Of a stretch of 64,000 nucleotides of DNA, positions 1-64,000 are shown one piece after another. The stretch spans positions 682,001-746,000 of the forward strand of contig NZ_JAAIKE010000001.1 of the NCBI RefSeq assembly GCF_010915705.1, read 5' to 3'. Under the pieces are notes generated by a model that saw only the letters and a list, made by a program, of their open reading frames with translations, made no database searches and was not told where the DNA came from. The first letter of the stretch is position 1; each line of letters begins with the position of its first letter. Made by a program: the position numbers and the translations under genes. Origin of the DNA: Pseudotabrizicola algicola (GTDB taxonomy: Bacteria; Pseudomonadota; Alphaproteobacteria; Rhodobacterales; Rhodobacteraceae).

Positions 1-2
1 CA

Positions 3-206
3 TCAGGCGGCATCCTCATTATCCAGAGGCCCGGCGAGGTCCTCGAAACTCAATGCATGCCCCTTGCGCCGCGCCGCCGTGATGATTTCGGCGTAGCGCT
101 TTGCCGGAATACCGCGCGCAGTCCACGAATGGACCGTCTGATATGGCAGACCCAGATCGTCCGCGAGATCAGCCACTGTGGGCCAGATGTGAATGAGGTT
201 TTTCAT
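3..206 (-). CDS. Cro-like helix-turn-helix protein of integrated element
   Basis: This is a 67-residue protein with an N-terminal helix-turn-helix (about residues 9-35, containing LADDLGLPYQTVHSWTARG), the pattern of small phage Cro/excision-type DNA-binding proteins. It is transcribed divergently from the XRE repressor at 281, and the two share a compact operator region, as in a lysis/lysogeny switch. Its promoter is readable on the minus strand (TTGACA, 17 bp, CATAGA). The predicted transcription start falls almost on the ATG, so the message may be leaderless. The DNA-binding role follows from the fold; the Cro function is inferred from context. Confidence 0.75.
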   Translation of the reverse strand: MKNLIHIWPTVADLADDLGLPYQTVHSWTARGIPAKRYAEIITAARRKGHALSFEDLAGPLDNEDAA

Positions 207-215
207 GGCATCAAT

Positions 216-256
216 TCTATGCGTTTTGCATTTCGCATTGTCAATGCCTTTTGCAT
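216..256. promoter_or_regulatory. Divergent operator/promoter of the repressor-Cro pair
   Basis: Two perfect copies of a 13-bp palindrome, ATGC-N5-GCAT, lie at 219-231 and 244-256, with a 7/8 match at 226-238 (TTGC-N5-GCAT) between them. A perfect 6-1-6 palindrome also spans 235-247. The minus-strand promoter for the Cro-like gene has TTGACA at 244-239 and CATAGA at 221-216 with a 17-bp spacer, so the operators sit over both promoter elements. The same palindrome recurs at 1329 and 1354. That makes it the likely binding site of the XRE repressor encoded at 281. Confidence 0.75.
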
Positions 257-280
257 AGCGATCTTCGCTATGAACCGCTC

Positions 281-913
281 ATGACAGACAAGGCCGCAAG
301 ATTACGCTTGGCCCGCGAGGCCGCAGGATTCGAGAACGCCCGCGAGGCAGCGGATCGGTTCGGCTGGGCGTATCCAACCTACTCCAGCCACGAAAACGGC
401 AGCCGCGGAATCCGCGCTGACAAAATCACCGAATATGCACAGGCTTTTCGGGTTGCGCCGGCTTGGCTGCTATCGGGCGATGGCCCTATGGCCGCCCCCA
501 AAGGAAACGCCGAAGGCACCGCAAAACGCGCGAGCGGCTTCGGAGAGGCCGAGATTGCCCCCTTCATTCCTGCCTCGGCGAGCGCAGCCAAACTTGTCGA
601 GAACCTCGCCGCAGCTCTGGCAGCCGGGTCACGCCACATCCAGACATTCACGGCCCAGAGAGACTACGCGGGCTATGCCGTTTTGAAGGGCGATCTGCTG
701 ATAATCGGAACCCCCCGCAAAGAGACGGAAGGCGATCTAGTGATTGCAACGCTGACGGACACAAACGACGGCACATCAATGACTGTATTGCGCCAGCGGA
801 TGGGTGATCGGCTGGTGCCACCGATTCAAGCGCGCATCGAGGATGAAGACAAGCTATCAGCCGGCATCCTCGGCACCGTCATAAGTGTGGTGCGCAGTCC
901 GGGCCTTGCCTGA
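281..913 (+). CDS. XRE-family phage-type repressor with LexA/CI-like C-terminus
   Basis: The 210-residue protein begins with a helix-turn-helix (residues about 5-60, with AREAADRFGWAYPTYSSHEN as the recognition region). Residues about 120-205 resemble the S24/LexA-type C-terminal domain of phage repressors. An AYAVLKGDLLII-like stretch (GYAVLKGDLLII) is visible, but I could not assign the Ser/Lys catalytic pair, so self-cleavage is unproven. A TTG 30 nt upstream could extend the protein. The ATG at 281 is preferred because the HTH follows it directly. No Shine-Dalgarno is visible, and a TATGAA element at 269-274 would give a leaderless message like lambda cI from PRM. It is probably the master repressor of the early operon at 1404. 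Confidence 0.85.
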   Translation: MTDKAARLRLAREAAGFENAREAADRFGWAYPTYSSHENGSRGIRADKITEYAQAFRVAPAWLLSGDGPMAAPKGNAEGTAKRASGFGEAEIAPFIPASASAAKLVENLAAALAAGSRHIQTFTAQRDYAGYAVLKGDLLIIGTPRKETEGDLVIATLTDTNDGTSMTVLRQRMGDRLVPPIQARIEDEDKLSAGILGTVISVVRSPGLA

Positions 914-1207
914 CTAAGCACGCAGTCGCGGTTCTGCCCTGCCTTCAACCTTCGGCGCATCTGTCCGGCGCTCTGCGATCTCGCGCATAACCTGAATGTT
1001 CGTCGCGATCGCGGCCAGGGTCTGGCCGATCATGCCAAAGGCAGCGAGACCAATCCCCGAGGCAAAGACACTTGCCGCCCCGATGCTCGCCATCATGGGG
1101 GCGCGATCATTCAGCAAGATTACGAACATCACAAGCGACAGCGCGCAGACGATCCAGCCCAGCCATTTCAAAATACCAAAGAATCCCGACACTCCGTCAA
1201 ACGTCAT
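914..1207 (-). CDS. Small two-TM membrane protein
   Basis: The protein has 97 residues and two hydrophobic segments (about residues 11-33 and 42-64), followed by a charged C-terminal tail rich in Arg and Glu. The start at 1207 is supported by a GGAGG 8 nt upstream; a longer reading frame from 1306 lacks this. It converges on the repressor gene with no intervening bases, the stop codons being adjacent. It may be a lysogenic-conversion or superinfection-exclusion protein, but that is only inference from its position beside the repressor. Confidence 0.6.
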   Translation of the reverse strand: MTFDGVSGFFGILKWLGWIVCALSLVMFVILLNDRAPMMASIGAASVFASGIGLAAFGMIGQTLAAIATNIQVMREIAERRTDAPKVEGRAEPRLRA

Positions 1208-1328
1208 TCCAATCCTCCGTCGACAATCAGACGCAGGATGACTGCGCCCTGTGCACGACGCAAGGGCCTCGTAAAGCGCCCCCGATTCGGACATCGCCCG
1301 GCCCAAGACAATGCCCTAAGCATTATGT

Positions 1329-1369
1329 ATGCGTTTTGCATTGACAGGCAGTTATGCATTACGCATATT
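1329..1369 (+). promoter_or_regulatory. Early-operon promoter with two repressor operators
   Basis: TTGACA at 1341-1346 and CATATT at 1364-1369 are separated by 17 bp, a good sigma-70 promoter reading into the operon at 1404. Two perfect ATGC-N5-GCAT operators flank or overlap these elements, at 1329-1341 and 1354-1366. The first operator, ATGCGTTTTGCAT, is identical in all 13 bases to the one at 219-231. The arrangement predicts tight repression by the protein at 281. Confidence 0.8.
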
Positions 1370-1403
1370 GCCTCCCATAGACATCCCTATGGAGGCTCCG
1401 GCC

Positions 1404-1718
1404 ATGCACTGCAACATCAACGCCGACGCGCAGGCTGACGCGCGCGCCACGATCGACGTCACCACAAGCACCGACCCCGACATCCGCAAGATCCGCAACG
1501 CCTGGGCGGCGCTCAAGGCCGCGCGCGGGCAAGACGTGCGGCCCGCCCTGCTGGCGCCCGCGCACATCATCGACCCGCCCGCGCCGCAGCTGACCGCCGA
1601 TCCGCCCGCCCTGCGCGAACTCACCGCGGCCGACATCCAGTCGCGCGCTCTGGAACCGACCCGCGCCTACATCCAGCGCCTGCGCGCGGCGCGCAACGAC
1701 CTCGGCGGTGCCGCATGA
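1404..1718 (+). CDS. Hypothetical protein, first gene of early operon
   Basis: The product is a 104-residue Ala/Asp-rich protein with no recognised domain. The ATG at 1404 is chosen because GGAGG at 1391-1395 is well placed; ATGs at 1329 and 1389 are in frame, but the first lies inside the operator. The central part (KIRNAWAALKAARG) and the C-terminal part (RAYIQRLRAARNDLGG) look helical. It is the first gene behind the repressed promoter and overlaps the next start by 4 bp (ATGA). Confidence 0.6.
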   Translation: MHCNINADAQADARATIDVTTSTDPDIRKIRNAWAALKAARGQDVRPALLAPAHIIDPPAPQLTADPPALRELTAADIQSRALEPTRAYIQRLRAARNDLGGAA

Positions 1719-1858
1719 CGCCGGATGCCGTCACCCTGATCGCCACGCTCGCCTTTGCCTGCGGCTTTGCCACCGCGCTGCTCGTGGTGCTGACGATCAA
1801 GACCGCCCGCATGCTGCGCGCGCTGGAAGACGCCCCGCAGCAGGACGTGCAGCCATGA
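1715..1858 (+). CDS. 47-residue single-TM micropeptide
   Basis: The 47-residue product has one N-terminal hydrophobic helix (about residues 5-28, AVTLIATLAFACGFATALLV) and a short polar tail. Both ends are coupled to neighbours through 4-bp ATGA overlaps, which is the main support that it is translated. It is the first of three single-TM micropeptides in this operon. No function can be assigned. Confidence 0.6.
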   Translation: MTPDAVTLIATLAFACGFATALLVVLTIKTARMLRALEDAPQQDVQP

Positions 1859-2193
1859 CCGGGCATGATCCGCACGCCGCCGAGCGCAGCCGCTTTGCCC
1901 GCGCCACCCGCGCCACGCCCCTGCCGCTGCTGACGCAGATCATTGCCCAGACCTGCCGCGCGGGCTTCGGGCACTGGCAAGCCCCGGCCCCCCACTGCGA
2001 CTTGGCTGGCGGCCCCATCGGCCGCCCCGCCACCCACCTCTACGAAATCCAGCTTTTCGGGCAGTCCGCCAGCGGCACCACGCCCGAGGAAGCCGCAAAG
2101 AACTGGCGCACCTGCGCCCTGAACCAACTCGGGGGCGCCGCGCACAACAAAAGTCCTGACATTGTGTCAGGCAAACCGAGGGTCATGAAATGA
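1855..2193 (+). CDS. Hypothetical early-operon protein
   Basis: This 112-residue protein has no recognised family. It is rich in His, Cys and Trp early on (TCRAGFGHWQAPAPHCD). A motif near residues 62-90 (HLYEIQLFGQSASGTTPEEA) looks like a small beta-alpha unit resembling phage protein folds that act on ssDNA or nucleoid. ATGA overlaps at both ends place it firmly in the operon. Confidence 0.6.
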   Translation: MTGHDPHAAERSRFARATRATPLPLLTQIIAQTCRAGFGHWQAPAPHCDLAGGPIGRPATHLYEIQLFGQSASGTTPEEAAKNWRTCALNQLGGAAHNKSPDIVSGKPRVMK

Positions 2194-2492
2194 ACGCCCA
2201 CCACCGCCCCACCGAAGCCCAGATCGACCCCGCCCGCGCGCTGATGATCCGGGCGATGTGCGCCCTGATCAGCGCCACGCTCGACCCCGGCACCGCGCGC
2301 ACCACGCTCGCCGCGGGCCAGCTGCTGGGCCAGATCGAACTGGCCTACCCCGGCTCGGTGCAGAGCTATGACAACCAGACGGTCACGCTGCACCTGTTCA
2401 CCATCCGCGCCAGCGCCAACGCCAGCACCATCAACCTGCTGCGCAGCTGGCAAAACGCCGCCCGCCTGCGGCTGGAAGCCGGGGTGCGGTGA
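2190..2492 (+). CDS. Hypothetical early-operon protein
   Basis: The 100-residue product is predicted soluble and alpha/beta, with an Ala-rich helical N-terminal half (RALMIRAMCALISATLDPGT) and a C-terminal helix ending NLLRSWQNAARLRLEAGVR. It is coupled to its neighbours by 4-bp and 1-bp overlaps. No family was recognised. Confidence 0.6.
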   Translation: MNAHHRPTEAQIDPARALMIRAMCALISATLDPGTARTTLAAGQLLGQIELAYPGSVQSYDNQTVTLHLFTIRASANASTINLLRSWQNAARLRLEAGVR

Positions 2493-2614
2493 TGGATGCA
2501 CTTGCTGGCCTCCTCATAATCGTCGCGGGCTTCATGGTGGTAGGCCTGATGCTTTTGGGACTTGTCGCCTACCTCGAATGGTGGATCGACATGTTCCACT
2601 GGTTAAGCTCATGA
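2492..2614 (+). CDS. 40-residue single-TM micropeptide
   Basis: This 40-residue peptide is almost entirely one hydrophobic helix (LAGLLIIVAGFMVVGLMLLG) followed by an aromatic tail with WWIDMFHW. Its ATG shares one base with the preceding stop (TGATG), and its own stop overlaps the next ATG. It is too short for most gene finders but sits cleanly in the coupled operon. Confidence 0.55.
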   Translation: MDALAGLLIIVAGFMVVGLMLLGLVAYLEWWIDMFHWLSS

Positions 2615-2808
2615 CCGCCCCCTTCTGGATGATCTGCCGCGCACCACAGTTTCCGCATTCCAAGACCGAACCGACGCGCCGCTATGACACCGAGGCCGAG
2701 GCACGCAAGGACGCCCAGGCGATGGCCGACCAGACCGGCGCCGACTTCGTGATCCTGACCGCCACCCACACCATCCGCCCCCAAGGCTCGCAACGCAGCC
2801 TGTTCTGA
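2611..2808 (+). CDS. Small hypothetical protein
   Basis: The product is 65 residues. It starts at an ATG overlapping the previous stop; a longer in-frame extension from 2368 runs antisense-like through the preceding genes and is rejected. The sequence (RRYDTEAEARKDAQAMADQT followed by GADFVILTATHTI) suggests a single beta-alpha-beta unit. No family was recognised. Confidence 0.6.
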   Translation: MTAPFWMICRAPQFPHSKTEPTRRYDTEAEARKDAQAMADQTGADFVILTATHTIRPQGSQRSLF

Positions 2809-2820
2809 AAGGAACCCCCG

Positions 2821-4698
2821 ATGCCCCGCAAGGCCACCGCACCCGCCCCCGTGGCGGAAGAAAACACACAGGCCGAAACCCGGCTGGTGCCGCTGGAAAT
2901 GCTCTACCTGCACCCGCTGAACCCACGCAAAGAGCCGCCCGCCGCCGAGATCGAGGCGCTGGCGGCATCGATCAAGGCCGTGGGCCTGCTGCAGAACCTC
3001 TCCGGCTTTGCCGATCATCAGATCCGCTTTCGCCTCGGCCACCACGACGAAAACCCCGATCACCTCGGCATTGTGGCCGGCGGCCGCCGCCTGCGCGCCC
3101 TGCAGCTGCTGGCCGCGCGCGGCGACTGGCAAGGCGACGTGCCGGTCAGGATCACCACCGACGCCGATCTTGCGGGCCAATGGGCCGGGGCCGAGAACGA
3201 AACCCAGCGCGGCCTGTCAGTGGTGGATCGGATCACCGCCTACGCCCAGATGCGCGAGAAAGGCCACACCGTCGAGGCCATCGCCAGCGCCTTCGCCACC
3301 CCGATCAGCGACGTCCGCCGCCAACTGGCGCTCGCGATCCTGCCCGAGGCGGCACTCACCGCCCTGCGCAGCGGCAAGATCAGCTACAAGATCGCCCAGC
3401 ACCTGACCAGCGCCCGCGATGATGCCACCTTGCAAGCCGCATTGAACGCGGCGCTTGCGGGCAAGGATGACTGGTCGATCGGCCGAATGATCCGGCAAGG
3501 CAGCGTCAACGCCGATGACCGCCGCGCGCGTTATGTCGGGCTGATGGCCTATTACGAAGCAGGCGGCGGCAGCACCGTCGACCTGTTCGAAAACCAGACC
3601 ATCCTGCATGACGAAGCCCTTCTCGACCAACTGACGCAGGAAAAGGGCGAGGCAGAAACCGAGGCCCTGCGCGAGGCCGAAGGCTGGGCCTGGGCGCTCT
3701 TCGTGCCCAAGGAGTCGTGGCAGACGACGCAGGAAATGCGGCGGATCTGGGGCGCAAAGGCAGAGCTGCCCGAGGCAGACGCCACCCGCATGGAAGATCT
3801 GGAAAGCATCGACGACACCGACCTGACCGAGGCAGAGGTCGAGGAGCTGCAAGCCCTGCAGATGCGCGCCAGCCAGCGCCAGTTCAGCGACGAAGACCGC
3901 GCCGCCGCAGGCATCGTCACCACCATCGACCACAACGGCGCGTTGAAGGCCGAACGCGCCTACCTGCGCAAGGGCGACCGCCTGCAAAGCGAAGCGGGCG
4001 ACGACAGCATCGAGATCAACCGCGCGGCCGAGGCGAGCATGCCGCAGAACCTCAAGGACGATCTGCGCCGCATCCGCCTGATCTGCATTCAGGACGCCCT
4101 GCGGCGCGACCAGCAGCTATGCCATCTCATGCTTTCCTTGCAGATGATGCGCACACTGAAGACGTGGGAAACCCCCTTCGCTCTCGACCAGACCCACGCC
4201 GCCCTTCCGAGCAAGATGGACGGCATGACGATCCCCGCGCCACTTGCGGAACCACCCCAGGATACCCAACCAGAAGAGCCCGCGCTGGCGCTCAAGGCGC
4301 TTATGGTCATGGACCCGGTCCCGGTTGACCGCGCCCTCTACAACGGCCTCGCCCGCGCCTTCTGCCGCTGGGATGGCCCGTTTGTCGATGCGATCAACGC
4401 CCGCCAGCCCATCAACGCCCGCAGCCTCTGGACGCCGAATGCCGCCAACTTCTTCGGCCGCGTCAGCGCCGGCTACCTCGATGCCCTCTGGCGCGAACTG
4501 GTGCCGGACGAAGGCAGCCGCCACGCGGGCTTCGAAAGCCTGACCAAGAAAGAGAAGGTCAAGGAACTGGACCAACTCTTCAACGGCCACGAGCTGCGCG
4601 AGGCGATGGGCCTCAGCCGCGAGGTCAACACCAAGATCGACAACTGGCTGCCCGAAGACCTGCGCTTCACGGCCGCGGCGGAAGGAGGGGAAGAGTGA
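2821..4698 (+). CDS. ParB-like nuclease-domain protein of mobile element
   Basis: The 625-residue protein has a ParB N-terminal domain at about residues 20-135, including LHPLNPRK, the GxxR-like AGGRRLRAL and ENETQRGLSVVDRI. A helix-turn-helix region follows (about 136-175, YAQMREKGHTVEAIASAFAT). The remaining 450 residues are long, acidic and helical, without a known domain. Chromosomal ParB proteins have about 300 residues and a ParA partner; neither holds here. AAGGA before the ATG supports the start. Plasmid/phage ParB-like proteins of this class occur in prophage early regions and may act as nucleases or transcription regulators. The exact role is unknown. Confidence 0.8.
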   Translation: MPRKATAPAPVAEENTQAETRLVPLEMLYLHPLNPRKEPPAAEIEALAASIKAVGLLQNLSGFADHQIRFRLGHHDENPDHLGIVAGGRRLRALQLLAARGDWQGDVPVRITTDADLAGQWAGAENETQRGLSVVDRITAYAQMREKGHTVEAIASAFATPISDVRRQLALAILPEAALTALRSGKISYKIAQHLTSARDDATLQAALNAALAGKDDWSIGRMIRQGSVNADDRRARYVGLMAYYEAGGGSTVDLFENQTILHDEALLDQLTQEKGEAETEALREAEGWAWALFVPKESWQTTQEMRRIWGAKAELPEADATRMEDLESIDDTDLTEAEVEELQALQMRASQRQFSDEDRAAAGIVTTIDHNGALKAERAYLRKGDRLQSEAGDDSIEINRAAEASMPQNLKDDLRRIRLICIQDALRRDQQLCHLMLSLQMMRTLKTWETPFALDQTHAALPSKMDGMTIPAPLAEPPQDTQPEEPALALKALMVMDPVPVDRALYNGLARAFCRWDGPFVDAINARQPINARSLWTPNAANFFGRVSAGYLDALWRELVPDEGSRHAGFESLTKKEKVKELDQLFNGHELREAMGLSREVNTKIDNWLPEDLRFTAAAEGGEE

Positions 4699-5264
4699 TG
4701 ACGTTGAAGCTCGGGATAGACGCACAAGCGGAAATCAACCGCCTGACCGCCGAACTGGAAGCGGCGCGGGCGGACTTGGCTTGGATGCAAAATGACCGAA
4801 ACAAGTGGCAGGACTGCGCCACGCAAAGGCATTACCGCGCCGAAGCCGCCGAGGCGGAGCGTGACGCGCTGATCAGGGCGGCTATCCGAGAGGTATGGGG
4901 ATGCTGTGAGGAACTTGAAGACAAAGCCTATGCCAAGCTGCCAGTCGTGACGACCGACCATGAGAAAGGCTTCTGGGCGGCGCAGAAGATGACGGCCAAG
5001 CGCATCAGGCGGGCGACGCAAATGCCCACCACCGCCACCGCCGCGCTGGACAGGCTCAAGGCCGAGGCGGAACTGACCGGGTGGAAGCGGGGGCGGGATG
5101 ACGCCTTGGCAGAGATAACGGAATTGCGCGGCGTCCCATCCTTGACCGCCCGCGCACAGGCATTTGACGATTGCTGCGACATGCTGTCTGCATCCATTCG
5201 CGCCCTCACCCCGCCCGCCGATCTGGCGGCACGCAACGCTACTGCGAAAACGGGTGACGCATGA
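4698..5264 (+). CDS. Hypothetical coiled-coil protein
   Basis: The 188-residue protein has an N-terminal coiled-coil (residues about 9-60, EINRLTAELEAARADLAWMQ) and a second helical segment at about 105-140. The ATG at 4698 overlaps the parB stop by one base; a GTG at 4695 is an alternative. A strong GAAGGAGGGG precedes it. Coiled-coil proteins of this kind are frequent in phage early operons, but no specific function can be given. Confidence 0.65.
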   Translation: MTLKLGIDAQAEINRLTAELEAARADLAWMQNDRNKWQDCATQRHYRAEAAEAERDALIRAAIREVWGCCEELEDKAYAKLPVVTTDHEKGFWAAQKMTAKRIRRATQMPTTATAALDRLKAEAELTGWKRGRDDALAEITELRGVPSLTARAQAFDDCCDMLSASIRALTPPADLAARNATAKTGDA

Positions 5265-5539
5265 ACCTGCGCAGCCTCATTTCCACACGCGCCGCCGAAG
5301 CGACCGCCCAGGCCGACACTCTGGAAAGCCTGATCGGCACCGCCGAATCCTACGGCACCCTGTCCATTAGCGGCGTGAAGGCCGAAGCCGACCGCGCCGC
5401 CGGATACTACGTCCGCATCGCCTTCGACACTGACGCCAACATCACGCTGGAGGCGAAGAGCGATTTCCGCGTCCCGCTGGTCACCGGCCTGCAACAGGCC
5501 ATAGAGCGCGCCGAAAAGATCAGGGGGCAGTTCAAATGA
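5261..5539 (+). CDS. Hypothetical early-operon protein
   Basis: A 92-residue protein joined to both neighbours by 4-bp overlaps. The N-terminal half is helical; residues 40-75 look like beta strands (GYYVRIAFDTDANITLEAKS). There is no recognised family. Confidence 0.6.
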   Translation: MNLRSLISTRAAEATAQADTLESLIGTAESYGTLSISGVKAEADRAAGYYVRIAFDTDANITLEAKSDFRVPLVTGLQQAIERAEKIRGQFK

Positions 5540-5787
5540 CCGCGCCCCTTGCCGCCCTGTCCGACCGCGACCTGATGCTGAACCTGTGGTTCTCATTGCT
5601 CGCCATCACGAGTGATGACGATAGCAAGATTGACCCCGCCCGCTGCGAACAATTCGTGATCCGCGACGGGATGACCCCGAATGAAGGCTTGGACTTCACA
5701 ACCTTGGCCGACCTGATGAGCGAAGCCGAAGGCAGATGCAACATTCCGTGGCTGCTGATGACCATCAAAGCGGGGCACATCAATTGA
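5536..5787 (+). CDS. Hypothetical early-operon protein
   Basis: An 83-residue acidic protein with no recognised domain, containing MTPNEGLDFTTLADLMSEAE. It overlaps the previous gene by 4 bp, and its stop overlaps a TTG that can start the methyltransferase gene. Confidence 0.6.
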   Translation: MTAPLAALSDRDLMLNLWFSLLAITSDDDSKIDPARCEQFVIRDGMTPNEGLDFTTLADLMSEAEGRCNIPWLLMTIKAGHIN

Positions 5788-6419
5788 CCCAGAACCGCAG
5801 CGCCGCCGTCATGCAGCAGCGGTCCGAACCGCATGACAGCCTTGATGACTTCCCCACCCCGCCTTGGGCCACGCGGGCGCTGTGCGAAGCACTGCCCATT
5901 TGGAACTGGCCGGACCGCTGCGCCACTCAGACCGCGCGCGAGCCCGCTGCCAACCGCGGCCACATGGTCAGGCCCCTGCGCGAGCATTTCCGCGAGGTCG
6001 AGGCCAGCGACATCCACGACTATGGCGCCGGCTTCCCGCAAGCCGATTACCTCTTCGGCCCGGACCCCGCGCCGGTGAACTGGACGATCACCAACCCGCC
6101 GTTCCGCCTTGCCGAGCAGTTCATCACCCGCGCCTTGCGCACCAGCCGCGTGGGCGTGGCCGTGATCGTGCGCAGCGCCTTCCTCGAAGGCGTGGGGCGG
6201 CATGAAAGGCTGTTCGGGCCGCATCGTCCGGCTGCGGTGCTGCAGTTCACCGAGCGCGTGGTGATGCACAAGGGCAAGCTCAGCGCCAAGGGCAGCACCG
6301 CCACAGCCTATTGCTGGATCGTCTGGACGACGAAGCCCGTGGCACCGCCGCACACCGAGTTCCGCTGGATCGCCCCCTGCCGCAAGCGGCTGGAACGCCC
6401 GGGGGATTACCCCGAATGA
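5784..6419 (+). CDS. Phage-type adenine-specific DNA methyltransferase
   Basis: The product is about 211 residues. It carries DFPTPPWATRAL near the N-terminus, typical of phage N6-adenine methyltransferases, and the catalytic NPPF motif (TNPPFRLAEQF) at about residues 103-113, with EASDIHDYGAG upstream. It would transfer a methyl group from S-adenosylmethionine to adenine. The TTG at 5784 overlaps the upstream stop (TTGA); ATG 5811 is a possible alternative. No restriction endonuclease is adjacent, so it is probably an orphan enzyme protecting element DNA or regulating its genes. Confidence 0.8.
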   Translation: MTQNRSAAVMQQRSEPHDSLDDFPTPPWATRALCEALPIWNWPDRCATQTAREPAANRGHMVRPLREHFREVEASDIHDYGAGFPQADYLFGPDPAPVNWTITNPPFRLAEQFITRALRTSRVGVAVIVRSAFLEGVGRHERLFGPHRPAAVLQFTERVVMHKGKLSAKGSTATAYCWIVWTTKPVAPPHTEFRWIAPCRKRLERPGDYPE

Positions 6420-6607
6420 CCACGCCCTACCTGCACGGCAACCACGATCCCTGCCCCGCCTGCGAAATGCGGCGCGAGGTGCAGAGCACCGCCCCGATCA
6501 TCCGTGACGCAATCCCCTGCAACGTCTGCGGCGGCTGTGGATACCTGCCGCTGTCAGACGCCGAGATCGTTCGCCGAACCTGCATCGAGGCCCGCCGCCT
6601 CTACTGA
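6416..6607 (+). CDS. Small zinc-ribbon-like protein
   Basis: This 63-residue protein has CPACEMRR near the N-terminus and CNVCGGCGYL in the middle, two Cys pairs resembling a DnaJ-type or ribbon zinc site. It is coupled to the methyltransferase by ATGA. It may be a small DNA- or RNA-binding regulator; this is inferred from the Cys pattern only. Confidence 0.65.
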   Translation: MTTPYLHGNHDPCPACEMRREVQSTAPIIRDAIPCNVCGGCGYLPLSDAEIVRRTCIEARRLY

Positions 6608-6635
6608 CCCCAATTCGACAAAAGGACCGCAAACC

Positions 6636-6839
6636 ATGCGTAAACCCATGCCCGCGCCCGCGCGCACCCCACAGCCGCCCGAGGCCATCCGGGCCACCTT
6701 CGACCGCCTGTCACTCGCCGCAGTCAAGCACCTTCCCTTCGGCACACTGACCAAAGCCGACCGCGCAGGCCTGCTCAAGCGCACCGCCCAGCTGTGCGGT
6801 GTCTCGATCGACAAGGTGAAGGAGGTGTGCAATGGCTGA
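6636..6839 (+). CDS. Small basic hypothetical protein
   Basis: The product is 67 residues. The start at 6636 has AAAAGGA upstream; the longer frame to 6504 is a shadow. The C-terminal part (TKADRAGLLKRTAQLCGVSI) is helical and could form a small HTH-like bundle. Its last 8 bases overlap the next gene. Confidence 0.6.
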   Translation: MRKPMPAPARTPQPPEAIRATFDRLSLAAVKHLPFGTLTKADRAGLLKRTAQLCGVSIDKVKEVCNG

Positions 6840-6924
6840 CCGCCCTCCTTCCGGCTGGTGGATTGTCCCCGCCTTCATCTTCTGCGCCTTTATCTGGGCG
6901 GCCGTCGTATGGTGGCTGTCATGA
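6832..6924 (+). CDS. 30-residue single-TM micropeptide
   Basis: The 30-residue peptide is one Trp-rich hydrophobic helix (SGWWIVPAFIFCAFIWAAVV). It has a near-perfect AAGGAGGT ribosome binding site and overlaps both neighbours. The strong Shine-Dalgarno is the main reason to believe in it. It is the third single-TM micropeptide of the operon. Confidence 0.55.
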   Translation: MADRPPSGWWIVPAFIFCAFIWAAVVWWLS

Positions 6925-7370
6925 GGGTGCGCATCGCATCGCTCGCCGTCGCCTTCGCCCTGGTCGCATCTGCCGCCGTGCCGCAGACCATCATCGAGAA
7001 TGACCCCGGCGGCTCACTGGTGGACAGGCTGACTGCCCTCGCCAGCCTCCGCCAGACAGGCCACCGGGTGGAGATCGTCGGCTGGTGCGCCAGCGCATGC
7101 ACGCTCTACCTCGGCCTGCCCGGTGCCTGCGTCCGCCCCTCTGCCCGGTTGGGCTTCCACGGCCCGCAGTCGCAATTCTACGGCGTGTCTCTGCCGCCCG
7201 ATGACTTCGAGCACTGGTCGCGCGTCATGGCCGACCACTACCCCCCGCAGTTGCGCGCCTGGTTCATGCGCGATGCCCGCAACACCACGATGGGCGTGGT
7301 CCAGATCACCGGCGCGCAGGCCATCCAGCTCGGCGCGCGGCAGTGTCTGAAAGGAGGCGGCAATGGCTAA
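6921..7370 (+). CDS. Secreted ClpP/crotonase-fold-like protein
   Basis: The 149-residue protein has an N-terminal signal peptide (about residues 1-20, ending ASAAV). A domain with EIVGWCASACTLYLGLPGAC then RLGFHGP follows. Proteins predicted to have a periplasmic ClpP-like fold place a Ser in such an SAC(T/S) motif, with a downstream His in GFHGP. The pattern is visible, but the third catalytic residue is not certain. It may act as a serine protease or scaffold in the periplasm. The gene is coupled to the upstream micropeptide by ATGA. Confidence 0.6.
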   Translation: MRVRIASLAVAFALVASAAVPQTIIENDPGGSLVDRLTALASLRQTGHRVEIVGWCASACTLYLGLPGACVRPSARLGFHGPQSQFYGVSLPPDDFEHWSRVMADHYPPQLRAWFMRDARNTTMGVVQITGAQAIQLGARQCLKGGGNG

Positions 7371-7449
7371 GAACAGAAAAACTCGCGCTGGCCGTGTTAT
7401 GAAGTGGCGCGGGCGCAACGAATTGCCTGGGGTCGCACATGCAAGCTAG
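7363..7449 (+). CDS. Possible 28-residue basic peptide
   Basis: A 28-codon frame preceded by AAGGAGGCGG, overlapping the previous stop by 8 bp. The peptide is strongly basic (KNRKTRAGRVMKWRGRN). It is the last frame that follows the operon's coupling pattern. The good ribosome site argues for translation; the small size leaves doubt. Confidence 0.4.
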   Translation: MAKNRKTRAGRVMKWRGRNELPGVAHAS

Positions 7450-7869
7450 GGAGGGACGGTGCGCTGCGCTTCGTGAAGCTCTCTCTTTTGGAAGTGCCCA
7501 CAGCATCTCACTGCGGATTCCTACTAAAAAAAGCACGGTGCCCTTGCAGCGCACCTCGGTTTACTCCGCTAGGGGTTGCGACCCCTCACCGTCATCAAAA
7601 TATCCATCGGACATACTGATTGGTCTTCGCTGTTTTAGCGGAACCGCACGTTGCAGCGCGCAGCGGCTTACGCCTAAACCTTATACCCGTAAACCCGTTA
7701 AGGACACCGCCGTAAATCTGCAAATCTACGACCACTCGCCCCGGGAACTCAGAAACGCCTCCATGAAGGAGCCCCTTCCTGCTTCTCAGGTGAAGCTGGA
7801 CATGAGAATATGGACCATAGGTCGCGCTTTCAAGTATGTTCAGCACAAAATATTGAAGGATGCGGTCAA
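7450..7869 (+). other. 420-bp stretch without a convincing gene
   Basis: This stretch is less GC-biased than its surroundings and has no well-supported gene. A 144-codon frame (7439-7873) spans it but lacks typical codon use and a ribosome site. Its last 36 codons from ATG 7763 could be real because the stop overlaps the next start (TTGA). A hairpin with a 6-bp stem and TGCG loop lies at 7571-7586. The stretch may hold an RNA or the end of the early transcript. Confidence 0.4.
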
Positions 7870-8058
7870 TTGACCCGCGCCGTCACCCTTGCTGACCTTC
7901 GCCGCGCCGCACAGGTTGCGCGCGAGGCTGGCGTGGCGGTCACGATCGAGGCTGACGGAAAGACTTATCGAATCTCGCCAGATCCTTCACCTTTGCCGCT
8001 TGGCGCGGCAGAACGGGAGATCAGCGAGTGCGACAAAGCGTTCGGGTTGTCAGGATGA
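7870..8058 (+). CDS. Small protein coupled to integrase
   Basis: The 62-residue product starts from TTG; it overlaps an upstream stop (TTGA), and its own stop overlaps the integrase ATG (ATGA). The sequence TLADLRRAAQVAREAGVAVT followed by IEADGKTYRI resembles the short proteins often found immediately upstream of tyrosine integrases in Rhodobacterales elements. A role as recombination directionality factor is possible but unproven. Confidence 0.55.
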   Translation: MTRAVTLADLRRAAQVAREAGVAVTIEADGKTYRISPDPSPLPLGAAEREISECDKAFGLSG

Positions 8059-9116
8059 AGGGGCTTTGGGTGCAGCCGCGCGACGGGCGCGCTTTCTATC
8101 GCACGCGCAAGGGCGGAAAGACCAAGCTGGTGCCCCTGCCCGATCTGCCCCACGATCACCCGGATTTCATCGCAGCATGGGCCGAAGCAGCGCGCGATGG
8201 AAAGCCCGCCGAGAAGCCAAAGCAGGGCACGCTGGCCAGCACATGGAACGCCATGCAGGGCAGCCCGATGTTTGCAAGCTGGACGCCGGTCTATCGCGCA
8301 AAGATCGCCCGCCAGTTCACCGCGATCTGCGAAACCAAGGGGCATGTCAGCGCCCGCGCCATCCGAGATCCGCACATCACGAAAGACGTGTCAGAGGCCC
8401 CCAGCCCGGGCGACAGGCTGCGCGCGTGGCGGGCATGGGGCGCATGGTGCAAAGAGCGCGGGCTGATCGCGGATGATCCCGCCCGCACCGTGCGGATGCC
8501 GCGCACCGCCAAGGCCAAGGGCGTGGTCGGGCACCGCCGCTGGACGGCTGACGACATCGAGCGCTTCCGCGCCCGCTGGCCGGTCGGGACGACACCGCGT
8601 GCCGTGATGGAGCTTCTGCTATGGACTGGCGCGCGCATTTCAGACGCGGTGCGGATCGGCCCCCAGATGGTGGATCGGCAGGGCGTTCTGGTCATCCAGC
8701 AGGGCAAGACGGGCGAGCGCGCCTATGTGCCGTGGACATGCGCCCTGCCCCCATTTGCAGCCGAGGCTGACCGGCAGACAATGCTGGCCGCGATCGCGCC
8801 TTATGCGGGCCACCTGTGCTTTGTTCCGGCGCGCGATGGCCGCATCAGATCGGTCAAATCCGCCACCCAGATGATGCTGAAAGCCTGCGCCGAGGCCAAG
8901 GTCACAGCGACCAGCCACGGCCTGCGAAAGACCAGGTCCGCACTCATCATCGAATCGGGCGGCAGTGCCACCGACAGCGCCGCCTGGACTGGTCACATCA
9001 GCCGCAAAATGGCCGAACACTACCAGCGCGAATACGACCGCCACGCGGCGGTCATGGGAATACCAAACTCTGACGGCAATTCCCCTGACGTGATTTCCGC
9101 CAATCGGCCTACCTGA
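8055..9116 (+). CDS. Tyrosine-type site-specific integrase
   Basis: The protein is 353 residues. The catalytic set is visible: Arg in LLLWTGARISDAVRIG, Lys in QQGKTGE, HGLRKTR (HxxR), a TGHIS motif and the nucleophile in AEHYQREYDR. It would integrate and excise the element by strand exchange. The start at ATG 8055 overlaps the upstream stop; a GTG at 8028 is an alternative. It points toward tRNA-Leu at 10665, the likely attachment site, with only the cargo pair between. Confidence 0.92.
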   Translation: MKGLWVQPRDGRAFYRTRKGGKTKLVPLPDLPHDHPDFIAAWAEAARDGKPAEKPKQGTLASTWNAMQGSPMFASWTPVYRAKIARQFTAICETKGHVSARAIRDPHITKDVSEAPSPGDRLRAWRAWGAWCKERGLIADDPARTVRMPRTAKAKGVVGHRRWTADDIERFRARWPVGTTPRAVMELLLWTGARISDAVRIGPQMVDRQGVLVIQQGKTGERAYVPWTCALPPFAAEADRQTMLAAIAPYAGHLCFVPARDGRIRSVKSATQMMLKACAEAKVTATSHGLRKTRSALIIESGGSATDSAAWTGHISRKMAEHYQREYDRHAAVMGIPNSDGNSPDVISANRPT

Positions 9117-9262
9117 GGTTCGCGATTGGGCTAAATCAGACGCTAGGATAACTCGGATTTCCACCCGTGACTTTCACCAAGGATTGAGGGGTTACACTTC
9201 AAATTCGTTGACGAATCGCTCACTCGCTGCAGACACTCGCCCAACCAGAGGGAGAGTAAAGA

Positions 9263-10102
9263 TTGTCAAAGAATTACAGATTTGACCTATTTCGTTTGAG
9301 CCTGAGAACACGTGAGCAACCATCAATGTTTGAGGTGCCTATGAACCGTGAAGGATGGATCAGGCACCTATTCTCCAGTCAGGTCGAATTCACTCATCAT
9401 GGCGCGACTTTCGTTTACATCCCGCTTGATCCCAAGACGACGTTTCCAAACATCGTCGGGAAAATTGGACGCCAAACCTTGGAAATTGCCAACAGGCCGC
9501 CGCATGAGGGTTACGCTGAATACCTGCTTGAGGCATGGAAAGCGGCTGTCCTGGTGGTCGATCCTACAGAGCACGCAGATGGCCAGAAGTTAGCTTTGCA
9601 ACAGCATGGCGATGTTGGAAAGCCATCCTCGCTCGCGCCGCGTCTCCTAAAAGCGTTGGAGGCCAACCAAGAATGGGTCCAGTTTCTGGCTTCAGTGCAT
9701 CCAATTACAAACGCCGAAGCTTTTTGGGATTGGGTTAAGAAGAACGAGGGGAAGATAACCAAGATCCGCATTGAACTCGAAGTCCCCAACATGTTCGGAG
9801 GAGACGACGAATATGACAGAGAAATGAAGCAGTTCAGAGAGCGGGAAAAAGCACAAAGGGTGGCCATTGAGGTTGAGAACCCAGACGGAATAAATGCTGA
9901 GACGGATCGAATCAGATACACTGCAGACAAAGCTATGGCTAAAGGAACAGGAAGAATTAAAGCAAAGGCTAAGGGTAAGAACAACAATTTTACTTCGCAG
10001 AGCCAGCAGGAAAGCGTTAAGATTCCTAAAACTGACGAACGTGGAGATGGTCCATTGACCATAGCAAAGTCAATGGCAAACAAGTTGCTTGGCCGTGAAT
10101 AA
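9263..10102 (+). CDS. Unknown soluble protein, element cargo
   Basis: The 279-residue protein has no TM segment and no family I recognise with confidence. The N-terminal 180 residues look like a compact alpha/beta domain (RFDLFRLSLRTREQ at the start). The last 100 are charged and Lys/Gln/Asn-rich, and likely flexible. It starts at TTG with GAGGGAGAG upstream. Base composition is clearly AT-richer than the rest of the window, indicating recent acquisition. It overlaps the downstream membrane-protein gene. The position between integrase and tRNA is typical of variable cargo, often anti-phage defence; this is inference. Confidence 0.65.
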   Translation: MSKNYRFDLFRLSLRTREQPSMFEVPMNREGWIRHLFSSQVEFTHHGATFVYIPLDPKTTFPNIVGKIGRQTLEIANRPPHEGYAEYLLEAWKAAVLVVDPTEHADGQKLALQQHGDVGKPSSLAPRLLKALEANQEWVQFLASVHPITNAEAFWDWVKKNEGKITKIRIELEVPNMFGGDDEYDREMKQFREREKAQRVAIEVENPDGINAETDRIRYTADKAMAKGTGRIKAKAKGKNNNFTSQSQQESVKIPKTDERGDGPLTIAKSMANKLLGRE

Positions 10103-10526
10103 GTATTACCTTCATCTTGTATATTGGACCACCGTTTTTTCGATGGTGCTTCTTTCCTTTGGTCGGCCAAAGGTGCTGGGCAGCGAAAACAGCTTCCTAC
10201 AGGGTTTTGTAAACCATGAGTTTCTAAGCTTCATGGGAGTAATTGTTACAATCACCCTCGCCACCGCAACGAATACGCACATTGAGCTCAGAAAGAAGGA
10301 GGCTACGGCTGGAGAGGAGTTCTTGAGAGGAACGAGAGCGGCCGTCAAAAAGTCAGCTTACTCTCTCATATGGTTATTGGTCGTTGCAGTGGCAATTGTG
10401 GTCACTAAGCCGATAATGGCAACATCTGAGGTCACAGTCTCTTTATTCAACTCTGCAGCTGTTGCAACTGTGCTCTGGGGTGCCTTTGTGATCTACGATC
10501 TCGCCAAGTTGGCCTTTAAACTCTAG
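10089..10526 (+). CDS. Four-TM membrane protein, element cargo
   Basis: The product is about 145 residues with four hydrophobic segments, near residues 8-25, 46-62, 90-108 and 118-140. It shares the lower GC of its upstream partner and overlaps it by up to 14 bp, so the two are surely co-translated. Start TTG 10089 or GTG 10095. A soluble partner plus a small multi-TM protein is a common layout of membrane-acting abortive-infection systems, but no family is recognised. Confidence 0.65.
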   Translation: MAVNKYYLHLVYWTTVFSMVLLSFGRPKVLGSENSFLQGFVNHEFLSFMGVIVTITLATATNTHIELRKKEATAGEEFLRGTRAAVKKSAYSLIWLLVVAVAIVVTKPIMATSEVTVSLFNSAAVATVLWGAFVIYDLAKLAFKL

Positions 10527-10635
10527 CGGCGATCCGGCGACAGTCGTTTGGATGCGCAACAATAGGCGAGATAAAATTTCTGGTCCCGATGTGGATGCAG
10601 ATAACCCCGAAAGTGGAAACAGCGCACCTTAACAC

Positions 10636-10660
10636 CCTGAAATTATTAGGATAATTCAGG
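10636..10660. repeat. Inverted repeat flanking the tRNA 3' end
   Basis: CCTGAAATTAT and ATAATTCAGG are near-perfect inverted arms around TAGG, just beyond the 3' end of tRNA-Leu. It could be the tRNA terminator or part of the integrase core/arm site. It is AT-rich and lacks a T-run. Confidence 0.5.
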
Positions 10661-10664
10661 AAGA

Positions 10665-10749
10665 TGGTGCCCGAGGTCGGACTCGAACCGACAAGCCTTG
10701 CGGCGGCGGATTTTGAATCCGCTGCGTCTACCAATTCCACCACTCGGGC
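10665..10749 (-). tRNA. tRNA-Leu (CAA)
   Basis: The minus strand folds as a class II tRNA: acceptor GCCCGAG/CTCGGGC, anticodon stem GCGGA/TCCGC around loop TTCAAAA (anticodon CAA), a long variable arm, a TTCGAGT T-loop and an encoded CCA. It is the likely attachment site of the element to its left, because the integrase at 8055 and cargo abut its 3' end. No second copy of the 3' half was seen in the window, so attL would be outside. Confidence 0.95.
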
Positions 10750-10802
10750 AACGTGGGATGCGTTTACCTGCCCCCGCGCGCGCCGTCAACAGGCTCTGCG
10801 AG

Positions 10803-11645
10803 CTAGAGATCGTTTGTCGAGAAGGTATCGCATGCTGCGATCTGGCCGGATTGCAGACCCGCCATGAACCAGCGCGCCCGCTGCTCCGAAGTGCCGTGGG
10901 TAAAGGTGTGGGGCATCGGCCGCTGTCCTGCCGCCCGCTGCAGGGTGTCATCGCCGATCTGGCGTGCGGCGGTCACCGCCTCCTGAAAGTCGCCACGGTC
11001 AATGGTGCCGAAGGTTTGCGAGGCTGTGCGCGCCCAGACACCCGACAAGCAATCGGCCTGCAGCTCGATGCGCACCGAAATCGCGTTGCTGTCGACCTGA
11101 CTTGATTGCGCGCGCAACTGATTTGCCTTGCCCAGAATACCAAGTTCGTTCTGCACGTGATGCGCGATTTCATGAGCGACCACATAGGCCGCCGCAAAAT
11201 CGCCCCGTGCGCCAAGCCGCGTTTCCAGCACGGTGAAAAACGCCGTGTCCAGATAGGCCTTGCGGTCGGCGGGGCAGTAAAACGGCCCCGTTGCCCCGGA
11301 CGCACCGCCACACGGGCTTTGCGTCGCACCCTTGAACAGGACCAGAGTGGCGGGACGATACTCTCGGCCAAGCTGGGTGCGGAAAAGCTGGGTCCAGACT
11401 TCCTCGGTATCGGCCAGAGTCACGGATACGAACTCTCCGGCTTCGATATCGGCCTGTGTAAGCTCGGCGGTCGCGCCAGAGCCACCGGCAGGTTCCTGCA
11501 ACAGCGGGGTTACATCCACACCGAAAAAATAGCCGATGAGCAAGACAGCGATCACGCCGATGCCGCCGATCCCCCCGACAGCCCCGCCCTTGCTGGCGCG
11601 GCGATCCTCAATGTTGCGGCTGCCCCGCCGTCCCCGCCATTCCAT
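10803..11645 (-). CDS. ypfJ: YpfJ-family neutral zinc metallopeptidase
   Basis: The 280-residue protein has one TM helix near residues 25-47 (GGIGGIGVIAVLLIGYFFGV) and the HExxH zinc motif in VAHEIAHHVQNELG. The C-terminal part contains ELQADCLSGVWA and FTHGTSEQRARWF, hallmarks of the family. It is membrane-anchored with the peptidase domain outside the cytoplasm. Family members are conserved but their substrates are poorly defined. It stands alone, divergent from the DedA-like gene. Confidence 0.88.
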   Translation of the reverse strand: MEWRGRRGSRNIEDRRASKGGAVGGIGGIGVIAVLLIGYFFGVDVTPLLQEPAGGSGATAELTQADIEAGEFVSVTLADTEEVWTQLFRTQLGREYRPATLVLFKGATQSPCGGASGATGPFYCPADRKAYLDTAFFTVLETRLGARGDFAAAYVVAHEIAHHVQNELGILGKANQLRAQSSQVDSNAISVRIELQADCLSGVWARTASQTFGTIDRGDFQEAVTAARQIGDDTLQRAAGQRPMPHTFTHGTSEQRARWFMAGLQSGQIAACDTFSTNDL

Positions 11646-11764
11646 GACTGCCCCTTTGCCTGAAATTTCCGCATCAGCCTAGCGCGCTTCGTCTGCGCCG
11701 GAAAGCATCCTTGACCTTGCCCGCGCGTCATGATGCAAGCGCAGCGTGTGCAAGGGAGGACCAG

Positions 11765-12343
11765 ATGATCCGTGGCCTTTATGATTGGACCATCCGTCTG
11801 GCCGAGCACCCGCGCGCGCTCTGGGCGCTTGCCGTGGTGGCTTTCCTTGAAAGTTCGGTGTTTCCGATCCCGCCCGATATCCTGATGATCCCGATGATCC
11901 TTGCCGCGCCGCGCCGCGCCTTTCTGATCGCGGCGGTGGCCACGGTTTCTTCTGTGCTGGGCGGCATGTTCGGTTATTGGATCGGCGCGGTGCTCTATGA
12001 ATCGGTCGGGTTGCCGGTGCTGGAATTCTACGGCAAGACCGGGAACTTCGAGGCCTTCAGCGATACCTATAACGAATGGGGCGCGTGGTCGGTTCTGATC
12101 GCGGGGGTCACCCCCTTTCCCTACAAGGTCATCACCATCCTGTCGGGAACAACGGGGCTCGATCTGGTGGTGTTCACCGTCGCATCGATCTTTGCGCGCG
12201 GCTTGCGGTTTTTTATTGTCGCGGCGCTCCTGTGGAAATTCGGCGCACCTATTCGTGATTTCATCGAGCGCCGCCTTGGGCTCATGTTCACGCTGTTCGT
12301 TCTGCTGCTCGTCGGCGGCTTCGCTGTTCTCAAGGTGCTCTGA
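11765..12343 (+). CDS. YqaA/DedA-family membrane protein
   Basis: The 192-residue polytopic protein has the SNARE-associated/DedA signature, with ESSVFPIPPDILMIPMI near residues 29-45 and GVTPFPYKVITILSG near 112-126. Members of the family are linked to polyprenyl-phosphate or phospholipid flipping. The start at 11765 is supported by GGGAGGA upstream and by conservation of the following residues. Its stop overlaps the dsbB start (TGATG), so the two are coupled. Confidence 0.85.
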   Translation: MIRGLYDWTIRLAEHPRALWALAVVAFLESSVFPIPPDILMIPMILAAPRRAFLIAAVATVSSVLGGMFGYWIGAVLYESVGLPVLEFYGKTGNFEAFSDTYNEWGAWSVLIAGVTPFPYKVITILSGTTGLDLVVFTVASIFARGLRFFIVAALLWKFGAPIRDFIERRLGLMFTLFVLLLVGGFAVLKVL

Positions 12344-12816
12344 TGCAAACCACCCTCTCTGCCCGTGCCTATACAGCCGTTGCCGGGCTTGGCTCTGCCG
12401 CGCTGCTGGCCGGGGCCTTTGCCTTCCAATACATCGGCGGGCTTGCACCTTGTGCGCTGTGCATCTGGCAGCGCTGGCCCCATGCGGTGGCGGTGGGTGT
12501 GATGGTGCTGGCACTTCTGGTGCCGAACCGCTGGCTCATGGCACTCGGAGCCCTGGCGGCGCTGACATCGGCGGGGATCGGCGGCTTTCACATGGGCGTG
12601 GAATACGGCTGGTGGGAGGGACTTCAGTCCTGCACCGGAGGCTCCATCTCGGGCATCAGCATGGATGACCTGCTTAACCCCAATGCCGCCGTTGCCGCGC
12701 CCGTGCGCTGCGATCAGGTGCCGTGGTCGATGCTCGGCCTGTCGATGGCCGGATGGAACATGGTGCTTTCGCTGGGGCTGGCCGGGCTCTGGGCATTGGC
12801 GGCCAGCCGCGACTGA
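12343..12816 (+). CDS. dsbB: Disulfide bond formation protein B
   Basis: The 157-residue protein has four TM helices. The quinone-proximal pair CALC (residues about 37-40) follows the first helix, and the periplasmic Cys pair lies in QSCTGG and VRCDQ. It would reoxidise DsbA and pass electrons to ubiquinone in the inner membrane. It is coupled to the upstream DedA-like gene. Confidence 0.9.
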   Translation: MQTTLSARAYTAVAGLGSAALLAGAFAFQYIGGLAPCALCIWQRWPHAVAVGVMVLALLVPNRWLMALGALAALTSAGIGGFHMGVEYGWWEGLQSCTGGSISGISMDDLLNPNAAVAAPVRCDQVPWSMLGLSMAGWNMVLSLGLAGLWALAASRD

Positions 12817-12819
12817 GCA

Positions 12820-14037
12820 TCAGGTTGGAAACCGCGGCGCGAAATGGGGGCCTGTATGGGTTTCGATCAGCGCGCCGCCGCACAGGCGGCCATGTTCCTG
12901 AATGGCAAACCGGTCCGTCATCCCTGCGACGTAATCGGCCACAGTGCGCGCAAGTTCGATCTGGTCGGTGCAGGCCTGCACCGCATGTTCCCATTCTTCG
13001 GGAAGCAAGCTCGGGTCCGCCATGAAGGCGTTGAACAGGTCCTGCACCACCTGCGTGACCTTGGCCCGCACCGCCATCACCGAAGGCGCACGATACATCC
13101 GGTGGAACAGAAAACTGCGGATCGCCTTCAATTCCTGATACAGCGGCTTGGAAAAGCGGATGACCGTCGTGCCAAGCATCCGGATATCATCGACCGATTG
13201 CGGTTTTGCCGCCTCGAGCCGGCCTTGGGCGACCGCGATCACATCTTCGACCATGCGGCCAAAGACACGGCGCAGCGCCTCATGCCGACGGCGCATCGGA
13301 TCCAGCCCCGGATAGAGCGCATCGACCTCGGCAAAGGCAGGACCGGTGACGGGTAGACCCATCAGATCGGCTTCGTCGAACAGACCCGACCGCAGGCCGT
13401 CATGCAGATCGTGATGGGAATAGGCGACATCGTCGGAAATGGCGGCGACCTGCGCCTCGGCGCTGGCATGGGTGTGCAGCGCAAGATCCCACTGGGCATT
13501 CACCTCGGCCAAGGCATAGGGCAACGGGCCGGCGTGTTTGGCATCGGCATTCGGTCCGGTGACCGGACCATTGTGCTTGGCGATCCCTTCGAGAGATTCC
13601 CACGTCAGGTTCAACCCGTCAAAATCGGCGTAGTGCCGCTCGAGCCGCGTGACGATGCGCAGGGCCTGTGCGTTATGGTCAAAGCCGCCGAAGGGCTTCA
13701 TCAGATCGGACAGCGCGTCTTCGCCGGTATGGCCAAAGGGCGTATGGCCAAGATCATGCGCAAGCGCGATACATTCGGCCAGATCGGTGTTCAGCCCCAG
13801 TACACCCGCGATCGTGCGGGCCACCTGCGCCACTTCGATCGAATGGGTCAGGCGGGTGCGATAGTAGTCGCCCTCATGCTCGACAAAAACCTGCGTCTTG
13901 TGCTTGAGCCGCCGAAATGCCGAGGCATGGATGATCCGGTCCCTGTCCCGCTGATAGGGAGAGCGAAAGGACGACATGCGTTCGGGGTGAAGGCGGCCGC
14001 GAGAGGCATCGGGGAGGCAGGCAAAAGGCGCAAGCAT
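12820..14037 (-). CDS. dgt: dGTPase (dGTP triphosphohydrolase-like)
   Basis: The 405-residue protein has the HD metal site: RTRLTHSIEVAQVAR (His65) and ALAHDLGHTPFGHTGE (His94-Asp95), with SPYQRDRDRIIHASAFRRLK upstream and DDVAYSHHDLHDGLR later. The family hydrolyses dGTP to deoxyguanosine and triphosphate. It converges on dsbB with a 3-bp gap and diverges from the erpA-like gene. Confidence 0.92.
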   Translation of the reverse strand: MLAPFACLPDASRGRLHPERMSSFRSPYQRDRDRIIHASAFRRLKHKTQVFVEHEGDYYRTRLTHSIEVAQVARTIAGVLGLNTDLAECIALAHDLGHTPFGHTGEDALSDLMKPFGGFDHNAQALRIVTRLERHYADFDGLNLTWESLEGIAKHNGPVTGPNADAKHAGPLPYALAEVNAQWDLALHTHASAEAQVAAISDDVAYSHHDLHDGLRSGLFDEADLMGLPVTGPAFAEVDALYPGLDPMRRRHEALRRVFGRMVEDVIAVAQGRLEAAKPQSVDDIRMLGTTVIRFSKPLYQELKAIRSFLFHRMYRAPSVMAVRAKVTQVVQDLFNAFMADPSLLPEEWEHAVQACTDQIELARTVADYVAGMTDRFAIQEHGRLCGGALIETHTGPHFAPRFPT

Positions 14038-14112
14038 GGAACTGCCCGTTCTTGTTGAAGTCTTCTTTGCCCCTTATATTGCACTGTGACCTCCAAGGAT
14101 ATGTGAAAAATC

Positions 14113-14445
14113 ATGGACCTGACCTTGCCCCCCCGTGTCACCGACCGTGCCTTTGCGCGTCTGGCCGAAATCGCCGATCTGACAGGGGAGCAGAAATCGC
14201 TGCGTGTCGCGGTAGAAGGGGGCGGCTGTTCTGGCTTTCAATACGAGATCAAGCTGGACGATCCCGCGCCGGATGATCTGGTGCTGGAAAAAGACGGCCA
14301 GCGCGTGCTGGTCGACTCTGTATCGCTGCCCTTTTTGCAGAACGCGGTGATCGACTTCACGGAAGAACTGATCGGCGCCCGCTTTGTGATCGAAAACCCC
14401 AACGCAAGCAGCAGTTGCGGCTGCGGAGTGTCCTTCTCGATGTGA
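14113..14445 (+). CDS. erpA: HesB/IscA/ErpA-family iron-sulfur assembly protein
   Basis: The 110-residue protein has the three conserved cysteines, in EGGGCSGFQYE and the C-terminal SSSCGCGVSF. It is an A-type carrier delivering Fe-S clusters to apoproteins. ErpA and IscA cannot be separated reliably by eye; ErpA is favoured because it stands alone, outside a suf/isc operon. Confidence 0.85.
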   Translation: MDLTLPPRVTDRAFARLAEIADLTGEQKSLRVAVEGGGCSGFQYEIKLDDPAPDDLVLEKDGQRVLVDSVSLPFLQNAVIDFTEELIGARFVIENPNASSSCGCGVSFSM

Positions 14446-14463
14446 TCCCCCCAGAATGACAAA

Positions 14464-14487
14464 GCCGCCCCGAAGGGCGGCCTTTTT
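14464..14487. terminator. Rho-independent terminator between convergent genes
   Basis: GCCGCCC, loop CGAA, GGGCGGC, then a five-T run. It ends the erpA-like transcript, and with AAA on the other side it can also serve the leftward EamA operon. Confidence 0.85.
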
Positions 14488-15433
14488 ATTCTGCAGGCAC
14501 CGCTGCCGTGCCGGGGCTTGCCTGCCCTTGCGGCAGACGGGCCAGACGGTCTACCCGCACCTGTTCCATCAGCGCGATCCCTCCGGCACACATCACCAGC
14601 AGCGCACCAATCACCGTGCCAAGCGCGGGAATTTCGCCAAAGAACACAAATCCGACGGCAACCATCCAGACGAACTGAATGTTCATCAGGGGCAAGGCAA
14701 CAGGCGCACGCAAGCGCTGCATGACCAGAACCATCGTCCAGCGGGCAAGAAACAGCAGGCCCGAGTAAAGGAAGATGCGCGCCACATCGACCAGCGCCAT
14801 CGGCTGCCAGATCGCCGGCAACATCAAGGCCGCCGCCCCGGCAAGCGCCAGATTGGGATAGAACACCTGCACCAGCGTGTTTGTCTCGCGCCGCGCCATC
14901 AAGCGGGACAGCACGAGCGACACGGTTCCGGCAAAAGCCCCGCAGAACCCGGCCAGATGCCCAAGCGTCAGCCCCGACAATCCCTCGGGAAACAGCATCA
15001 GAACGCCGACCAATCCCAAGGCCAAGCCCGCCCATGCCGCCATATCGACGCTTTCGCCCAGCACATGCCGCGACATCAGGGCGGACATCAGAGGCATCAG
15101 GCCGACAAAAACAAAGATCTCGGCCAATGGTATCAAAGCGATGGCGTAGAAGAAGCCAAGCGACGCCACAACGGTGGCAAGCGACCGCGCCAGCAGAAGC
15201 CCGGGAACGGTGGTTTTCAGGCAGCTTGTGGTGAATATCCCGATCTGTGTGCCCGCGCGCGCCGCCAGAAGGCTGATCCCGGCCATGATAAGGCCGGACA
15301 GAAAGAACACCTGCGGCGCTTCGAGACGGGCGGACAGGTCTTTGACCGTGCCATCTGCCAAAGTCGCGGCCAGTGTCGAAGCGATCAGGAAGGCCACTCC
15401 GAGGACCCAGGGGGTGCGAAGAGTCTGCATCAT
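14486..15433 (-). CDS. EamA/DMT-family transporter of the repeat-peptide unit
   Basis: The product is about 315 residues with ten predicted TM helices in two EamA halves (LIASTLAATLADGTVKDLSA at the start, LMNIQFVWMVAVGFVFFGE in the second half). The ATG at 15433 overlaps the stop of the upstream gene (ATGA); a longer frame to 15574 reads inside that gene and is rejected. The family exports metabolites or amino acids. Third in an operon with the helical protein and the MTSVA-repeat protein, it may export their product. Confidence 0.8.
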   Translation of the reverse strand: MMQTLRTPWVLGVAFLIASTLAATLADGTVKDLSARLEAPQVFFLSGLIMAGISLLAARAGTQIGIFTTSCLKTTVPGLLLARSLATVVASLGFFYAIALIPLAEIFVFVGLMPLMSALMSRHVLGESVDMAAWAGLALGLVGVLMLFPEGLSGLTLGHLAGFCGAFAGTVSLVLSRLMARRETNTLVQVFYPNLALAGAAALMLPAIWQPMALVDVARIFLYSGLLFLARWTMVLVMQRLRAPVALPLMNIQFVWMVAVGFVFFGEIPALGTVIGALLVMCAGGIALMEQVRVDRLARLPQGQASPGTAAVPAE

Positions 15434-16491
15434 TTCAAAGCTCCCCCGATGCGGCCCGCGCGGGAAAATCCGGCGAAGAACCCTTCGAATTCCGCCATCC
15501 CCTCCACCTGCTCCAGACACTGCCGCGCCGGTTCCGAGAGTTTTGCCCAGATCCGCCACCGCATCCGGCTCCAATCGGGGTGACGGGCCTCGCCCATATC
15601 AAGCAAGACCAAGGACAGCTCATGCAGGGCGCTGACTGCGGCACGCGGCTGGCGGATCACCCGCGCCTGCGCTGGCACGGAATGCGGAAAGGCAGATTGC
15701 CCCAGCACGCCCCGCGCCCAGTTCAGCACCAGATATTGGTGGTAATCGTCGTCAAGCGAGATGCCACGCGCACCAGCGACAAAGTCGACCTGATCCGCCG
15801 CGCGCACAACCGCTTGTGACCAAAGCGCCGGGACCTCCTCGCCGGACAGATGAAGCGCAAGCGCGACCTCTGCCAAAAGATCAAGATTCCCCTCGAGCCA
15901 CGCGACAAGCCCCACATGCATCAGGCTCAGCCGCCGTGCCGGATCGCGCGCAATCGTGCGGCGACCGTAATCTGCGGCGTGGAAGACAATATGGGTCAGA
16001 TCATAGGCCGCCCGCCGGTTGGGCAGGCAAAAGGCGGCTGCATTCGCGCCGAACCGCGCCAGCCGCGCCTCCAGCCCCGCATCGTGCCTGTCCAGCCCCG
16101 CCCGGCGCAACAGCAATTCCGCCTCGCCCCGATGGGTGTCCGACAGCTCGATCGAGGGCAAATCCTGCGTTACGACAAAATCGGCAAGCTCGGCCACCGG
16201 AGCCTCGGTCAGACCGAGATCGCGCAGATCAAGCGCAAGCGACAGATACATGCGGTAATACTGCGGGAAGAACCTCACCTCTTGCATCAGGCCCTTGGCG
16301 CGATGGCGCAGAGGCTCCAGGTCAGCTTCAAGGCCGAGAGCGGCCAGAATCTGCAAAAGCTCGGCGTTTTCCTTGAGCCAGAAGGCATCATGCTGGCCGC
16401 GCCTGCGTGTGGCGAACAGATCGATCAGACCGGGAATGGCCGGATCGCAGGATGCGGCCCCCTGCCGCCGTAGCGAGACGATGTTGGTCAT
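15430..16491 (-). CDS. Unassigned all-helical protein of the repeat-peptide unit
   Basis: The protein is 353 residues and predicted soluble and mostly alpha-helical, without TM or signal peptide. Clusters that look conserved are YDLTHIVFHAADYG (about residues 163-176) and DDDYHQYLVLNWARG (about 247-261); their His, Asp and Tyr could line an active site. I recall Rhodobacterales-limited domain families of unknown function for such neighbours but cannot verify it. The ATG at 16491 (MTNIVSLRRQ) is preferred over an in-frame start at 16539. It lies 96 bp after the repeat-peptide gene, beyond a hairpin, and is coupled to the exporter by ATGA. Confidence 0.7.
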   Translation of the reverse strand: MTNIVSLRRQGAASCDPAIPGLIDLFATRRRGQHDAFWLKENAELLQILAALGLEADLEPLRHRAKGLMQEVRFFPQYYRMYLSLALDLRDLGLTEAPVAELADFVVTQDLPSIELSDTHRGEAELLLRRAGLDRHDAGLEARLARFGANAAAFCLPNRRAAYDLTHIVFHAADYGRRTIARDPARRLSLMHVGLVAWLEGNLDLLAEVALALHLSGEEVPALWSQAVVRAADQVDFVAGARGISLDDDYHQYLVLNWARGVLGQSAFPHSVPAQARVIRQPRAAVSALHELSLVLLDMGEARHPDWSRMRWRIWAKLSEPARQCLEQVEGMAEFEGFFAGFSRAGRIGGALK

Positions 16492-16559
16492 GACAGCCCT
16501 ATCTGAAGTCGGGGGCGCGCAAGATGTGGCAGCACCCATGCGCGCCCCTGTCGTGTCCG

Positions 16560-16578
16560 GAACCCGTTACCCGGGTTC
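16560..16578. promoter_or_regulatory. Intercistronic hairpin between repeat peptide and helical protein
   Basis: GAACCCG and CGGGTTC form a 7-bp GC-rich stem with a 5-nt loop, placed between genes 1 and 2 of the unit. There is no T-run, so it is not a standard terminator. It could attenuate or stabilise the upstream message, letting the first product be made in excess. Confidence 0.5.
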
Positions 16579-16587
16579 GCAAGCCGT

Positions 16588-16914
16588 TCAGATTTCGGCG
16601 ACGCTGGTCATCAGGGCAGCCTGAACGCCGGACATCTTGCCAGCCAGATCAAGCGCCGCATCCTCTTGTGCAACCGAGGTCATGGCCGCCGAGGCCACCG
16701 ATGTCATCATGGAGGAGGCCACACTGGTCATCATCGAGGATGCGACCGAGGTCATCATGGACGAAGCCACGCTCGTCATCATGGACGAGGCCACACTGGT
16801 CATCATGGCGGATGCGACCGAGGTCATCATCGCCGTATCTTGTCCCGCCAGCATGTCAGAGACAGCGCCAGTTTCTTCAATCAAGTCAATGCGCTGAGCG
16901 GCATTCGAAAACAT
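16588..16914 (-). CDS. MTSVA-repeat protein, candidate multi-core peptide precursor
   Basis: The protein is 108 residues. Residues 1-28 form a leader-like, acidic N-terminal part (MFSNAAQRIDLIEETGAVSD). Residues 29-84 are seven 8-residue units of the type MMTSVASS, then a 16-residue spacer, and the protein ends in LMTSVAEI, giving eight MTSVA motifs. GGAGGG with good spacing supports the start at 16914, which decides the strand, since the opposite strand is also open. The composition lacks Cys, charged residues and aromatics in the repeats. A leader plus identical Ser/Thr-rich units resembles precursors of modified peptides with several cores; a repetitive structural protein is the alternative. 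Confidence 0.8.
   Translation of the reverse strand: MFSNAAQRIDLIEETGAVSDMLAGQDTAMMTSVASAMMTSVASSMMTSVASSMMTSVASSMMTSVASSMMTSVASAAMTSVAQEDAALDLAGKMSGVQAALMTSVAEI
16663..16830 (-). repeat. Seven in-frame 24-bp tandem repeats
   Basis: Seven consecutive 24-bp units each encode (M/A)MTSVA plus two variable residues (SA, SS, SS, SS, SS, SA, QE). The DNA units differ mainly at synonymous or Ser/Ala positions, so the protein repeat is kept. This suggests expansion by replication slippage under selection on the peptide. Confidence 0.9.
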
Positions 16915-17001
16915 TTTAACCCTCCAGGTTTTACGGTCTACACCAGATCACGCTAACCTCGGATTTTCGATTCGGCCAAAGTAATTCGCGTTAAAGTTGT
17001 G

Positions 17002-17027
17002 TTATCCACAGATTTTTCACTCTGTGG
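17002..17027. promoter_or_regulatory. Consensus DnaA box overlapping an inverted repeat
   Basis: TTATCCACA at 17002-17010 is a perfect DnaA box. It overlaps CCACAGA-N8-TCTGTGG (17006-17027), an inverted repeat. Both lie in the 199-bp gap between the repeat-protein gene (leftward) and xthA (rightward). A single box does not make an origin; it may be an operator for either gene. Confidence 0.4.
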
Positions 17028-17113
17028 GTAAGTTGACTTCGCCTCCTGCCATCAAGGCTTGCCTTGCGCAGACCATTGTCCGATAGCTGATACCGCAACA
17101 GGGAGGCCGGATC

Positions 17114-17893
17114 ATGCTGATCGCGACGTTCAACATCAACGGGATCAAGGCAAGGCAAGAGGCCCTGCCCCGCTGGCTGGCGGCGTCAAAGCCCGATGTG
17201 GTGTGTCTGCAAGAGATCAAGTCGGTTGATGAAGCTTTTCCGCGCGCGCTTTTCGAGGACATGGGGTATCGCGTGGAGACGCACGGGCAGAAGGGCTTCA
17301 ACGGGGTGGCCATTCTCTCGCGACTGCCGCTCGAGGATGTCACGCGCGGTCTTCCCGGGGATGACGGAGACGAACAGGCGCGCTGGATCGAAGCCACAGT
17401 GATGGCGCCGCGCCCCGTGCGGCTGTGCGGGCTTTACCTGCCCAATGGCAACCCTGCCCCCGGCCCCAAATACGAATACAAACTCGCGTGGATGGCGCGG
17501 ATGGAAAGCCATGTGCGCGCGCTCTTGGCCTTGGAAGAGCCGTTCATCTGCGCCGGTGATTACAATGTAATCCCGCAGGCACAGGATGCCGCCCGTCCGC
17601 AGGCATGGGAGGAGGACGCACTTTACCTGCCGCAGACCCGTCAGGCCTTCCGCCGCCTGCTGAACCTTGGCCTGCTGGATGCCTTCCGCGCCTATGAACC
17701 CGGACCGGGACATTACAGCTTCTGGGATTACCAGGCCAATTCGTGGGAACGGAACAACGGTATCCGCATCGATCACCTGCTGCTCTCGCCCGCCGCGGCC
17801 GACAGGTTGACCGGCGCTGGCATAGATCGCGACGTGCGCGCCGGAGACAAGCCGTCAGATCATGTTCCGGTCTGGATCACGCTGGATGCCTGA
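17114..17893 (+). CDS. xthA: Exodeoxyribonuclease III
   Basis: The 259-residue enzyme has the AP-endonuclease/Mg site set: FNINGIKAR, VCLQEIKS, GLYLPNGN, GDYNVIP, and the C-terminal RIDHLLLS and SDHVPV. It would act in base excision repair by incising abasic sites and degrading 3' ends. Its last 34 bases overlap the convergent rarD gene. Confidence 0.92.
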   Translation: MLIATFNINGIKARQEALPRWLAASKPDVVCLQEIKSVDEAFPRALFEDMGYRVETHGQKGFNGVAILSRLPLEDVTRGLPGDDGDEQARWIEATVMAPRPVRLCGLYLPNGNPAPGPKYEYKLAWMARMESHVRALLALEEPFICAGDYNVIPQAQDAARPQAWEEDALYLPQTRQAFRRLLNLGLLDAFRAYEPGPGHYSFWDYQANSWERNNGIRIDHLLLSPAAADRLTGAGIDRDVRAGDKPSDHVPVWITLDA

Positions 17894-18795
17894 CGCGCGC
17901 GGCCCCGTGCGCGGATGCTCGAGACGGTGAAGATCACCAGAGCCGTCCAGATCATCGGAAATGCCACCAAGCGCGCGGCGCCGAACGGCTCGCCGAATAC
18001 AAAAACCGCAATGATGAAAATGATCGTCGGAGAGACGTATTGCATCATGGCGATGGTCGACAGGCGCAAACGCTTGGCTCCGTTGGCATAGATCATCAGC
18101 GGCACCGCAGTCACCAGACCCGTCCCGATCAACAGCAGATCGTCGCTCGTCACGCCTTGCGCAAAATGTGGCGCGCCTTGGCTGTGCAGCCAGACCAGAT
18201 AACCCAAGGCAAAGGGTGCCAGCAGCATGACCTCGAGCGTGAAGCCCTGATTGGGGCCGATCGGCAGCGACTTCTTGAGATAGGCATATATGCCCCATGT
18301 CACCGTCAGCCCCATCGCCACCATCGGCACCCGCCCGGCCTCGACCGTCAGCAAGCCAACCGCTGCCGCCGCCAGACCGATCGCCGCCCATTGCGCGCGG
18401 GTCAACTGCTCTTTCAGGACGATCCGCCCCAGCAGAACGCTGAACAACGGGTTTATGTAATAGCCAAGCGCCGCCTCCAGCGCATGACCGGAACCGATTG
18501 CCCAGACATATGTGCCCCAGTTCACGGAGATCAGTCCGGCCGTCGCGGCCGCCATCATCAACATGCGCGGCGTGCGCAGTGCCTTGCGCAAATCCTGCGT
18601 GCGCCCCAGCCAGATGATCACCCCAAGCCCCACCGGCAAAGACCACAGGACCCTGTGCGCGATCACCTCCAGCGGAGAGACATGCGCAAGCGCCTTCATG
18701 TAAAGCGGCAGGAAGCCCCACAGAAGATAGGCGCATAGCGCAAACGCAAAGCCGGAGCGGCTGTCTTCATTCTTCGGGAGGGATGCATCTGACAT
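17860..18795 (-). CDS. rarD: RarD-family EamA transporter
   Basis: The 311-residue protein has about ten TM helices and the RarD signature (FALCAYLLWGFLPLYMKAL at the N-terminus, SVNWGTYVWAIGSGHALEA, QYVSPTIIFIIAVFVFGEPF). The start at MSDASLPKNED is used because the frame further upstream is not hydrophobic or conserved. RarD proteins are named for chloramphenicol sensitivity; the transport substrate is unknown. It follows the cupin gene in the same direction. Confidence 0.85.
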   Translation of the reverse strand: MSDASLPKNEDSRSGFAFALCAYLLWGFLPLYMKALAHVSPLEVIAHRVLWSLPVGLGVIIWLGRTQDLRKALRTPRMLMMAAATAGLISVNWGTYVWAIGSGHALEAALGYYINPLFSVLLGRIVLKEQLTRAQWAAIGLAAAAVGLLTVEAGRVPMVAMGLTVTWGIYAYLKKSLPIGPNQGFTLEVMLLAPFALGYLVWLHSQGAPHFAQGVTSDDLLLIGTGLVTAVPLMIYANGAKRLRLSTIAMMQYVSPTIIFIIAVFVFGEPFGAARLVAFPMIWTALVIFTVSSIRARGRARQASSVIQTGT

Positions 18796-18853
18796 GACGC
18801 TCGCATAGCGCTTTGCCCGCGCCGCCACCAATGCCATTTTGTGACGGGAACAA

Positions 18854-19270
18854 TCAGCGCGGCAGATCGAAATTCGGCGCGGCCAGGACAAAGCCCGCAA
18901 AATCAAAGCCCGGGCTTACCGTGCAGGACACAAGGCTATAGGCCCCCAAAGACCGTGCCGCCTGCCAATGCCCCTTTGGCACCACCACCTGCGGCGACTC
19001 GCCCGCCAGAACCGACGGCCCAAGACGATGGTCCACTGCGCGCGTCTGCCCCACCGAAAGCACCACCGGCGCACCGGCGTGCCAGAGCCAGATCTCGTCT
19101 GCATCCACATGATGCCAATGGCTGCGCTCGCCGGCCCGCAACAGGAACAGGATCGCCGTGCCGCTTGCGCGCCCGCCAATCTCTGGTCCGGCCCATGTCT
19201 GGCGATACCAGCCGCCCTCGGGGTGCGGGGCGAGATCGAGTCGAGCTATGATCTGGTCCGCCTCGTCCAT
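18854..19270 (-). CDS. DUF985-type cupin protein
   Basis: The 138-residue single-domain cupin has APHPEGGWYRQTW at the start, the metal-site-like RSHWHHVDADEIWLWHAG, and VVVPKGHWQAARSLG plus VSPGFDFAGFVLA. These match the DUF985 (YML079-like) family, whose members form dimeric beta-barrels of uncertain reaction. It lies 58 bp upstream of rarD and probably shares its transcript. Confidence 0.85.
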   Translation of the reverse strand: MDEADQIIARLDLAPHPEGGWYRQTWAGPEIGGRASGTAILFLLRAGERSHWHHVDADEIWLWHAGAPVVLSVGQTRAVDHRLGPSVLAGESPQVVVPKGHWQAARSLGAYSLVSCTVSPGFDFAGFVLAAPNFDLPR

Positions 19271-19361
19271 CCCTGCGCTCCTGCCTTGCACTGTTTTGGA
19301 ATACTCACGCCGGAGGCGTCCGGCCTCTGCCGCGAACGCCCCCGCCGAAAGTCTGCGCGTC

Positions 19362-20678
<1,317 letters not shown>

Positions 20679-21578
20679 TTACCTTGGGTCGGCCCTCATG
20701 GAAAGGGCGCGCTTGAGCCTTGCCTCGCGTGCGAAGGTGTAAAGCCCCGAGCCGATCACCAGACCGGCCCCGGCAAGCATGAAGGCATCGGGACGCTCGC
20801 CAAGGAAAATCGCAGCAAGGATCATCGCGAAGACCAGTCGGGAATAGCGAAACGGGGCCACGACAGAGACCTCGCCCTTCCGCATCGCGGCGGTGACCGC
20901 ATAATAGCCCAAAAGCCCGGTCACCAAGGCGCCAGCAAGATCGATCCAGCGCGACGGGTCGATGGGCGCCGGCGCTTGCCCTTGCACCGCCATCAGAATG
21001 GCCCCTGCCGGAACCAGCGCCAGATAGGCCCATGTGGTCAACTGGAAGGTGCCTATGCTCGGCGGCATCATTCGGGTGGCAAGATCGCGCGCGGTCAGGA
21101 TAAAGACGCAAGCCACTGTCAGCAGTCCCGCGAGCCGAAAGCCGTCGGTGCCGGGCTGCAAGATGATCATCACCCCGGCAAAGCCCGTGGCAATCGCGCT
21201 CCAGCGCCGCCAACCCACCTGTTCGCCCAGAAACAGGGCGGCGGCCAAGGTCACCACCAGAGGCGATGCTTGCAAAAGGGCCGCGTTCACGCTGAGAGGT
21301 ATAAGCGCAAGGGCCGTGATATAGAGCATCGTTGCCCCCGCTTCCGACAGGGTGCGCACCGCTGCGGCCCCGCTCAGGGCGTGGCGCGTCAGGATAGGCT
21401 GCCCCAGACGGGCGGCGATCAGCCAGAAAACGACCGCCCCGCCCGCGCCCATCATCGCAATCACCTGCCCCGGCGGCATCGCTGTGGCGGCGCGCTTGAG
21501 AAAGAGATCCTCGAAAGCAAAGGCAGCCATGCTGGCCACCATCAGACCGGCGGCGCGGGGATTGTCGGCACTACTCAC
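20679..21578 (-). CDS. EamA/DMT-family transporter
   Basis: The 299-residue protein has ten TM helices in two EamA repeats (ALIPLSVNAALLQASPLVVT in the first, VVAPFRYSRLVFAMILAAIF in the second). The substrate is unknown. Its ATG overlaps the fur stop by 4 bp (ATGA), so it is translationally coupled to the metal regulator. Confidence 0.85.
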   Translation of the reverse strand: MSSADNPRAAGLMVASMAAFAFEDLFLKRAATAMPPGQVIAMMGAGGAVVFWLIAARLGQPILTRHALSGAAAVRTLSEAGATMLYITALALIPLSVNAALLQASPLVVTLAAALFLGEQVGWRRWSAIATGFAGVMIILQPGTDGFRLAGLLTVACVFILTARDLATRMMPPSIGTFQLTTWAYLALVPAGAILMAVQGQAPAPIDPSRWIDLAGALVTGLLGYYAVTAAMRKGEVSVVAPFRYSRLVFAMILAAIFLGERPDAFMLAGAGLVIGSGLYTFAREARLKRALSMRADPR

Positions 21579-21994
21579 GGCTTTTGCGGCTTGGTGATCG
21601 GCACGCCCAAAAGCTCCAGCCTGTGCCCGATCAGCCGATATCCGAGCCGGGCCGCGATGCGCTCTTGCAGGTCCTCAATCTCGGGGTCGACGAACTCGAT
21701 CACCTCACCCGAATTGACATCGATCAGATGGTCGTGGTGGTCGCGCTCGGCATCTTCATAGCGCGCCCGCCCGTCGCCGAATTCGAGCTTGTCCAAAATG
21801 CCTGCCTCTTCGAACAGCTTCACCGTCCGATAGACCGTGGCCAGCGAGATGCGCGGATCGATGCGGGCGGCGCGAACGTAGAGTTCCTCGACATCAGGGT
21901 GATCCTCGGCCTCGCCGACCACGCGGGCGACGATGCGGCGCTGGTCAGTCATTCGAAGGCCTTTGGCTTCACAGCGGGCGATGATGTCTGTCAT
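21575..21994 (-). CDS. fur: Fur-family metal-responsive regulator
   Basis: The 139-residue repressor has an N-terminal winged helix (GLRMTDQRRIVARVV, ISLATVYRTVKLFEEAGI), the metal-binding DHHDHLIDVNSGEVIEF and a C-terminal dimerisation domain. It lacks the CxxC structural zinc pair of gamma-proteobacterial Fur, as in rhodobacterial Fur/Mur, which can respond to manganese. The start at 21994 gives MTDIIARCEAKG; ATG 22000 adds two residues. Longer frames upstream are not credible. Confidence 0.88.
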   Translation of the reverse strand: MTDIIARCEAKGLRMTDQRRIVARVVGEAEDHPDVEELYVRAARIDPRISLATVYRTVKLFEEAGILDKLEFGDGRARYEDAERDHHDHLIDVNSGEVIEFVDPEIEDLQERIAARLGYRLIGHRLELLGVPITKPQKP

Positions 21995-22000
21995 GGGCAT

Positions 22001-22563
22001 ATTTTTCGCAGGCAGGGTGTCGTTCCGCTTTAGCCCAGAGGCGCCGCACATGCCACCCTTTTGCGCCTTGCAGCTGCGGTGGTGGGTCGGATAACCGCCC
22101 CATATATTGTGGGTCAGTCCAAAGAGGCCACAGGTTATGGCTAGGCTTTTTGCTATCTTGGGCGAGCCTGTCGCCACCTGCCATGGCCGCGGTGCCGCGA
22201 TTCTGCCGCATGCGGGGCGATCTATGGCAAGGACGACACAGCGAGCACAAAAGGACAGTGCCTGCCGTCCCGGATCGGGAATCACCGATGCACCCATGCA
22301 GGGTTTCATCCCCAGCCGTCCCAAAATTCATCCGATTTGTTAACGACTTGTGCCAACCCTACGGCTTTTCACGCGAATTACGCGGTTTTTTCCTTTGGCT
22401 CCACAGATACCCCCTAGAGTTATCCGCAGGTCTGTCCACAGGATGACAGCGCCCGCCGTCTGACAGCAGGGCACGCCGTTGCGGGTGAGCGGGCAGGGTC
22501 AAGTCATTTTTCTATGAACAGCGGAAAAAAAGGGGGTTGCTCCGGCCCTAGGCTTACGACAGT
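22001..22563. other. Intergenic region, no gene seen
   Basis: About 560 bp between fur and the nrdJ promoter. Several open frames cross it, but none has a ribosome site or plausible protein. It contains AT-richer patches near 22330-22390 that may hold the fur promoter. No RNA gene was recognised. Confidence 0.5.
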
Positions 22564-22599
22564 TTGACAACCGAGCCTTGCGACACACTAAATGTAGTG
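22564..22599 (+). promoter_or_regulatory. nrdJ promoter with candidate NrdR box
   Basis: TTGACA at 22564-22569 is followed after 17 bp by ACTAAA, or after 19 bp by TAAATG. Overlapping this -10 region is the palindrome CACTA-AATG-TAGTG (22586-22599), within ACACACTAAATGTAGTGG. It resembles the NrdR box that represses ribonucleotide reductase genes. An untranslated leader of about 180 nt follows. Confidence 0.6.
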
Positions 22600-22776
22600 G
22601 TCAGCGGGAAGGGACAAGAAACGTCATACAGGACTTCGCCCGACGGGCGTCTCCGCTTTTCCTGCTCTGCGGGGAAGGCCCGATGTTGCTTTGCTCTCTT
22701 TTGCCGCCGAGGTGGTTTTGGGATCAACGGGCCGCGACCGGACATCAACCGGGGCCATGCAGCGAGGACGGGGCAG

Positions 22777-25700
22777 ATGAAAATCGAGCGGAAATTCACG
22801 ACCGAAGCGACAGGCGCATACGGGGCGATGGGGTTCACCACCACGGTCTCGGAAATCCGCAACCCCGATGGCAAGGTCGTGTTCCGCAATGAGGCCGTTG
22901 AAGTTCCCGAAGGCTGGAGCCAGGTCGCCTCTGACGTTCTCGCCCAGAAGTATTTCCGCAAGGCGGGCGTGCCTGCCCGCCTGAAACGCGTGAAGGAAAA
23001 GGGTGTGCCGGAGTTCCTTTGGCGCTCGGTCGCCGACGAGGCCGCCCTTGCCGATCTGCCTGCGGATCAGCGCATCGTAGGCGAAACCAGCGCCAAACAG
23101 GTGTTTGACCGTCTGGCCGGCGCCTGGACCTATTGGGGCTGGAAGGGTGGCTACTTCACCACAGAAGCCGACGCACGCGCCTATTATGACGAGATGCGCT
23201 ATATGCTGGCGCGCCAGATGGCTGCGCCAAACAGCCCGCAGTGGTTCAACACCGGCCTGCATTGGGCCTATGGCATCGACGGGCCGTCGCAGGGCCATTT
23301 TTACGTCGACCATCAGACGGGCAAGCTGACCAAATCGACCAGCGCCTATGAACACCCCCAGCCCCATGCCTGTTTTATCCAGTCGGTCAAGGATGACCTT
23401 GTCGGCGACGGCGGCATCATGGACCTGTGGGTGCGCGAGGCACGTCTGTTCAAATACGGCTCCGGCACCGGCACAAACTTCTCGTCCCTGCGCGGCGAAG
23501 GCGAAAAGCTGTCGGGTGGCGGCAAGTCGTCGGGCCTGATGGGGTTCCTGAAAATCGGCGACCGCGCGGCGGGCGCGATCAAATCGGGCGGCACCACGCG
23601 GCGCGCGGCCAAGATGGTGATCTGCGACATGGATCACCCCGATGTCGAGGCTTTCGTGAATTGGAAGGTTATCGAAGAGCAGAAGGTGGCCAGCCTCGTT
23701 GCCGGATCGAAACTCCATGAAGTGCGGCTGAACGAGATTTTCACGGCGATCCGCACCTGGGACGGGTCGGCAGAAGATTCGGTCGACCCCGCCAAGAACG
23801 CTGCCCTGAAAGCGGCGATCAAATCGGCGAAAAAGTCGATGATCCCCGACACTTACACCAACCGCATCCTGCAATATGCAAAGCAGGGTTACACCAGCAT
23901 CGAATTCCCCACCTATGATGTGGACTGGGATTCCGAAGCCTATGTCACCGTATCTGGCCAGAACTCGAACAACTCGGTGCGGGTGACCGATGCTTTCCTC
24001 AATGCGGTAAGGGACGATGCCGATTGGGCGCTGATCCGCCGCACCGATGGCAAGGTGGCGAAAACCGTCAAGGCGCGCGAGTTGTGGGATCAGGTTGGCC
24101 ACGCTGCATGGGCCTGCGCCGACCCCGGCATCCAGTTCCACGACACCGTGAACGCCTGGCACACCTGCCCCGAAGATGGCGAGATCCGCGGATCGAACCC
24201 CTGCTCGGAATACATGTTCCTCGACGACACCGCCTGCAACCTGGCGTCGATGAACCTGCTGACCTTCTTTGCGAATGGCAAGTTCGACTCAGAGGCCTAT
24301 ATCCACGCCTCGCGCCTCTGGACGGTGACGCTCGAAATCTCGGTGATGATGGCGCAGTTCCCGAGCCAGGAGATCGCCCAGCGGTCCTATGACTTCCGCA
24401 CGCTTGGCCTTGGCTATGCCAATATCGGCGGTCTGCTGATGAACATGGGGCTCGGCTACGACAGCAAGGAAGGCCGTGCGATGTGCGGGGCCTTGACCGC
24501 GCTGATGACCGGCGTCGCCTATGCCACCAGCGCCGAGATGGCGGCCGAACTGGGGGCCTTCCCCGGTTACGCCCGAAACCGCGACCACATGCTGCGCGTG
24601 ATCCGCAATCACCGTGCGGCGGCCCATGCGACCGGCAAATATGATGCGGTAAACGTGAATCCTGTCGCGCTGGATCACATCAACTGCCCCGATCAGTCCC
24701 TTGTTTCTCTTGCAAAATCTTCATGGGATGAAGCGCTGGCACTGGGAGAGGCGCACGGGTTCCGCAACGCGCAAACCACTGTGATCGCCCCGACCGGCAC
24801 CATCGGTCTGGTGATGGATTGCGACACGACGGGAATCGAGCCGGACTTTGCTCTGGTGAAATTCAAGAAGCTGGCGGGTGGCGGCTATTTCAAGATCATC
24901 AACCAGTCGGTTCCGGCCGGGCTGGAGGCGCTTGGCTATCCGTCGCACCAGATTGCCGAGATCGTGGCCTATGCCGTCGGACATGGCTCTATCGCACAGG
25001 CCCCGGCGATCAACCACACCGCGCTTTTGGGCCACGGCTTCGGCCCGCGCGAGATCGAGAAGATCGAAGCGGCCCTGCCCTCGGCCTTCGACATCCGCTT
25101 CGTGTTCAATCAGTGGACGCTGGGCGAGGATTTCTGTAAGGGCACGCTTGGTATTCCGGCGGAAAAGCTGGCAGACCCGACCTTCGATCTGCTGCGCCAT
25201 CTTGGCTTCACCAAGGCCCAGATCGACGCTGCGAATGACCATGTGTGCGGCACCATGACGCTCGAAGGCGCGCCTTTCCTGAAGCTGGAACACTATCCGG
25301 TCTTCGATTGCGCCAACGCCTGCGGCAAGAAAGGCAAGCGCTACCTGTCGGTGGACAGCCATATCCACATGATGGCGGCGGCGCAGTCCTTTATCTCGGG
25401 CGCGATTTCCAAAACGATCAACATGCCCAACTCGGCCTCGATCGAGGAAACGCTGGCGGCTTACGAACTGTCACATTCCTTGGGCATCAAGGCCAATGCG
25501 CTCTACCGCGACGGATCGAAACTGTCGCAGCCGCTGGCGAGCGCGCTGATCGAGGATGACGAAGAGGCAGAAGAGATTCTGGCGACCGGCTCGATGCAGG
25601 AGAAAGCTGCAGTGATTGCCGAGAAGATCGTCGAAAAGGTGATCGTAAAGGAAATCGTGCGCAGCCACCGCGAGAAGCTGCCGGAGCGCCGCAAAGGCTA

Positions 25701-26466
25701 TACCCAGAAGGCCATCGTGGGCGGTCACAAGGTCTATCTGCGGACGGGCGAATATGGCGACGGGTCCTTGGGCGAAATCTTCATCGACATGCACAAGGAA
25801 GGCGCCGGATTCCGCGCCATGATGAACAACTTCGCCATCGCGGTCAGCGTGGGCCTGCAATACGGCGTGCCGCTGGAAGAGTTTGTCGAGGCCTTCACCT
25901 TCACCCGCTTTGAACCGGCAGGCATGGTGCAGGGCAATGACAGCATCAAGAACGCGACGTCGATCCTTGACTACATCTTCCGCGAGCTGGCGATCTCCTA
26001 TCTGGACCGCACCGATCTTGCCCATGTCAAACCCACCGGGGCCTCTTTCGACGATCTGGGCCGTGGCGATGACGAGGGCAAGCCGAATGTCGCCCCTGTG
26101 ACGGATACCGCCGCCAGCCGAGGGCTGGAGGTGCTGCGCCAGATCTCTTCGACCGGCTATCTGCGCAAGCGTCTGCCGCAAGAGCTGGTGGTGCTGCAGG
26201 GCGGAATGGGGGCGACGGCGCTGGCAAACGGCACCGATCCTGTGTCCGTGCTCAACACGCTCGTGCCAGAAGCGCGGATGGCGGGCTTCGCCGAAAGCAC
26301 CTCGGCCTATGCCATCGGGACTGCCAGCGGTCTGGATGCTCGCCAGAAGGCGAAGATGCAGGGGTATGAGGGCGACCCTTGCGGTGAGTGTGGAAACTAT
26401 ACGCTGGTGCGCAACGGCACATGCATGAAGTGCAACACCTGTGGCGGCACGAGCGGGTGCAGTTGA
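22777..26466 (+). CDS. nrdJ: Class II B12-dependent ribonucleotide reductase
   Basis: The 1229-residue enzyme reduces ribonucleotides using adenosylcobalamin. Visible motifs are [35 protein letters not shown], the active-site [40 protein letters not shown], and the Cys-rich C-terminal tail ([19 protein letters not shown]). The ATG at 22777 is chosen because the upstream 71 codons cover the promoter and leader. It works independently of oxygen, fitting a facultative rhodobacterial lifestyle. Confidence 0.96.
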
Positions 26467-26491
26467 TCGGCTGACCCGGACCGGAGTAAAG

Positions 26492-26525
26492 GCGCCACCG
26501 CAGATCTGCGGTGGCGCTTTTGTTT
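26492..26525 (+). terminator. Rho-independent terminator of nrdJ
   Basis: A perfect 13-bp inverted repeat (GCGCCACCGCAGA and its complement, no spacer) followed by TTTTGTTTG. It is a strong intrinsic terminator 25 bp after the nrdJ stop. Confidence 0.92.
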
Positions 26526-26639
26526 GTATGCGGGCGATGTAAGGAAAGGCTTGCGCAGGCTGCGCCCGGCACGGGTCAATTCATGCGTCGATGAAAAAAC
26601 GCCTCTCAAGCCATTGTCATGCAAGAATAGTTTGGACGC

Positions 26640-27038
26640 TCAGCCTGCTGCCCCGCGCGCGTCCATCGATTGCCATGCCTCGCGCAAGGTGGCGATGAAT
26701 TCGGTCGCGCGGGCGAGGCCGTCTGCCCCTTCGCCCTTGTCGCGGAAAGCCACGGCAACTTGTTCGCGGCAGTATTCGTAGACTTGAAACAAAGATGTTG
26801 CGATCTCGCCGCCGCGCTCGAAATCGAGGCTGCTTTGAAGCAGGTAGATCGAGGACAGGGCCAAGGTCATGGAACGCGGCGGCAACGGGCGCCGCAGTTC
26901 GGCAGCGGCGGCAAGCGTTCCGAGAGCAGAATGGAGTTCCGCCAGCGCGACCCCGATCACAGCATGAGGGTCTGCCGGAAGTGCATCATCGGTCTGCGCG
27001 GCGCGTTTATAGGTTTGTCGGGCAAGGTGGAGGCTCAT
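26640..27038 (-). CDS. fliS: Flagellin export chaperone FliS
   Basis: The 132-residue all-helical protein matches FliS in its core SIYLLQSSLDFERGGEIATS and LFQVYEYCREQ. FliS binds the C-terminus of flagellin and prevents premature polymerisation. It lies about 5 kb before the main flagellar cluster and far from fliC/fliD (57-61 kb), unlike the usual fliDS arrangement. No sigma-54 or sigma-28 site was found upstream. Confidence 0.85.
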   Translation of the reverse strand: MSLHLARQTYKRAAQTDDALPADPHAVIGVALAELHSALGTLAAAAELRRPLPPRSMTLALSSIYLLQSSLDFERGGEIATSLFQVYEYCREQVAVAFRDKGEGADGLARATEFIATLREAWQSMDARGAAG

Positions 27039-27153
27039 CTGTTTCCCTGACTGCGCTGTGCGGGGCTATCCTGCCCGCCGTGCAGAGTGAAACGGCAGTC
27101 TGGCCGCGCTGTTTACCCCGCAGGCGATGTTTCAGCGCGCATCAGCAGGCTGT

Positions 27154-27792
27154 TCAGACGATGCCCATGTCGCGCGCCATGATCACGGCCTGCGTGCGGT
27201 TGCTGGCCCCGAGTTTGCGGCAGATGGCCGTCACATGCATCTTGACGGTGGGTTCGGCCAACTGAAGTTCATTGGCGATGGCCTTGTTCGGCTTGCCCTC
27301 GGCCAGAAAGTTCAGGACCTGCGCTTCCTTTTCGCTCAACTGGCCATGCTTGGCCGTGCGGTTCGGCTCGGCCTGCGCCCGCATCAGTTCCATCGGCATG
27401 TAAATCTCGCCCGACTGGATAAAGCGGATCGCGTTGGCAAGGCTGCGGGCCGGTGTGGTCTTCAGGATGATGCCCGCCGCGCCCGAGTTCATGATCTCTT
27501 CCTGCATCTTCGGAGTCGGGCTGCCCGTGATGATGGCAACCGGCTTGCCGCCGTTCAGCCGGATACCGCGGCGCAGCCCCGTCACCCCATTCATGCCCGG
27601 CATGTTCAGATCGAGCAGAACCACGTCGAAAGGACCATCGTTCTGGATGATTTGTGCGGCCTCGTCAAAGGTTTCGGCCGTTGTCACCGACATGTCGGCA
27701 ATGTTCGAGAGATACATCGAAAACATCTCGAGGATCATTCGATGATCGTCTGCAACCAGTATCCTGAGCTTGTTCGATATGTCTGCCGTCAT
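27154..27792 (-). CDS. LuxR/NarL-type response regulator
   Basis: The product is about 212 residues. The receiver domain (residues about 8-125) has the phosphorylatable Asp in VVLLDLNMPGMNG and the conserved Lys in GIILKTTPA. The C-terminal HTH (SEKEAQVLNFLAEGKPNKAI, then EPTVKMHVTAICRKL) is of the LuxR class. The start at ATG 27792 is used; GTG 27801 is possible. It is divergent from a hybrid kinase less than 1 kb away, probably its partner. Confidence 0.88.
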   Translation of the reverse strand: MTADISNKLRILVADDHRMILEMFSMYLSNIADMSVTTAETFDEAAQIIQNDGPFDVVLLDLNMPGMNGVTGLRRGIRLNGGKPVAIITGSPTPKMQEEIMNSGAAGIILKTTPARSLANAIRFIQSGEIYMPMELMRAQAEPNRTAKHGQLSEKEAQVLNFLAEGKPNKAIANELQLAEPTVKMHVTAICRKLGASNRTQAVIMARDMGIV

Positions 27793-28039
27793 GTTAATCA
27801 CTTTCCCGTTTAAGCCAGAAGGAGGTGTAACCCCGCTCTTTGGATAAGGATGCCCTCAGAACGCGCAAATTTCCACACATTTGGCAGCATTTACAGCAGA
27901 GACGACCTTTGTCTATCTAGACTTGTGGTGCCGACCCAGTGCCTTACCGGGGGATGACCCATCCGAAGGGATGGGTTTGCTGACCTTTGTCATGTTTATT
28001 CTCTTGGCACGCGCTGTAATCTCTGCTGAGTCTGAGTTT

Positions 28040-28543
28040 ATGGGAACCGCCATGTTGTCTGCTTTGTTCAAGCCCGCCCTGCCCCTCGTGCTCTCGCTCG
28101 CGGCAGCGCTTTCCTTCTTGTCGTCCTCGATGCTGCGTGCGGAGGTCTTGCTTACAATCGAAAAGCCCGATGCGGCTACCGTTTCGCTGACCCGCGAGGA
28201 TCTTGCCGCAATGGACCGCGTCAGCTTCGCCACCAGCACGCTGTGGACAGAAGGCGTGCGGGAGTTTAGCGGCGTTCCGCTAAAGACCATTCTCGCATCG
28301 GCCGGGATCACCGAAGGCGTGGTGCGTGCTATCGCCATCAACGATTATCTGGTCGAGATCCCCGTTGACCTGCTGGAGGATGATGCACCCATCGTTGCCG
28401 ACCAGATCGACGGCAAAAGCTTTTCCCGCCGCGAAAAAGGGCCGCTCTGGATTATTTATCCTTTCGACAAATCGGCCAGCTACCAGACCGAAGAAAGCTA
28501 TGGACGCTCCGTATGGCAGCTTGTGCGATTGACAGTCCAGTAA
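28040..28543 (+). CDS. Small secreted molybdopterin-fold protein
   Basis: The 167-residue protein has a signal peptide at its start (LVLSLAAALSFLSSSMLRAE). The mature part resembles the oxidoreductase molybdopterin-binding fold in truncated form: EFSGVPLKTILASAGI, INDYLVEIPVDLL, KGPLWIIYPFD. It lacks the cofactor-ligating Cys of sulfite-oxidase-type enzymes and is much shorter, so it is probably a ligand-binding or sensor accessory. The start is uncertain between 28040 and 28052. It sits directly before the hybrid kinase gene, suggesting it supplies a periplasmic signal. Confidence 0.65.
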   Translation: MGTAMLSALFKPALPLVLSLAAALSFLSSSMLRAEVLLTIEKPDAATVSLTREDLAAMDRVSFATSTLWTEGVREFSGVPLKTILASAGITEGVVRAIAINDYLVEIPVDLLEDDAPIVADQIDGKSFSRREKGPLWIIYPFDKSASYQTEESYGRSVWQLVRLTVQ

Positions 28544-28549
28544 ACTATG

Positions 28550-28568
28550 GGGGGGCCTAGCGCCCCCC
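28550..28568 (+). promoter_or_regulatory. G/C hairpin between secreted protein and kinase genes
   Basis: GGGGGGC and GCCCCCC form a 7-bp stem with a 5-nt loop in the 45-bp gap. TCTTTC follows. It may act as an attenuator limiting kinase expression relative to the secreted protein. Confidence 0.5.
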
Positions 28569-28588
28569 TCTTTCAAAAAGATAGTCAG

Positions 28589-31228
28589 ATGTCTAACACC
28601 GAATTTTATGATGGTATTCAGACAGCGGAAAAGCAGGCGCGGCGCAGCCACCGCCTGCTGATTTCTTTGATTATCGTGCTTTCGATGGCCGTCGCGGCGG
28701 GTGCGTTCTATGTCTTTCGCCAGATCGAACACCAGATGTCGCTGCACGCGGCCGCCGTTTCGGACAACCGCACCTGGGTGATTGCCCAGCTAGAGGTTGA
28801 TCTGGCCAAATTCTCGCTTGCCATGTCAGAGGCCGTTCTTTCGGGCGATCCCGCCGATCACCTCGAAACCGTCCGCGAACAGTTCGATATTCTTTACAGC
28901 CGCGTGCTGCTTTTGCGCAGCAGCAACAGCCTGCGCCAGACCGGATTGGAAACGCGGGCAGAATGGCTGCTGCTGAGCGGCGGCGACGGTTTGCTCGAGC
29001 AATACATCCCTGTCATTGACGGCCCGGATGAAGGACTGGCAGCCGCGCTCCCCGAAATGATCACCCGTTTTGCAGACATCCGCCCCGGCCTTCGGACAGG
29101 CGTGGTCGAGGCGGTCTTCTCGATCATGGGAAATGGAGATCTGCTGCGCGCCAATCTGCGGGACACACTGCGCATGTTTGCGGCGGCAACGCTTTGGCTG
29201 CTCTCGGGCATGGCGGTTCTGACGCTTGGCCTTTTCCTGCAAAGCCGCTCGCGCACCAAACATGCGCGCGCCCTTGAATTCGCGCTGCAGAACCTGCGCA
29301 CCACAATCAACTCTGCTCTGGATGCAGTGCTGATCGTCAACGGCCAAGGACGGGTCATCGGATCGAACCGGGCAACGGTTTCCATGTTTGGCGGCAAGCT
29401 GGAAACGGCGCGCCCCCGGCTTTCGGAAATCCTGCGTGAGGGAGACGATGGCAGTCCTTCGGTCAGTCTTACGACCCTGCGGCCCGGCATGCGGTTTCGG
29501 ATACAGGGTGTGCGGCTGAACGGCACCTCCTTTCCTGTCGAAGCCAGCGTCGGCACCGGACGCACGGTTTCGGGCCGTGCGATCACCGTGATTTTCGTGC
29601 GCGATATCTCCGAACAGATTGCCCATGAGGAGCGGTTTGCACAGGCCCGCAACGCGGCGATGGAAGCGGACGAGGCCAAGGCCCGTTTCCTCGCCGTCAT
29701 GAGCCATGAGATGCGCACGCCGCTGACGGGGCTTTTGTCGGCGCTTGATCTGCTGGTGCGCACGACGGACCTTGATGACACCCAGGTCTGGCTGTCCGAC
29801 ATCATCCGCACCTGCGGCACCACCGCGCTCGAACAGGTGAACAACGTGCTGCACCTCAGCCGGATGGGCAGCGCCGATGCGGGGCAATATCCTGTATCCA
29901 CCTTCTCGCTGACCCAGACGCTGCGCGATCTGGTGCGCCAGTTCCAGCCTGATGCGGCGCGCAACGAAACTTCCGTCGAGTTCGTCGGGGCAGAAAACGA
30001 CGTGCTAGGGGTGTCTTTGCCCCTGCAACTCCTGAACCGTGCGGTTGCAAACCTGCTGTCGAACGCTGTGAAGTTCACCGAAAAGGGGCAAATCCGGCTT
30101 GAACTCAGCCACTGGCCTGCCGAACGTGAAGGCTGGGTCGCAATCCAGATCGCCGTTCAGGACACCGGCATCGGCATTGCCGAGAAGGACCTTGAGCGGA
30201 TTTTTGAAAACTTCGAAACGCTGGACGCCTCATATTCACGCGTGCGCGAGGGCAGCGGTCTGGGCCTTGGCATTGCCAAGCTGGCAGTCGGAGAGCTTGG
30301 TGGGCATATCGAAACCCAAAGCGAGCTTGGCAAAGGCAGCCGTTTCACCCTCTTCTTCGAAGCGCCGCTGGCCGAAGTCGAAGTGGCCGAGCCCGCGCCG
30401 CGCGCTCTGCCCGCCGTTCCTCTGGCCGAGCTTTCGGTCCTGCTGGCCGAAGACAACGCCATCAACCGCACGCTGATCACCCGCCAGCTTGAAGGTCTGG
30501 GCGCGATTGTGACGACGGCAGAGGACGGGCAACATGCCTTCGACAAGGCCGCCGAGAAGTGTTTCGACCTGATCTTGATGGATGTCTCGATGCCCCGCCT
30601 CGACGGGTTGAGCGCGACGCGCCTGATCCGCCAGAAGGGCGCGTGCCGCAATGTTCCGATCATCGCCATAACGGCTCAGGCCGCGCCGGAGCGTCAAGCG
30701 GAGTATCTTGCTGCGGGAATGACGGATGTTCTGATGAAACCTGTCCGGATTGACCGGCTTGTCGAAGTGATGTGCCAACATGCCCGCAGGCCAGACAAGG
30801 TGCTGCGCGACGGTCACTGCAAGGACGCTGGAATTAAAACGGATATGCCGCTGGCGGATGACTCGATGGTCGAGTCCCTGCTTGAAGATCTTGGGGTCGA
30901 TTTCGTCGCCAAAACGGTAGAAACCTTCCGCCTCGAAACGGATAAGGCGCTTGTCCTGACCCGCGCTGCCTTGGCGGAGCGGGATATGGAACAGGTTCGC
31001 AAGCTGGCGCATAGCTCTGCCGGCGCGGCGGGAGCGCTCGGGCTTATGGCGCTGAACCGCGTCTTGCTCGATCAGGAGAACCTCGCCATCGCGCAGGATG
31101 AACGCAAGGCGACGATGATTCAGGCCTATGTGGAAGAGCTTTACGCGCAGAGCATGAGGCATCTGGGCGAGATCATCTCGAAAGCCAAGGCATCAGCCCT
31201 GATCCCCGAAGAAGCCAGCATCGGCTGA
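28589..31228 (+). CDS. Hybrid sensor histidine kinase with REC and HPt domains
   Basis: The product is 879 residues. The order is TM1 (about 23-44), periplasmic region, TM2 (about 198-217), PAS-like domain (about 235-345), HisKA with SHEMRTPLTG, HATPase with NLLSNAVKFTEKGQI and DTGIGIAEKD plus GLGLGIAK, receiver with Asp in LILMDVSMPRLDG, and a C-terminal HPt with KLAHSSAGAAGALGL. The start at 28589 has AAAGATAG upstream. A His-Asp-His-Asp relay ending at the LuxR-type regulator (27154) is likely. The 3' end overlaps the opposing gene by 36 bp. Confidence 0.9.
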   Translation: MSNTEFYDGIQTAEKQARRSHRLLISLIIVLSMAVAAGAFYVFRQIEHQMSLHAAAVSDNRTWVIAQLEVDLAKFSLAMSEAVLSGDPADHLETVREQFDILYSRVLLLRSSNSLRQTGLETRAEWLLLSGGDGLLEQYIPVIDGPDEGLAAALPEMITRFADIRPGLRTGVVEAVFSIMGNGDLLRANLRDTLRMFAAATLWLLSGMAVLTLGLFLQSRSRTKHARALEFALQNLRTTINSALDAVLIVNGQGRVIGSNRATVSMFGGKLETARPRLSEILREGDDGSPSVSLTTLRPGMRFRIQGVRLNGTSFPVEASVGTGRTVSGRAITVIFVRDISEQIAHEERFAQARNAAMEADEAKARFLAVMSHEMRTPLTGLLSALDLLVRTTDLDDTQVWLSDIIRTCGTTALEQVNNVLHLSRMGSADAGQYPVSTFSLTQTLRDLVRQFQPDAARNETSVEFVGAENDVLGVSLPLQLLNRAVANLLSNAVKFTEKGQIRLELSHWPAEREGWVAIQIAVQDTGIGIAEKDLERIFENFETLDASYSRVREGSGLGLGIAKLAVGELGGHIETQSELGKGSRFTLFFEAPLAEVEVAEPAPRALPAVPLAELSVLLAEDNAINRTLITRQLEGLGAIVTTAEDGQHAFDKAAEKCFDLILMDVSMPRLDGLSATRLIRQKGACRNVPIIAITAQAAPERQAEYLAAGMTDVLMKPVRIDRLVEVMCQHARRPDKVLRDGHCKDAGIKTDMPLADDSMVESLLEDLGVDFVAKTVETFRLETDKALVLTRAALAERDMEQVRKLAHSSAGAAGALGLMALNRVLLDQENLAIAQDERKATMIQAYVEELYAQSMRHLGEIISKAKASALIPEEASIG

Positions 31229-32068
31229 CGCATCTTGCCCCGCCGCTGGCGACGGGGACGATCCATCCTCATCGGGATCGGCCATCTGAAGCGCGGCAAA
31301 GGCTGAAGCCGCGGCCGCCAAACCATCAGCGGCAGAAATCGATCCCGACCGCTTCTTGCTCTTGGGTGGGGCGGCAACTGGCAGTTCCGGCTCTGGCGGT
31401 GCCGGTGCGGGGTCTGGTGCCGATGCCTCTTCTGCCGGAGAGCCGAGCGCCGAAAGCGCGGCAAAGGCATCGCCCAGATCATCTGTGTTGGCCGACCATT
31501 TGCGCGCGCCAGATTTGCGGCGCGGGGCTTTGGGCGCGGCGGGTTCGATCGTCTCGCCTTCCCCTGCCCCGGCTTCTGACACATCCTGTGCCGGTTCGGG
31601 CTGCACGGGCGGCTCGGGCGCGGCAGATGTTTCGGGAAGCGCCGCCGCAACCCGCAGGGCGGGTGTGAAAGCTGGCTCGGGCGGCGCGGATGCGGCAGCA
31701 AGCAACATGGCCGCATCTTCAAGACGAACAGTTGAAAGCGAGACGCGCGCAGGTTTGGGCGGCGGTGGTGGCGCAGGCTCCGGCTTGGGCTGAGGCGGCT
31801 CTGGCACCACCGCCACAGGCTCCGGCACGGCTTGCGGGTTGGCCTCAGTGGCGGCGGTCTCGGTCTCGTCCGGCGCGCTTGCAAGCGGTTTGTCCTGACG
31901 CATCAGCGCGATGCGCAGTGCAAGCCTTGCCCGGCGCTCCGCAGCGTTCAGATTCTCGCTTTGCGTTGCCAGCGAAAGACGGCCCACCGCCAGTGCCGTT
32001 GCCAAAGGCAAGCTTTCGAGCACTTCTGCAACGCGCCCGACAAGTCCGGAAGGAAGCTTTTCTGCCAT
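31193..32068 (-). CDS. Pro/Ala-rich protein linked to flagellar cluster
   Basis: The product is 291 residues: a short helical N-terminal domain (about 1-62, [20 protein letters not shown]), then a long Pro/Ala/Glu-rich disordered region with several PEP/PKP runs and a final Ala-rich segment. There is no known family. It is divergent from flgB and has its own sigma-54-like site overlapping the flgB promoter (32101-32116). That suggests a flagellar role, possibly a fork or linker protein. Confidence 0.65.
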
Positions 32069-32088
32069 TTTCGTCTCTCCGACAATTC

Positions 32089-32104
32089 TGGCACTGGTCT
32101 TGCA
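32089..32104 (+). promoter_or_regulatory. Sigma-54 promoter of flgB operon
   Basis: TGGCAC-TGGTC-TTGCA is a perfect match to the -24/-12 consensus, with 10 bp between the invariant GG and GC. It lies 38 bp before the flgB ATG. It is presumably read by the RpoN encoded at 61297 with the activator at 54796. Confidence 0.9.
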
Positions 32105-32116
32105 AGGATCGGGCCA
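32101..32116 (-). promoter_or_regulatory. Leftward sigma-54-like promoter overlapping flgB promoter
   Basis: On the minus strand TGGCCC-GATCC-TTGCA keeps GG and GC at the right spacing, with one mismatch in the -24 box. Its -12 element shares the palindromic TTGCAA with the rightward promoter, so the two holoenzymes cannot bind together. It would serve the Pro/Ala-rich gene at 32068. Confidence 0.6.
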
Positions 32117-32141
32117 GATGCACCTTGATCCGAGGAAACCG

Positions 32142-32528
32142 ATGACGAATGCTTTGCGCGATCATATAGGGTTTCACGCCGACGCGCTGAAACTGGGCGA
32201 AAGACGCGGCGCCATACTGGCAAGCAACATCGCGCAGGCCGCGACCCCCGGCTACAAGGCGCGTGACATCGACTTTGCCGCCGAACTCGCGCGGAAGTCC
32301 GGCATGGGCCAACTTGCCGGCACCCATCCGCTTCACCTGACGGCACCGGTCACGCCCGATGGCGGGCCGGGCTACCGCGTGCCGACCTCGGCATCGCTGG
32401 ATGGCAACACGGTGGAGCCTGCGATCGAGCAGATCAAGTTTGCCGAAAGCGCCCTGCGCCAGCAGGCCAGCCTCACCTTTCTCAACCGCCGGATCTCGGG
32501 GTTGATGTCTGCGATCAGAGGAGAGTGA
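32142..32528 (+). CDS. flgB: Flagellar proximal rod protein FlgB
   Basis: The 128-residue rod protein has the conserved [20 protein letters not shown] near residues 25-44 and helical ends. The ATG at 32142 has CCGAGGAAA upstream and lies just behind the sigma-54 site. It is the first gene of flgBCDEF, one bp before flgC. Confidence 0.93.
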
Positions 32529-32529
32529 C

Positions 32530-32940
32530 ATGGCCGAGATCCGGAACGTCTTTGATATCGGCACGCGGGCGCTCTCGGCGCAGATGCAGCGGCTGAACAC
32601 AACCGCGTCAAACCTTGCCAACGCTGGCACCGTCGCGGGTTCGGCAGAAGGGGCCTTTCGCGCCTTGCGCCCTGTCTTCGTGGTGGACGAGGCCGCGCCG
32701 GGCACCGGGCTGACCGCCCCCCGCGCTGCGCAGATCGTGGCACTGGACCGCGAACCGGTGCGCATGTTCCGCCCCGATCACCCGCAGGCCGATGCCGAAG
32801 GCTATGTCTTCGAGGCGGCGGTGCAGGTCGAGGAGGAAATGGTCGAGATGCTCGAGGCCAGCCGCCAATACCAGAACACGCTGGAGTCCCTTTCCACCCT
32901 GCGCGCGCTGATGGCCCGCACCCTGAGCATGGGCGAGTAA
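32530..32940 (+). CDS. flgC: Flagellar proximal rod protein FlgC
   Basis: The 136-residue protein has the rod signature LNTTASNLANAGTVAGSAEG near the N-terminus and the C-terminal helix EMVEMLEASRQYQNTLESLS. It follows flgB by one bp, clearly in the same transcript. Confidence 0.93.
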   Translation: MAEIRNVFDIGTRALSAQMQRLNTTASNLANAGTVAGSAEGAFRALRPVFVVDEAAPGTGLTAPRAAQIVALDREPVRMFRPDHPQADAEGYVFEAAVQVEEEMVEMLEASRQYQNTLESLSTLRALMARTLSMGE

Positions 32941-32962
32941 GGCCCCGCCACAAGAGGATGAC

Positions 32963-33628
32963 ATGACGTCACTTGCACCGATCACCGCCAGCGGCCCGAG
33001 CCGAGATACACCGACCCCCACGGGCAACAGGCCACTGGGGCAGCAGGATTTTCTGACGTTGCTGACAGCGCAGATGAAGAACCAAGACCCCCTCAACCCG
33101 ATGGATAACGCCCAGTTCATGGGCCAGATGGCGCAGTTTTCCACCGTGGCGGGGATCGAGCGGGTGAACGATACGCTTATGGGCTTCGGCTCTGTCATGC
33201 GTGACATGCGCCTGTCTGCTGCGTCCAATATGCTCGGCCAGTCGGTTCTGGTCCCCGGCACGGTCGCGCAGCCGGACAAAGACGGCGCGATCCGCGGTGC
33301 GGTAGAGGTGCAGGCGCCAGTCCAGTCGATGGTCATCAGCTATTCGGATGCCCGCAGCGGCACCTTGCTGCATACCCAGACGCTTGGCCCGCAAGCGGCC
33401 GGGCGGGCGGCGTTCGAATGGACAGACCTGCCACCGAACCTTGCCGCAACGCGCAGTCCCGTGCGCATCACGATTGATGCGATGCAGAATGGCGAGCAGG
33501 TTCCACTTGATCCGCAGGTCTATGCGCGGGTGCTTTCGGCCAGTGCCGGCACCGGCGGGGACGACATCACCTTACAGGTTGAAGGCTTCGGAGCCATCAA
33601 CATGCTCGAAATCGACGCTTTCCGGTAA
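32963..33628 (+). CDS. flgD: Hook-assembly scaffold protein FlgD
   Basis: The 221-residue protein has the N-terminal export/cap motif LGQQDFLTLLTAQMKNQDPL, then NPMDNAQFMGQMAQFSTVAG, followed by a tudor/Fn-like C-terminal half. FlgD caps the growing hook and is discarded afterwards. Confidence 0.93.
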   Translation: MTSLAPITASGPSRDTPTPTGNRPLGQQDFLTLLTAQMKNQDPLNPMDNAQFMGQMAQFSTVAGIERVNDTLMGFGSVMRDMRLSAASNMLGQSVLVPGTVAQPDKDGAIRGAVEVQAPVQSMVISYSDARSGTLLHTQTLGPQAAGRAAFEWTDLPPNLAATRSPVRITIDAMQNGEQVPLDPQVYARVLSASAGTGGDDITLQVEGFGAINMLEIDAFR

Positions 33629-33654
33629 TTCCAAACGGCGCAAAGGAAACCATC

Positions 33655-34926
33655 ATGTCTATGAACACCGCCCTGTCCGGGCTGACCGCCGCACAATCCG
33701 ACATCGCCGCGACCTCGCATAACATCGCCAACGTCGGCACCATCGGCTTTCGCGGCAGCCGCACCGAATTTGCCGATATCTACAACCAATCGCCGTTTTC
33801 GGTGTCGCGCACCACGGTCGGGTCCGGCACGCAGGTAACACGGGTCGCGCAGGACTTCTCGCAAGGCAGCATCGTGGGCACCGGCAACCGGCTTGATCTT
33901 GCGATCGAAGGCGCGGGCTTTTTTGCACTGCGCCCGACCAACATCACCCCGGGGGCGACGGCCGAGACGCTTTATTCGCGTGCGGGGGCTTTTGGCCTTT
34001 CGGCGGATGGCACCATCGTAAATGCATCGGGCCAGCAGCTTCTGGGCTGGCCTGTCGCGATGGATGGCCATACCCTGTCCGAGGCGCTTGGCACCGCGAT
34101 GCCGCTCAAGATACCGCTTGCGATGGGGTTCCCCGCCGCCACTTCGCGGCTGTCGATGGAACTCTCCTTGCCGACAGACCCTGCCATGGCGGGCGCGCAA
34201 GAGGCCGTGCCGCCCTCTGCCCCCTTTGCAGCCAATGATCCGACCACCTGGGCGCATCGCACGAATGTGCCGATGTTCGATGCCGAAGGACGCTCGATCG
34301 AGGCAGAACTCTATCTGGTCCGCACCAGCAACCCCTCTGAAGCCTCGCCGAACACCAGCTATGAAGTCCATTTGGTCCGCGATGGCATACAGCTTGAACC
34401 CGGCGCAGCCCAGCAGGTGACCTTCGGTGCAGACGGTGCTCTGGTCGACGGCTCTGGCGCGCTTTCGTTCAGTGGCAGTGAGGGCACGGTGTCTCTGTCC
34501 TTGGCCGATAGCGTGCTGCGCGACCGCCCTTTCCAGACACGCTCCGCCTCTCATAACGGCCAGACCCAGACGCAGTTGACCACCTTGGACATCGATTCCA
34601 AGGGAACGGTCTGGGCGGTTTATGGATCGGAAGAGCGGGTCGCCCAAGGCAAGTTGCTGCTGGTCAACTTCTCCAACCCCGGCGGGCTGCGCGTGATGGG
34701 GGCCGCGGCCTTTGCCGCCACCACGGATTCCGGCCTGCCGATGGCCGGATCGCCGGGCGGCTCCGGATTCGGACTGCTCCGCTCGGGCGCGCTGGAAAAG
34801 GCCAATGTGGACCTGACCGAAGAACTGGTGAACCTGATCACGGCGCAGCGCAACTATCAGGCCAGTGCCAAGGCGATGGAGACCTCGTCCTCGATGATGC
34901 AGACCATCATGAACCTGCGCAGCTAA
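33655..34926 (+). CDS. flgE: Flagellar hook protein FlgE
   Basis: The 423-residue protein begins NTALSGLTAAQSDIAATSHN and ends in the conserved VNLITAQRNYQASAKAMETS region. It has the central LDLAIEGAGFFAL motif of the rod/hook family. It is the structural subunit of the flexible hook. AAAGGAAA precedes the ATG. Confidence 0.94.
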   Translation: MSMNTALSGLTAAQSDIAATSHNIANVGTIGFRGSRTEFADIYNQSPFSVSRTTVGSGTQVTRVAQDFSQGSIVGTGNRLDLAIEGAGFFALRPTNITPGATAETLYSRAGAFGLSADGTIVNASGQQLLGWPVAMDGHTLSEALGTAMPLKIPLAMGFPAATSRLSMELSLPTDPAMAGAQEAVPPSAPFAANDPTTWAHRTNVPMFDAEGRSIEAELYLVRTSNPSEASPNTSYEVHLVRDGIQLEPGAAQQVTFGADGALVDGSGALSFSGSEGTVSLSLADSVLRDRPFQTRSASHNGQTQTQLTTLDIDSKGTVWAVYGSEERVAQGKLLLVNFSNPGGLRVMGAAAFAATTDSGLPMAGSPGGSGFGLLRSGALEKANVDLTEELVNLITAQRNYQASAKAMETSSSMMQTIMNLRS

Positions 34927-34938
34927 GCGGGGCGCCGA

Positions 34939-35706
34939 ATGGACAGGATGATCCACACCGCGCTGAATTCGCTGGCAAACCTGCGCGATCAACGGGTCGT
35001 CTCGGCCCAGAACCTTGCCAATGTGGCGGTGCCGGGCTTTCGCCGCGACCTGACAAACGAAGGCTCGGCCAAATTCGTGACCGCTCTCGACAGTCTGAGC
35101 ACACGCGCCCTGCAACTGGAGCGCGGCGCGCATGGGTTCTCGCGCGCAGCCGGTCCCTTGGACCGCACCGGCGATCCGATGGATCTGGCGATTGCCGACA
35201 GAGGATTTTTCTTTGTGCAACCGCCCGAAGGCGGCGAGGCCGCACTCTCGCGCCGGGGCGATCTGCAACTCGGTCCCGGCGGGGTGCTTCAGAACGGGGC
35301 GGGCGAGGCCATGCTGGGGGCAGATCTGCAACCCATCATCCTGCCGCCGTTTCGGGAGCTTGAGATAGACGACCTCGGCCAGATCGTCATCACCCCGCAG
35401 GACGGTGCTCCGGGCGAGCGGGCCTTGGTCGGCAGACTGGCGACGGTGGACCCGGCCGATGATCTGGACCTGCGCAAGACGCTCGACGGGCGTATCCGGA
35501 TGGCCGATGGCAGCGCCCTGCCCCCGCCCGACCAACGCGCGCGGGTTTTGCAAGGCGTGCGCGAGGGCAGCAATGTGAATGCGACCGAAGAAATGATCGA
35601 CAGCATCGAATTGCAGCGCACCTTCGAGCTGAACCTGCGGCTGATCCAGACAGCCCGCGAGGTCGACGAAGCGGGGGCCGCGCTCTTGCGTCCGCCGGGA
35701 AGCTGA
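34939..35706 (+). CDS. flgF: Flagellar rod protein FlgF
   Basis: The 255-residue distal-rod component has QNLANVAVPGFRRDL near residue 29, DPMDLAIADRGFFFVQ in the middle and VNATEEMIDSIELQRTFELN at the C-terminus. It is the last gene of the first sigma-54 unit; flgG follows behind its own promoter. Confidence 0.92.
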   Translation: MDRMIHTALNSLANLRDQRVVSAQNLANVAVPGFRRDLTNEGSAKFVTALDSLSTRALQLERGAHGFSRAAGPLDRTGDPMDLAIADRGFFFVQPPEGGEAALSRRGDLQLGPGGVLQNGAGEAMLGADLQPIILPPFRELEIDDLGQIVITPQDGAPGERALVGRLATVDPADDLDLRKTLDGRIRMADGSALPPPDQRARVLQGVREGSNVNATEEMIDSIELQRTFELNLRLIQTAREVDEAGAALLRPPGS

Positions 35707-35740
35707 TACGGCGCGACTTGAGGGCGTGCCGGCCCTGATC

Positions 35741-35756
35741 TGGCACGGGGCTTGCA
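35741..35756 (+). promoter_or_regulatory. Sigma-54 promoter of flgG operon
   Basis: TGGCAC-GGGGC-TTGCA is a perfect -24/-12 consensus 46 bp before the flgG ATG. It separates flgGHIJKL from flgBCDEF as a second transcription unit. Confidence 0.9.
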
Positions 35757-35801
35757 TCTAAGCCGGTGAACCATGCGACACCCAGATGGCAAGGAGCCCC
35801 G

Positions 35802-36590
35802 ATGTCAACGAATGCGATGCATGTGGCCCGCACCGGGCTTGATGCCCAACAGACCCGGATGCAGGTCATCGCCAACAATCTGGCGAACGTGAACACAACA
35901 GGGTTCAAGCGCGACCGCGCCAATTTTGAAACCCTGCTCTACCAGACCCACCGCGAAGCCGGGGCGCAGACATCGGACACCACGGCGCTGACCGGACCGA
36001 TGGCGATTGGCACCGGTGTCCGGATTGTCGCGACCGAAAAGATCCACACCCAGGGCAGCCTGACCACCACGGGCAACTCCCTTGATCTGGCGATCAACGG
36101 CCAAGGCTTCTTTCAGGTGCTGATGCCCGACGGGCGCATGGGCTACAGCCGTGATGGCAGTCTGTCCCGCAACGCCGAAGGTCTGCTGACCACCGACAGT
36201 GGCTATGTGCTGCAACCCGAAATCACGGTGCCCGAAGGCACGCTCGGCATCACCATTTCGAGCGACGGGATCGTGACGGCCACGCTGCCCAACCAGGTGG
36301 AAGCCGAAGAGTTGGGCCAGATCACCCTTGCCGCCTTCCCCAACCCCCGCGGTCTGGCGCCAGTGGGCGAAAACCTTCTGGTCGAAAGCCCTGCCTCGGG
36401 CGCGGCGGTCATCGGCGCGCCGATGGAAAACGGCATCGGCAAGCTGGTTCAGGGCGCGCTGGAAGCCTCCAACGTGAACGTCGTGCAAGAGCTGGTCGAC
36501 ATGATCGAAACCCAGCGTGCCTATGAAATCAGTTCCAAATCCATCTCGGCTTCGGACGAGATGCTCCGCTTCCTCACCAACAAGATTTGA
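35802..36590 (+). CDS. flgG: Distal rod protein FlgG
   Basis: The 262-residue protein has VIANNLANVNTTGFKRDRAN near residue 22, NSLDLAINGQGFFQVLMPDG, and C-terminal SNVNVVQELVDMIETQRAYE. The ATG at 35802 is set by AAGGAGCCCC; an in-frame start at 35766 is less likely. Confidence 0.94.
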   Translation: MSTNAMHVARTGLDAQQTRMQVIANNLANVNTTGFKRDRANFETLLYQTHREAGAQTSDTTALTGPMAIGTGVRIVATEKIHTQGSLTTTGNSLDLAINGQGFFQVLMPDGRMGYSRDGSLSRNAEGLLTTDSGYVLQPEITVPEGTLGITISSDGIVTATLPNQVEAEELGQITLAAFPNPRGLAPVGENLLVESPASGAAVIGAPMENGIGKLVQGALEASNVNVVQELVDMIETQRAYEISSKSISASDEMLRFLTNKI

Positions 36591-36596
36591 TCCGCC

Positions 36597-37250
36597 ATGA
36601 CCCATGTCCTTCGTCTCGCCCTGCTTTTGCCGCTGGCCGCCTGTTCCACCTATATCGAGGACACCGCCAGCCTCGACTACGCACCGATCCACACCGAGGC
36701 ACAACCCTTTGCCCCGACGGTGACGGGCGGCATCTACCATCAAGGCGCACGCGGGCTTTTCGTGAACGACCGCCGCGCAACTGCGGTGGGCGATGTGCTG
36801 ACCGTGGAGTTTTCCGAACGCTTCCAGGCAACAAAAACGCAATCGTCGAACGCCGCGAAATCGTCTTCGATGGAAATGGAACTGCCCGGACTTTTGGTAG
36901 GCGATTTTGACAACGCCAAACTGGGCGGGTCCACGCAGCAAAGCTTCTCGGGACGCGGCGGCGCGGCACAATCCAACTCTTTCACGGGGCGTCTGTCGGT
37001 TTCCGTCGTGCGGGTACTTCCGAACGGTCATCTGGAGATCATGGGCCAAAAGCGCCTGACGCTGAACAACGGCAACGAATATGTGCGCCTCACAGGAATC
37101 GTCCGGCCTGAAGATATCGGGCCGGACAACGTGGTTTCCTCCGACCGGGTGGCCCATGCCGACATCCGCTATACTGGCGCGGGGGGGACCGCCGACACCG
37201 CCCGCCGCGGCTGGCTGTCGCGCGCAGTAGATGTGGTCAATCCACTATGA
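36597..37250 (+). CDS. flgH: Flagellar L-ring lipoprotein FlgH
   Basis: The 217-residue lipoprotein has signal peptide and lipobox LAAC (lipidated Cys16). The body shows [20 protein letters not shown] and the C-terminal [20 protein letters not shown]. It forms the outer-membrane ring around the rod. It overlaps flgI by 4 bp. Confidence 0.93.
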
Positions 37251-38368
37251 TCGCGCGCCTTGCCATGCTGGCCTTGGCCCTGTCGATGTGGTCGACCGAG
37301 GTGGCAGCGGACCGGCTCAAGGACCTTGTGTCCTTTGGCGGGGTGCGCTCGAACCAGCTTGTGGGCTACGGGGTGGTCGTAGGCCTTTCCGGCACGGGGG
37401 ACGGCAATTCGGGGCTGACCCTGCAATCGCTGGAATCGCTGATTTCGCGCCTTGGCCTGCAAGTGAGCGCGCGCGATCTGAACGCCAAGAACGCCGCTGC
37501 CGTGATGGTGACGGCTGAACTCGGGCCATTCCTGAAGATCGGCCAGCGGGTCGACGTCACCGTGTCAACCGTCGGTCAGGCAAAATCGCTCAAGGGCGGC
37601 ACGCTGCTGATGACGCCGCTGATGGGCGCCGATGGCGAAATCTATGCGATTGCGCAGGGCAATCTGGTGGTGGGCGGTCTTGGGGTAGAAGGCAAGGACG
37701 GCTCTTCCCTTACGGTCAACATCCCTACCGTCGGGCGCGTTCCGGATGGGGCCACAGTCGAACGCATGGTGGAAAGCCCGTTCCTGAGTGGCGATTTTCT
37801 GGTGCTCAACCTCAACCGCCCCGATTTTTCCACCGCCGCCGCCGTCTCCAAGGCGATCAACGCGCAGTTCGGCAACGGAACGGCCATTGCCGTTGACGGC
37901 AGTTCCATAAGCGTTCACGCGCCTGCCGATCCGGGACAGCGGGTTGCCTTTGCGGGGCTGCTCGAAAACCTCGATGTCACGCCCGATGCCCCGCGCGCCA
38001 AGATCGTCGTGAATTCACGCACGGGAACGGTGGTGATCGGAGGCGACGTGCGCGTCACCCCTGCGGCTGTCACGCATGGTTCCTTGACCGTGCGGGTCAG
38101 CGAGGACATCAAGATCGACCGCGGAACCACCGTAGTGACCGGCGATGGCGGCACCGTCGTGGGCCCCGGCGAGCCGGTCGCCACACCTGACTCGCGCATC
38201 GATGCCAACCAGGAGCCCGCGCGGGCCTTTGTCTTCGATCCGGGTGTTTCCCTGTCCAGCCTCGTCGATGCCATCAATGCGGTTGGTGCCAGCCCTTCTG
38301 ACCTTGTGGCCATCCTCGAGGCCCTGCGCGAGGCAGGAGCCTTGCGGGCCGAACTTGTCGTGATCTGA
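37247..38368 (+). CDS. flgI: Flagellar P-ring protein FlgI
   Basis: The 373-residue periplasmic protein has a signal peptide (about 1-21) and the conserved start [20 protein letters not shown] plus [11 protein letters not shown]. The C-terminus [20 protein letters not shown] matches the family. It builds the peptidoglycan-level ring. Confidence 0.94.
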
Positions 38369-38376
38369 GGGTAGAA

Positions 38377-38682
38377 ATGAACCTGTCCCTGCCAAACCTG
38401 TCAGCCCCCCTGCCCGTCAAGGCAGCGCCCAGCGAGCAAGACGCGACGCGCACCGAGGACATCCGTCACGCTGCCGAAGGGTTTGAATCGCTGTTTATCG
38501 CTACGCTGCTCAAAGGCGCGCGGGCAGGATTGCCGGGGGATGATCTTACGGGTGGTTCAGCCGTGGATTCGGCAACGCAGATGCTTGACGCGCATCTGGC
38601 GCAGGTCATGGGCAGCCGCGCCGGTTTCGGTATCGCCGAGGCGGTTGCGCGGCAATTCGGCGGTGATGGGGCCAAGACGTGA
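38377..38682 (+). CDS. flgJ: FlgJ rod-binding protein, single-domain form
   Basis: The 101-residue protein contains only the rod-cap domain (RHAAEGFESLFIATLLKGAR and AGFGIAEAVARQF). The C-terminal muramidase domain of enterobacterial FlgJ is absent. As in R. sphaeroides, the cell-wall hydrolase is a separate gene, sltF, found here at 43941. GAGGG precedes the ATG. Confidence 0.9.
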   Translation: MNLSLPNLSAPLPVKAAPSEQDATRTEDIRHAAEGFESLFIATLLKGARAGLPGDDLTGGSAVDSATQMLDAHLAQVMGSRAGFGIAEAVARQFGGDGAKT

Positions 38683-41600
38683 CCAACATTCTGGACATCA
38701 GCCGCAGCGGGCTTTTGGCCTATCGCACCGCGCTCGCGGTGACAGCCGAGAATATTGCCAATGTCGGCACTGATGGCTATCGGCGGCGCGATGTATCAAC
38801 CGTTACGGCGGGCGGGGGACAAAGCACCGCAACAACCCTGGCCACGGGCGGACAGGGCGTCTCGGTGGCCGATGTGCGCCGCGCCTTTGATGATCTTGCC
38901 GCCGAGCGTGCGCGCAGCGCCGCAGGGGCCGAGGCTGCGGCCAGCTCGCATCTGGCCGGGGCGCGCGCCATCGAAACGCTGATGATCCCCGGTGATGACG
39001 GCATCGACGGAACCCTGCGCAACTTCTTCGACGCGATTTCCCGCTTTGCCGATAATCCCACAGATCATGTCACACGGTCCTTGACTCTGGGCGCCGGAAA
39101 GGCAGCCGCAGAGGCGATATCACATCTGGCCGATGGTCTGGCCGGCGTGCGCTCCGACCTCGTGAAAGAGGCGGCGCGGGCGGCGCAAACCGCGCAGACG
39201 CTGCTCGAAGACCTTGCCGATGTCTCGCGCCGCATGGGCGCGCCGGCAGCCCCGAACAGCACAGCAATGGCGGCGATGCATCCGCTCGCAGACCGCCGCG
39301 ACGCGATCTTGGGCGAACTGGCGCAACTCTTGCCGATTTCAGTCACGCTGGACGGTCAGCGGCCTGTGGTGCGTTTTGGCTCCGAGGCGGGCCCCCTGCT
39401 GCTGGAAGGCGTGCGCAGCGCGAAACTTTCGGTCAGCGCCTCCGATCAGCTCTCGTTGCGCATCGTGGCTGCGGATGGTGCCTCGCGCGAGACGCGCAGC
39501 ATCGGCCAGGGCCAGATCGGCGGCCTGTCCCGCGCCTTGGGCGCGCTCGACATGACCACGGCAGAGCTGGATGCCTTCGCCCGCACCCTTTCGAACGGCA
39601 TGAACCAGTTGCACCGGAGCGGTATGGATCTGCTCGGTCGGCCGGGAGGCGATCTGTTTCGCAGTGACGGCTGGACCGCTCAGGCAGCCACGGCAAACGC
39701 CGGAACGGTGCAGATCAATCTGGGCACCACCTCCGCCGAAACGGCGGGCACAGCCTATGATCTGATGTTCGACGCACCGGCCGGCCTTTGGCGCGCGCGC
39801 GGGCCTGACGGGGTCGAGCTCGCCGCTGGCGCGGACAAGCTGGTTTTGCCCGGCGTCGTGGTTGAAATCGCAGGCCGCGCCGCGCATGGGGACAGGATCG
39901 CGATTGTGCCGACCAACGGCCGCGCTGCCGATCTGCGTCTTGCAACCACCGACCCTACGCGGCTCGCCGCCGCTTCGGCCTTTGCTGCCACCGCATCGCC
40001 CGCCAATGCTGGCACCGCCGGGCTGACAGCGGTGCAAATCACGCCGCCCGCCTCGGCTCTGCCAAACCTGAACTTCGGTGCAGAGGGTGAGGCGGTCTAC
40101 CTGTCCGCAGGTGCGGTCGGGCTGATTGCCGCGGGCAGTTCCGAGGTGACTCTGGCAAGCCTCGGGCGCAGCGCCAGCACGCTACTTGCCCCCTTGGCGG
40201 GCGCAGAAAGGCTTGAACTGGCCTTTGGAGCCGGTCGTGATGGTTTTGATCTGACGGGACTATCTGGCGCGGCGGCCCAAGCCGCTGCCCTCAACACGGG
40301 CCAGATAACCTCGGACACGGGCAAAAGCCTGTCGGCGCTGGGCCTCGTCGCTTCGGCGGATGCGGCAGGAGCGCTGATCTTGTCGCGCCCCGGTGCCGGC
40401 GCCGCCGTTCCCGCCACCCTTTCCGGCGCGGCGGGCACGGTCATCGGCCTCGAGACTCCAGCCGAGGCGGCAGGCGCCGGACTTCAGGTGATTACGCGCA
40501 ACGGTCGCCATATTGCCGGAACGCCGCTCACCGCCAGCGAGATCACCGCTCTGATGACGTCGGAAAACGGGTTCTTGCCAGGGGCGGTCTATGATCCGTC
40601 TCCGCTGATGCCGCAGACGGGGGCGGGCTATCGCGGGACGGGGCTTGACCGCGTCGATGTGCCGGGGGTGCAGGGCGTTACGGTGCAGACAACGGCGCTG
40701 GTGACGGCCAGCGCCTCGCCCATTCCCTCATCGCCGCCGCGCCAACTGATCTTGTCCGATGCCTCTGGCGCAAGCACCTCTGTTGAGCTTCCGGCGGGGG
40801 CGAGTGCCGCGCTGGTGGCGTCGCGCCTCAACGGTGCCCTGCCCGGATTTGCCGCCAAGGCCTCGACAGCGGTCGAACTTTCCGGCTTTGCCCCGGGCAC
40901 GGTAACTTTTGCGCTGGCAGGGGCCAACGGCTCCCCCCTGCATGTCTCGGCCACGCTGTCGACGGGCGATGCCTCCCCCTTGGCGCTGGCGATCAACGCG
41001 CTGAGCGGCGCAAGCGGCGTGCGCGCCGAGATGTCGCCCGATGGCGCGCGCCTGTTGCTGGTGCAGGCAGACGGCCATGACATCACACTGTCGGGGCTTG
41101 GCTCGGGCGTATCGAACGGTTTGCAAGTGACCCCCACCAGCCCCGGCGGCCTCCCGCGCGGCCCGGCCACGGTCTGGACACCGGGCCAGATCGTCAAGCT
41201 GGGCGGCGAGGTGGCGGTTACTGCTGTGCAGGGCTTTACCCTGACCGAAGGCAGCAGCGCCTTGCTCTCGGCAACGCAAACCAGCAGCGCGGTCACGCTT
41301 CAGACCTCCGCTGCCGGAGCACGGGCGGCCCTGACCTTCCGCGATGTTCCGGCAGGCGCGGAAGGCGGGCTGTTGCATGTCTTGACGGTCGCAGGCCAGC
41401 GCTATGAAACCGCCCTGCCCCCGGGAACGACAGGCGCCGATGCGTCACGCGCGGTTGCGCGTGTCCTGCGCCAAGGCGCGCCCGATGCGGTGCTGACAGG
41501 CCAGCCGCTTGCCGCCCTGCCCCCGAATGGCAGCGCCCTTTCGGTCACGGTCGAAGGCGCGGTGTTCTCCCTGCGTATCGAGGATGGGCAACCAGTTCTC

Positions 41601-42701
41601 TCGGGTCCGGAAGAAGGTCGCGTGACGGCGCATTTCGATGCGCAGAACCGATTGGTGATCGCCGCTGCCAATATCAGCGACGGCAAGGGGATTGCAGTCT
41701 CGCCAGCCCCCGCCTTCGGCTTTGCGGCAGCGGGCGGCACGCTCACGTTGTCAGGGCAGCCGCCGGATCCTGCCCGCCTGCCCGCGACGCTTTCTCTGCG
41801 TCTGGAGGGCGAGACTTACGCCATCACCCTCGGCCAAGGCGGCGCGCTGGACCTTCCGGCAGGCTTTCCGGGCGAGGCAAGCCGTGACCCGCTGACGGGC
41901 GCGCTGCGTCTGACGCTTCCGGCCCCCGCCGTCGGGCTTGCCGTTTCGGCCCAGTCCGCCACGGGTTTTGGCGGGCCGGGGATAGCCGTGCGGCTTGATG
42001 GCGGCAGTCTGGCTCTGGCGGGAGATGGCCCGCCGCTTGATGTCGAAAGCAGCCTGCACGGCAGCCTTGGCCAATCCCTTCGGCTCACCAACCTGCCGCC
42101 CGAGGATCTGGTGGTCGCGGTGACGGGCAACGGCTTGCTGCGTCTGTCAGGATCGGTGACGCCGCCCGTTGCGGCCACCGCCCCGCAGGGGCCAGGCGCC
42201 CTGACGCTGGAAATCGTCGATGCCGCCTCTGGACGGGTCGCGCTGAGCGATGCCATCACCGGGCATAGGGTCGCGGAAGGCACGCTCGATGCAGGGGGCC
42301 GTGTCACGCTGGCGGGACTGTCCTTGCAACTGCGCGGCAATCCCGCCTCGGGCGACCGCTTCGGCATCGTTCCGGCACGGGCGGGGTCTGCGAATGCCGA
42401 CATTGCCCTGTCGTTGGCCGCCTTGCGAAATGCCGATCCCGCGACGGGTAGTCCGGGCCTGACCGATCGGCTGAACCGTCTGCAAGGCGATACAGGTCTG
42501 CGTGCCGCAGGTGCAGCCCGTGCGCAAGCGACCGCCCGCGCCGCCGCCGAAGCGTCAGAGCGCGAACAGGCGGCGATCGGCGCGGTGGATCTCGATACCG
42601 AGGCGGCGCGGCTTTTGGAATTACAACAGGCCTATCAGGCCTCGGCGCAGGCGGCCGGAGTTGCCCGCGCGCTATTTGACACGCTGATCAAGATGTTCTG
42701 A
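38679..42701 (+). CDS. flgK: Giant hook-filament junction protein FlgK (HAP1)
   Basis: The 1340-residue protein is more than twice the enterobacterial length (about 550). The ends are typical: SRSGLLAYRTALAVTAENIA and NVGTDGYRRRD at the N-terminus, LEIVDAASGR late, and LELQQAYQASAQAAGVARAL at the C-terminus. The extra mass (about residues 330-1200) is Ala/Gly/Leu/Ser-rich and beta-prone, with recurring short motifs such as LTLSGQP and LRLSGS, suggesting tandem beta domains exposed at the junction surface. It overlaps flgJ by 4 bp. Confidence 0.92.
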   Translation: MTNILDISRSGLLAYRTALAVTAENIANVGTDGYRRRDVSTVTAGGGQSTATTLATGGQGVSVADVRRAFDDLAAERARSAAGAEAAASSHLAGARAIETLMIPGDDGIDGTLRNFFDAISRFADNPTDHVTRSLTLGAGKAAAEAISHLADGLAGVRSDLVKEAARAAQTAQTLLEDLADVSRRMGAPAAPNSTAMAAMHPLADRRDAILGELAQLLPISVTLDGQRPVVRFGSEAGPLLLEGVRSAKLSVSASDQLSLRIVAADGASRETRSIGQGQIGGLSRALGALDMTTAELDAFARTLSNGMNQLHRSGMDLLGRPGGDLFRSDGWTAQAATANAGTVQINLGTTSAETAGTAYDLMFDAPAGLWRARGPDGVELAAGADKLVLPGVVVEIAGRAAHGDRIAIVPTNGRAADLRLATTDPTRLAAASAFAATASPANAGTAGLTAVQITPPASALPNLNFGAEGEAVYLSAGAVGLIAAGSSEVTLASLGRSASTLLAPLAGAERLELAFGAGRDGFDLTGLSGAAAQAAALNTGQITSDTGKSLSALGLVASADAAGALILSRPGAGAAVPATLSGAAGTVIGLETPAEAAGAGLQVITRNGRHIAGTPLTASEITALMTSENGFLPGAVYDPSPLMPQTGAGYRGTGLDRVDVPGVQGVTVQTTALVTASASPIPSSPPRQLILSDASGASTSVELPAGASAALVASRLNGALPGFAAKASTAVELSGFAPGTVTFALAGANGSPLHVSATLSTGDASPLALAINALSGASGVRAEMSPDGARLLLVQADGHDITLSGLGSGVSNGLQVTPTSPGGLPRGPATVWTPGQIVKLGGEVAVTAVQGFTLTEGSSALLSATQTSSAVTLQTSAAGARAALTFRDVPAGAEGGLLHVLTVAGQRYETALPPGTTGADASRAVARVLRQGAPDAVLTGQPLAALPPNGSALSVTVEGAVFSLRIEDGQPVLSGPEEGRVTAHFDAQNRLVIAAANISDGKGIAVSPAPAFGFAAAGGTLTLSGQPPDPARLPATLSLRLEGETYAITLGQGGALDLPAGFPGEASRDPLTGALRLTLPAPAVGLAVSAQSATGFGGPGIAVRLDGGSLALAGDGPPLDVESSLHGSLGQSLRLTNLPPEDLVVAVTGNGLLRLSGSVTPPVAATAPQGPGALTLEIVDAASGRVALSDAITGHRVAEGTLDAGGRVTLAGLSLQLRGNPASGDRFGIVPARAGSANADIALSLAALRNADPATGSPGLTDRLNRLQGDTGLRAAGAARAQATARAAAEASEREQAAIGAVDLDTEAARLLELQQAYQASAQAAGVARALFDTLIKMF

Positions 42702-42712
42702 CCGGAGGCCAT

Positions 42713-43957
42713 ATGACTGTCGGAGACGCCCTGTTTGCCCGCCTAGCCATTCGTGGCTTTAGCCATCTGAGCGCCGAAATCGGGGCCACACAATCCCGCA
42801 TTTCCGCCGGAACCAACGATCCGCGCCCGTCAAGCGATCCGGCGCGTGCGATGGAACTCTCGGCGCTGCGCGATTTACGCGCGCGTCTGGACACGCGGGA
42901 CGGGCTGGCGCAGCGTGCCGCCGACCGTCTGGCCCTGACCGACGAGGCGCTTGCGGGCCTGTCCGACACCATGCGGCAGTTGAAGGAGATCACCCTTCGC
43001 GCCGCCAATGACACCTTGCCGAGCGACGCCTTTGCCGCGCTGCGGGCCGAGGCGGTCACGCTGCGTGACTCGGCCTTTGCCATCGCCAATGCCACAGACT
43101 CGATGGGCCGCCCGCTTTTCGCGGGCACGGGCAGCGCACCCGCCTTTGAACAGACCAGCGGAGGCATTGTCTATCGTGGCGATGACGGCACATCGGTCGC
43201 ACAGATCGGTGATCGCCAGCGCGTCGCAACGGGGCTGTCAGGCCGTCAGGTTTTTGACGAAGGTCCGAGCGGGATTTTCGCGGCGCTGGATGACACCATA
43301 GCCGCCCTGTCCGAACCGATGCTTTCCGCCCGCGCAGCGGTGACAGCGACCGGAGAAGCACGGATGGAGCTTGTGCGCAGCCGCAGCCCGCAAGAGATCG
43401 AGATCACCTTGACGGGTCCTTCGGGCGCGGCACGGCTGACGCTTGACCTACGCCTTGATGCCCCGCAGGCACCCGTTGACGCAATCAACGCCGCCTTTGC
43501 CGCCACAGGCGTTTCCGCCGCTTTGGACAGCGACGGCAAGGGCATCAGGCTCTCGGCAACAGGTGCATTCACCATTTCGGACCAGTCGGGCGGCTCCGCG
43601 CAGCGTCCGGTCCTGACGCTGGGTGCGGTCGACAGCGCTGGCGTGCCCAGCGGCCCGTTCACAGGGCTGCGCCCCGAACAGATGCGCATCAACACGCTTG
43701 TCGGGCGCGCCGGATCGGCGCTCGATCATCTGGCGACGATGCGGGCAACGGCGGGTAGTCTGGCCGAAGCGGTCGACAAATCCGCGCAGGCCATTGCATC
43801 GCAGCGCCTGAGCGTCAATCAGGCGGTGGCAGGGCTCAATGATCTGGATGTCGCGGCCACCGTGACGCGGCTGCAATCGCTGCTGATGACAGAGCAGGCG
43901 GCACAACAGGCCTTCGTCAAGATTTCGGGGCAATCGCTGTTCAATTACCTACGCTGA
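42713..43957 (+). CDS. flgL: Hook-filament junction protein FlgL (HAP3)
   Basis: The 414-residue flagellin-like protein has EIGATQSRISAGTNDPRPSS near the N-terminus and a coiled C-terminus ending MTEQAAQQAFVKISGQSLFN. It is the last gene of the flgG unit; its 3' end overlaps the converging sltF by 17 bp. Confidence 0.92.
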   Translation: MTVGDALFARLAIRGFSHLSAEIGATQSRISAGTNDPRPSSDPARAMELSALRDLRARLDTRDGLAQRAADRLALTDEALAGLSDTMRQLKEITLRAANDTLPSDAFAALRAEAVTLRDSAFAIANATDSMGRPLFAGTGSAPAFEQTSGGIVYRGDDGTSVAQIGDRQRVATGLSGRQVFDEGPSGIFAALDDTIAALSEPMLSARAAVTATGEARMELVRSRSPQEIEITLTGPSGAARLTLDLRLDAPQAPVDAINAAFAATGVSAALDSDGKGIRLSATGAFTISDQSGGSAQRPVLTLGAVDSAGVPSGPFTGLRPEQMRINTLVGRAGSALDHLATMRATAGSLAEAVDKSAQAIASQRLSVNQAVAGLNDLDVAATVTRLQSLLMTEQAAQQAFVKISGQSLFNYLR

Positions 43958-44693
43958 CGAGCGAACGCCCCGGCGACATGGACAGCATTCCCCGGCCCTC
44001 GGCCTTGGCCAACATGCCGGCCCCCGAGGCCACGACCAGAGGCCGCCCCGACAACGCAAGCAAGCCGCGCGTTACAGGAGCAGCGGTCACCGCCAAGGGC
44101 GCAAACCCTGCCGCATCGGGTTCGGGCAACCGGGCAAAGGTCGCGGCCCCCCCCTGATCTTCGGCAATAATCTTGTCGAGCGCTTTGCGGACCTTTTTGG
44201 TATAGGCTGCGCTTCGCTCCGGCTGGGTGGAATGATAGGCGCCGATCGCCGCGTCCCAGCTGCCGTGCTGTTCCTTGAGCGTCAGAAGGAAATGCGCGGC
44301 GTAGCGTGTGTTAGCCAGTGGGTCCATCATCTGTGCGGCACTGTCAAACTGGTCGGAATGCCAACGCCAGTTGAGCTGCATGCATCCCAGATCCACGTTC
44401 TGCACACCGCTTGCCAGAATCTCGGCCAGCCGCGCCAGGGCGGCATCCTTCGAGGGGTGAAACGAGCCATCGCCGCCTTGGTTCAGTGTCCAGGGCCACG
44501 CCCTCCCCTTGTAGCCCGATTCAATTCGGGCAATTGCGGGCAAAAGCCCTTCAGGCAACCCGGACTCTCGCCCGGCTTCGGCGGCGAGCGCCTCGCAATC
44601 GGGCATGCGCACCTGTGCCTGCACCGCAGCGCAAGGCGCAAAACCGGAACAGACCAAGACCATCAAACGGCAAAGAGCACGAAATTTGCGCAT
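43941..44693 (-). CDS. sltF: Flagellar lytic transglycosylase SltF
   Basis: The 250-residue secreted protein has a signal peptide (about 1-26). The SLT domain shows catalytic Glu in PAIARIESGYKG, then VDLGCMQLNWRWH and GSWDAAIGAYHSTQPERSA. It opens peptidoglycan for the rod and complements the muramidase-less FlgJ, as known for R. sphaeroides SltF. The start at 44693 is uncertain: a sigma-54-like site at 44704-44719 would put the transcript start almost on this codon, and ATG 44663 is an alternative. Confidence 0.88.
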   Translation of the reverse strand: MRKFRALCRLMVLVCSGFAPCAAVQAQVRMPDCEALAAEAGRESGLPEGLLPAIARIESGYKGRAWPWTLNQGGDGSFHPSKDAALARLAEILASGVQNVDLGCMQLNWRWHSDQFDSAAQMMDPLANTRYAAHFLLTLKEQHGSWDAAIGAYHSTQPERSAAYTKKVRKALDKIIAEDQGGAATFARLPEPDAAGFAPLAVTAAPVTRGLLALSGRPLVVASGAGMLAKAEGRGMLSMSPGRSLVSVGN

Positions 44694-44703
44694 GCAGACC
44701 CAG

Positions 44704-44719
44704 TGCAAATCCTGTGCCG
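44704..44719 (-). promoter_or_regulatory. Weak sigma-54-like site upstream of sltF
   Basis: CGGCAC-AGGAT-TTGCA on the minus strand has correct GG/GC spacing and one deviation in the first base. It lies only 11-26 bp before the chosen sltF ATG, so either the message is nearly leaderless or the site is fortuitous. Confidence 0.4.
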
Positions 44720-44982
44720 CACGACTGGGCCCATCCCTTTGGCGCGGGATCATCCTTTCGGCCTGGCCACCATCCGTCTGGCGACTGGCCTTAACCGATC
44801 CGCCATGAGACAAAATTCGGAAGGGTTTCGCTCTTTCGATGGCGCTTCAGCCGTGGTCGGCTGACCAGAGAACCGTGGGTTCCCCTCGGGCTGGCCAGCG
44901 TGATTTCGGGGACTGGTTCCGGTGGGAGCGCAGAACCGAGGCCCGAGCCTATGTCCCGCCGCCCCTGATCTATGAGTTTTTC

Positions 44983-46227
44983 ATGTCCCAGATTTCGCGT
45001 AAACCGGAACTCCTCGATCTACTTGCCCTGAACATCGGTCACGCTTGCGAAGCGGCGCGCGCGGTGTCGGGCGCGGATGGATGCCGATTGCGCCTTGGCG
45101 AGGCGCTGGATTGGATGCGCCCGCGCCTTGCAGGGGCAGGTGTGGTGCTGTGCACCGAAAAACACATCCCCGAGGATGCAGGCGCGAGCCGCGAGACACC
45201 GATCCACAACCTGCCGATGCCGCCGGGATCGCCGACCGATCTTGTCTGCATGGGGATCGACCTGCGCGACAGCACGGGTAATTCCATCGGTCTGCTGGCG
45301 CTGCGCGGCGTTCCCGCCGCTTGGGCGACACGCGACCGGATCAAGGCGCTTGAAAGCCTTGCAAGTCTGCTCGCCAATGACATCGGAGCCCTGATCGGCG
45401 GGCCGTCGCTTCTGGCCGAGCCCGTTCTGCGGTTGGTCACCATGATCCGCGATCTGGACGATCACGCGGTCTCCCATGCATTGGGCGGGTTGCTGCGCGT
45501 GCTGGCTGGCAAGCAGCCCAGCAAGGTCGAGGCGATGGCGATGCGCATTTGCGGGCTTGCCGGATCTACCCATGCCTATCTGGAAAACCGCGAGATCGTG
45601 CTGAGTCCCGCAGCCGAAGAACTGCTTGACCGCGCTGGGATGGGCCGCACCTCCGAAGGGCTTGTCTTTACCCCGGTTGCGGCAAACGACGCGGTTGAAT
45701 GCAGCCTGCCGGTGCCGCACGCGCTGGAAGCTTTCGCGCGGGTGCGCATCCTGAACAAAGATTTCGATGTGGCCGAGGCAGAGACATCGGGGCAATACTG
45801 GTACCGCGAAACCGAAGCGGAACAGACCGCATGGGCCCCGCTGGCCAACGGGGCCTCGGATGGATGGACGGCAATCGCCGCCGAAATCCTGACGGAATCG
45901 CGCGACGTGGCGGCGGAATATGCAAAAATGAACATCATTCGTCGCCGTGATCTGCCGACCGACGAGGTTGCCGAGGCCTATGAGCTGAACGGCATCGTGT
46001 GGTGGATGCGCCAAAGCGAAACCACGGTCGAGGCTCGTCTTGCCTCGGGCGAATGGCAAAGCTGCGGCGAGGTCAATGACGGCACAGTAAAGGCGTGCGC
46101 CTTGTCGGCCTTGCTCAAGATCGCGCCGCGCACTTTGGAGGACCAGACCGATCAGGTGCGCGACTGGGTGCGCCGGATGGCCCATTCCGTGCAAGTTCTG
46201 CCCTATATGGCCGTCGCCGCGGAATAG
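44983..46227 (+). CDS. Unassigned GAF-like protein in flagellar cluster
   Basis: The product is 414 residues. Residues about 10-140 resemble a GAF domain (GIDLRDSTGNSIGLLALRGV, ALESLASLLANDIGAL). The rest is alpha/beta without known motifs, ending in a helical segment. There is no TM, kinase or output domain. The start is unclear: no Shine-Dalgarno is visible at either 44983 or the in-frame 44839; the first is preferred for its normal codon use. It is isolated between sltF and fliA and ends at a strong terminator. It could be a cytosolic sensor tuning flagellar function. Confidence 0.6.
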   Translation: MSQISRKPELLDLLALNIGHACEAARAVSGADGCRLRLGEALDWMRPRLAGAGVVLCTEKHIPEDAGASRETPIHNLPMPPGSPTDLVCMGIDLRDSTGNSIGLLALRGVPAAWATRDRIKALESLASLLANDIGALIGGPSLLAEPVLRLVTMIRDLDDHAVSHALGGLLRVLAGKQPSKVEAMAMRICGLAGSTHAYLENREIVLSPAAEELLDRAGMGRTSEGLVFTPVAANDAVECSLPVPHALEAFARVRILNKDFDVAEAETSGQYWYRETEAEQTAWAPLANGASDGWTAIAAEILTESRDVAAEYAKMNIIRRRDLPTDEVAEAYELNGIVWWMRQSETTVEARLASGEWQSCGEVNDGTVKACALSALLKIAPRTLEDQTDQVRDWVRRMAHSVQVLPYMAVAAE

Positions 46228-46250
46228 CCAAGACCCTTCCCCGCCCGTCC

Positions 46251-46284
46251 AAAGGACCGCCCCGCACTCCGGGGCGGTCCTTTT
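46251..46284. terminator. Bidirectional terminator
   Basis: AAAGGACCGCCCC, loop GCACTCC, GGGGCGGTCCTTTT: a perfect 13-bp stem with A and T runs on both sides. It serves both the rightward GAF-like gene and the leftward flhA-flhF-fliA operon. Confidence 0.92.
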
Positions 46285-46319
46285 GCATGGGGCGGCCCTG
46301 TTGCGGGTGCCCTGGCCGG

Positions 46320-47033
46320 TCAGTCGTCATCATCGCCCGCAAGCGCCTTTCTCAGACGTTCGATGGCCGCCTTCTTGATCTGCGACACCCTGCCCGTAGT
46401 CACCTTGAGGATTTCGGCGATTTCATAGACGTTGAGTTCCTCGACATAGTAAAGTTGCAGCACCAGCGCCTCGCGCTCGGGCAGGTTGGCAACCCCGTTG
46501 CGCAACTGGCGCTTGAGCATCTCCTGCGCAAGATTGTCTTCGGCGCTGGGCGCGCGATCACGAAAGATCAGCGACTGGTCTGTATAGACCTCATCGAGCG
46601 ATTTTTGCTGATGCACATCGAATTCCATCCGCCAATGAGCCAGTTCCTCGGCGGTCAGAGACAGGGCCTGCGCGATTTCATCCTCACGCGGGCGGCGCAT
46701 CAGGCTTTGCTCCAGCCGGCTTTCCGCCGCACGGATCTTGGTCTGCATCTGCAGCGTTCCGCGCGCCTGCCCGGCAAGAGCGCGCAGATGGTCCATCAGC
46801 GCACCGCGAATGCGGATACCGGCATAAGCGGAAAACGGGGTGCCGGGCTGGGCGACATAGCGACGGGCGGCATCCATCAGGCCGATATAGGCCACTTGCA
46901 GCAGGTCTTCGATTTCCACCCGCTTGCCCACGCGGCCGTGGATATGCCACGCGATCCGGCGTGCAAGGTTCAGGTGAGACTCGACCAGATTGTTGGGCGA
47001 CAGAGCCTGTTCACGATAGGCGCGCGGCAGCAT
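46320..47033 (-). CDS. fliA: Flagellar sigma factor FliA (sigma-28)
   Basis: The 237-residue protein has region 2 (LARRIAWHIHGRV, IEDLLQVAYIGLMDAARRYV), region 3 and region 4 (LPEREALVLQLYYVEELNVY, VTTGRVSQIKKAAIERLRKA). It directs late flagellar genes such as fliC and is held by FlgM (52669). It is the last gene of the flhA operon and overlaps flhF by 23 bp. Confidence 0.93.
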   Translation of the reverse strand: MLPRAYREQALSPNNLVESHLNLARRIAWHIHGRVGKRVEIEDLLQVAYIGLMDAARRYVAQPGTPFSAYAGIRIRGALMDHLRALAGQARGTLQMQTKIRAAESRLEQSLMRRPREDEIAQALSLTAEELAHWRMEFDVHQQKSLDEVYTDQSLIFRDRAPSAEDNLAQEMLKRQLRNGVANLPEREALVLQLYYVEELNVYEIAEILKVTTGRVSQIKKAAIERLRKALAGDDDD

Positions 47034-47904
47034 CGGGCAACTCCTCTGAATTCAGGGCCGAACCAGGCCAGTCAGGCCGCTCGGATGCGGGGGTGTCGGT
47101 CACGGGGGCAGCAAGGGCGGTCAGCGCGTCGAGCAGACCGGCCCCCCCTGCCAGAAGCGAAAGCGGCAGGCCGTGGCGCAGTGCCGGGTCCAGATCATCT
47201 TCTGTCGGCGGGCAAAGATCGGTGCGGGTCATCACCACATGGCTGGCCAGCCCCGCGAAGGGGGCGCAAAGCCTGTCGATCTGCGCCGGATGAAGGCCCG
47301 TCGGCAGCACCAGCCAGAGGGCGGCATCGCTGCGCGCCGCGATCTCGCCGAGCCGCGCAGGATCGAGCGGCGGCATATCGGACAGATCGACGATCTGCGT
47401 GGTGTCCATCGCGGGAGACTCGAGAGGAAACGGCCCGTCTGGGGACCAGACCGGACGGTGCGGCACCAGACCCAGCAATCGCGCCTGTGCAGACAGCCGG
47501 CCCGGCGCGGTCAGAAGGTCGGGGCGTGGCGCGACCAGCACAGGACGGGCTGCCCCGGGGCTGCGCAGCGCCTCGGCTGCCAGCCGGAGCGCAAGGGTGC
47601 TGCGCCCGCCGCCGGGGGGGCCGGCCAGAACGACCCGGCCGGGAAGCTGCGGCGGCAACACGCCAGAATGCAGCGGTGCCCGCGCAAGCTGGCGCAAAAG
47701 CTGCCCCGCAAAACCGTTCGCTCGCGGCTCTGGCGGCTGGGGGGCCGAAGGAAGCGGCGCGGTGCCCCCCGCTGGCGCTGCGATGATTTCGACCTGCCCC
47801 ATGTGCTGGCGGGTCGAGACGATGAGGGCGTCCGGCCCGAGGCAGCGCATCACCTCTTCGAGGGCGAGCGTGGAGTCGGCGGCGCGTATCGTTACCGTTC
47901 CCAT
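47011..47904 (-). CDS. flhF: FlhF-like protein with degenerate GTPase motifs
   Basis: The 297-residue product has the FlhF N-terminal domain (LEEVMRCLGPDALIVSTRQ, GQVEIIAAP) and, after a Pro/Ala linker, a shortened SRP-type G domain. The P-loop reads GPPGGGRST with Arg in place of the invariant Lys. The DTxR motif is not found, the DTAG position reads VDLSDM, and TKxD reads TRTD. FlhF normally sets the number and position of flagella by GTP-dependent dimerisation with FlhG. Here GTP hydrolysis is doubtful and no flhG is adjacent. It starts 3 bp after flhA. Confidence 0.8.
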   Translation of the reverse strand: MGTVTIRAADSTLALEEVMRCLGPDALIVSTRQHMGQVEIIAAPAGGTAPLPSAPQPPEPRANGFAGQLLRQLARAPLHSGVLPPQLPGRVVLAGPPGGGRSTLALRLAAEALRSPGAARPVLVAPRPDLLTAPGRLSAQARLLGLVPHRPVWSPDGPFPLESPAMDTTQIVDLSDMPPLDPARLGEIAARSDAALWLVLPTGLHPAQIDRLCAPFAGLASHVVMTRTDLCPPTEDDLDPALRHGLPLSLLAGGAGLLDALTALAAPVTDTPASERPDWPGSALNSEELPDAAARLS

Positions 47905-47907
47905 TTG

Positions 47908-50055
47908 TCAGGCTCCCGACGCCGGAGGCGCGGCATTGGGCAGCGCGGCGGAAAGGCCGATGCTGTGCATCACCTCGACGCGCCGGGTTTCGGGGATGTC
48001 GGTCAGCCCAAGCACAAGCGCATCGGGCAGATGGGGACGCACGAAGGCCGCAAAAGCCCGGCGCAGCGCCGCTGTCACAACGATGATGAGGGTCTGACCC
48101 CGCGCCTGCGCCTCATCTTGCGCGTGGCCGATGTCGCGCAGCAAGGTGGCGGCAAAACCCGGATCAAGCGTCAGCCCGTCCTCGCCCTGCCTGCGCGTGC
48201 GCAGCAACAACTGCTCGAGGTCGGGCTTGAGCGTGACAAGATCGAGTTTGGTGCCGATAGGGACAAGCTGTTGAAGCAAAAGCGGGACCAGAGCCGGTCG
48301 CAGCGCTTCGGCCTGCACGGCGATGCTTGCGGTGGTTCCCGAGAACTGCGCCAGACCTTCAAGTATGCGGCGCAGATCCGACACTGGAACCCGATCCGCC
48401 AGCAATTGCCGCATGACCGCTGTCAACACATGCAGCGGGACCAGCTTTGGCACGACGGTTTGCACAAGCGTCGGGGCGACCTCGGTCAGCGCGTCGAGCA
48501 GGCTTTGCACATCGTCGGGGCCGAGCAGATCGCCCGCATGGCGCTGCAAAACCTGCCCGATATGGGTGGCGATGACCGCTTCGGGATCGACGACAGTGTA
48601 ATCATCCGCCTCGGCCTCGGCCTGCTGGTGCGGCAATATCCAGACAGCATCCAGACCGAAGGACGGGTCCTTCACCTCGATGCCGGGCAGTTTGCGGGTG
48701 CTGGAATGGCCCGGGATTGCCAGCTTGCGCTCGGCGTGGATGTCATCCTCGGCCACGATGGTCTGACCGATCCGCAGACGATAGCTGTTGGGACCGAGCG
48801 ACAGATCATCACGGATGCGCACACCCGGCACCACGATACCGAGAGAACGGGACAGCTCGCGCCGGATCGCGGTGATCCGCGCCACCAGATTGCCCCCCTC
48901 CCGGCCCGAGGCAAGCGGGATCAGCCCGTAGCCGATCTGCAAAGACAGCGGGGCCAGATCAGACACTTCCTCGACGGTGATCGGCGTCGGCGCGCTGTCA
49001 GCCGGACGGGCCGAAACATCGGCGGCATCGGTTGCAGCCATTCCTGCCGCCGGACGCGCCGCAGCAGCAACGCCTTGCAACGCGCCACGCCGCGCAAGAT
49101 AGGCGGCAAGCCCGGCCAGCGCACCCGCCAGAAGAAAGATCAGGTTCGGCATTCCCGGCACCAGACCCAGCGTCAGCAGCACCGCTGCAGCCGGACCCCA
49201 AGCCTGTGCGATGTGCACCTGTTTGCCGATCAGCCCGCCCATATCGCTTGCGCCGGAACTGCGGGTGACAATGATCGCGGCGGCAAGCGACAGCAGCAGC
49301 CCAGGAACCTGTGCCACAAGACCGTCGCCCACAGAGAGGCGCACGTAAGTGTCGGCGGCCACCCCGAGGCTCAGGTTATGCTGGATGGTGCCGACGATAA
49401 TCCCGCCCAGAACGTTGATGGCAAGGATCACGAGGCCCGCAACCGCATCGCCCTTGACGAACTTGGACGCCCCGTCCATCGCGCCGTAGAAATCGGCCTC
49501 TGCCGCCACCTCCTCGCGCCGTGCCTTCGCTTGATCGGGGGTCAGCAAACCTGCGTTCAGGTCGGCGTCGATCGCCATTTGCTTTCCGGGCATCGCATCC
49601 AGCGTGAACCGCGCCGACACTTCCGACACCCGCCCCGCACCTTTGGCGATCACCACCATGTTGATGATGACGAGGATCACAAAGACCAGCAGGCCGACAA
49701 AGAAGTTCCCCCCGACCACAAAGTTGGCGAAGGATTCGATCACGTGGCCAGCCGCGCCAGGCCCGGTATGCCCGTCGGCCAGCACAACGCGCGTCGACGC
49801 CACGTTGAGCGCCAGACGCAAGGTCGTGGCAATAAGCAGCAACGAGGGGAAGGACGAAAAGTCGAGCGGGCGCTGCGCATGGACAGCGACCATCAGGACC
49901 AGCAATGACAGCAGGATGTTGCCCACAAAGAAGATGTCGAGCAGCGCCGAGGGCAGAGGCACGATCATCATCGCCATGATGACGATGATGCCCAGAGGCA
50001 AAGCCAGATTGCCGGCCTGTGCGCGCATGGAGCCAAGGCTGAACGTGCTGTTCAT
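47908..50055 (-). CDS. flhA: Flagellar export gate protein FlhA
   Basis: The 715-residue protein has an N-terminal polytopic domain with about eight TM helices and the FHIPEP-type region (PSLLLIATTLRLALNVASTR, GRVSEVSARFTLDAMPGKQM, FYGAMDGASKFVKGDAVAG). The large cytoplasmic domain receives chaperone-substrate complexes such as FliS-flagellin. The ATG at 50055 is chosen over an upstream in-frame start at 50109. It is transcribed from a consensus sigma-54 site at 50152-50137. Confidence 0.95.
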   Translation of the reverse strand: MNSTFSLGSMRAQAGNLALPLGIIVIMAMMIVPLPSALLDIFFVGNILLSLLVLMVAVHAQRPLDFSSFPSLLLIATTLRLALNVASTRVVLADGHTGPGAAGHVIESFANFVVGGNFFVGLLVFVILVIINMVVIAKGAGRVSEVSARFTLDAMPGKQMAIDADLNAGLLTPDQAKARREEVAAEADFYGAMDGASKFVKGDAVAGLVILAINVLGGIIVGTIQHNLSLGVAADTYVRLSVGDGLVAQVPGLLLSLAAAIIVTRSSGASDMGGLIGKQVHIAQAWGPAAAVLLTLGLVPGMPNLIFLLAGALAGLAAYLARRGALQGVAAAARPAAGMAATDAADVSARPADSAPTPITVEEVSDLAPLSLQIGYGLIPLASGREGGNLVARITAIRRELSRSLGIVVPGVRIRDDLSLGPNSYRLRIGQTIVAEDDIHAERKLAIPGHSSTRKLPGIEVKDPSFGLDAVWILPHQQAEAEADDYTVVDPEAVIATHIGQVLQRHAGDLLGPDDVQSLLDALTEVAPTLVQTVVPKLVPLHVLTAVMRQLLADRVPVSDLRRILEGLAQFSGTTASIAVQAEALRPALVPLLLQQLVPIGTKLDLVTLKPDLEQLLLRTRRQGEDGLTLDPGFAATLLRDIGHAQDEAQARGQTLIIVVTAALRRAFAAFVRPHLPDALVLGLTDIPETRRVEVMHSIGLSAALPNAAPPASGA

Positions 50056-50136
50056 TTTGCGCGCCCTTTTGCCGGGGCAGATGTCGTGAGGGTCATGTCT
50101 GGCCTTCATTCCTTGCGGTCACTCAGGCCGATGTCG

Positions 50137-50152
50137 TGCAAGTCCCGTGCCA
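50137..50152 (-). promoter_or_regulatory. Sigma-54 promoter of flhA-flhF-fliA
   Basis: On the minus strand TGGCAC-GGGAC-TTGCA is a perfect -24/-12 consensus 82 bp before the flhA ATG. It makes fliA expression, and hence the late class, depend on RpoN. Confidence 0.9.
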
Positions 50153-50190
50153 TGCGCACCGGACGGAAAGGGCCCAAAAGCCGTGGTCTT

Positions 50191-50206
50191 TGGCATGGGT
50201 ATTGCA
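50191..50206 (+). promoter_or_regulatory. Sigma-54 promoter of flgP-flgT-flgA-flgM
   Basis: TGGCAT-GGGTA-TTGCA keeps GG/GC spacing with one change in the -24 box, 45 bp before the lipoprotein ATG. It is divergent from the flhA promoter with 38 bp between, so one activator site could drive both. Confidence 0.85.
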
Positions 50207-50250
50207 AGCGAAGCCGCAGTTTCATCCGCCCCCGCTGCACGGAGTTTCCA

Positions 50251-50787
50251 ATGCGCCTTTCGCCCCGTTTTGCCCCACCGGCCGCCGCCCTTGCCTGCCT
50301 TTTGTTGACGGCGGGCTGCATGGGGTCTGGCCCCCGCGCGGTGGATGCGGTGCCTCTCGATGCCACCGACCGGACGTTGGCGCTTGCCCAGACAAAGGAC
50401 ATGCTGGACCATATGGACCGCGCCGCGCCGGTCCCGCAGGTCGAGCCAGTTGCCAGCGCTGCGCTGACGGGGCGCGGGTTTTCACAGGTGTCGGGTCAGC
50501 CGGGGGCCACGCTCAACGAACGCCGCCTGCTGGCAATGCGGGCGGCGCGGCTTGATGCCTTGCGCGATCTGACCGAACAGGTGCATGGCATCCGCATCAG
50601 CTCGGACAGCCTGCTGAGCGATGCGGTGCTGCGCAATGACCGTCTGTCGGCCCATGTCGAGGGCAGTCTGCGCGGCGCGCGCACGGTATCCATCGAACCA
50701 AAGGGCGATGATGGCTATTCGGTGGTGATGGAACTCGACCCCGATACAGTTGCCTACATCCTTCGCGCGGTGAGGGCAGGCGCATGA
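50251..50787 (+). CDS. flgP: FlgP-like flagellar lipoprotein (LPP20 domain)
   Basis: The 178-residue protein has a lipobox (LLLTAGC, lipidated Cys23). The LPP20-type domain includes LNERRLLAMRAARLDALRDL and GIRISSDSLLSDAVLRND. FlgP forms an outer-membrane ring with FlgT in Vibrio. Coupling to flgT by 4 bp supports the call. Confidence 0.8.
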   Translation: MRLSPRFAPPAAALACLLLTAGCMGSGPRAVDAVPLDATDRTLALAQTKDMLDHMDRAAPVPQVEPVASAALTGRGFSQVSGQPGATLNERRLLAMRAARLDALRDLTEQVHGIRISSDSLLSDAVLRNDRLSAHVEGSLRGARTVSIEPKGDDGYSVVMELDPDTVAYILRAVRAGA

Positions 50788-51899
50788 CTATGCCAAACCG
50801 CAGAAGCGTGCTGTGCTTTGCCGGAGCCGCCTTGCTGTGCCCTGTTTTGCCCGGATCGGCGGCTTTCGCCAGATCGCAGCAATGGGTGGAAGTTTTGGGC
50901 AGCGCCTCGGTAAACGGGGCAAATGACCGCGACGCCGCCCGCAGGCGCGCCCTCGCCGATGCGCTGTTGTCGGCGGCGCTTGCCGGAGGCGCGCTGGTCA
51001 AGGGCCATTCGGTGATGTCCGGCACCCGGATGACCTCGGACCTGCTGATCGTGACGCCGACCGCCAGTGTTCTGGCGCATCAGGTTGTGGCCGAAGAGTT
51101 TGACGGACGGCTCTGGCGCATCCGCATTCGCGCCCAGATCGGACAACCCAGCATTTCGGCTTGTAGCGGGGACCGGCAGCTGTTTGTCACCATGTATCCG
51201 CCCCGTGCGCGCGTCAGCCCCGCAGCGCCCGCATGGGCGGCGGCACTGGCAAATGATCTGGGTTACCGGCTTGCCGAACTGGCTGAGGCGCATCCCGCCG
51301 TGGCGGGTCTGACCCGTTCCGACCGGCTTCCGAATGATGATCCGGCCCGTGACAAGGGCGATTACAGGGGGCTGACCGGCGGCAATGCCCGTATCAGGCC
51401 CGGTGGTCATGGCTTGTTCACCGACATCACCGTAGAGCCATCCGGCGGGCGGCTGAACCTGTCGCTGCGCCTGACCCTGAAGGGGCCTGCGGGAGAAAAG
51501 CTGGAAAAACTGCATGATGCCAGCGTCCGCCTGCCGCGGCCATCGCTGCTCGGCGCGGCGGCTGTCCTGGCGCAACCCGACCGTCAAGGTCTGGCCGATC
51601 AGTTGGCCGGAGGCGCACGACCGGCACTGTCCGATCTGCTGAAAGATGCGGGGTGCAGGCCGGTTCTGGCAAGGCTGGAACTTTCTGGCGGCCAGCTTGT
51701 CGTGCCGGTGGGCCGTGCGCATGGCGTCGCACGGTCCAGCCTCGCCTTCACCGCAGATGCAGAAGCCAGCACCGAAGTGCTGGAGGTGGTGCAACTTGCC
51801 GATCGCAGCACGGTTCTGATGCCGCTTGATCCGGCGCTTTCGCTCAAAAGGCTGGCGGGCCGGCCCGTGCGCTTTTTCGAAACTGCGGTCCGGCTGTGA
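50784..51899 (+). CDS. flgT: FlgT-like H-ring/T-ring protein
   Basis: The 371-residue exported protein has a twin-Arg-like start (NRRSVLCFAGAALLC), so Tat export is possible. The N-terminal domain has WVEVLGSASVNGANDRDAAR and RRRALADALLSAAL, as in FlgT. R. sphaeroides FlgT is known to be needed for swimming and to stabilise the motor. The conserved order flgP-flgT-flgA supports the assignment. Confidence 0.8.
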   Translation: MTMPNRRSVLCFAGAALLCPVLPGSAAFARSQQWVEVLGSASVNGANDRDAARRRALADALLSAALAGGALVKGHSVMSGTRMTSDLLIVTPTASVLAHQVVAEEFDGRLWRIRIRAQIGQPSISACSGDRQLFVTMYPPRARVSPAAPAWAAALANDLGYRLAELAEAHPAVAGLTRSDRLPNDDPARDKGDYRGLTGGNARIRPGGHGLFTDITVEPSGGRLNLSLRLTLKGPAGEKLEKLHDASVRLPRPSLLGAAAVLAQPDRQGLADQLAGGARPALSDLLKDAGCRPVLARLELSGGQLVVPVGRAHGVARSSLAFTADAEASTEVLEVVQLADRSTVLMPLDPALSLKRLAGRPVRFFETAVRL

Positions 51900-51910
51900 G
51901 GGTGGCACGC

Positions 51911-52804
51911 ATGGGCACGGCGCGCATTCTTTGTCTGGCGGGCTGCGCCCTTGCAGGACAGCTTGCGCAGGCCGAACCGATCAGCGGCGCGGCGGCGGTG
52001 GATCTGGTGCGCGATGCAATGCGCGTGGCAGGGGTCAGCGTGCCCGAAATGGCCGTCCCGCTGCGTGCCCTGCCGGATTGCGCCCACGCGCCGCGCGTGA
52101 CGCCGCACGGGGGCAGTTGGGCCACGGCAGAACTGGCTTGCGACGCCCCTATCCCCTGGGTGCGCCTGTTGCGCACCGGATCGGCGGCGGCTGTTGCCCC
52201 GCCCGCGACCGGCAACCCGCCCGCCCGCAGCTCGGCCCCCACCGCCGCCACAACAGTGGTGGCGCTCCGTCCCCTGCCGCGAGGAACGCGGATCAGCGCG
52301 CAAGACCTTGCGTCCGGCACCGCGGCCGGCCTTGCTCCGGCCCTGCGACTGGATGACCCTGCGCTGGCCATCGGCAGGCGCTTGCGCGTCGCGCTCAGAC
52401 CCGGCCAGCCCGTTCTGGAGCGGCACCTCGAACCTGCGCTGGACGTGGAGGCAGATCAGCCCGTCACGGTCCTGCTGACGGTTTCGGGGATCGAGATCAT
52501 CAGCACCGCCACGGCCCGGTCTGGCGGCACGGTGGGCGACCGCATCGCTCTGCGCAAGCCCGATGGAGGCTCGGATTTTGAGGCGGTCATCATTGCTCCG
52601 GGGATTGTGAGGGTCCGCCCTAACATGCCGCGAAGAACAGCCGTTACTCATCGCAAATGGAGGCTGTCATGGTCAATCCGATCTCTTCGAACAACATCTC
52701 GCGGCTTCGTCCTTCGGGCGACGTCGATCCGGCAAATACCCGCGGCTCTGCCGCCTCGGCATCGAACAACCGCGGCGCGGGAGCGCCGAGCACAGATGAC
52801 CTGA
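51911..52804 (+). CDS. flgA: P-ring chaperone FlgA, 3' end reading into flgM
   Basis: The protein has a signal peptide (about 1-22) and a C-terminal SAF domain (VVALRPLPRGTRISAQDLAS, GRRLRVALRPGQPVLERHLE, SGGTVGDRIALRKPDGG). FlgA escorts FlgI to form the P ring. The homologous part ends near residue 236 (IIAPGIVRVR, about 52618). The frame then continues 62 unusual Arg-rich codons to 52804, overlapping flgM by 136 bp. A TAA in the next frame at 52620-52622 suggests a one-base indel or sequencing error. Start ATG 51911 has GAGGGTGG upstream; GTG 51896 is an alternative. Confidence 0.88.
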   Translation: MGTARILCLAGCALAGQLAQAEPISGAAAVDLVRDAMRVAGVSVPEMAVPLRALPDCAHAPRVTPHGGSWATAELACDAPIPWVRLLRTGSAAAVAPPATGNPPARSSAPTAATTVVALRPLPRGTRISAQDLASGTAAGLAPALRLDDPALAIGRRLRVALRPGQPVLERHLEPALDVEADQPVTVLLTVSGIEIISTATARSGGTVGDRIALRKPDGGSDFEAVIIAPGIVRVRPNMPRRTAVTHRKWRLSWSIRSLRTTSRGFVLRATSIRQIPAALPPRHRTTAARERRAQMT

Positions 52805-52974
52805 GCCTGTCCTCGGGCGCGCTCTCGCTGCCGGATGCGCTTCGGCAGGGTCCGCCCATCGATAAGGCACTTGTCGAACAGATCGGGGCGGCAATCGCCG
52901 AAGGCCGCTACCCGATCAAACCAGATCTCATCGCGGAAGCCATGTTCCGCGATGTCCATGCCCTGAACCCATGA
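52669..52974 (+). CDS. flgM: Anti-sigma-28 factor FlgM
   Basis: The 101-residue protein has a disordered N-terminal half and the C-terminal sigma-binding helices (VEQIGAAIAEGRYPIKPDLI, AEAMFRDV). FlgM holds FliA until exported through the finished hook. GGAGG 5 bp before the ATG sets the start. Confidence 0.9.
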   Translation: MVNPISSNNISRLRPSGDVDPANTRGSAASASNNRGAGAPSTDDLSLSSGALSLPDALRQGPPIDKALVEQIGAAIAEGRYPIKPDLIAEAMFRDVHALNP

Positions 52975-52984
52975 AGGCCTTATC

Positions 52985-53389
52985 GTGACATTTTCCCTGT
53001 CCCTGCCCCTCCTTTTGATCATCAGCGGCTTTGCAGCCGGACTGGTGTTCATGACCTTTGGCGCGGTTCTGGCATGGCGTGACGCCAGCAAGCGGTTTGG
53101 CGACAATTCCGTAGATGTGCAGTCCATGCTCATGCCGGAAATCGGCACCATCATCGAACGGATCGAAACCCGCCTGAGCGCGCAGGAACTTCAGCGCTGC
53201 GCCGATATGGAACTGCTGCGCCAGGATCTTGCGCATATGCGTTCTGATGTCGAATGGCTGGCAGGCGAGCGGATGATCGAACAAGCGATCCAGATGTGCC
53301 GCGACGGTCTGCCGACAGAGCGGATCAGCGCCGATCTGGGTTTGCAGCCCGAGGCGATCCGCACGCTCAAACTGCTTCGCACCCACTAA
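52985..53389 (+). CDS. Single-TM flagellar-operon protein
   Basis: The product is 134 residues: one N-terminal TM helix (LLLIISGFAAGLVFMTFGAV), a coiled-coil middle (LSAQELQRCADMELLRQDLA) and a C-terminal HTH-like segment (GLPTERISADLGLQPEAIRT). The DUF2802-like layout is typical of small proteins in flagellar operons. It lies 10 bp after flgM. The function is unknown. Confidence 0.7.
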   Translation: MTFSLSLPLLLIISGFAAGLVFMTFGAVLAWRDASKRFGDNSVDVQSMLMPEIGTIIERIETRLSAQELQRCADMELLRQDLAHMRSDVEWLAGERMIEQAIQMCRDGLPTERISADLGLQPEAIRTLKLLRTH

Positions 53390-53482
53390 TCCGTGCCAGA
53401 TAACGGAGAGCGGGGCTGCCTTGTGCGGCCCCGCTTGCATTTGTTCATGACAGGTCCGGATAACCCCGATGGTGCGGGCCGG

Positions 53483-54148
53483 TCAGCCCGCCTCTTGTCC
53501 GGCTTGCGGCTCCAGCAAGACCACGCGGCACGCGGCGGCCTGCGGCTTGTCTTGCGCGATGCACCAGTCCCGAAATGCGATCAGCGCCTCATCCTGCGCG
53601 CGGACCTTGTCGGGCGCGGGAAGGGCGGCAAGTGTCGCGTCGCGCGCGCCCACCGCGCCCGGCACATCAAGCGCGGCAGCAATGGATTGCCATGCATGGG
53701 CGCGCAAAAGGTCCGGCTTTTCCCGCACCACTGTCAGCACCGCGGCAAGCTGCAACATCGCCGCCCCGTCGCCTGACTGCGCCAGCGGCAGGAAATCGGC
53801 TTCAAGGCGCTGGGCGATTGCGTCACGGCGGGCCGTGTCCTCGAGCGGCCAGATCCGCGCCAAAAGCCCATCCGCAGCCCGCACATCGGCGAGACGCGCG
53901 CGCCATGCCCAATAGGCAGCCTCTGTCCTGTTCTGCGGCAGGCCGACACCCGTTGCAAACAAGAGCGCAAGATTGAACGCAGCTTCGGCGTCTCCGGCGC
54001 GGGCAAGGTCGTGAAATACCGCCGCCGCCTCGCCATGCCGCCCCTCGCGCGACGCAGCCACGGCGGCTTCGAAACCATCGGCCCAGACGGGCGACGGCGC
54101 GTTCAGCACCAAGGGCAGCAGCACAAGGGAAAGCCGCAGGCGGCTCAT
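53483..54148 (-). CDS. Secreted SEL1/TPR-repeat protein
   Basis: The 221-residue protein has a signal peptide (about 1-24, ending SPVWA) and SEL1-like repeats (GDAEAAFNLALLFATGVGLP). A conserved Cys pair is near the C-terminus. It is coupled by ATGA to the upstream gene. A periplasmic scaffold for the motor or rings is plausible from its place in the flagellar cluster. Confidence 0.7.
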   Translation of the reverse strand: MSRLRLSLVLLPLVLNAPSPVWADGFEAAVAASREGRHGEAAAVFHDLARAGDAEAAFNLALLFATGVGLPQNRTEAAYWAWRARLADVRAADGLLARIWPLEDTARRDAIAQRLEADFLPLAQSGDGAAMLQLAAVLTVVREKPDLLRAHAWQSIAAALDVPGAVGARDATLAALPAPDKVRAQDEALIAFRDWCIAQDKPQAAACRVVLLEPQAGQEAG

Positions 54149-54570
54149 TTGCCCGCAACCATGACGAGCTGCAGATAAAGCAGGCGTCGGCGCGGCGCGC
54201 CTTTGGCGGATTCCTCGTAAACCACAACCATCGGCCGGGTCTGACCCTCGGTCACCACATCGATGCGGATCGTAGCAGGAAGGTGGATGCGGTGAACCGC
54301 CAAGGTGCGCACCGGATCGGACAGGAAGGCGGCGCGAAAGCTGGAATCGATCCACGAACGGGCAAGCGCGCGGCCAAGGATGTCGGGCAAGAACCGCTCC
54401 ACCTGTGCGCGGTCGTCAAGCGAAGTCTCCGCGTTGACGAGCGTATAGGGATCGGCCCCCGGCCCGCTTTCGGCATAGGCTGCCCTTGCATCGAAAACCT
54501 TCGACGAGGCCCTGCGGGCTGGAGCCAGATCGCGCACCGGCACGAGCGCATTTTGTCTGCCGTTGGACAT
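54145..54570 (-). CDS. Unassigned protein with NHLP/nitrile-hydratase-like motif
   Basis: The product is 141 residues. The N-terminal part is flexible. Residues about 60-120 (LGRALARSWIDSSFRAAFLS, DPVRTLAVHRIHLP, then TIRIDVVTEGQ) follow the pattern of the nitrile-hydratase alpha-subunit-like leader domain: a helical D-x-x-F-R-x-x-L-x-x-D-P core, then lP and a beta strand. This is pattern recognition only. It is co-translated with the SEL1 protein in the flagellar cluster, so a structural role of this fold is possible. Confidence 0.55.
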   Translation of the reverse strand: MSNGRQNALVPVRDLAPARRASSKVFDARAAYAESGPGADPYTLVNAETSLDDRAQVERFLPDILGRALARSWIDSSFRAAFLSDPVRTLAVHRIHLPATIRIDVVTEGQTRPMVVVYEESAKGAPRRRLLYLQLVMVAGK

Positions 54571-54697
54571 GTGGTCTGCCCCGATCACTCTTCTAGGGAT
54601 TTGCCAGTAATAACGGCGCTGCCCGCCGAGGATGTTAGGCGACGAAAGAAATTATTCTTCCGGACTTTCGGATGGGTCGGATCTTCCGATTGGCAAA

Positions 54698-54713
54698 TGT
54701 CAACATTTTGACA
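54698..54713. promoter_or_regulatory. Inverted repeat upstream of sigma-54 activator gene
   Basis: TGTCAA-CATT-TTGACA is a perfect 6-bp inverted repeat 83 bp before the activator ATG, in an AT-richer gap between two divergent genes. It may be the operator for the activator gene. The right arm could also serve as a -35 box. Confidence 0.45.
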
Positions 54714-54795
54714 GCCGAATTCATCCGCAGGGAGAATATGCTTGGAGAACTGACTGAAGCATGGATGGGATACAGACGTTCAGAAGGACATCTCT

Positions 54796-55893
54796 ATGAC
54801 AAGTCATTGGATCATGCCGCCCTCGGAGCAACCTCTGCGTGAGGCACCTGTTGCCATCGCAGATCGCCTTATTCCCGGCCGTTCGGGGGTGATGCGCGCA
54901 ATGAAGCGGCTGATCGCAACAATGGCCCCCGACAGCGCTCCCGTCCTGATCACGGGTCCAAGCGGTGCGGGCAAGGAACTGGTCGCAGAGGCGCTGCATA
55001 GGCTGTCGGGACGCACGGGCGAATTCGTGGCGGTGAACTGCGCCGCCATTCCGGCAGAGTTGCTGGAGGGCGAGTTGTTTGGCACCGAGCGGGGGGCCTA
55101 TACCGGGGCGGACCGTGCCCGTGCGGGGCTTATCGAACAGGCCGAAGGCGGCACCCTGTTTCTGGATGAAATCGGCGATATGCCCGCCAGTCTGCAAGCC
55201 AAACTGCTGCGTGTGCTGGAAACGCGCATGGTGCGGCGGCTTGGCGGATCGGCCCCGGTGCAGATGAATTTCCGTCTGGTCGCCGCAACCCATCGCAACC
55301 TTGCCGAAATGGCACGTGCGGGCAGCTTCCGCGAGGATCTCTACTATCGGCTTGCCGTCTTTCCGGTCGAGGTTCCCCCGCTCAGCGCGCGGCTGTCGGA
55401 CCTGCCCGACATTCTGGAGCATCTGCTGGACGATCGCGCCATGGCTCATCCCGGCCAGCCGCTCCCCGAGTTTGACGCAACCGCCTTGCGGGCGCTGACG
55501 GCACATGACTGGCCGGGCAATATCCGCGAACTCAAAACCGTGCTCTTGCGGGCGTGTCTGCTGTTCCCCGGCAAACGGGTCGGCGCGCGCGAGGTGCGTG
55601 ACAATCTGATGGGCTTTTGCTGCCCAGAACCGGCATCGGAGGCAGAGCAGGACCACTGCGCGACGCGCCCCGAAGAGGCGGGATTGCCCCCGATCGATCT
55701 GTTTCATCAAGCTCTTGGCCAAGGGCAGACCAGTCTCGATCTGCGCGGCTATCTGCGCGACATCGAGGTTGCACTGATCTCGGCCGCGCTGGAGCGCAGC
55801 GGCAACTGCGTAAGCAGAACCGCAGACACCCTGCGGCTCAACCGCACCACGCTGATCGAGAAGATCCGCAAATATGGTATCGCGACCCGCTAA
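54796..55893 (+). CDS. FleQ/FleT-type sigma-54 activator
   Basis: The product is 365 residues. It has a central AAA+ domain (about 25-265) with Walker A GPSGAGKE, the RpoN-contacting loop ERGAYTGADRARAG (GAFTGA with Tyr), Walker B GGTLFLDEIGDMP and an arginine-finger region REDLYYRLAVFPV. The C-terminal Fis-type HTH is present (GNCVSRTADTLRLNRTTLIE). The receiver or FleQ domain usual at the N-terminus is missing. R. sphaeroides Fla1 uses FleQ plus FleT; FleT lacks the HTH, so this one is nearer FleQ. AGAAGGA precedes the ATG. Confidence 0.85.
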   Translation: MTSHWIMPPSEQPLREAPVAIADRLIPGRSGVMRAMKRLIATMAPDSAPVLITGPSGAGKELVAEALHRLSGRTGEFVAVNCAAIPAELLEGELFGTERGAYTGADRARAGLIEQAEGGTLFLDEIGDMPASLQAKLLRVLETRMVRRLGGSAPVQMNFRLVAATHRNLAEMARAGSFREDLYYRLAVFPVEVPPLSARLSDLPDILEHLLDDRAMAHPGQPLPEFDATALRALTAHDWPGNIRELKTVLLRACLLFPGKRVGAREVRDNLMGFCCPEPASEAEQDHCATRPEEAGLPPIDLFHQALGQGQTSLDLRGYLRDIEVALISAALERSGNCVSRTADTLRLNRTTLIEKIRKYGIATR

Positions 55894-55920
55894 CGGTCGG
55901 GCGCCAGTTCCGGCGGGGCA

Positions 55921-57561
55921 TCAGGGTTTGCGGGCCCACATGTCGACAAGGTTCTGGATATAGCTGCCCGTGCTGTTCATCCGGCTGACGGTCTGTTCCA
56001 TCGCCGCGAACTTGGTCAGATAGCGCTTTTGCAGAACAGCGGCCTTTGCCTCGAGCTGGTCGAGTTGCTGGCGGTTGTTCGTGGAGGATGCTGTCAAGTC
56101 CGCCTCGCGCCGACCGACAGCTCCATTGCTGGCCCCGGCCTCGGCCAGCAGTTGCCCCATCGCGCCCACAAGACTGCGGCCGAACTGAACCTTGCCCGAT
56201 GTGACGCCCGGATCGACGGTGACCATCAGCCCCTGAACCGGGCCTGTCGTGCCGATAAAGGTGCGCGCGCCGCCGCCAAGGTTCAGCCCGTGCATCTGAT
56301 AGCCGCCCATGGAGCCGCTGCCATCGGGGCCAAGCCGGAAGTCATATTCTCCCGAGGCAAGATCCTTGCCGGGCGTCCCGCGCACCACCATGCCTTCGGT
56401 CATGGAGGCCAGTTTGTCGCCCATCAGGGCATCAAAATCTCCGGCCCGCTGGGCGAAGGTCCTGTCAAAGGCGGGAGGATCAAAGCGGAACAGACCGTTG
56501 CGCTGCGTGGCCACCCCCAGATCGACCATCGACACCGGTCTGTCGCCATGACCAGGTAGGGGGGTTGCGATCATCTTGCGCAAGGCTTGTTCCAGCCCTT
56601 CGATGCTGCGATCTCCGGCAAGATCTCCCGCCACGCCTTCCCCGACCCCGCGCGAGGTGAGCGTGCGCAACAGCGTCACCGTCTCGTTCAGGCCGGCGAC
56701 GAGGCTTTCCACATTGGCACGTGCGGCGCTCTCGTCACGCTCGACCGACAAGGAACCGGACACCACGGCAGAAATGGTGATGTCCATCCCCGGCAAAACA
56801 TCCTTGAGCGTGTTGGATGGGCGCGAGATGGCGATGCCATCGACGATCACCCGCGCATCGGCCGACGCCTGAACCTGACGCTCGGCATTGGAGGTGGTGG
56901 TATCGAGCGCCGACAGGCTGACCTCGCCGCTGCCATCACCCGCGCCTGCGGTCAGACGCAGCCCGTTGGCCGCGCCGGTATCGCCCACGATGCCGAGGGA
57001 AAAGCTGCCATCCCCCTTGTTGATCACGCGCGCAGTCACGCCGGCCACGCGGCCCAGAAGCCCCGCCACATCTTCAAGCGTGGACCCGGCAGGAACATCG
57101 ATGCTGACCGCCCGGCGGCTGGCGTCAGGGGTGAACTCGGATGCGGTCGCCTTGTCCCACTGGCCCATCTCTACCGTGATGCGCCCCGCCTCCATGACAG
57201 CGCGGGGCGATGAAAAGCCCCCAAACTCGAGCACCTGCCGCGTGGCAAGGGCCTGCACGTCCACCGGAACCGCCGAAGACCGCAACTGGTTGCGGTCGGT
57301 GACCTTGGGCATGATGGCGGCGGTCGAGGTGGTGACGGTCAGAACCGGATTTCCAGCGATCCGGCCCAGCACACCCGAAAGCGAAGACAATTGCGCGCGG
57401 ACCTGACCCAGCGCCGACAGCTTCACCGTCTCGCTGTCCATCTTGCTTTGCAGCGCGATCCGCTTCGGTGTGGTTTCCGCAGAGACAAGGGCTGTGGTCA
57501 ACTCTTTGAGGTTGAGTCCACTTCCATTCTTGTTCAATGCGCTCAGCAGATCCGACGACAT
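55921..57561 (-). CDS. fliD: Flagellar filament cap protein FliD (HAP2)
   Basis: The 546-residue protein has the N-terminal SGLNLKELTTALVSAE region, the central ASADARVIVDGIAISRPSNT and LKDVLPGMDITISAV, and a C-terminal coil (MEQTVSRMNSTGSYIQNLVD). It caps the filament and folds exported flagellin. It follows motB by 45 bp and probably shares the motA transcript; fliS is 29 kb away. Confidence 0.92.
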   Translation of the reverse strand: MSSDLLSALNKNGSGLNLKELTTALVSAETTPKRIALQSKMDSETVKLSALGQVRAQLSSLSGVLGRIAGNPVLTVTTSTAAIMPKVTDRNQLRSSAVPVDVQALATRQVLEFGGFSSPRAVMEAGRITVEMGQWDKATASEFTPDASRRAVSIDVPAGSTLEDVAGLLGRVAGVTARVINKGDGSFSLGIVGDTGAANGLRLTAGAGDGSGEVSLSALDTTTSNAERQVQASADARVIVDGIAISRPSNTLKDVLPGMDITISAVVSGSLSVERDESAARANVESLVAGLNETVTLLRTLTSRGVGEGVAGDLAGDRSIEGLEQALRKMIATPLPGHGDRPVSMVDLGVATQRNGLFRFDPPAFDRTFAQRAGDFDALMGDKLASMTEGMVVRGTPGKDLASGEYDFRLGPDGSGSMGGYQMHGLNLGGGARTFIGTTGPVQGLMVTVDPGVTSGKVQFGRSLVGAMGQLLAEAGASNGAVGRREADLTASSTNNRQQLDQLEAKAAVLQKRYLTKFAAMEQTVSRMNSTGSYIQNLVDMWARKP

Positions 57562-57606
57562 GGCAGCCTCCTGTTATCGGTCAAAACGGTTCTGGCTGCG
57601 TCCATC

Positions 57607-58719
57607 TTAGGGAGACGCGGAACTATTCGAGAAGTCGAACAAAATTTCGATCCGGCGGTTGGCGGATCTGCCCGCTTCGGTGCCGTTGTCTGCCACCGGA
57701 ACGCTTTCGCCCTTGCTGATCGCCGACAGGCGTGACGGCTCGACGCCGCCGCTTTGCGCCAGTTCGCGCACCACCGACGCGGCACGGGCAGCGGCCAATC
57801 CCCAGTTGTCGGTGAATTGCCCGCCGGTCAGAGGAACGCTGTCGGTATGGCCCGTCACCGTGATATTGCCACTGTCGGCCACTGCTGCCAGCGCGATGCG
57901 CGACATGATCTCGCGCGCCTCATCGGTCAGCGTCGCAGAACCGGACCCGAATGCCCCCCCTGCTCCGATGGTGACCAGCACCTTGTCGTCCTGCTGCTGC
58001 ACATCCACCAGCCCTTCGCCGTCGATCTCCCGCAAAGCCACCTTGAGCCGGGCATCGGCGATGGCCGCGCGCCGTTTGGCCGAGGCTCCGGCCTCGCCCT
58101 GCGCCGATTGCGCGTCAGGTTCAGTGCCCTGCCCTGCCGCATCGCCTTGGCGTCCGGTGCCGCTCTGCTGTCCCTCGGCTGCGCCGGGCGGCCCGGCAAT
58201 ATCTTTGGCCCCGGCCGCAAGGGCGCGCGCAAGCTCGGCTGCAGCCCCTCCTTCGGGCAAGCGCACCGTCACCGCACCATTCTCGCCGCTGACCGTAACA
58301 GAGCCATCCCTGATCGCCTCTTCCAGCAACTCGGTCACACGCTGCAACTCGGGATCAGGCTTTTGCGCCTCGCTGCCCGGAGACGGACTCTGCGCAGGGT
58401 CGGGTACATCCTCGGGTGACGGTGGGTTGCTGGCTGGCGGAGAATTCATATCCAGAATGGTCAAGCTGTCGGGATTTTGCATGACATCGATCAGGCGCAC
58501 CCCGAAGTGCTCGCGCAGCGCGCCCGTCATTTTCTTGAAGGACACTTCGTCAAAATTGGCAAAAGACAGGATCAGCACGAAAAACGCCATCAAGAGCGTC
58601 GCCATATCGGCAAAGGTTGCCATCCACGCGGGCGCGCCCACGGGGGGGCAGCGCGGGCAATCCTGCTCGTCTTCTTCCTCGACAGGCGGCGGGGCCGGAA
58701 CAACCTTTAACTTTGCCAC
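57607..58719 (-). CDS. motB: Flagellar stator protein MotB/PomB-like
   Basis: The 370-residue protein has one TM helix (about residues 34-54, ATFADMATLLMAFFVLILSF) with the ion-carrying Asp38. The C-terminal OmpA-like peptidoglycan-binding domain (NITVTGHTDSVPLTGGQFTD, SANRRIEILF) follows. An unusually long Pro/Ala/Gly/Gln-rich linker (about 95-220) separates the two. Sequence around Asp38 resembles PomB, so the coupling ion (proton or sodium) cannot be stated. It lies 13 bp after motA. Confidence 0.92.
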   Translation of the reverse strand: MAKLKVVPAPPPVEEEDEQDCPRCPPVGAPAWMATFADMATLLMAFFVLILSFANFDEVSFKKMTGALREHFGVRLIDVMQNPDSLTILDMNSPPASNPPSPEDVPDPAQSPSPGSEAQKPDPELQRVTELLEEAIRDGSVTVSGENGAVTVRLPEGGAAAELARALAAGAKDIAGPPGAAEGQQSGTGRQGDAAGQGTEPDAQSAQGEAGASAKRRAAIADARLKVALREIDGEGLVDVQQQDDKVLVTIGAGGAFGSGSATLTDEAREIMSRIALAAVADSGNITVTGHTDSVPLTGGQFTDNWGLAAARAASVVRELAQSGGVEPSRLSAISKGESVPVADNGTEAGRSANRRIEILFDFSNSSASP

Positions 58720-58732
58720 GGCTCTGGCTCCC

Positions 58733-59497
58733 TTATGCAGCAGCGCGCAGCTTGGCCTGCGCCGGAGGTTCCAGCGCCGCGATCATCTGATCCTCGATGA
58801 TCCGGGGGCTGTCTCCGCGTGCAATGCCGCGCAGACCTTCGATCACCAGCGCGCGGTATTCGAGTTCCCCCGAGGTCAGCGATTGCAGTTTGGTCAGGAT
58901 GGGGCCGAAGATGACGTTGGCCACCATCGCCCCGTAAAGCGTGGTCAACAGCGCAACCGCCATCGCAGGGCCGATCGCCTTGACGTCGGACATGTTGCCC
59001 AGCATCAGCACAAGCCCGATCAGCGTGCCGATCATGCCCATCGCGGGGCCGATATCCACCCAGGCCTTCACCACCCCCTGCGCCGATTCATGGCGCGATT
59101 TCATTGCCTTGACCTCTTGCTTCAGCAATTTGACGATTTTTGCCTCATCGGCACCGTCAACCAGCATCTGCAGGCCCTTTTCAAAGAACTTGTCCGGCAC
59201 GGCCTGACCTTCGAGGGCCATCATGCCATCCTTGCGGGCGATTGCAGACAGCTCGATCATGCGTTTGACCAAGGCATCATTCTGCAGCTTCGACGCTTTA
59301 AACACCTGCCCCATCGCCTTGAAGCTGGCCAGATAGGCGGGCATCGACGTGGTGGACAGCGCCGAAAACGCAGTTCCTCCGAAAACGATGAGAATGGATG
59401 GAATATCGATGAACGGGCCTACCCCTCCGGCAAAGATCATTGCGCCAATGATCATGCCGATGGCCCCGATGAATCCGATCAGTGCGGCGATGTCCAT
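58733..59497 (-). CDS. motA: Flagellar stator protein MotA/PomA-like
   Basis: The 254-residue protein has four TM helices. Conserved parts are IPSILIVFGGTAFSALSTTS, AWVDIGPAMGMIGTLIGLVL and AVALLTTLYGAMVANVIFGP. It forms the stator ring with MotB. The ATG at 59497 has GGGGA upstream. It is the first gene of motA-motB-fliD, behind a sigma-54 site. Confidence 0.93.
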   Translation of the reverse strand: MDIAALIGFIGAIGMIIGAMIFAGGVGPFIDIPSILIVFGGTAFSALSTTSMPAYLASFKAMGQVFKASKLQNDALVKRMIELSAIARKDGMMALEGQAVPDKFFEKGLQMLVDGADEAKIVKLLKQEVKAMKSRHESAQGVVKAWVDIGPAMGMIGTLIGLVLMLGNMSDVKAIGPAMAVALLTTLYGAMVANVIFGPILTKLQSLTSGELEYRALVIEGLRGIARGDSPRIIEDQMIAALEPPAQAKLRAAA

Positions 59498-59529
59498 GCT
59501 GTCCCCTGCGGTCACGTCAGCCTTGGTAG

Positions 59530-59545
59530 GGCAAGCGGCGTGCCA
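59530..59545 (-). promoter_or_regulatory. Sigma-54 promoter of motA-motB-fliD
   Basis: On the minus strand TGGCAC-GCCGC-TTGCC keeps the full -24 box and the -12 GC with correct spacing, 32 bp before the motA ATG. It overlaps no coding sequence and lies back to back with the fliC promoter. Confidence 0.75.
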
Positions 59546-59564
59546 GAAACCTTGGACCGGCGGC

Positions 59565-59590
59565 TAAACTTTTTTCGTGATGGCCGTTCT
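59565..59590 (+). promoter_or_regulatory. Sigma-28-like promoter of fliC
   Basis: TAAACTTT and GCCGTTCT with 10 bp between approach the sigma-28 consensus TAAAGTTT-N11-GCCGATAA. The -35 is good, and the -10 keeps GCCG. It lies 49 bp before the flagellin ATG, as expected for a FliA-dependent late gene. Confidence 0.65.
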
Positions 59591-59639
59591 GAGTGTCAGG
59601 CGCCGCAAGGTGCACCCACCGCCACTGAGGAGAAGCTCG

Positions 59640-61112
59640 ATGACCAGCATCAATACCAATATCGGTGCCCTGTCTGCCCAGGCAAACATGACCCGCGTGA
59701 ATGATCAGCTCAACACCGCCATGACCCGCCTTTCGACCGGTCTGCGCATCAACGCCGCCAAAGACGATGCCGCAGGCATGGCGATTGGCGAAAAGATGAC
59801 CGCGCAGATCATGGGTCTGAACCAGGCGGTGCGCAACGCGACCGACGGCAAGAACCTGATCGACACCACGGAATCGGCCCATGTCGAAGTGTCGTCGATG
59901 CTGCAGCGTCTGCGCGAACTGGCAGTGACCTCGGCCAACGATACCAACACCTCGTCCGATCGCGGGAACATCGTGTCGGAAAGCCGTCAGCTGATCGCGG
60001 AAATCAACCGCGTGTCGGAAACCACCACCTTCAACGGCATGAAGGTCATGGACGGCAGCTTCGCCGGCAAGCAGTTCCAGATCGGCGCCGACGCGAACCA
60101 GACCGTTTCGGTGAACGTGGAAAGCACCCGTGCCACCGCCATCGGTGCCTTCACCCTGAAGTCGGACGTGAACGTCGCAGCCGGTGCCTCGGCTATCGCC
60201 GGCGGCACGACACTGGTGATCTCGGGCTTTGCCGGATCTGCCGAAGTTGACCAGACCGCAGGCATGTCCGCCAAGGAAATGGCGGCAGCGATCAACGCCA
60301 AGACCTCGCAGACCGGTGTCAAGGCCGAAGCCGCGACCGTGGCCAAGCTGTCGAACCTCGACGCGGCCGGTACCATGTCGTTCAAGATCAACGACAAGGA
60401 CATCGGGCCTGTCGCCATCTCGGATGCAAGCGACCTGCGGTCCTTGCGTGATGCGATCAACGCCAAGACCTCGGAAACCGGTGTGACCGCCACGATGGGC
60501 GACAACAATGGCGAGATCATCCTGAAGGACTCGACCGGGGCCAATATCGAAATCACCGGCTTTGCCTCGGATGACGGCACGGGCACCGACCTGTCGATGG
60601 ACGTGGACGTGCTCAACGCTGACGGCTCCGCCGCCACCACGGGCTTTACCTCAACCACCACCCTGACCGATGGCGACGATGCCACTGTGACCGGCCAGGT
60701 CACAATGTCGTCGACCAAGGTGTTCTCGGTCCACTCCTCTGATGTGACCACCGACGAAGCCTTCTTCGAAAACTCGAATTCGGGCGCGAAGCTGGAACAG
60801 CTGGCCGAGATCGACCTGTCCACCGCCGAGGGCGCGGCCAAGGCGATCAACGTCATCGACACCGCCCTGTCCAAGATCAGCCAGTCCCGGTCCGACCTTG
60901 GTGCCGTCTCCAACCGGCTCGACTCGACCATCTCGAACCTGACCAACATCTCGACCTCGGTTTCGGCCGCCAAGTCGCAGATCATGGACGCGGACTTCGC
61001 CGCGGAATCGACCAACCTCGCCCGTGGACAGATCCTGAGCCAGGCCGCAACCGCGATGCTGGCACAGGCAAACGCCTCCAAGCAGAACGTGATGAGTCTC
61101 CTGCGCGGCTGA
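59640..61112 (+). CDS. fliC: Flagellin
   Basis: The 490-residue flagellin has N-terminal D0/D1 (NTNIGALSAQANMTRVNDQL, RLSTGLRINAAKDDAAGMAI) and C-terminal SQAATAMLAQANASKQNVMS. The variable centre (about 180-400) is Thr/Ser/Asp-rich and contains two copies of the motif AINAKTS(Q/E)TGV. It is the single flagellin of the window. GAGGAG sets the start. Confidence 0.96.
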   Translation: MTSINTNIGALSAQANMTRVNDQLNTAMTRLSTGLRINAAKDDAAGMAIGEKMTAQIMGLNQAVRNATDGKNLIDTTESAHVEVSSMLQRLRELAVTSANDTNTSSDRGNIVSESRQLIAEINRVSETTTFNGMKVMDGSFAGKQFQIGADANQTVSVNVESTRATAIGAFTLKSDVNVAAGASAIAGGTTLVISGFAGSAEVDQTAGMSAKEMAAAINAKTSQTGVKAEAATVAKLSNLDAAGTMSFKINDKDIGPVAISDASDLRSLRDAINAKTSETGVTATMGDNNGEIILKDSTGANIEITGFASDDGTGTDLSMDVDVLNADGSAATTGFTSTTTLTDGDDATVTGQVTMSSTKVFSVHSSDVTTDEAFFENSNSGAKLEQLAEIDLSTAEGAAKAINVIDTALSKISQSRSDLGAVSNRLDSTISNLTNISTSVSAAKSQIMDADFAAESTNLARGQILSQAATAMLAQANASKQNVMSLLRG

Positions 61113-61136
61113 CGAAAGCCTGACACGACCAAAAGT

Positions 61137-61166
61137 ATGCCTTGGAGCCATTTGGCACCAAGGCAT
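61137..61166 (+). terminator. Terminator of fliC
   Basis: ATGCCTTGG and CCAAGGCAT form a 9-bp stem with an inner AGCC/GGCA partial pairing, followed by ATTGTTTT. It ends the flagellin message before rpoN. Confidence 0.8.
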
Positions 61167-61296
61167 ATTGTTTTCAGATACTTAGCAAACACTGCAGGAG
61201 CTTTTCCGTCGGTTTTCCGCCAGATTAGCGCTGTCAAACAGATTTTTTGAAAATCTTTGTGATCTCTGTGCAGATGCTCTCACAAGGAGCGACACC

Positions 61297-62634
61297 ATGC
61301 AGTTAAATCAGTCCCTTTCAGTGCGTCATTCGCTGGTCGTCAATCAGCAGTTGCGCCAAGCTATCGTTCTTCTCCAGATGGGCAACTTTGAACTTCAGTC
61401 TTTCATCGAGGCCCAATCCGAGGAAAACCCCTTTGTCGAAATCGACCGACCGACCCAGGCGCCCGCGCCTGCCCCGCGCAGCACTGTGCGTGGCAGCGAC
61501 GACGACTGGGACCGGATCGGCGCTCTTGCCGATACCCGCGGCACGTCTCTTTACACCTTTGTGGCCTCGCAGATCGGAACGCTCGGCTTGACCGACGCCG
61601 AAATCGAACTTGCGTCCGTCTTTGTCGATGCGCTGGAACCCTCTGGCTGGCTTGGCTGCGGGCTGACGGATATCGCGCAGCGTGCGGGCGTGCCGCTTGA
61701 CGATGCCACGCGCATGCTACACCGCCTTCAGGCGCTGGAACCTGCTGGGGTCTTTGCCCGCACCTTGGCCGAATGTCTGCGTCTGCAGGCGATTGACCAG
61801 GGCCTGCTGACACCGCTTTTCGATGCGGTTCTGGGCAATCTGAAGCTGCTGGCCGATGCCGATCTGTCGGGGCTTGCACGGGCCTGCGGTTCTACGCTCG
61901 CCGACCTGCGGCCCGTGCTCCGGGAACTGCGGCGGCTGGACCCAAAGCCGGGCACCCGCTTTGACAGCGAGCCGGAACCGATCCGCCCGCCGGACCTGCT
62001 GGTCAGCGCCGCACCCGAAGGCGGCTGGCAGGTGGAACTCAACCGCTCTACCCTGCCGCGCGTGGTGATCCGTGATGACGAGGCAAAGCGCCTCGGCGAC
62101 ATCGCCGAACCGCGCCGCGCAGATGCCGGTGGATACATTGCCGAAAGGCTCTCGGTGGCGCGCTGGCTGGCGCGCGCGGTGGACCATCGCAACCGCACCG
62201 TGCTGCGGATCGGCGAAGAAATCCTGCGCCGTCAGGGCGATTTTCTGACCCACGGGCCAGAGCATCTGCGCCCGATGATCCTGAAAGAGATCGCCGAAAA
62301 GGCCGGGGTGCACGAAAGCACTGTCAGCCGTGTGACAACCGGCATCTTGATGGCAACGCCGCACGGCACCTTCCCGCTGAAGCATTTCTTCACTGCCGCC
62401 CTGCCCAGCCGCGATGATACCGGCGGATCGGCCGGCGCGGTCCGTCACCGCATCGAGCGGCTGATCAAGGCCGAACCTGCGGGCACACCGCTCAGCGATG
62501 ATCAACTGGTTCAGTTGATGGAGGCGGAAGGGGTTTCGGTCGCGCGCAGAACGGTGGCGAAGTATCGCGATCAACTCAGCATCCCGCCCTCTTCGGTGCG
62601 GCGCAGACAGGCGATCTTGTCAGGGCGGGTGTAA
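61297..62634 (+). CDS. rpoN: Flagellar RNA polymerase sigma-54 factor
   Basis: The 445-residue factor has region I (SLVVNQQLRQAIVLLQMGNF, LQSFIEAQSEENPFVE), a short acidic region II and region III with the HTH (EIAEKAGVHESTVSRVTTGI). The RpoN box ARRTVAKYRDQL is present near the end. Its location inside the flagellar cluster matches the dedicated rpoN copy of R. sphaeroides Fla1. No sigma-54 site precedes it. Confidence 0.95.
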   Translation: MQLNQSLSVRHSLVVNQQLRQAIVLLQMGNFELQSFIEAQSEENPFVEIDRPTQAPAPAPRSTVRGSDDDWDRIGALADTRGTSLYTFVASQIGTLGLTDAEIELASVFVDALEPSGWLGCGLTDIAQRAGVPLDDATRMLHRLQALEPAGVFARTLAECLRLQAIDQGLLTPLFDAVLGNLKLLADADLSGLARACGSTLADLRPVLRELRRLDPKPGTRFDSEPEPIRPPDLLVSAAPEGGWQVELNRSTLPRVVIRDDEAKRLGDIAEPRRADAGGYIAERLSVARWLARAVDHRNRTVLRIGEEILRRQGDFLTHGPEHLRPMILKEIAEKAGVHESTVSRVTTGILMATPHGTFPLKHFFTAALPSRDDTGGSAGAVRHRIERLIKAEPAGTPLSDDQLVQLMEAEGVSVARRTVAKYRDQLSIPPSSVRRRQAILSGRV

Positions 62635-62660
62635 CCCGCAACCTGCGCACGCCAGCAGTC

Positions 62661-62709
62661 ATGTCCATAGAAAGGCCCGGCAAAGCTTGCCGGGCCTTTC
62701 TATGGACAT
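62661..62709. terminator. Long perfect inverted repeat, bidirectional terminator
   Basis: Two 23-bp perfect inverted arms (starting ATGTCCATAGAAAGGCCCGG) surround a 3-nt centre between the convergent rpoN and the gene at 62730. A and T runs inside the arms allow termination in both directions. It is longer than a usual terminator and may also be a cruciform or recombination site. Confidence 0.85.
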
Positions 62710-62729
62710 GACGCAGAGGCGCGAGTGCC

Positions 62730-63422
62730 TCACCCTGCGGTTTGGGCTTGACTTGCTGCGGGCAGCGGATCGAAGCGGAAACGTGCGTTGGGCCGGATCG
62801 TCTGCCATGTCTGCACCGCTTCACGCTCGCTCTGCGCTGCGATAACGCCCACGCGGTAAAACCCTGCCGCGCTGCGCGAGGCCCTGATGTGGCCGGCTCC
62901 CCCGCGCCAAAGATGCACACCCGCTGCAACCCAAAGGACAAGAACCACGGGCAAGCCTGCGGGCAAAGCCACGGCCAAGCCGGCAACCAGCGTTGCAAGC
63001 AAGGTCCACAGGCGCTGCTGCGCCAGCCACAACGCCGGAACCAACAGCGCAAAAAGCGAAGGTCGCACCGCAAAGATGTCATGGGTGCCATCCGCGTCGA
63101 CAACCACTTCCCAATTGTCGAGCAGCGCCGGTGAAAACGCCTTGAACCCGAGCCCTTCGGGCAGCGGCACTTGATCCCATTGCCCAAGGTCAAGACGATC
63201 GGCCAGCACTGTCCAGATCGCATCCTGCCGTGCAAAACTCAGGGCGACCAGCCCCGAGCTTGCGGCAAGCTCGGCCTTGAGCTTGTCGATACCCCCGGTC
63301 CAAGGCCGCCCCCCGACCCCGACCAGAACATCGCCCGACTTCAGGCCGATGGTATGGCCCAGATCGCTGGTGCGGCAGCGCCCCAGGCACAGGGTCATGC
63401 GTGCAGTTGAATGAACCGACAT
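62730..63422 (-). CDS. Unassigned membrane protein with PDZ-like start
   Basis: The product is 230 residues. The N-terminal part (GHTIGLKSGDVLVGVGGRPW) resembles a PDZ-type loop. The middle is soluble; two TM segments follow (about 130-175, PSLFALLVPALWLAQQRLWT). A DUF2628-like pattern is possible. The start at 63422 is set by AAGGA. It follows the partial gene at 63452 and may be co-transcribed. It is not a recognised flagellar gene. Confidence 0.6.
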   Translation of the reverse strand: MSVHSTARMTLCLGRCRTSDLGHTIGLKSGDVLVGVGGRPWTGGIDKLKAELAASSGLVALSFARQDAIWTVLADRLDLGQWDQVPLPEGLGFKAFSPALLDNWEVVVDADGTHDIFAVRPSLFALLVPALWLAQQRLWTLLATLVAGLAVALPAGLPVVLVLWVAAGVHLWRGGAGHIRASRSAAGFYRVGVIAAQSEREAVQTWQTIRPNARFRFDPLPAASQAQTAG

Positions 63423-63451
63423 AAGGGATTCCTTGGGGACCAGAGCAGCGT

Positions 63452-64000
63452 TCAAGGATACTTGAACGGATTGGGAACCTGCACCGCCGCCGCAGGCCGC
63501 GGCTTCGACTTCGGGGCTGGCTTTGGCGCGGGTTTGGGCACGGCGACAGGTGCCGGAGCCTCATGCACGATGACCGGAGCGGGCTTGGCGACGGGCGCGG
63601 CAATGCGCTCGGAAAGCCGCATCTGGGTTTCGGCGAGCGCTTCGATCATGTCGGTGCGCAGCTTGTCGATCTGTTCGGCCAGGCCGACCGCCTCCTCTGA
63701 CGGATCGGGTTTGGCCAACATCTGTTCAAGCTGCGCGTCCAGCTTTGCAACTTGTGCAGATACGCTTTCCTGAAGCGCGGTGTTCTCTGCCTCCAGCCCG
63801 GCGATGGCTAGGTCGAGCCGATCCAGCGCGCCGTTCATTTCGGCCAGACGCTCGACAAAGGCAGCGGCGGCGGCGGCTTGCACCTCTCCGGCCTCGCGCA
63901 GATCCGCTACGCTGCGAAGGACAAGCAAGCCGCCAAGCACCAGCACGGCAACCGAGGCGCCCCCCGCCGCCAGTGCCATCCAGCCGCTTCGACGGGCCAC
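63452..64000 (-). CDS. Single-TM coiled-coil protein, possibly cut at window edge
   Basis: The product is at least 182 residues. A TM helix (about 9-29, LAAGGASVAVLVLGGLLVLR) is followed by an Ala/Glu coiled-coil (LDLAIAGLEAENTALQESVS) and a Pro/Lys/Ala-rich tail ending VQVPNPFKYP. The first codon in the window is GTG, so the true start may lie beyond 64000. The layout recalls single-TM motor accessory proteins such as R. sphaeroides MotF, but identity cannot be judged here. Confidence 0.6.
   Translation of the reverse strand: MARRSGWMALAAGGASVAVLVLGGLLVLRSVADLREAGEVQAAAAAAFVERLAEMNGALDRLDLAIAGLEAENTALQESVSAQVAKLDAQLEQMLAKPDPSEEAVGLAEQIDKLRTDMIEALAETQMRLSERIAAPVAKPAPVIVHEAPAPVAVPKPAPKPAPKSKPRPAAAVQVPNPFKYP

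Follow-up and report, generated by a model that had tools for sequence, protein, structure and literature searches.

This analysis identified a conserved pair of genes, one encoding a repeat protein and the other a DUF6902 protein, within a three-gene unit on the minus strand of the window (the whole stretch of DNA analysed, 64,000 nucleotides), the third gene encoding an EamA transporter. Judged from the sequence, it is likely (probability approximately 0.6) that the repeat protein and DUF6902 form a multicore RiPP-type system, in which DUF6902 modifies, and probably epimerises, each core. The repeat protein would be the multicore precursor, with a leader followed by tandem units that each contain a selected five-residue core; DUF6902 would bind this precursor and modify its cores, the likeliest reaction being L-to-D epimerisation of one residue per core. 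We infer that short peptides would then be freed by host proteases and that EamA, where present, would export the released peptides.

Pairing and distribution of the repeat peptide and DUF6902

The unit had been described in an earlier note on this DNA, and its basic layout is borne out by the sequence and the open reading frame coordinates. The repeat protein (16588-16914, minus strand) has 108 amino acids, in which the eight MTSVA motifs, here the putative cores, and the 28 leader-like residues preceding the first MMTSVA (16831-16914, minus strand, ending MLAGQDTA) can both be counted. The DUF6902 protein, a predicted modification enzyme of 353 amino acids, is encoded at 15430-16491 (minus strand), and its TGA is overlapped by the ATG of the EamA/DMT transporter gene (14486-15433, minus strand), giving the ATGA coupling that had been reported.

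The proposal had been staked beforehand on co-occurrence of the genes in other genomes, and this held. An encoded leader and core precursor lies beside the candidate modifying enzyme, which is the anatomy of a RiPP system, in 170 out of 173 distinct loci, the repeat peptide being upstream of DUF6902. The script, which required at least two units, found 163 of these, its loci with few units being re-read, and seven were added by eye (L167, L115, L121, L153, L159, L201, and L214; there are two units in L115, L121, and L201, and runs of N in L153 and L214). Using one repeat peptide as the query, matches were present in 93 of the 108 DUF6902-positive family genomes and in none of the 286 that are DUF6902-negative. 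Among the 15 positive genomes missed by this query, 12 carry a peptide whose core is different or weaker, G054 and G683 are without a peptide, and G535, which has a partial gene, was left out.

No peptide is present at L106, L130, and L132, the L132 match being below the DUF6902 cut-off. The DUF6902 genes of L106 (4004-5071) and L130 (3980-4996) have no EamA, no repeat peptide shows within 900 bases upstream of either, and the shared conserved residues are partly replaced in both. H167, chosen after the alignment was seen, is missing only in these two out of 193 aligned DUF6902 sequences, a set in which some of the 173 distinct loci are present more than once and from which sequences of 300 amino acids or fewer are excluded. 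It is likely that L106 and L130 encode decaying or repurposed enzymes.

Queried with the protein from the window, DUF6902 is present in 21 of the 101 relatives searched. The Pfam model found it in 5 of 385 genomes across the class, four of them over the cut-off and these four all in the family of the window; two queries found none in the plasmid collection. It is present in 108 of 394 family genomes, sampled at nearly one per genus, and in none of 14 control genomes, and if the multicore reading is true then approximately one quarter of the sampled genera in a major marine and freshwater family possess a peptide-modification system not described before. The GTDB genomes, from which the best 80 of the 389 confirmed relatives were kept, supplied named loci in, among others, Pseudotabrizicola, Gemmobacter, Roseovarius, Sulfitobacter, Shimia, Salipiger, Tateyamaria, and a strain of Ruegeria pomeroyi. 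The record of one locus (L210) is titled Enemella evansiae TN21-6, an actinobacterial name, and is probably mislabelled.

Architecture of the putative precursor and selection on its core

The plan of the precursor is a leader followed by n units of G(D/E)x(V/T)xx, a pentapeptide core, and xP. The last residue of the first stretch is M, L, or A, the P is there in 748 of 913 units, and 771 of 851 unit spacings measure 20 or 21 residues. There are from 2 to 20 units per precursor, variation in repeat number being a check proposed in the earlier note, and in 101 of the 163 precursors found by script the last core counted runs exactly to the end of the protein. In 96 of the 163 the leader has the motif M(T/S/N/Q)A..(K/R), which occurs in 1.5 % of shuffled leaders; the window peptide is without it. 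In the window protein, the inner units recur every 8 residues without the G stretch, and most units lack G(D/E); the G-Q-D-T-A of its leader lines up with the G(D/E)x(V/T)x found in other genera. Since the script counts only units with a G stretch, MTSVA loci were counted with two units. In the DNA of the window, TRF finds the array with a period of 24, 5.8 copies, and a 75 % match.

The 163 precursors have 52 core consensuses by script, for example FSSGS, FTSWS, FTSGL, FITSC, and MTSVA. The first core residue is F or M in 160 of the 163 and the third is S, T, or C in 161. MTSVA, the retention of which the earlier note proposed to check, is kept only in the genus of the window, with other cores in the same register in other genera. 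Cores are mostly alike inside a precursor and unlike between genera: 112 of the 163 precursors have no difference among their counted copies and, with units defined by their flank alone, the core difference is 0.234 within genes versus 0.576 between genes. Within the named set, cores tend to track genus (FTSGL in five out of five Shimia, FSSAS in three out of three Gemmobacter), with mixed cores in Sulfitobacter, Tateyamaria, Marivita, and Roseovarius. Core homogeneity is not strict, as the precursors of L155 (FSSGS then FTTSV), L157 (FTSGS then FTTSC), L098, and L202 have two kinds of core. At L213 (Ruegeria pomeroyi SZCCDBG043), the precursor upstream of 6001 has FSSGS first and last and five FSTSC inside. 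It is possible that the block-wise two-core precursors of L213, L155, and L157 are intermediates of core replacement. Core doublets were also observed, in the precursors of L037, L044, L050, and L063, where a second core comes directly after the first, e.g. MFTSGLVQMFTSGL.

Comparison of codons shows that the pentapeptide core is the part that is kept and that it is under selection at the protein level. Across all pairs of the eight window MTSVA motifs there are 140 codon comparisons, 69 identical, 71 synonymous, and none with an amino-acid change; the zero follows from picking exact MTSVA motifs, and the informative part is the many synonymous differences. In 148 precursors, with units grouped by likeness to the commonest core (two or fewer differences), a choice that makes non-synonymous changes look rarer and masks any second type of core, synonymous codon pairs make up 42-54 % at core positions 2-5 and non-synonymous pairs 1-5 %. 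The non-synonymous share is 10 % at core position 1 and 38-49 % at flanking positions -5 to -1. Recent DNA duplication as the only origin of the repeats is not favoured, due to the synonymous divergence among copies.

It is highly improbable that the repeat protein is an unmodified structural or phase-separating protein, for which DUF6902 would be a chaperone or binding partner. The regular spacing of the units would suit such a protein, as would the structure predicted for the window protein, a single long helix, but the pTM of that model is only 0.36, and exchange of the best-kept pentapeptide between genera is not what one expects of a scaffold. In addition, the charged conserved residues of DUF6902 are common to DUF6895, which lies next to small peptides that have one or two such cores.

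Multicore RiPP precursors are known from the cyanobactins, dikaritins, and orbitides. The precursors described here are like these in having a leader, repeated cores, a conserved flanking stretch, and a variable core; the enzymes there are different, however, and the cores beside DUF6902 are mostly uniform inside a gene and differ between genera. Yeast alpha-factor is a tandem peptide pheromone precursor, likewise with many copies of one short peptide, spacers, and a sequence dependent on the taxon, whereas no dedicated protease or receptor was recognised in the DUF6902 unit and the window protein has, by eye, no apparent signal peptide. The differing cores between genera favour a recognition role, and the tendency of copies in a gene to change together fits what a signal and its detection would require. 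More speculatively, and with the odds well against it, Rhodobacteraceae may make short taxon-specific D-amino-acid peptides, in many copies per ribosomal precursor, that are modified by DUF6902 and released as signals, in a bacterial counterpart of tandem pheromone precursors.

A literature search, in which few subscription papers were covered, found no publication on DUF6902, five of its repeat sequences, or repeat-precursor RiPPs in Rhodobacteraceae, and one paper for DUF6895. Recurrence across many genera of one family, with differing cores, suggests a family of modified peptides not yet described. If so, the approximately 50 natural core variants could serve directly for working out which substrates a new enzyme family accepts.

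DUF6902, DUF6895 and the candidate reaction

The helical protein, left unassigned in the earlier note, is a member of DUF6902 (PF21843, E 6.8e-98; 328.3 bits against a Pfam cut-off of 27, residues 1-345 on profile 1-351). It also belongs to a superfamily with the related DUF6895 (PF21836, E 1.1e-17; 64.8 bits against a cut-off of 23.8). The homology of the two families is seen in hhalign (probability 97.3, E 2e-11), and they have E44, Y163, H167, G176, D204, E208, Y250, and H251 in common. The DUF6895 member in L230 scores below the DUF6902 cut-off, and the two are therefore distinct families.

A DUF6895 member is reported, by the title of a paper listed among the references of PMC13352647, to be a lasso-peptide epimerase (Shi et al., ACS Catal. 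2026). Epimerisation is the likeliest reaction of DUF6902 because of this report, the homology to DUF6895, and the shared acid/base residues. As the leading chemistry it has roughly even odds, being drawn by homology from a distant relative with 20 % identity over 181 columns. If DUF6902 is an epimerase, it would offer a way to place D residues in repeated short peptides.

The same precursor and enzyme could instead carry out a different reaction, such as dehydration of Ser/Thr/Cys, cyclisation, or acylation at the third core residue, and this is rather unlikely. Modification of a side chain would agree with the near-constant S, T, or C at core position 3, and the low identity to DUF6895 leaves room for other chemistry, as does the predicted fold of DUF6902, which may resemble alpha/alpha toroids such as those of terpene cyclases and prenyltransferases, a fold present in many kinds of enzyme. 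Against this, epimerisation is the sole function seen reported in the superfamily, in the title cited above, and only the two DUF models are above the Pfam cut-off for the window protein, with no cofactor-binding domain. Sequence searches of the PDB gave no relative of DUF6902 (best E 0.29) or of DUF6895, Foldseek gave no match at E of 0.001 or below against the PDB and viral libraries, and PADLOC and PHROGs gave no match to DUF6902.

The neighbourhoods of DUF6895 are consistent with DUF6902 as a modifier of peptides. A small peptide directly precedes the DUF6895 gene in five of the seven loci examined (L230, L231, L264, L265, and L266); in L022 there is a small ORF a little upstream, and in L267 a 63-amino-acid peptide is three genes upstream. 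These loci span three phyla, Pseudomonadota, Actinomycetota, and Bacillota. The linked peptides have an aromatic/aliphatic stretch near the end (e.g. GPWFVLAG, AWDKYVLVV, and ATKHFLLRG). DUF6895 is a homologous enzyme with the same conserved residues and a leader-type peptide as its usual neighbour, although its partners have one or two W/Y/F-rich C-terminal cores, in contrast to the long tandem arrays of DUF6902. Lasso systems differ further, as lasso genes were not recognised beside the DUF6902 of the window: the genes scanned at 12.8-18.9 kb (Exo_endo_phos, Fe-S_biosyn, HD/HD_assoc, EamA, and DUF6902) include no lasso cyclase or leader peptidase, and the unit does not class as a lasso peptide cluster. 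One DUF6895 locus (L230:3918-7720) has a pair of similar small peptides together with a C39/C70-like cysteine protease and unassigned genes, and looks like a further peptide cluster.

The EamA transporter and the surroundings of the unit

The suggestion of a peptide-modification and export cassette is supported in the conserved pairing of peptide and enzyme; EamA is a frequent accessory only, and the conserved unit is peptide plus enzyme. EamA is immediately downstream of DUF6902 in 87 out of 114 loci, 57 of them with the ATGA overlap. It was not found in the other 27 (absent in 26 of 113 testable loci, and one of the 114 too short to tell), and export by EamA is therefore not obligatory. An orthologue of EamA (at least 42 % identity) tracks DUF6902 in 11 of 31 relatives, all of which have DUF6902, and in the remaining relatives only paralogues match, at 34 % identity or less. 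The sole exception to this agreement among the 31 is G063, with a marginal DUF6902 match (E 5.4e-4) and no EamA match.

It is unlikely that EamA is in the operon only as a neighbour with no related role. The loci without it, in many of which a convergent Fe-S gene or an HD-domain gene is next, would fit such a neighbour, but its position in most loci, frequently with overlapping codons, and the restriction of the orthologue to DUF6902-containing relatives argue for a connection. EamA proteins are known for small metabolites, and a pentapeptide would be an unusual cargo, which counts against the export step.

Two hairpins are predicted in the intercistronic region between the first two genes (16492-16587, minus strand; z -3.57 over 16485-16600, as stable in 1 out of 200 shuffles). 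The hairpin of the earlier note is supported at the window, but a conserved regulatory hairpin as a general feature was rejected, z being below -2 in just 23 % of 150 gaps. Similarly, the hairpin said to close the unit is present (14464-14481), but it scans as a terminator on the plus strand only, that of the convergent Fe-S gene; a minus-strand terminator at this position is not in the terminator scan list. No protease or other peptide-modifying enzyme was found among the three genes of the unit (Pfam and NCBIfam) or the four flanking genes (Pfam).

A recently acquired island is not favoured because the flanking genes recur, with an exonuclease-like gene on the upstream side at 78 of the 114 loci and an HD-domain gene on the downstream side at 58 (counted from mechanical ORFs on flanks of unequal length, with cluster names assigned by eye). 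Rfam at gathering scores found nothing over the window except one tRNA, and tRNA-Leu (CAA) at 10665-10749 (minus strand) is the sole tRNA found in it. Near the unit there is a further EamA gene by Pfam (17863-18906, minus strand) and a second transporter that is alike by eye (20679-21578, minus strand), which together with the EamA of the unit makes three DMT-type genes within approximately 7 kb.
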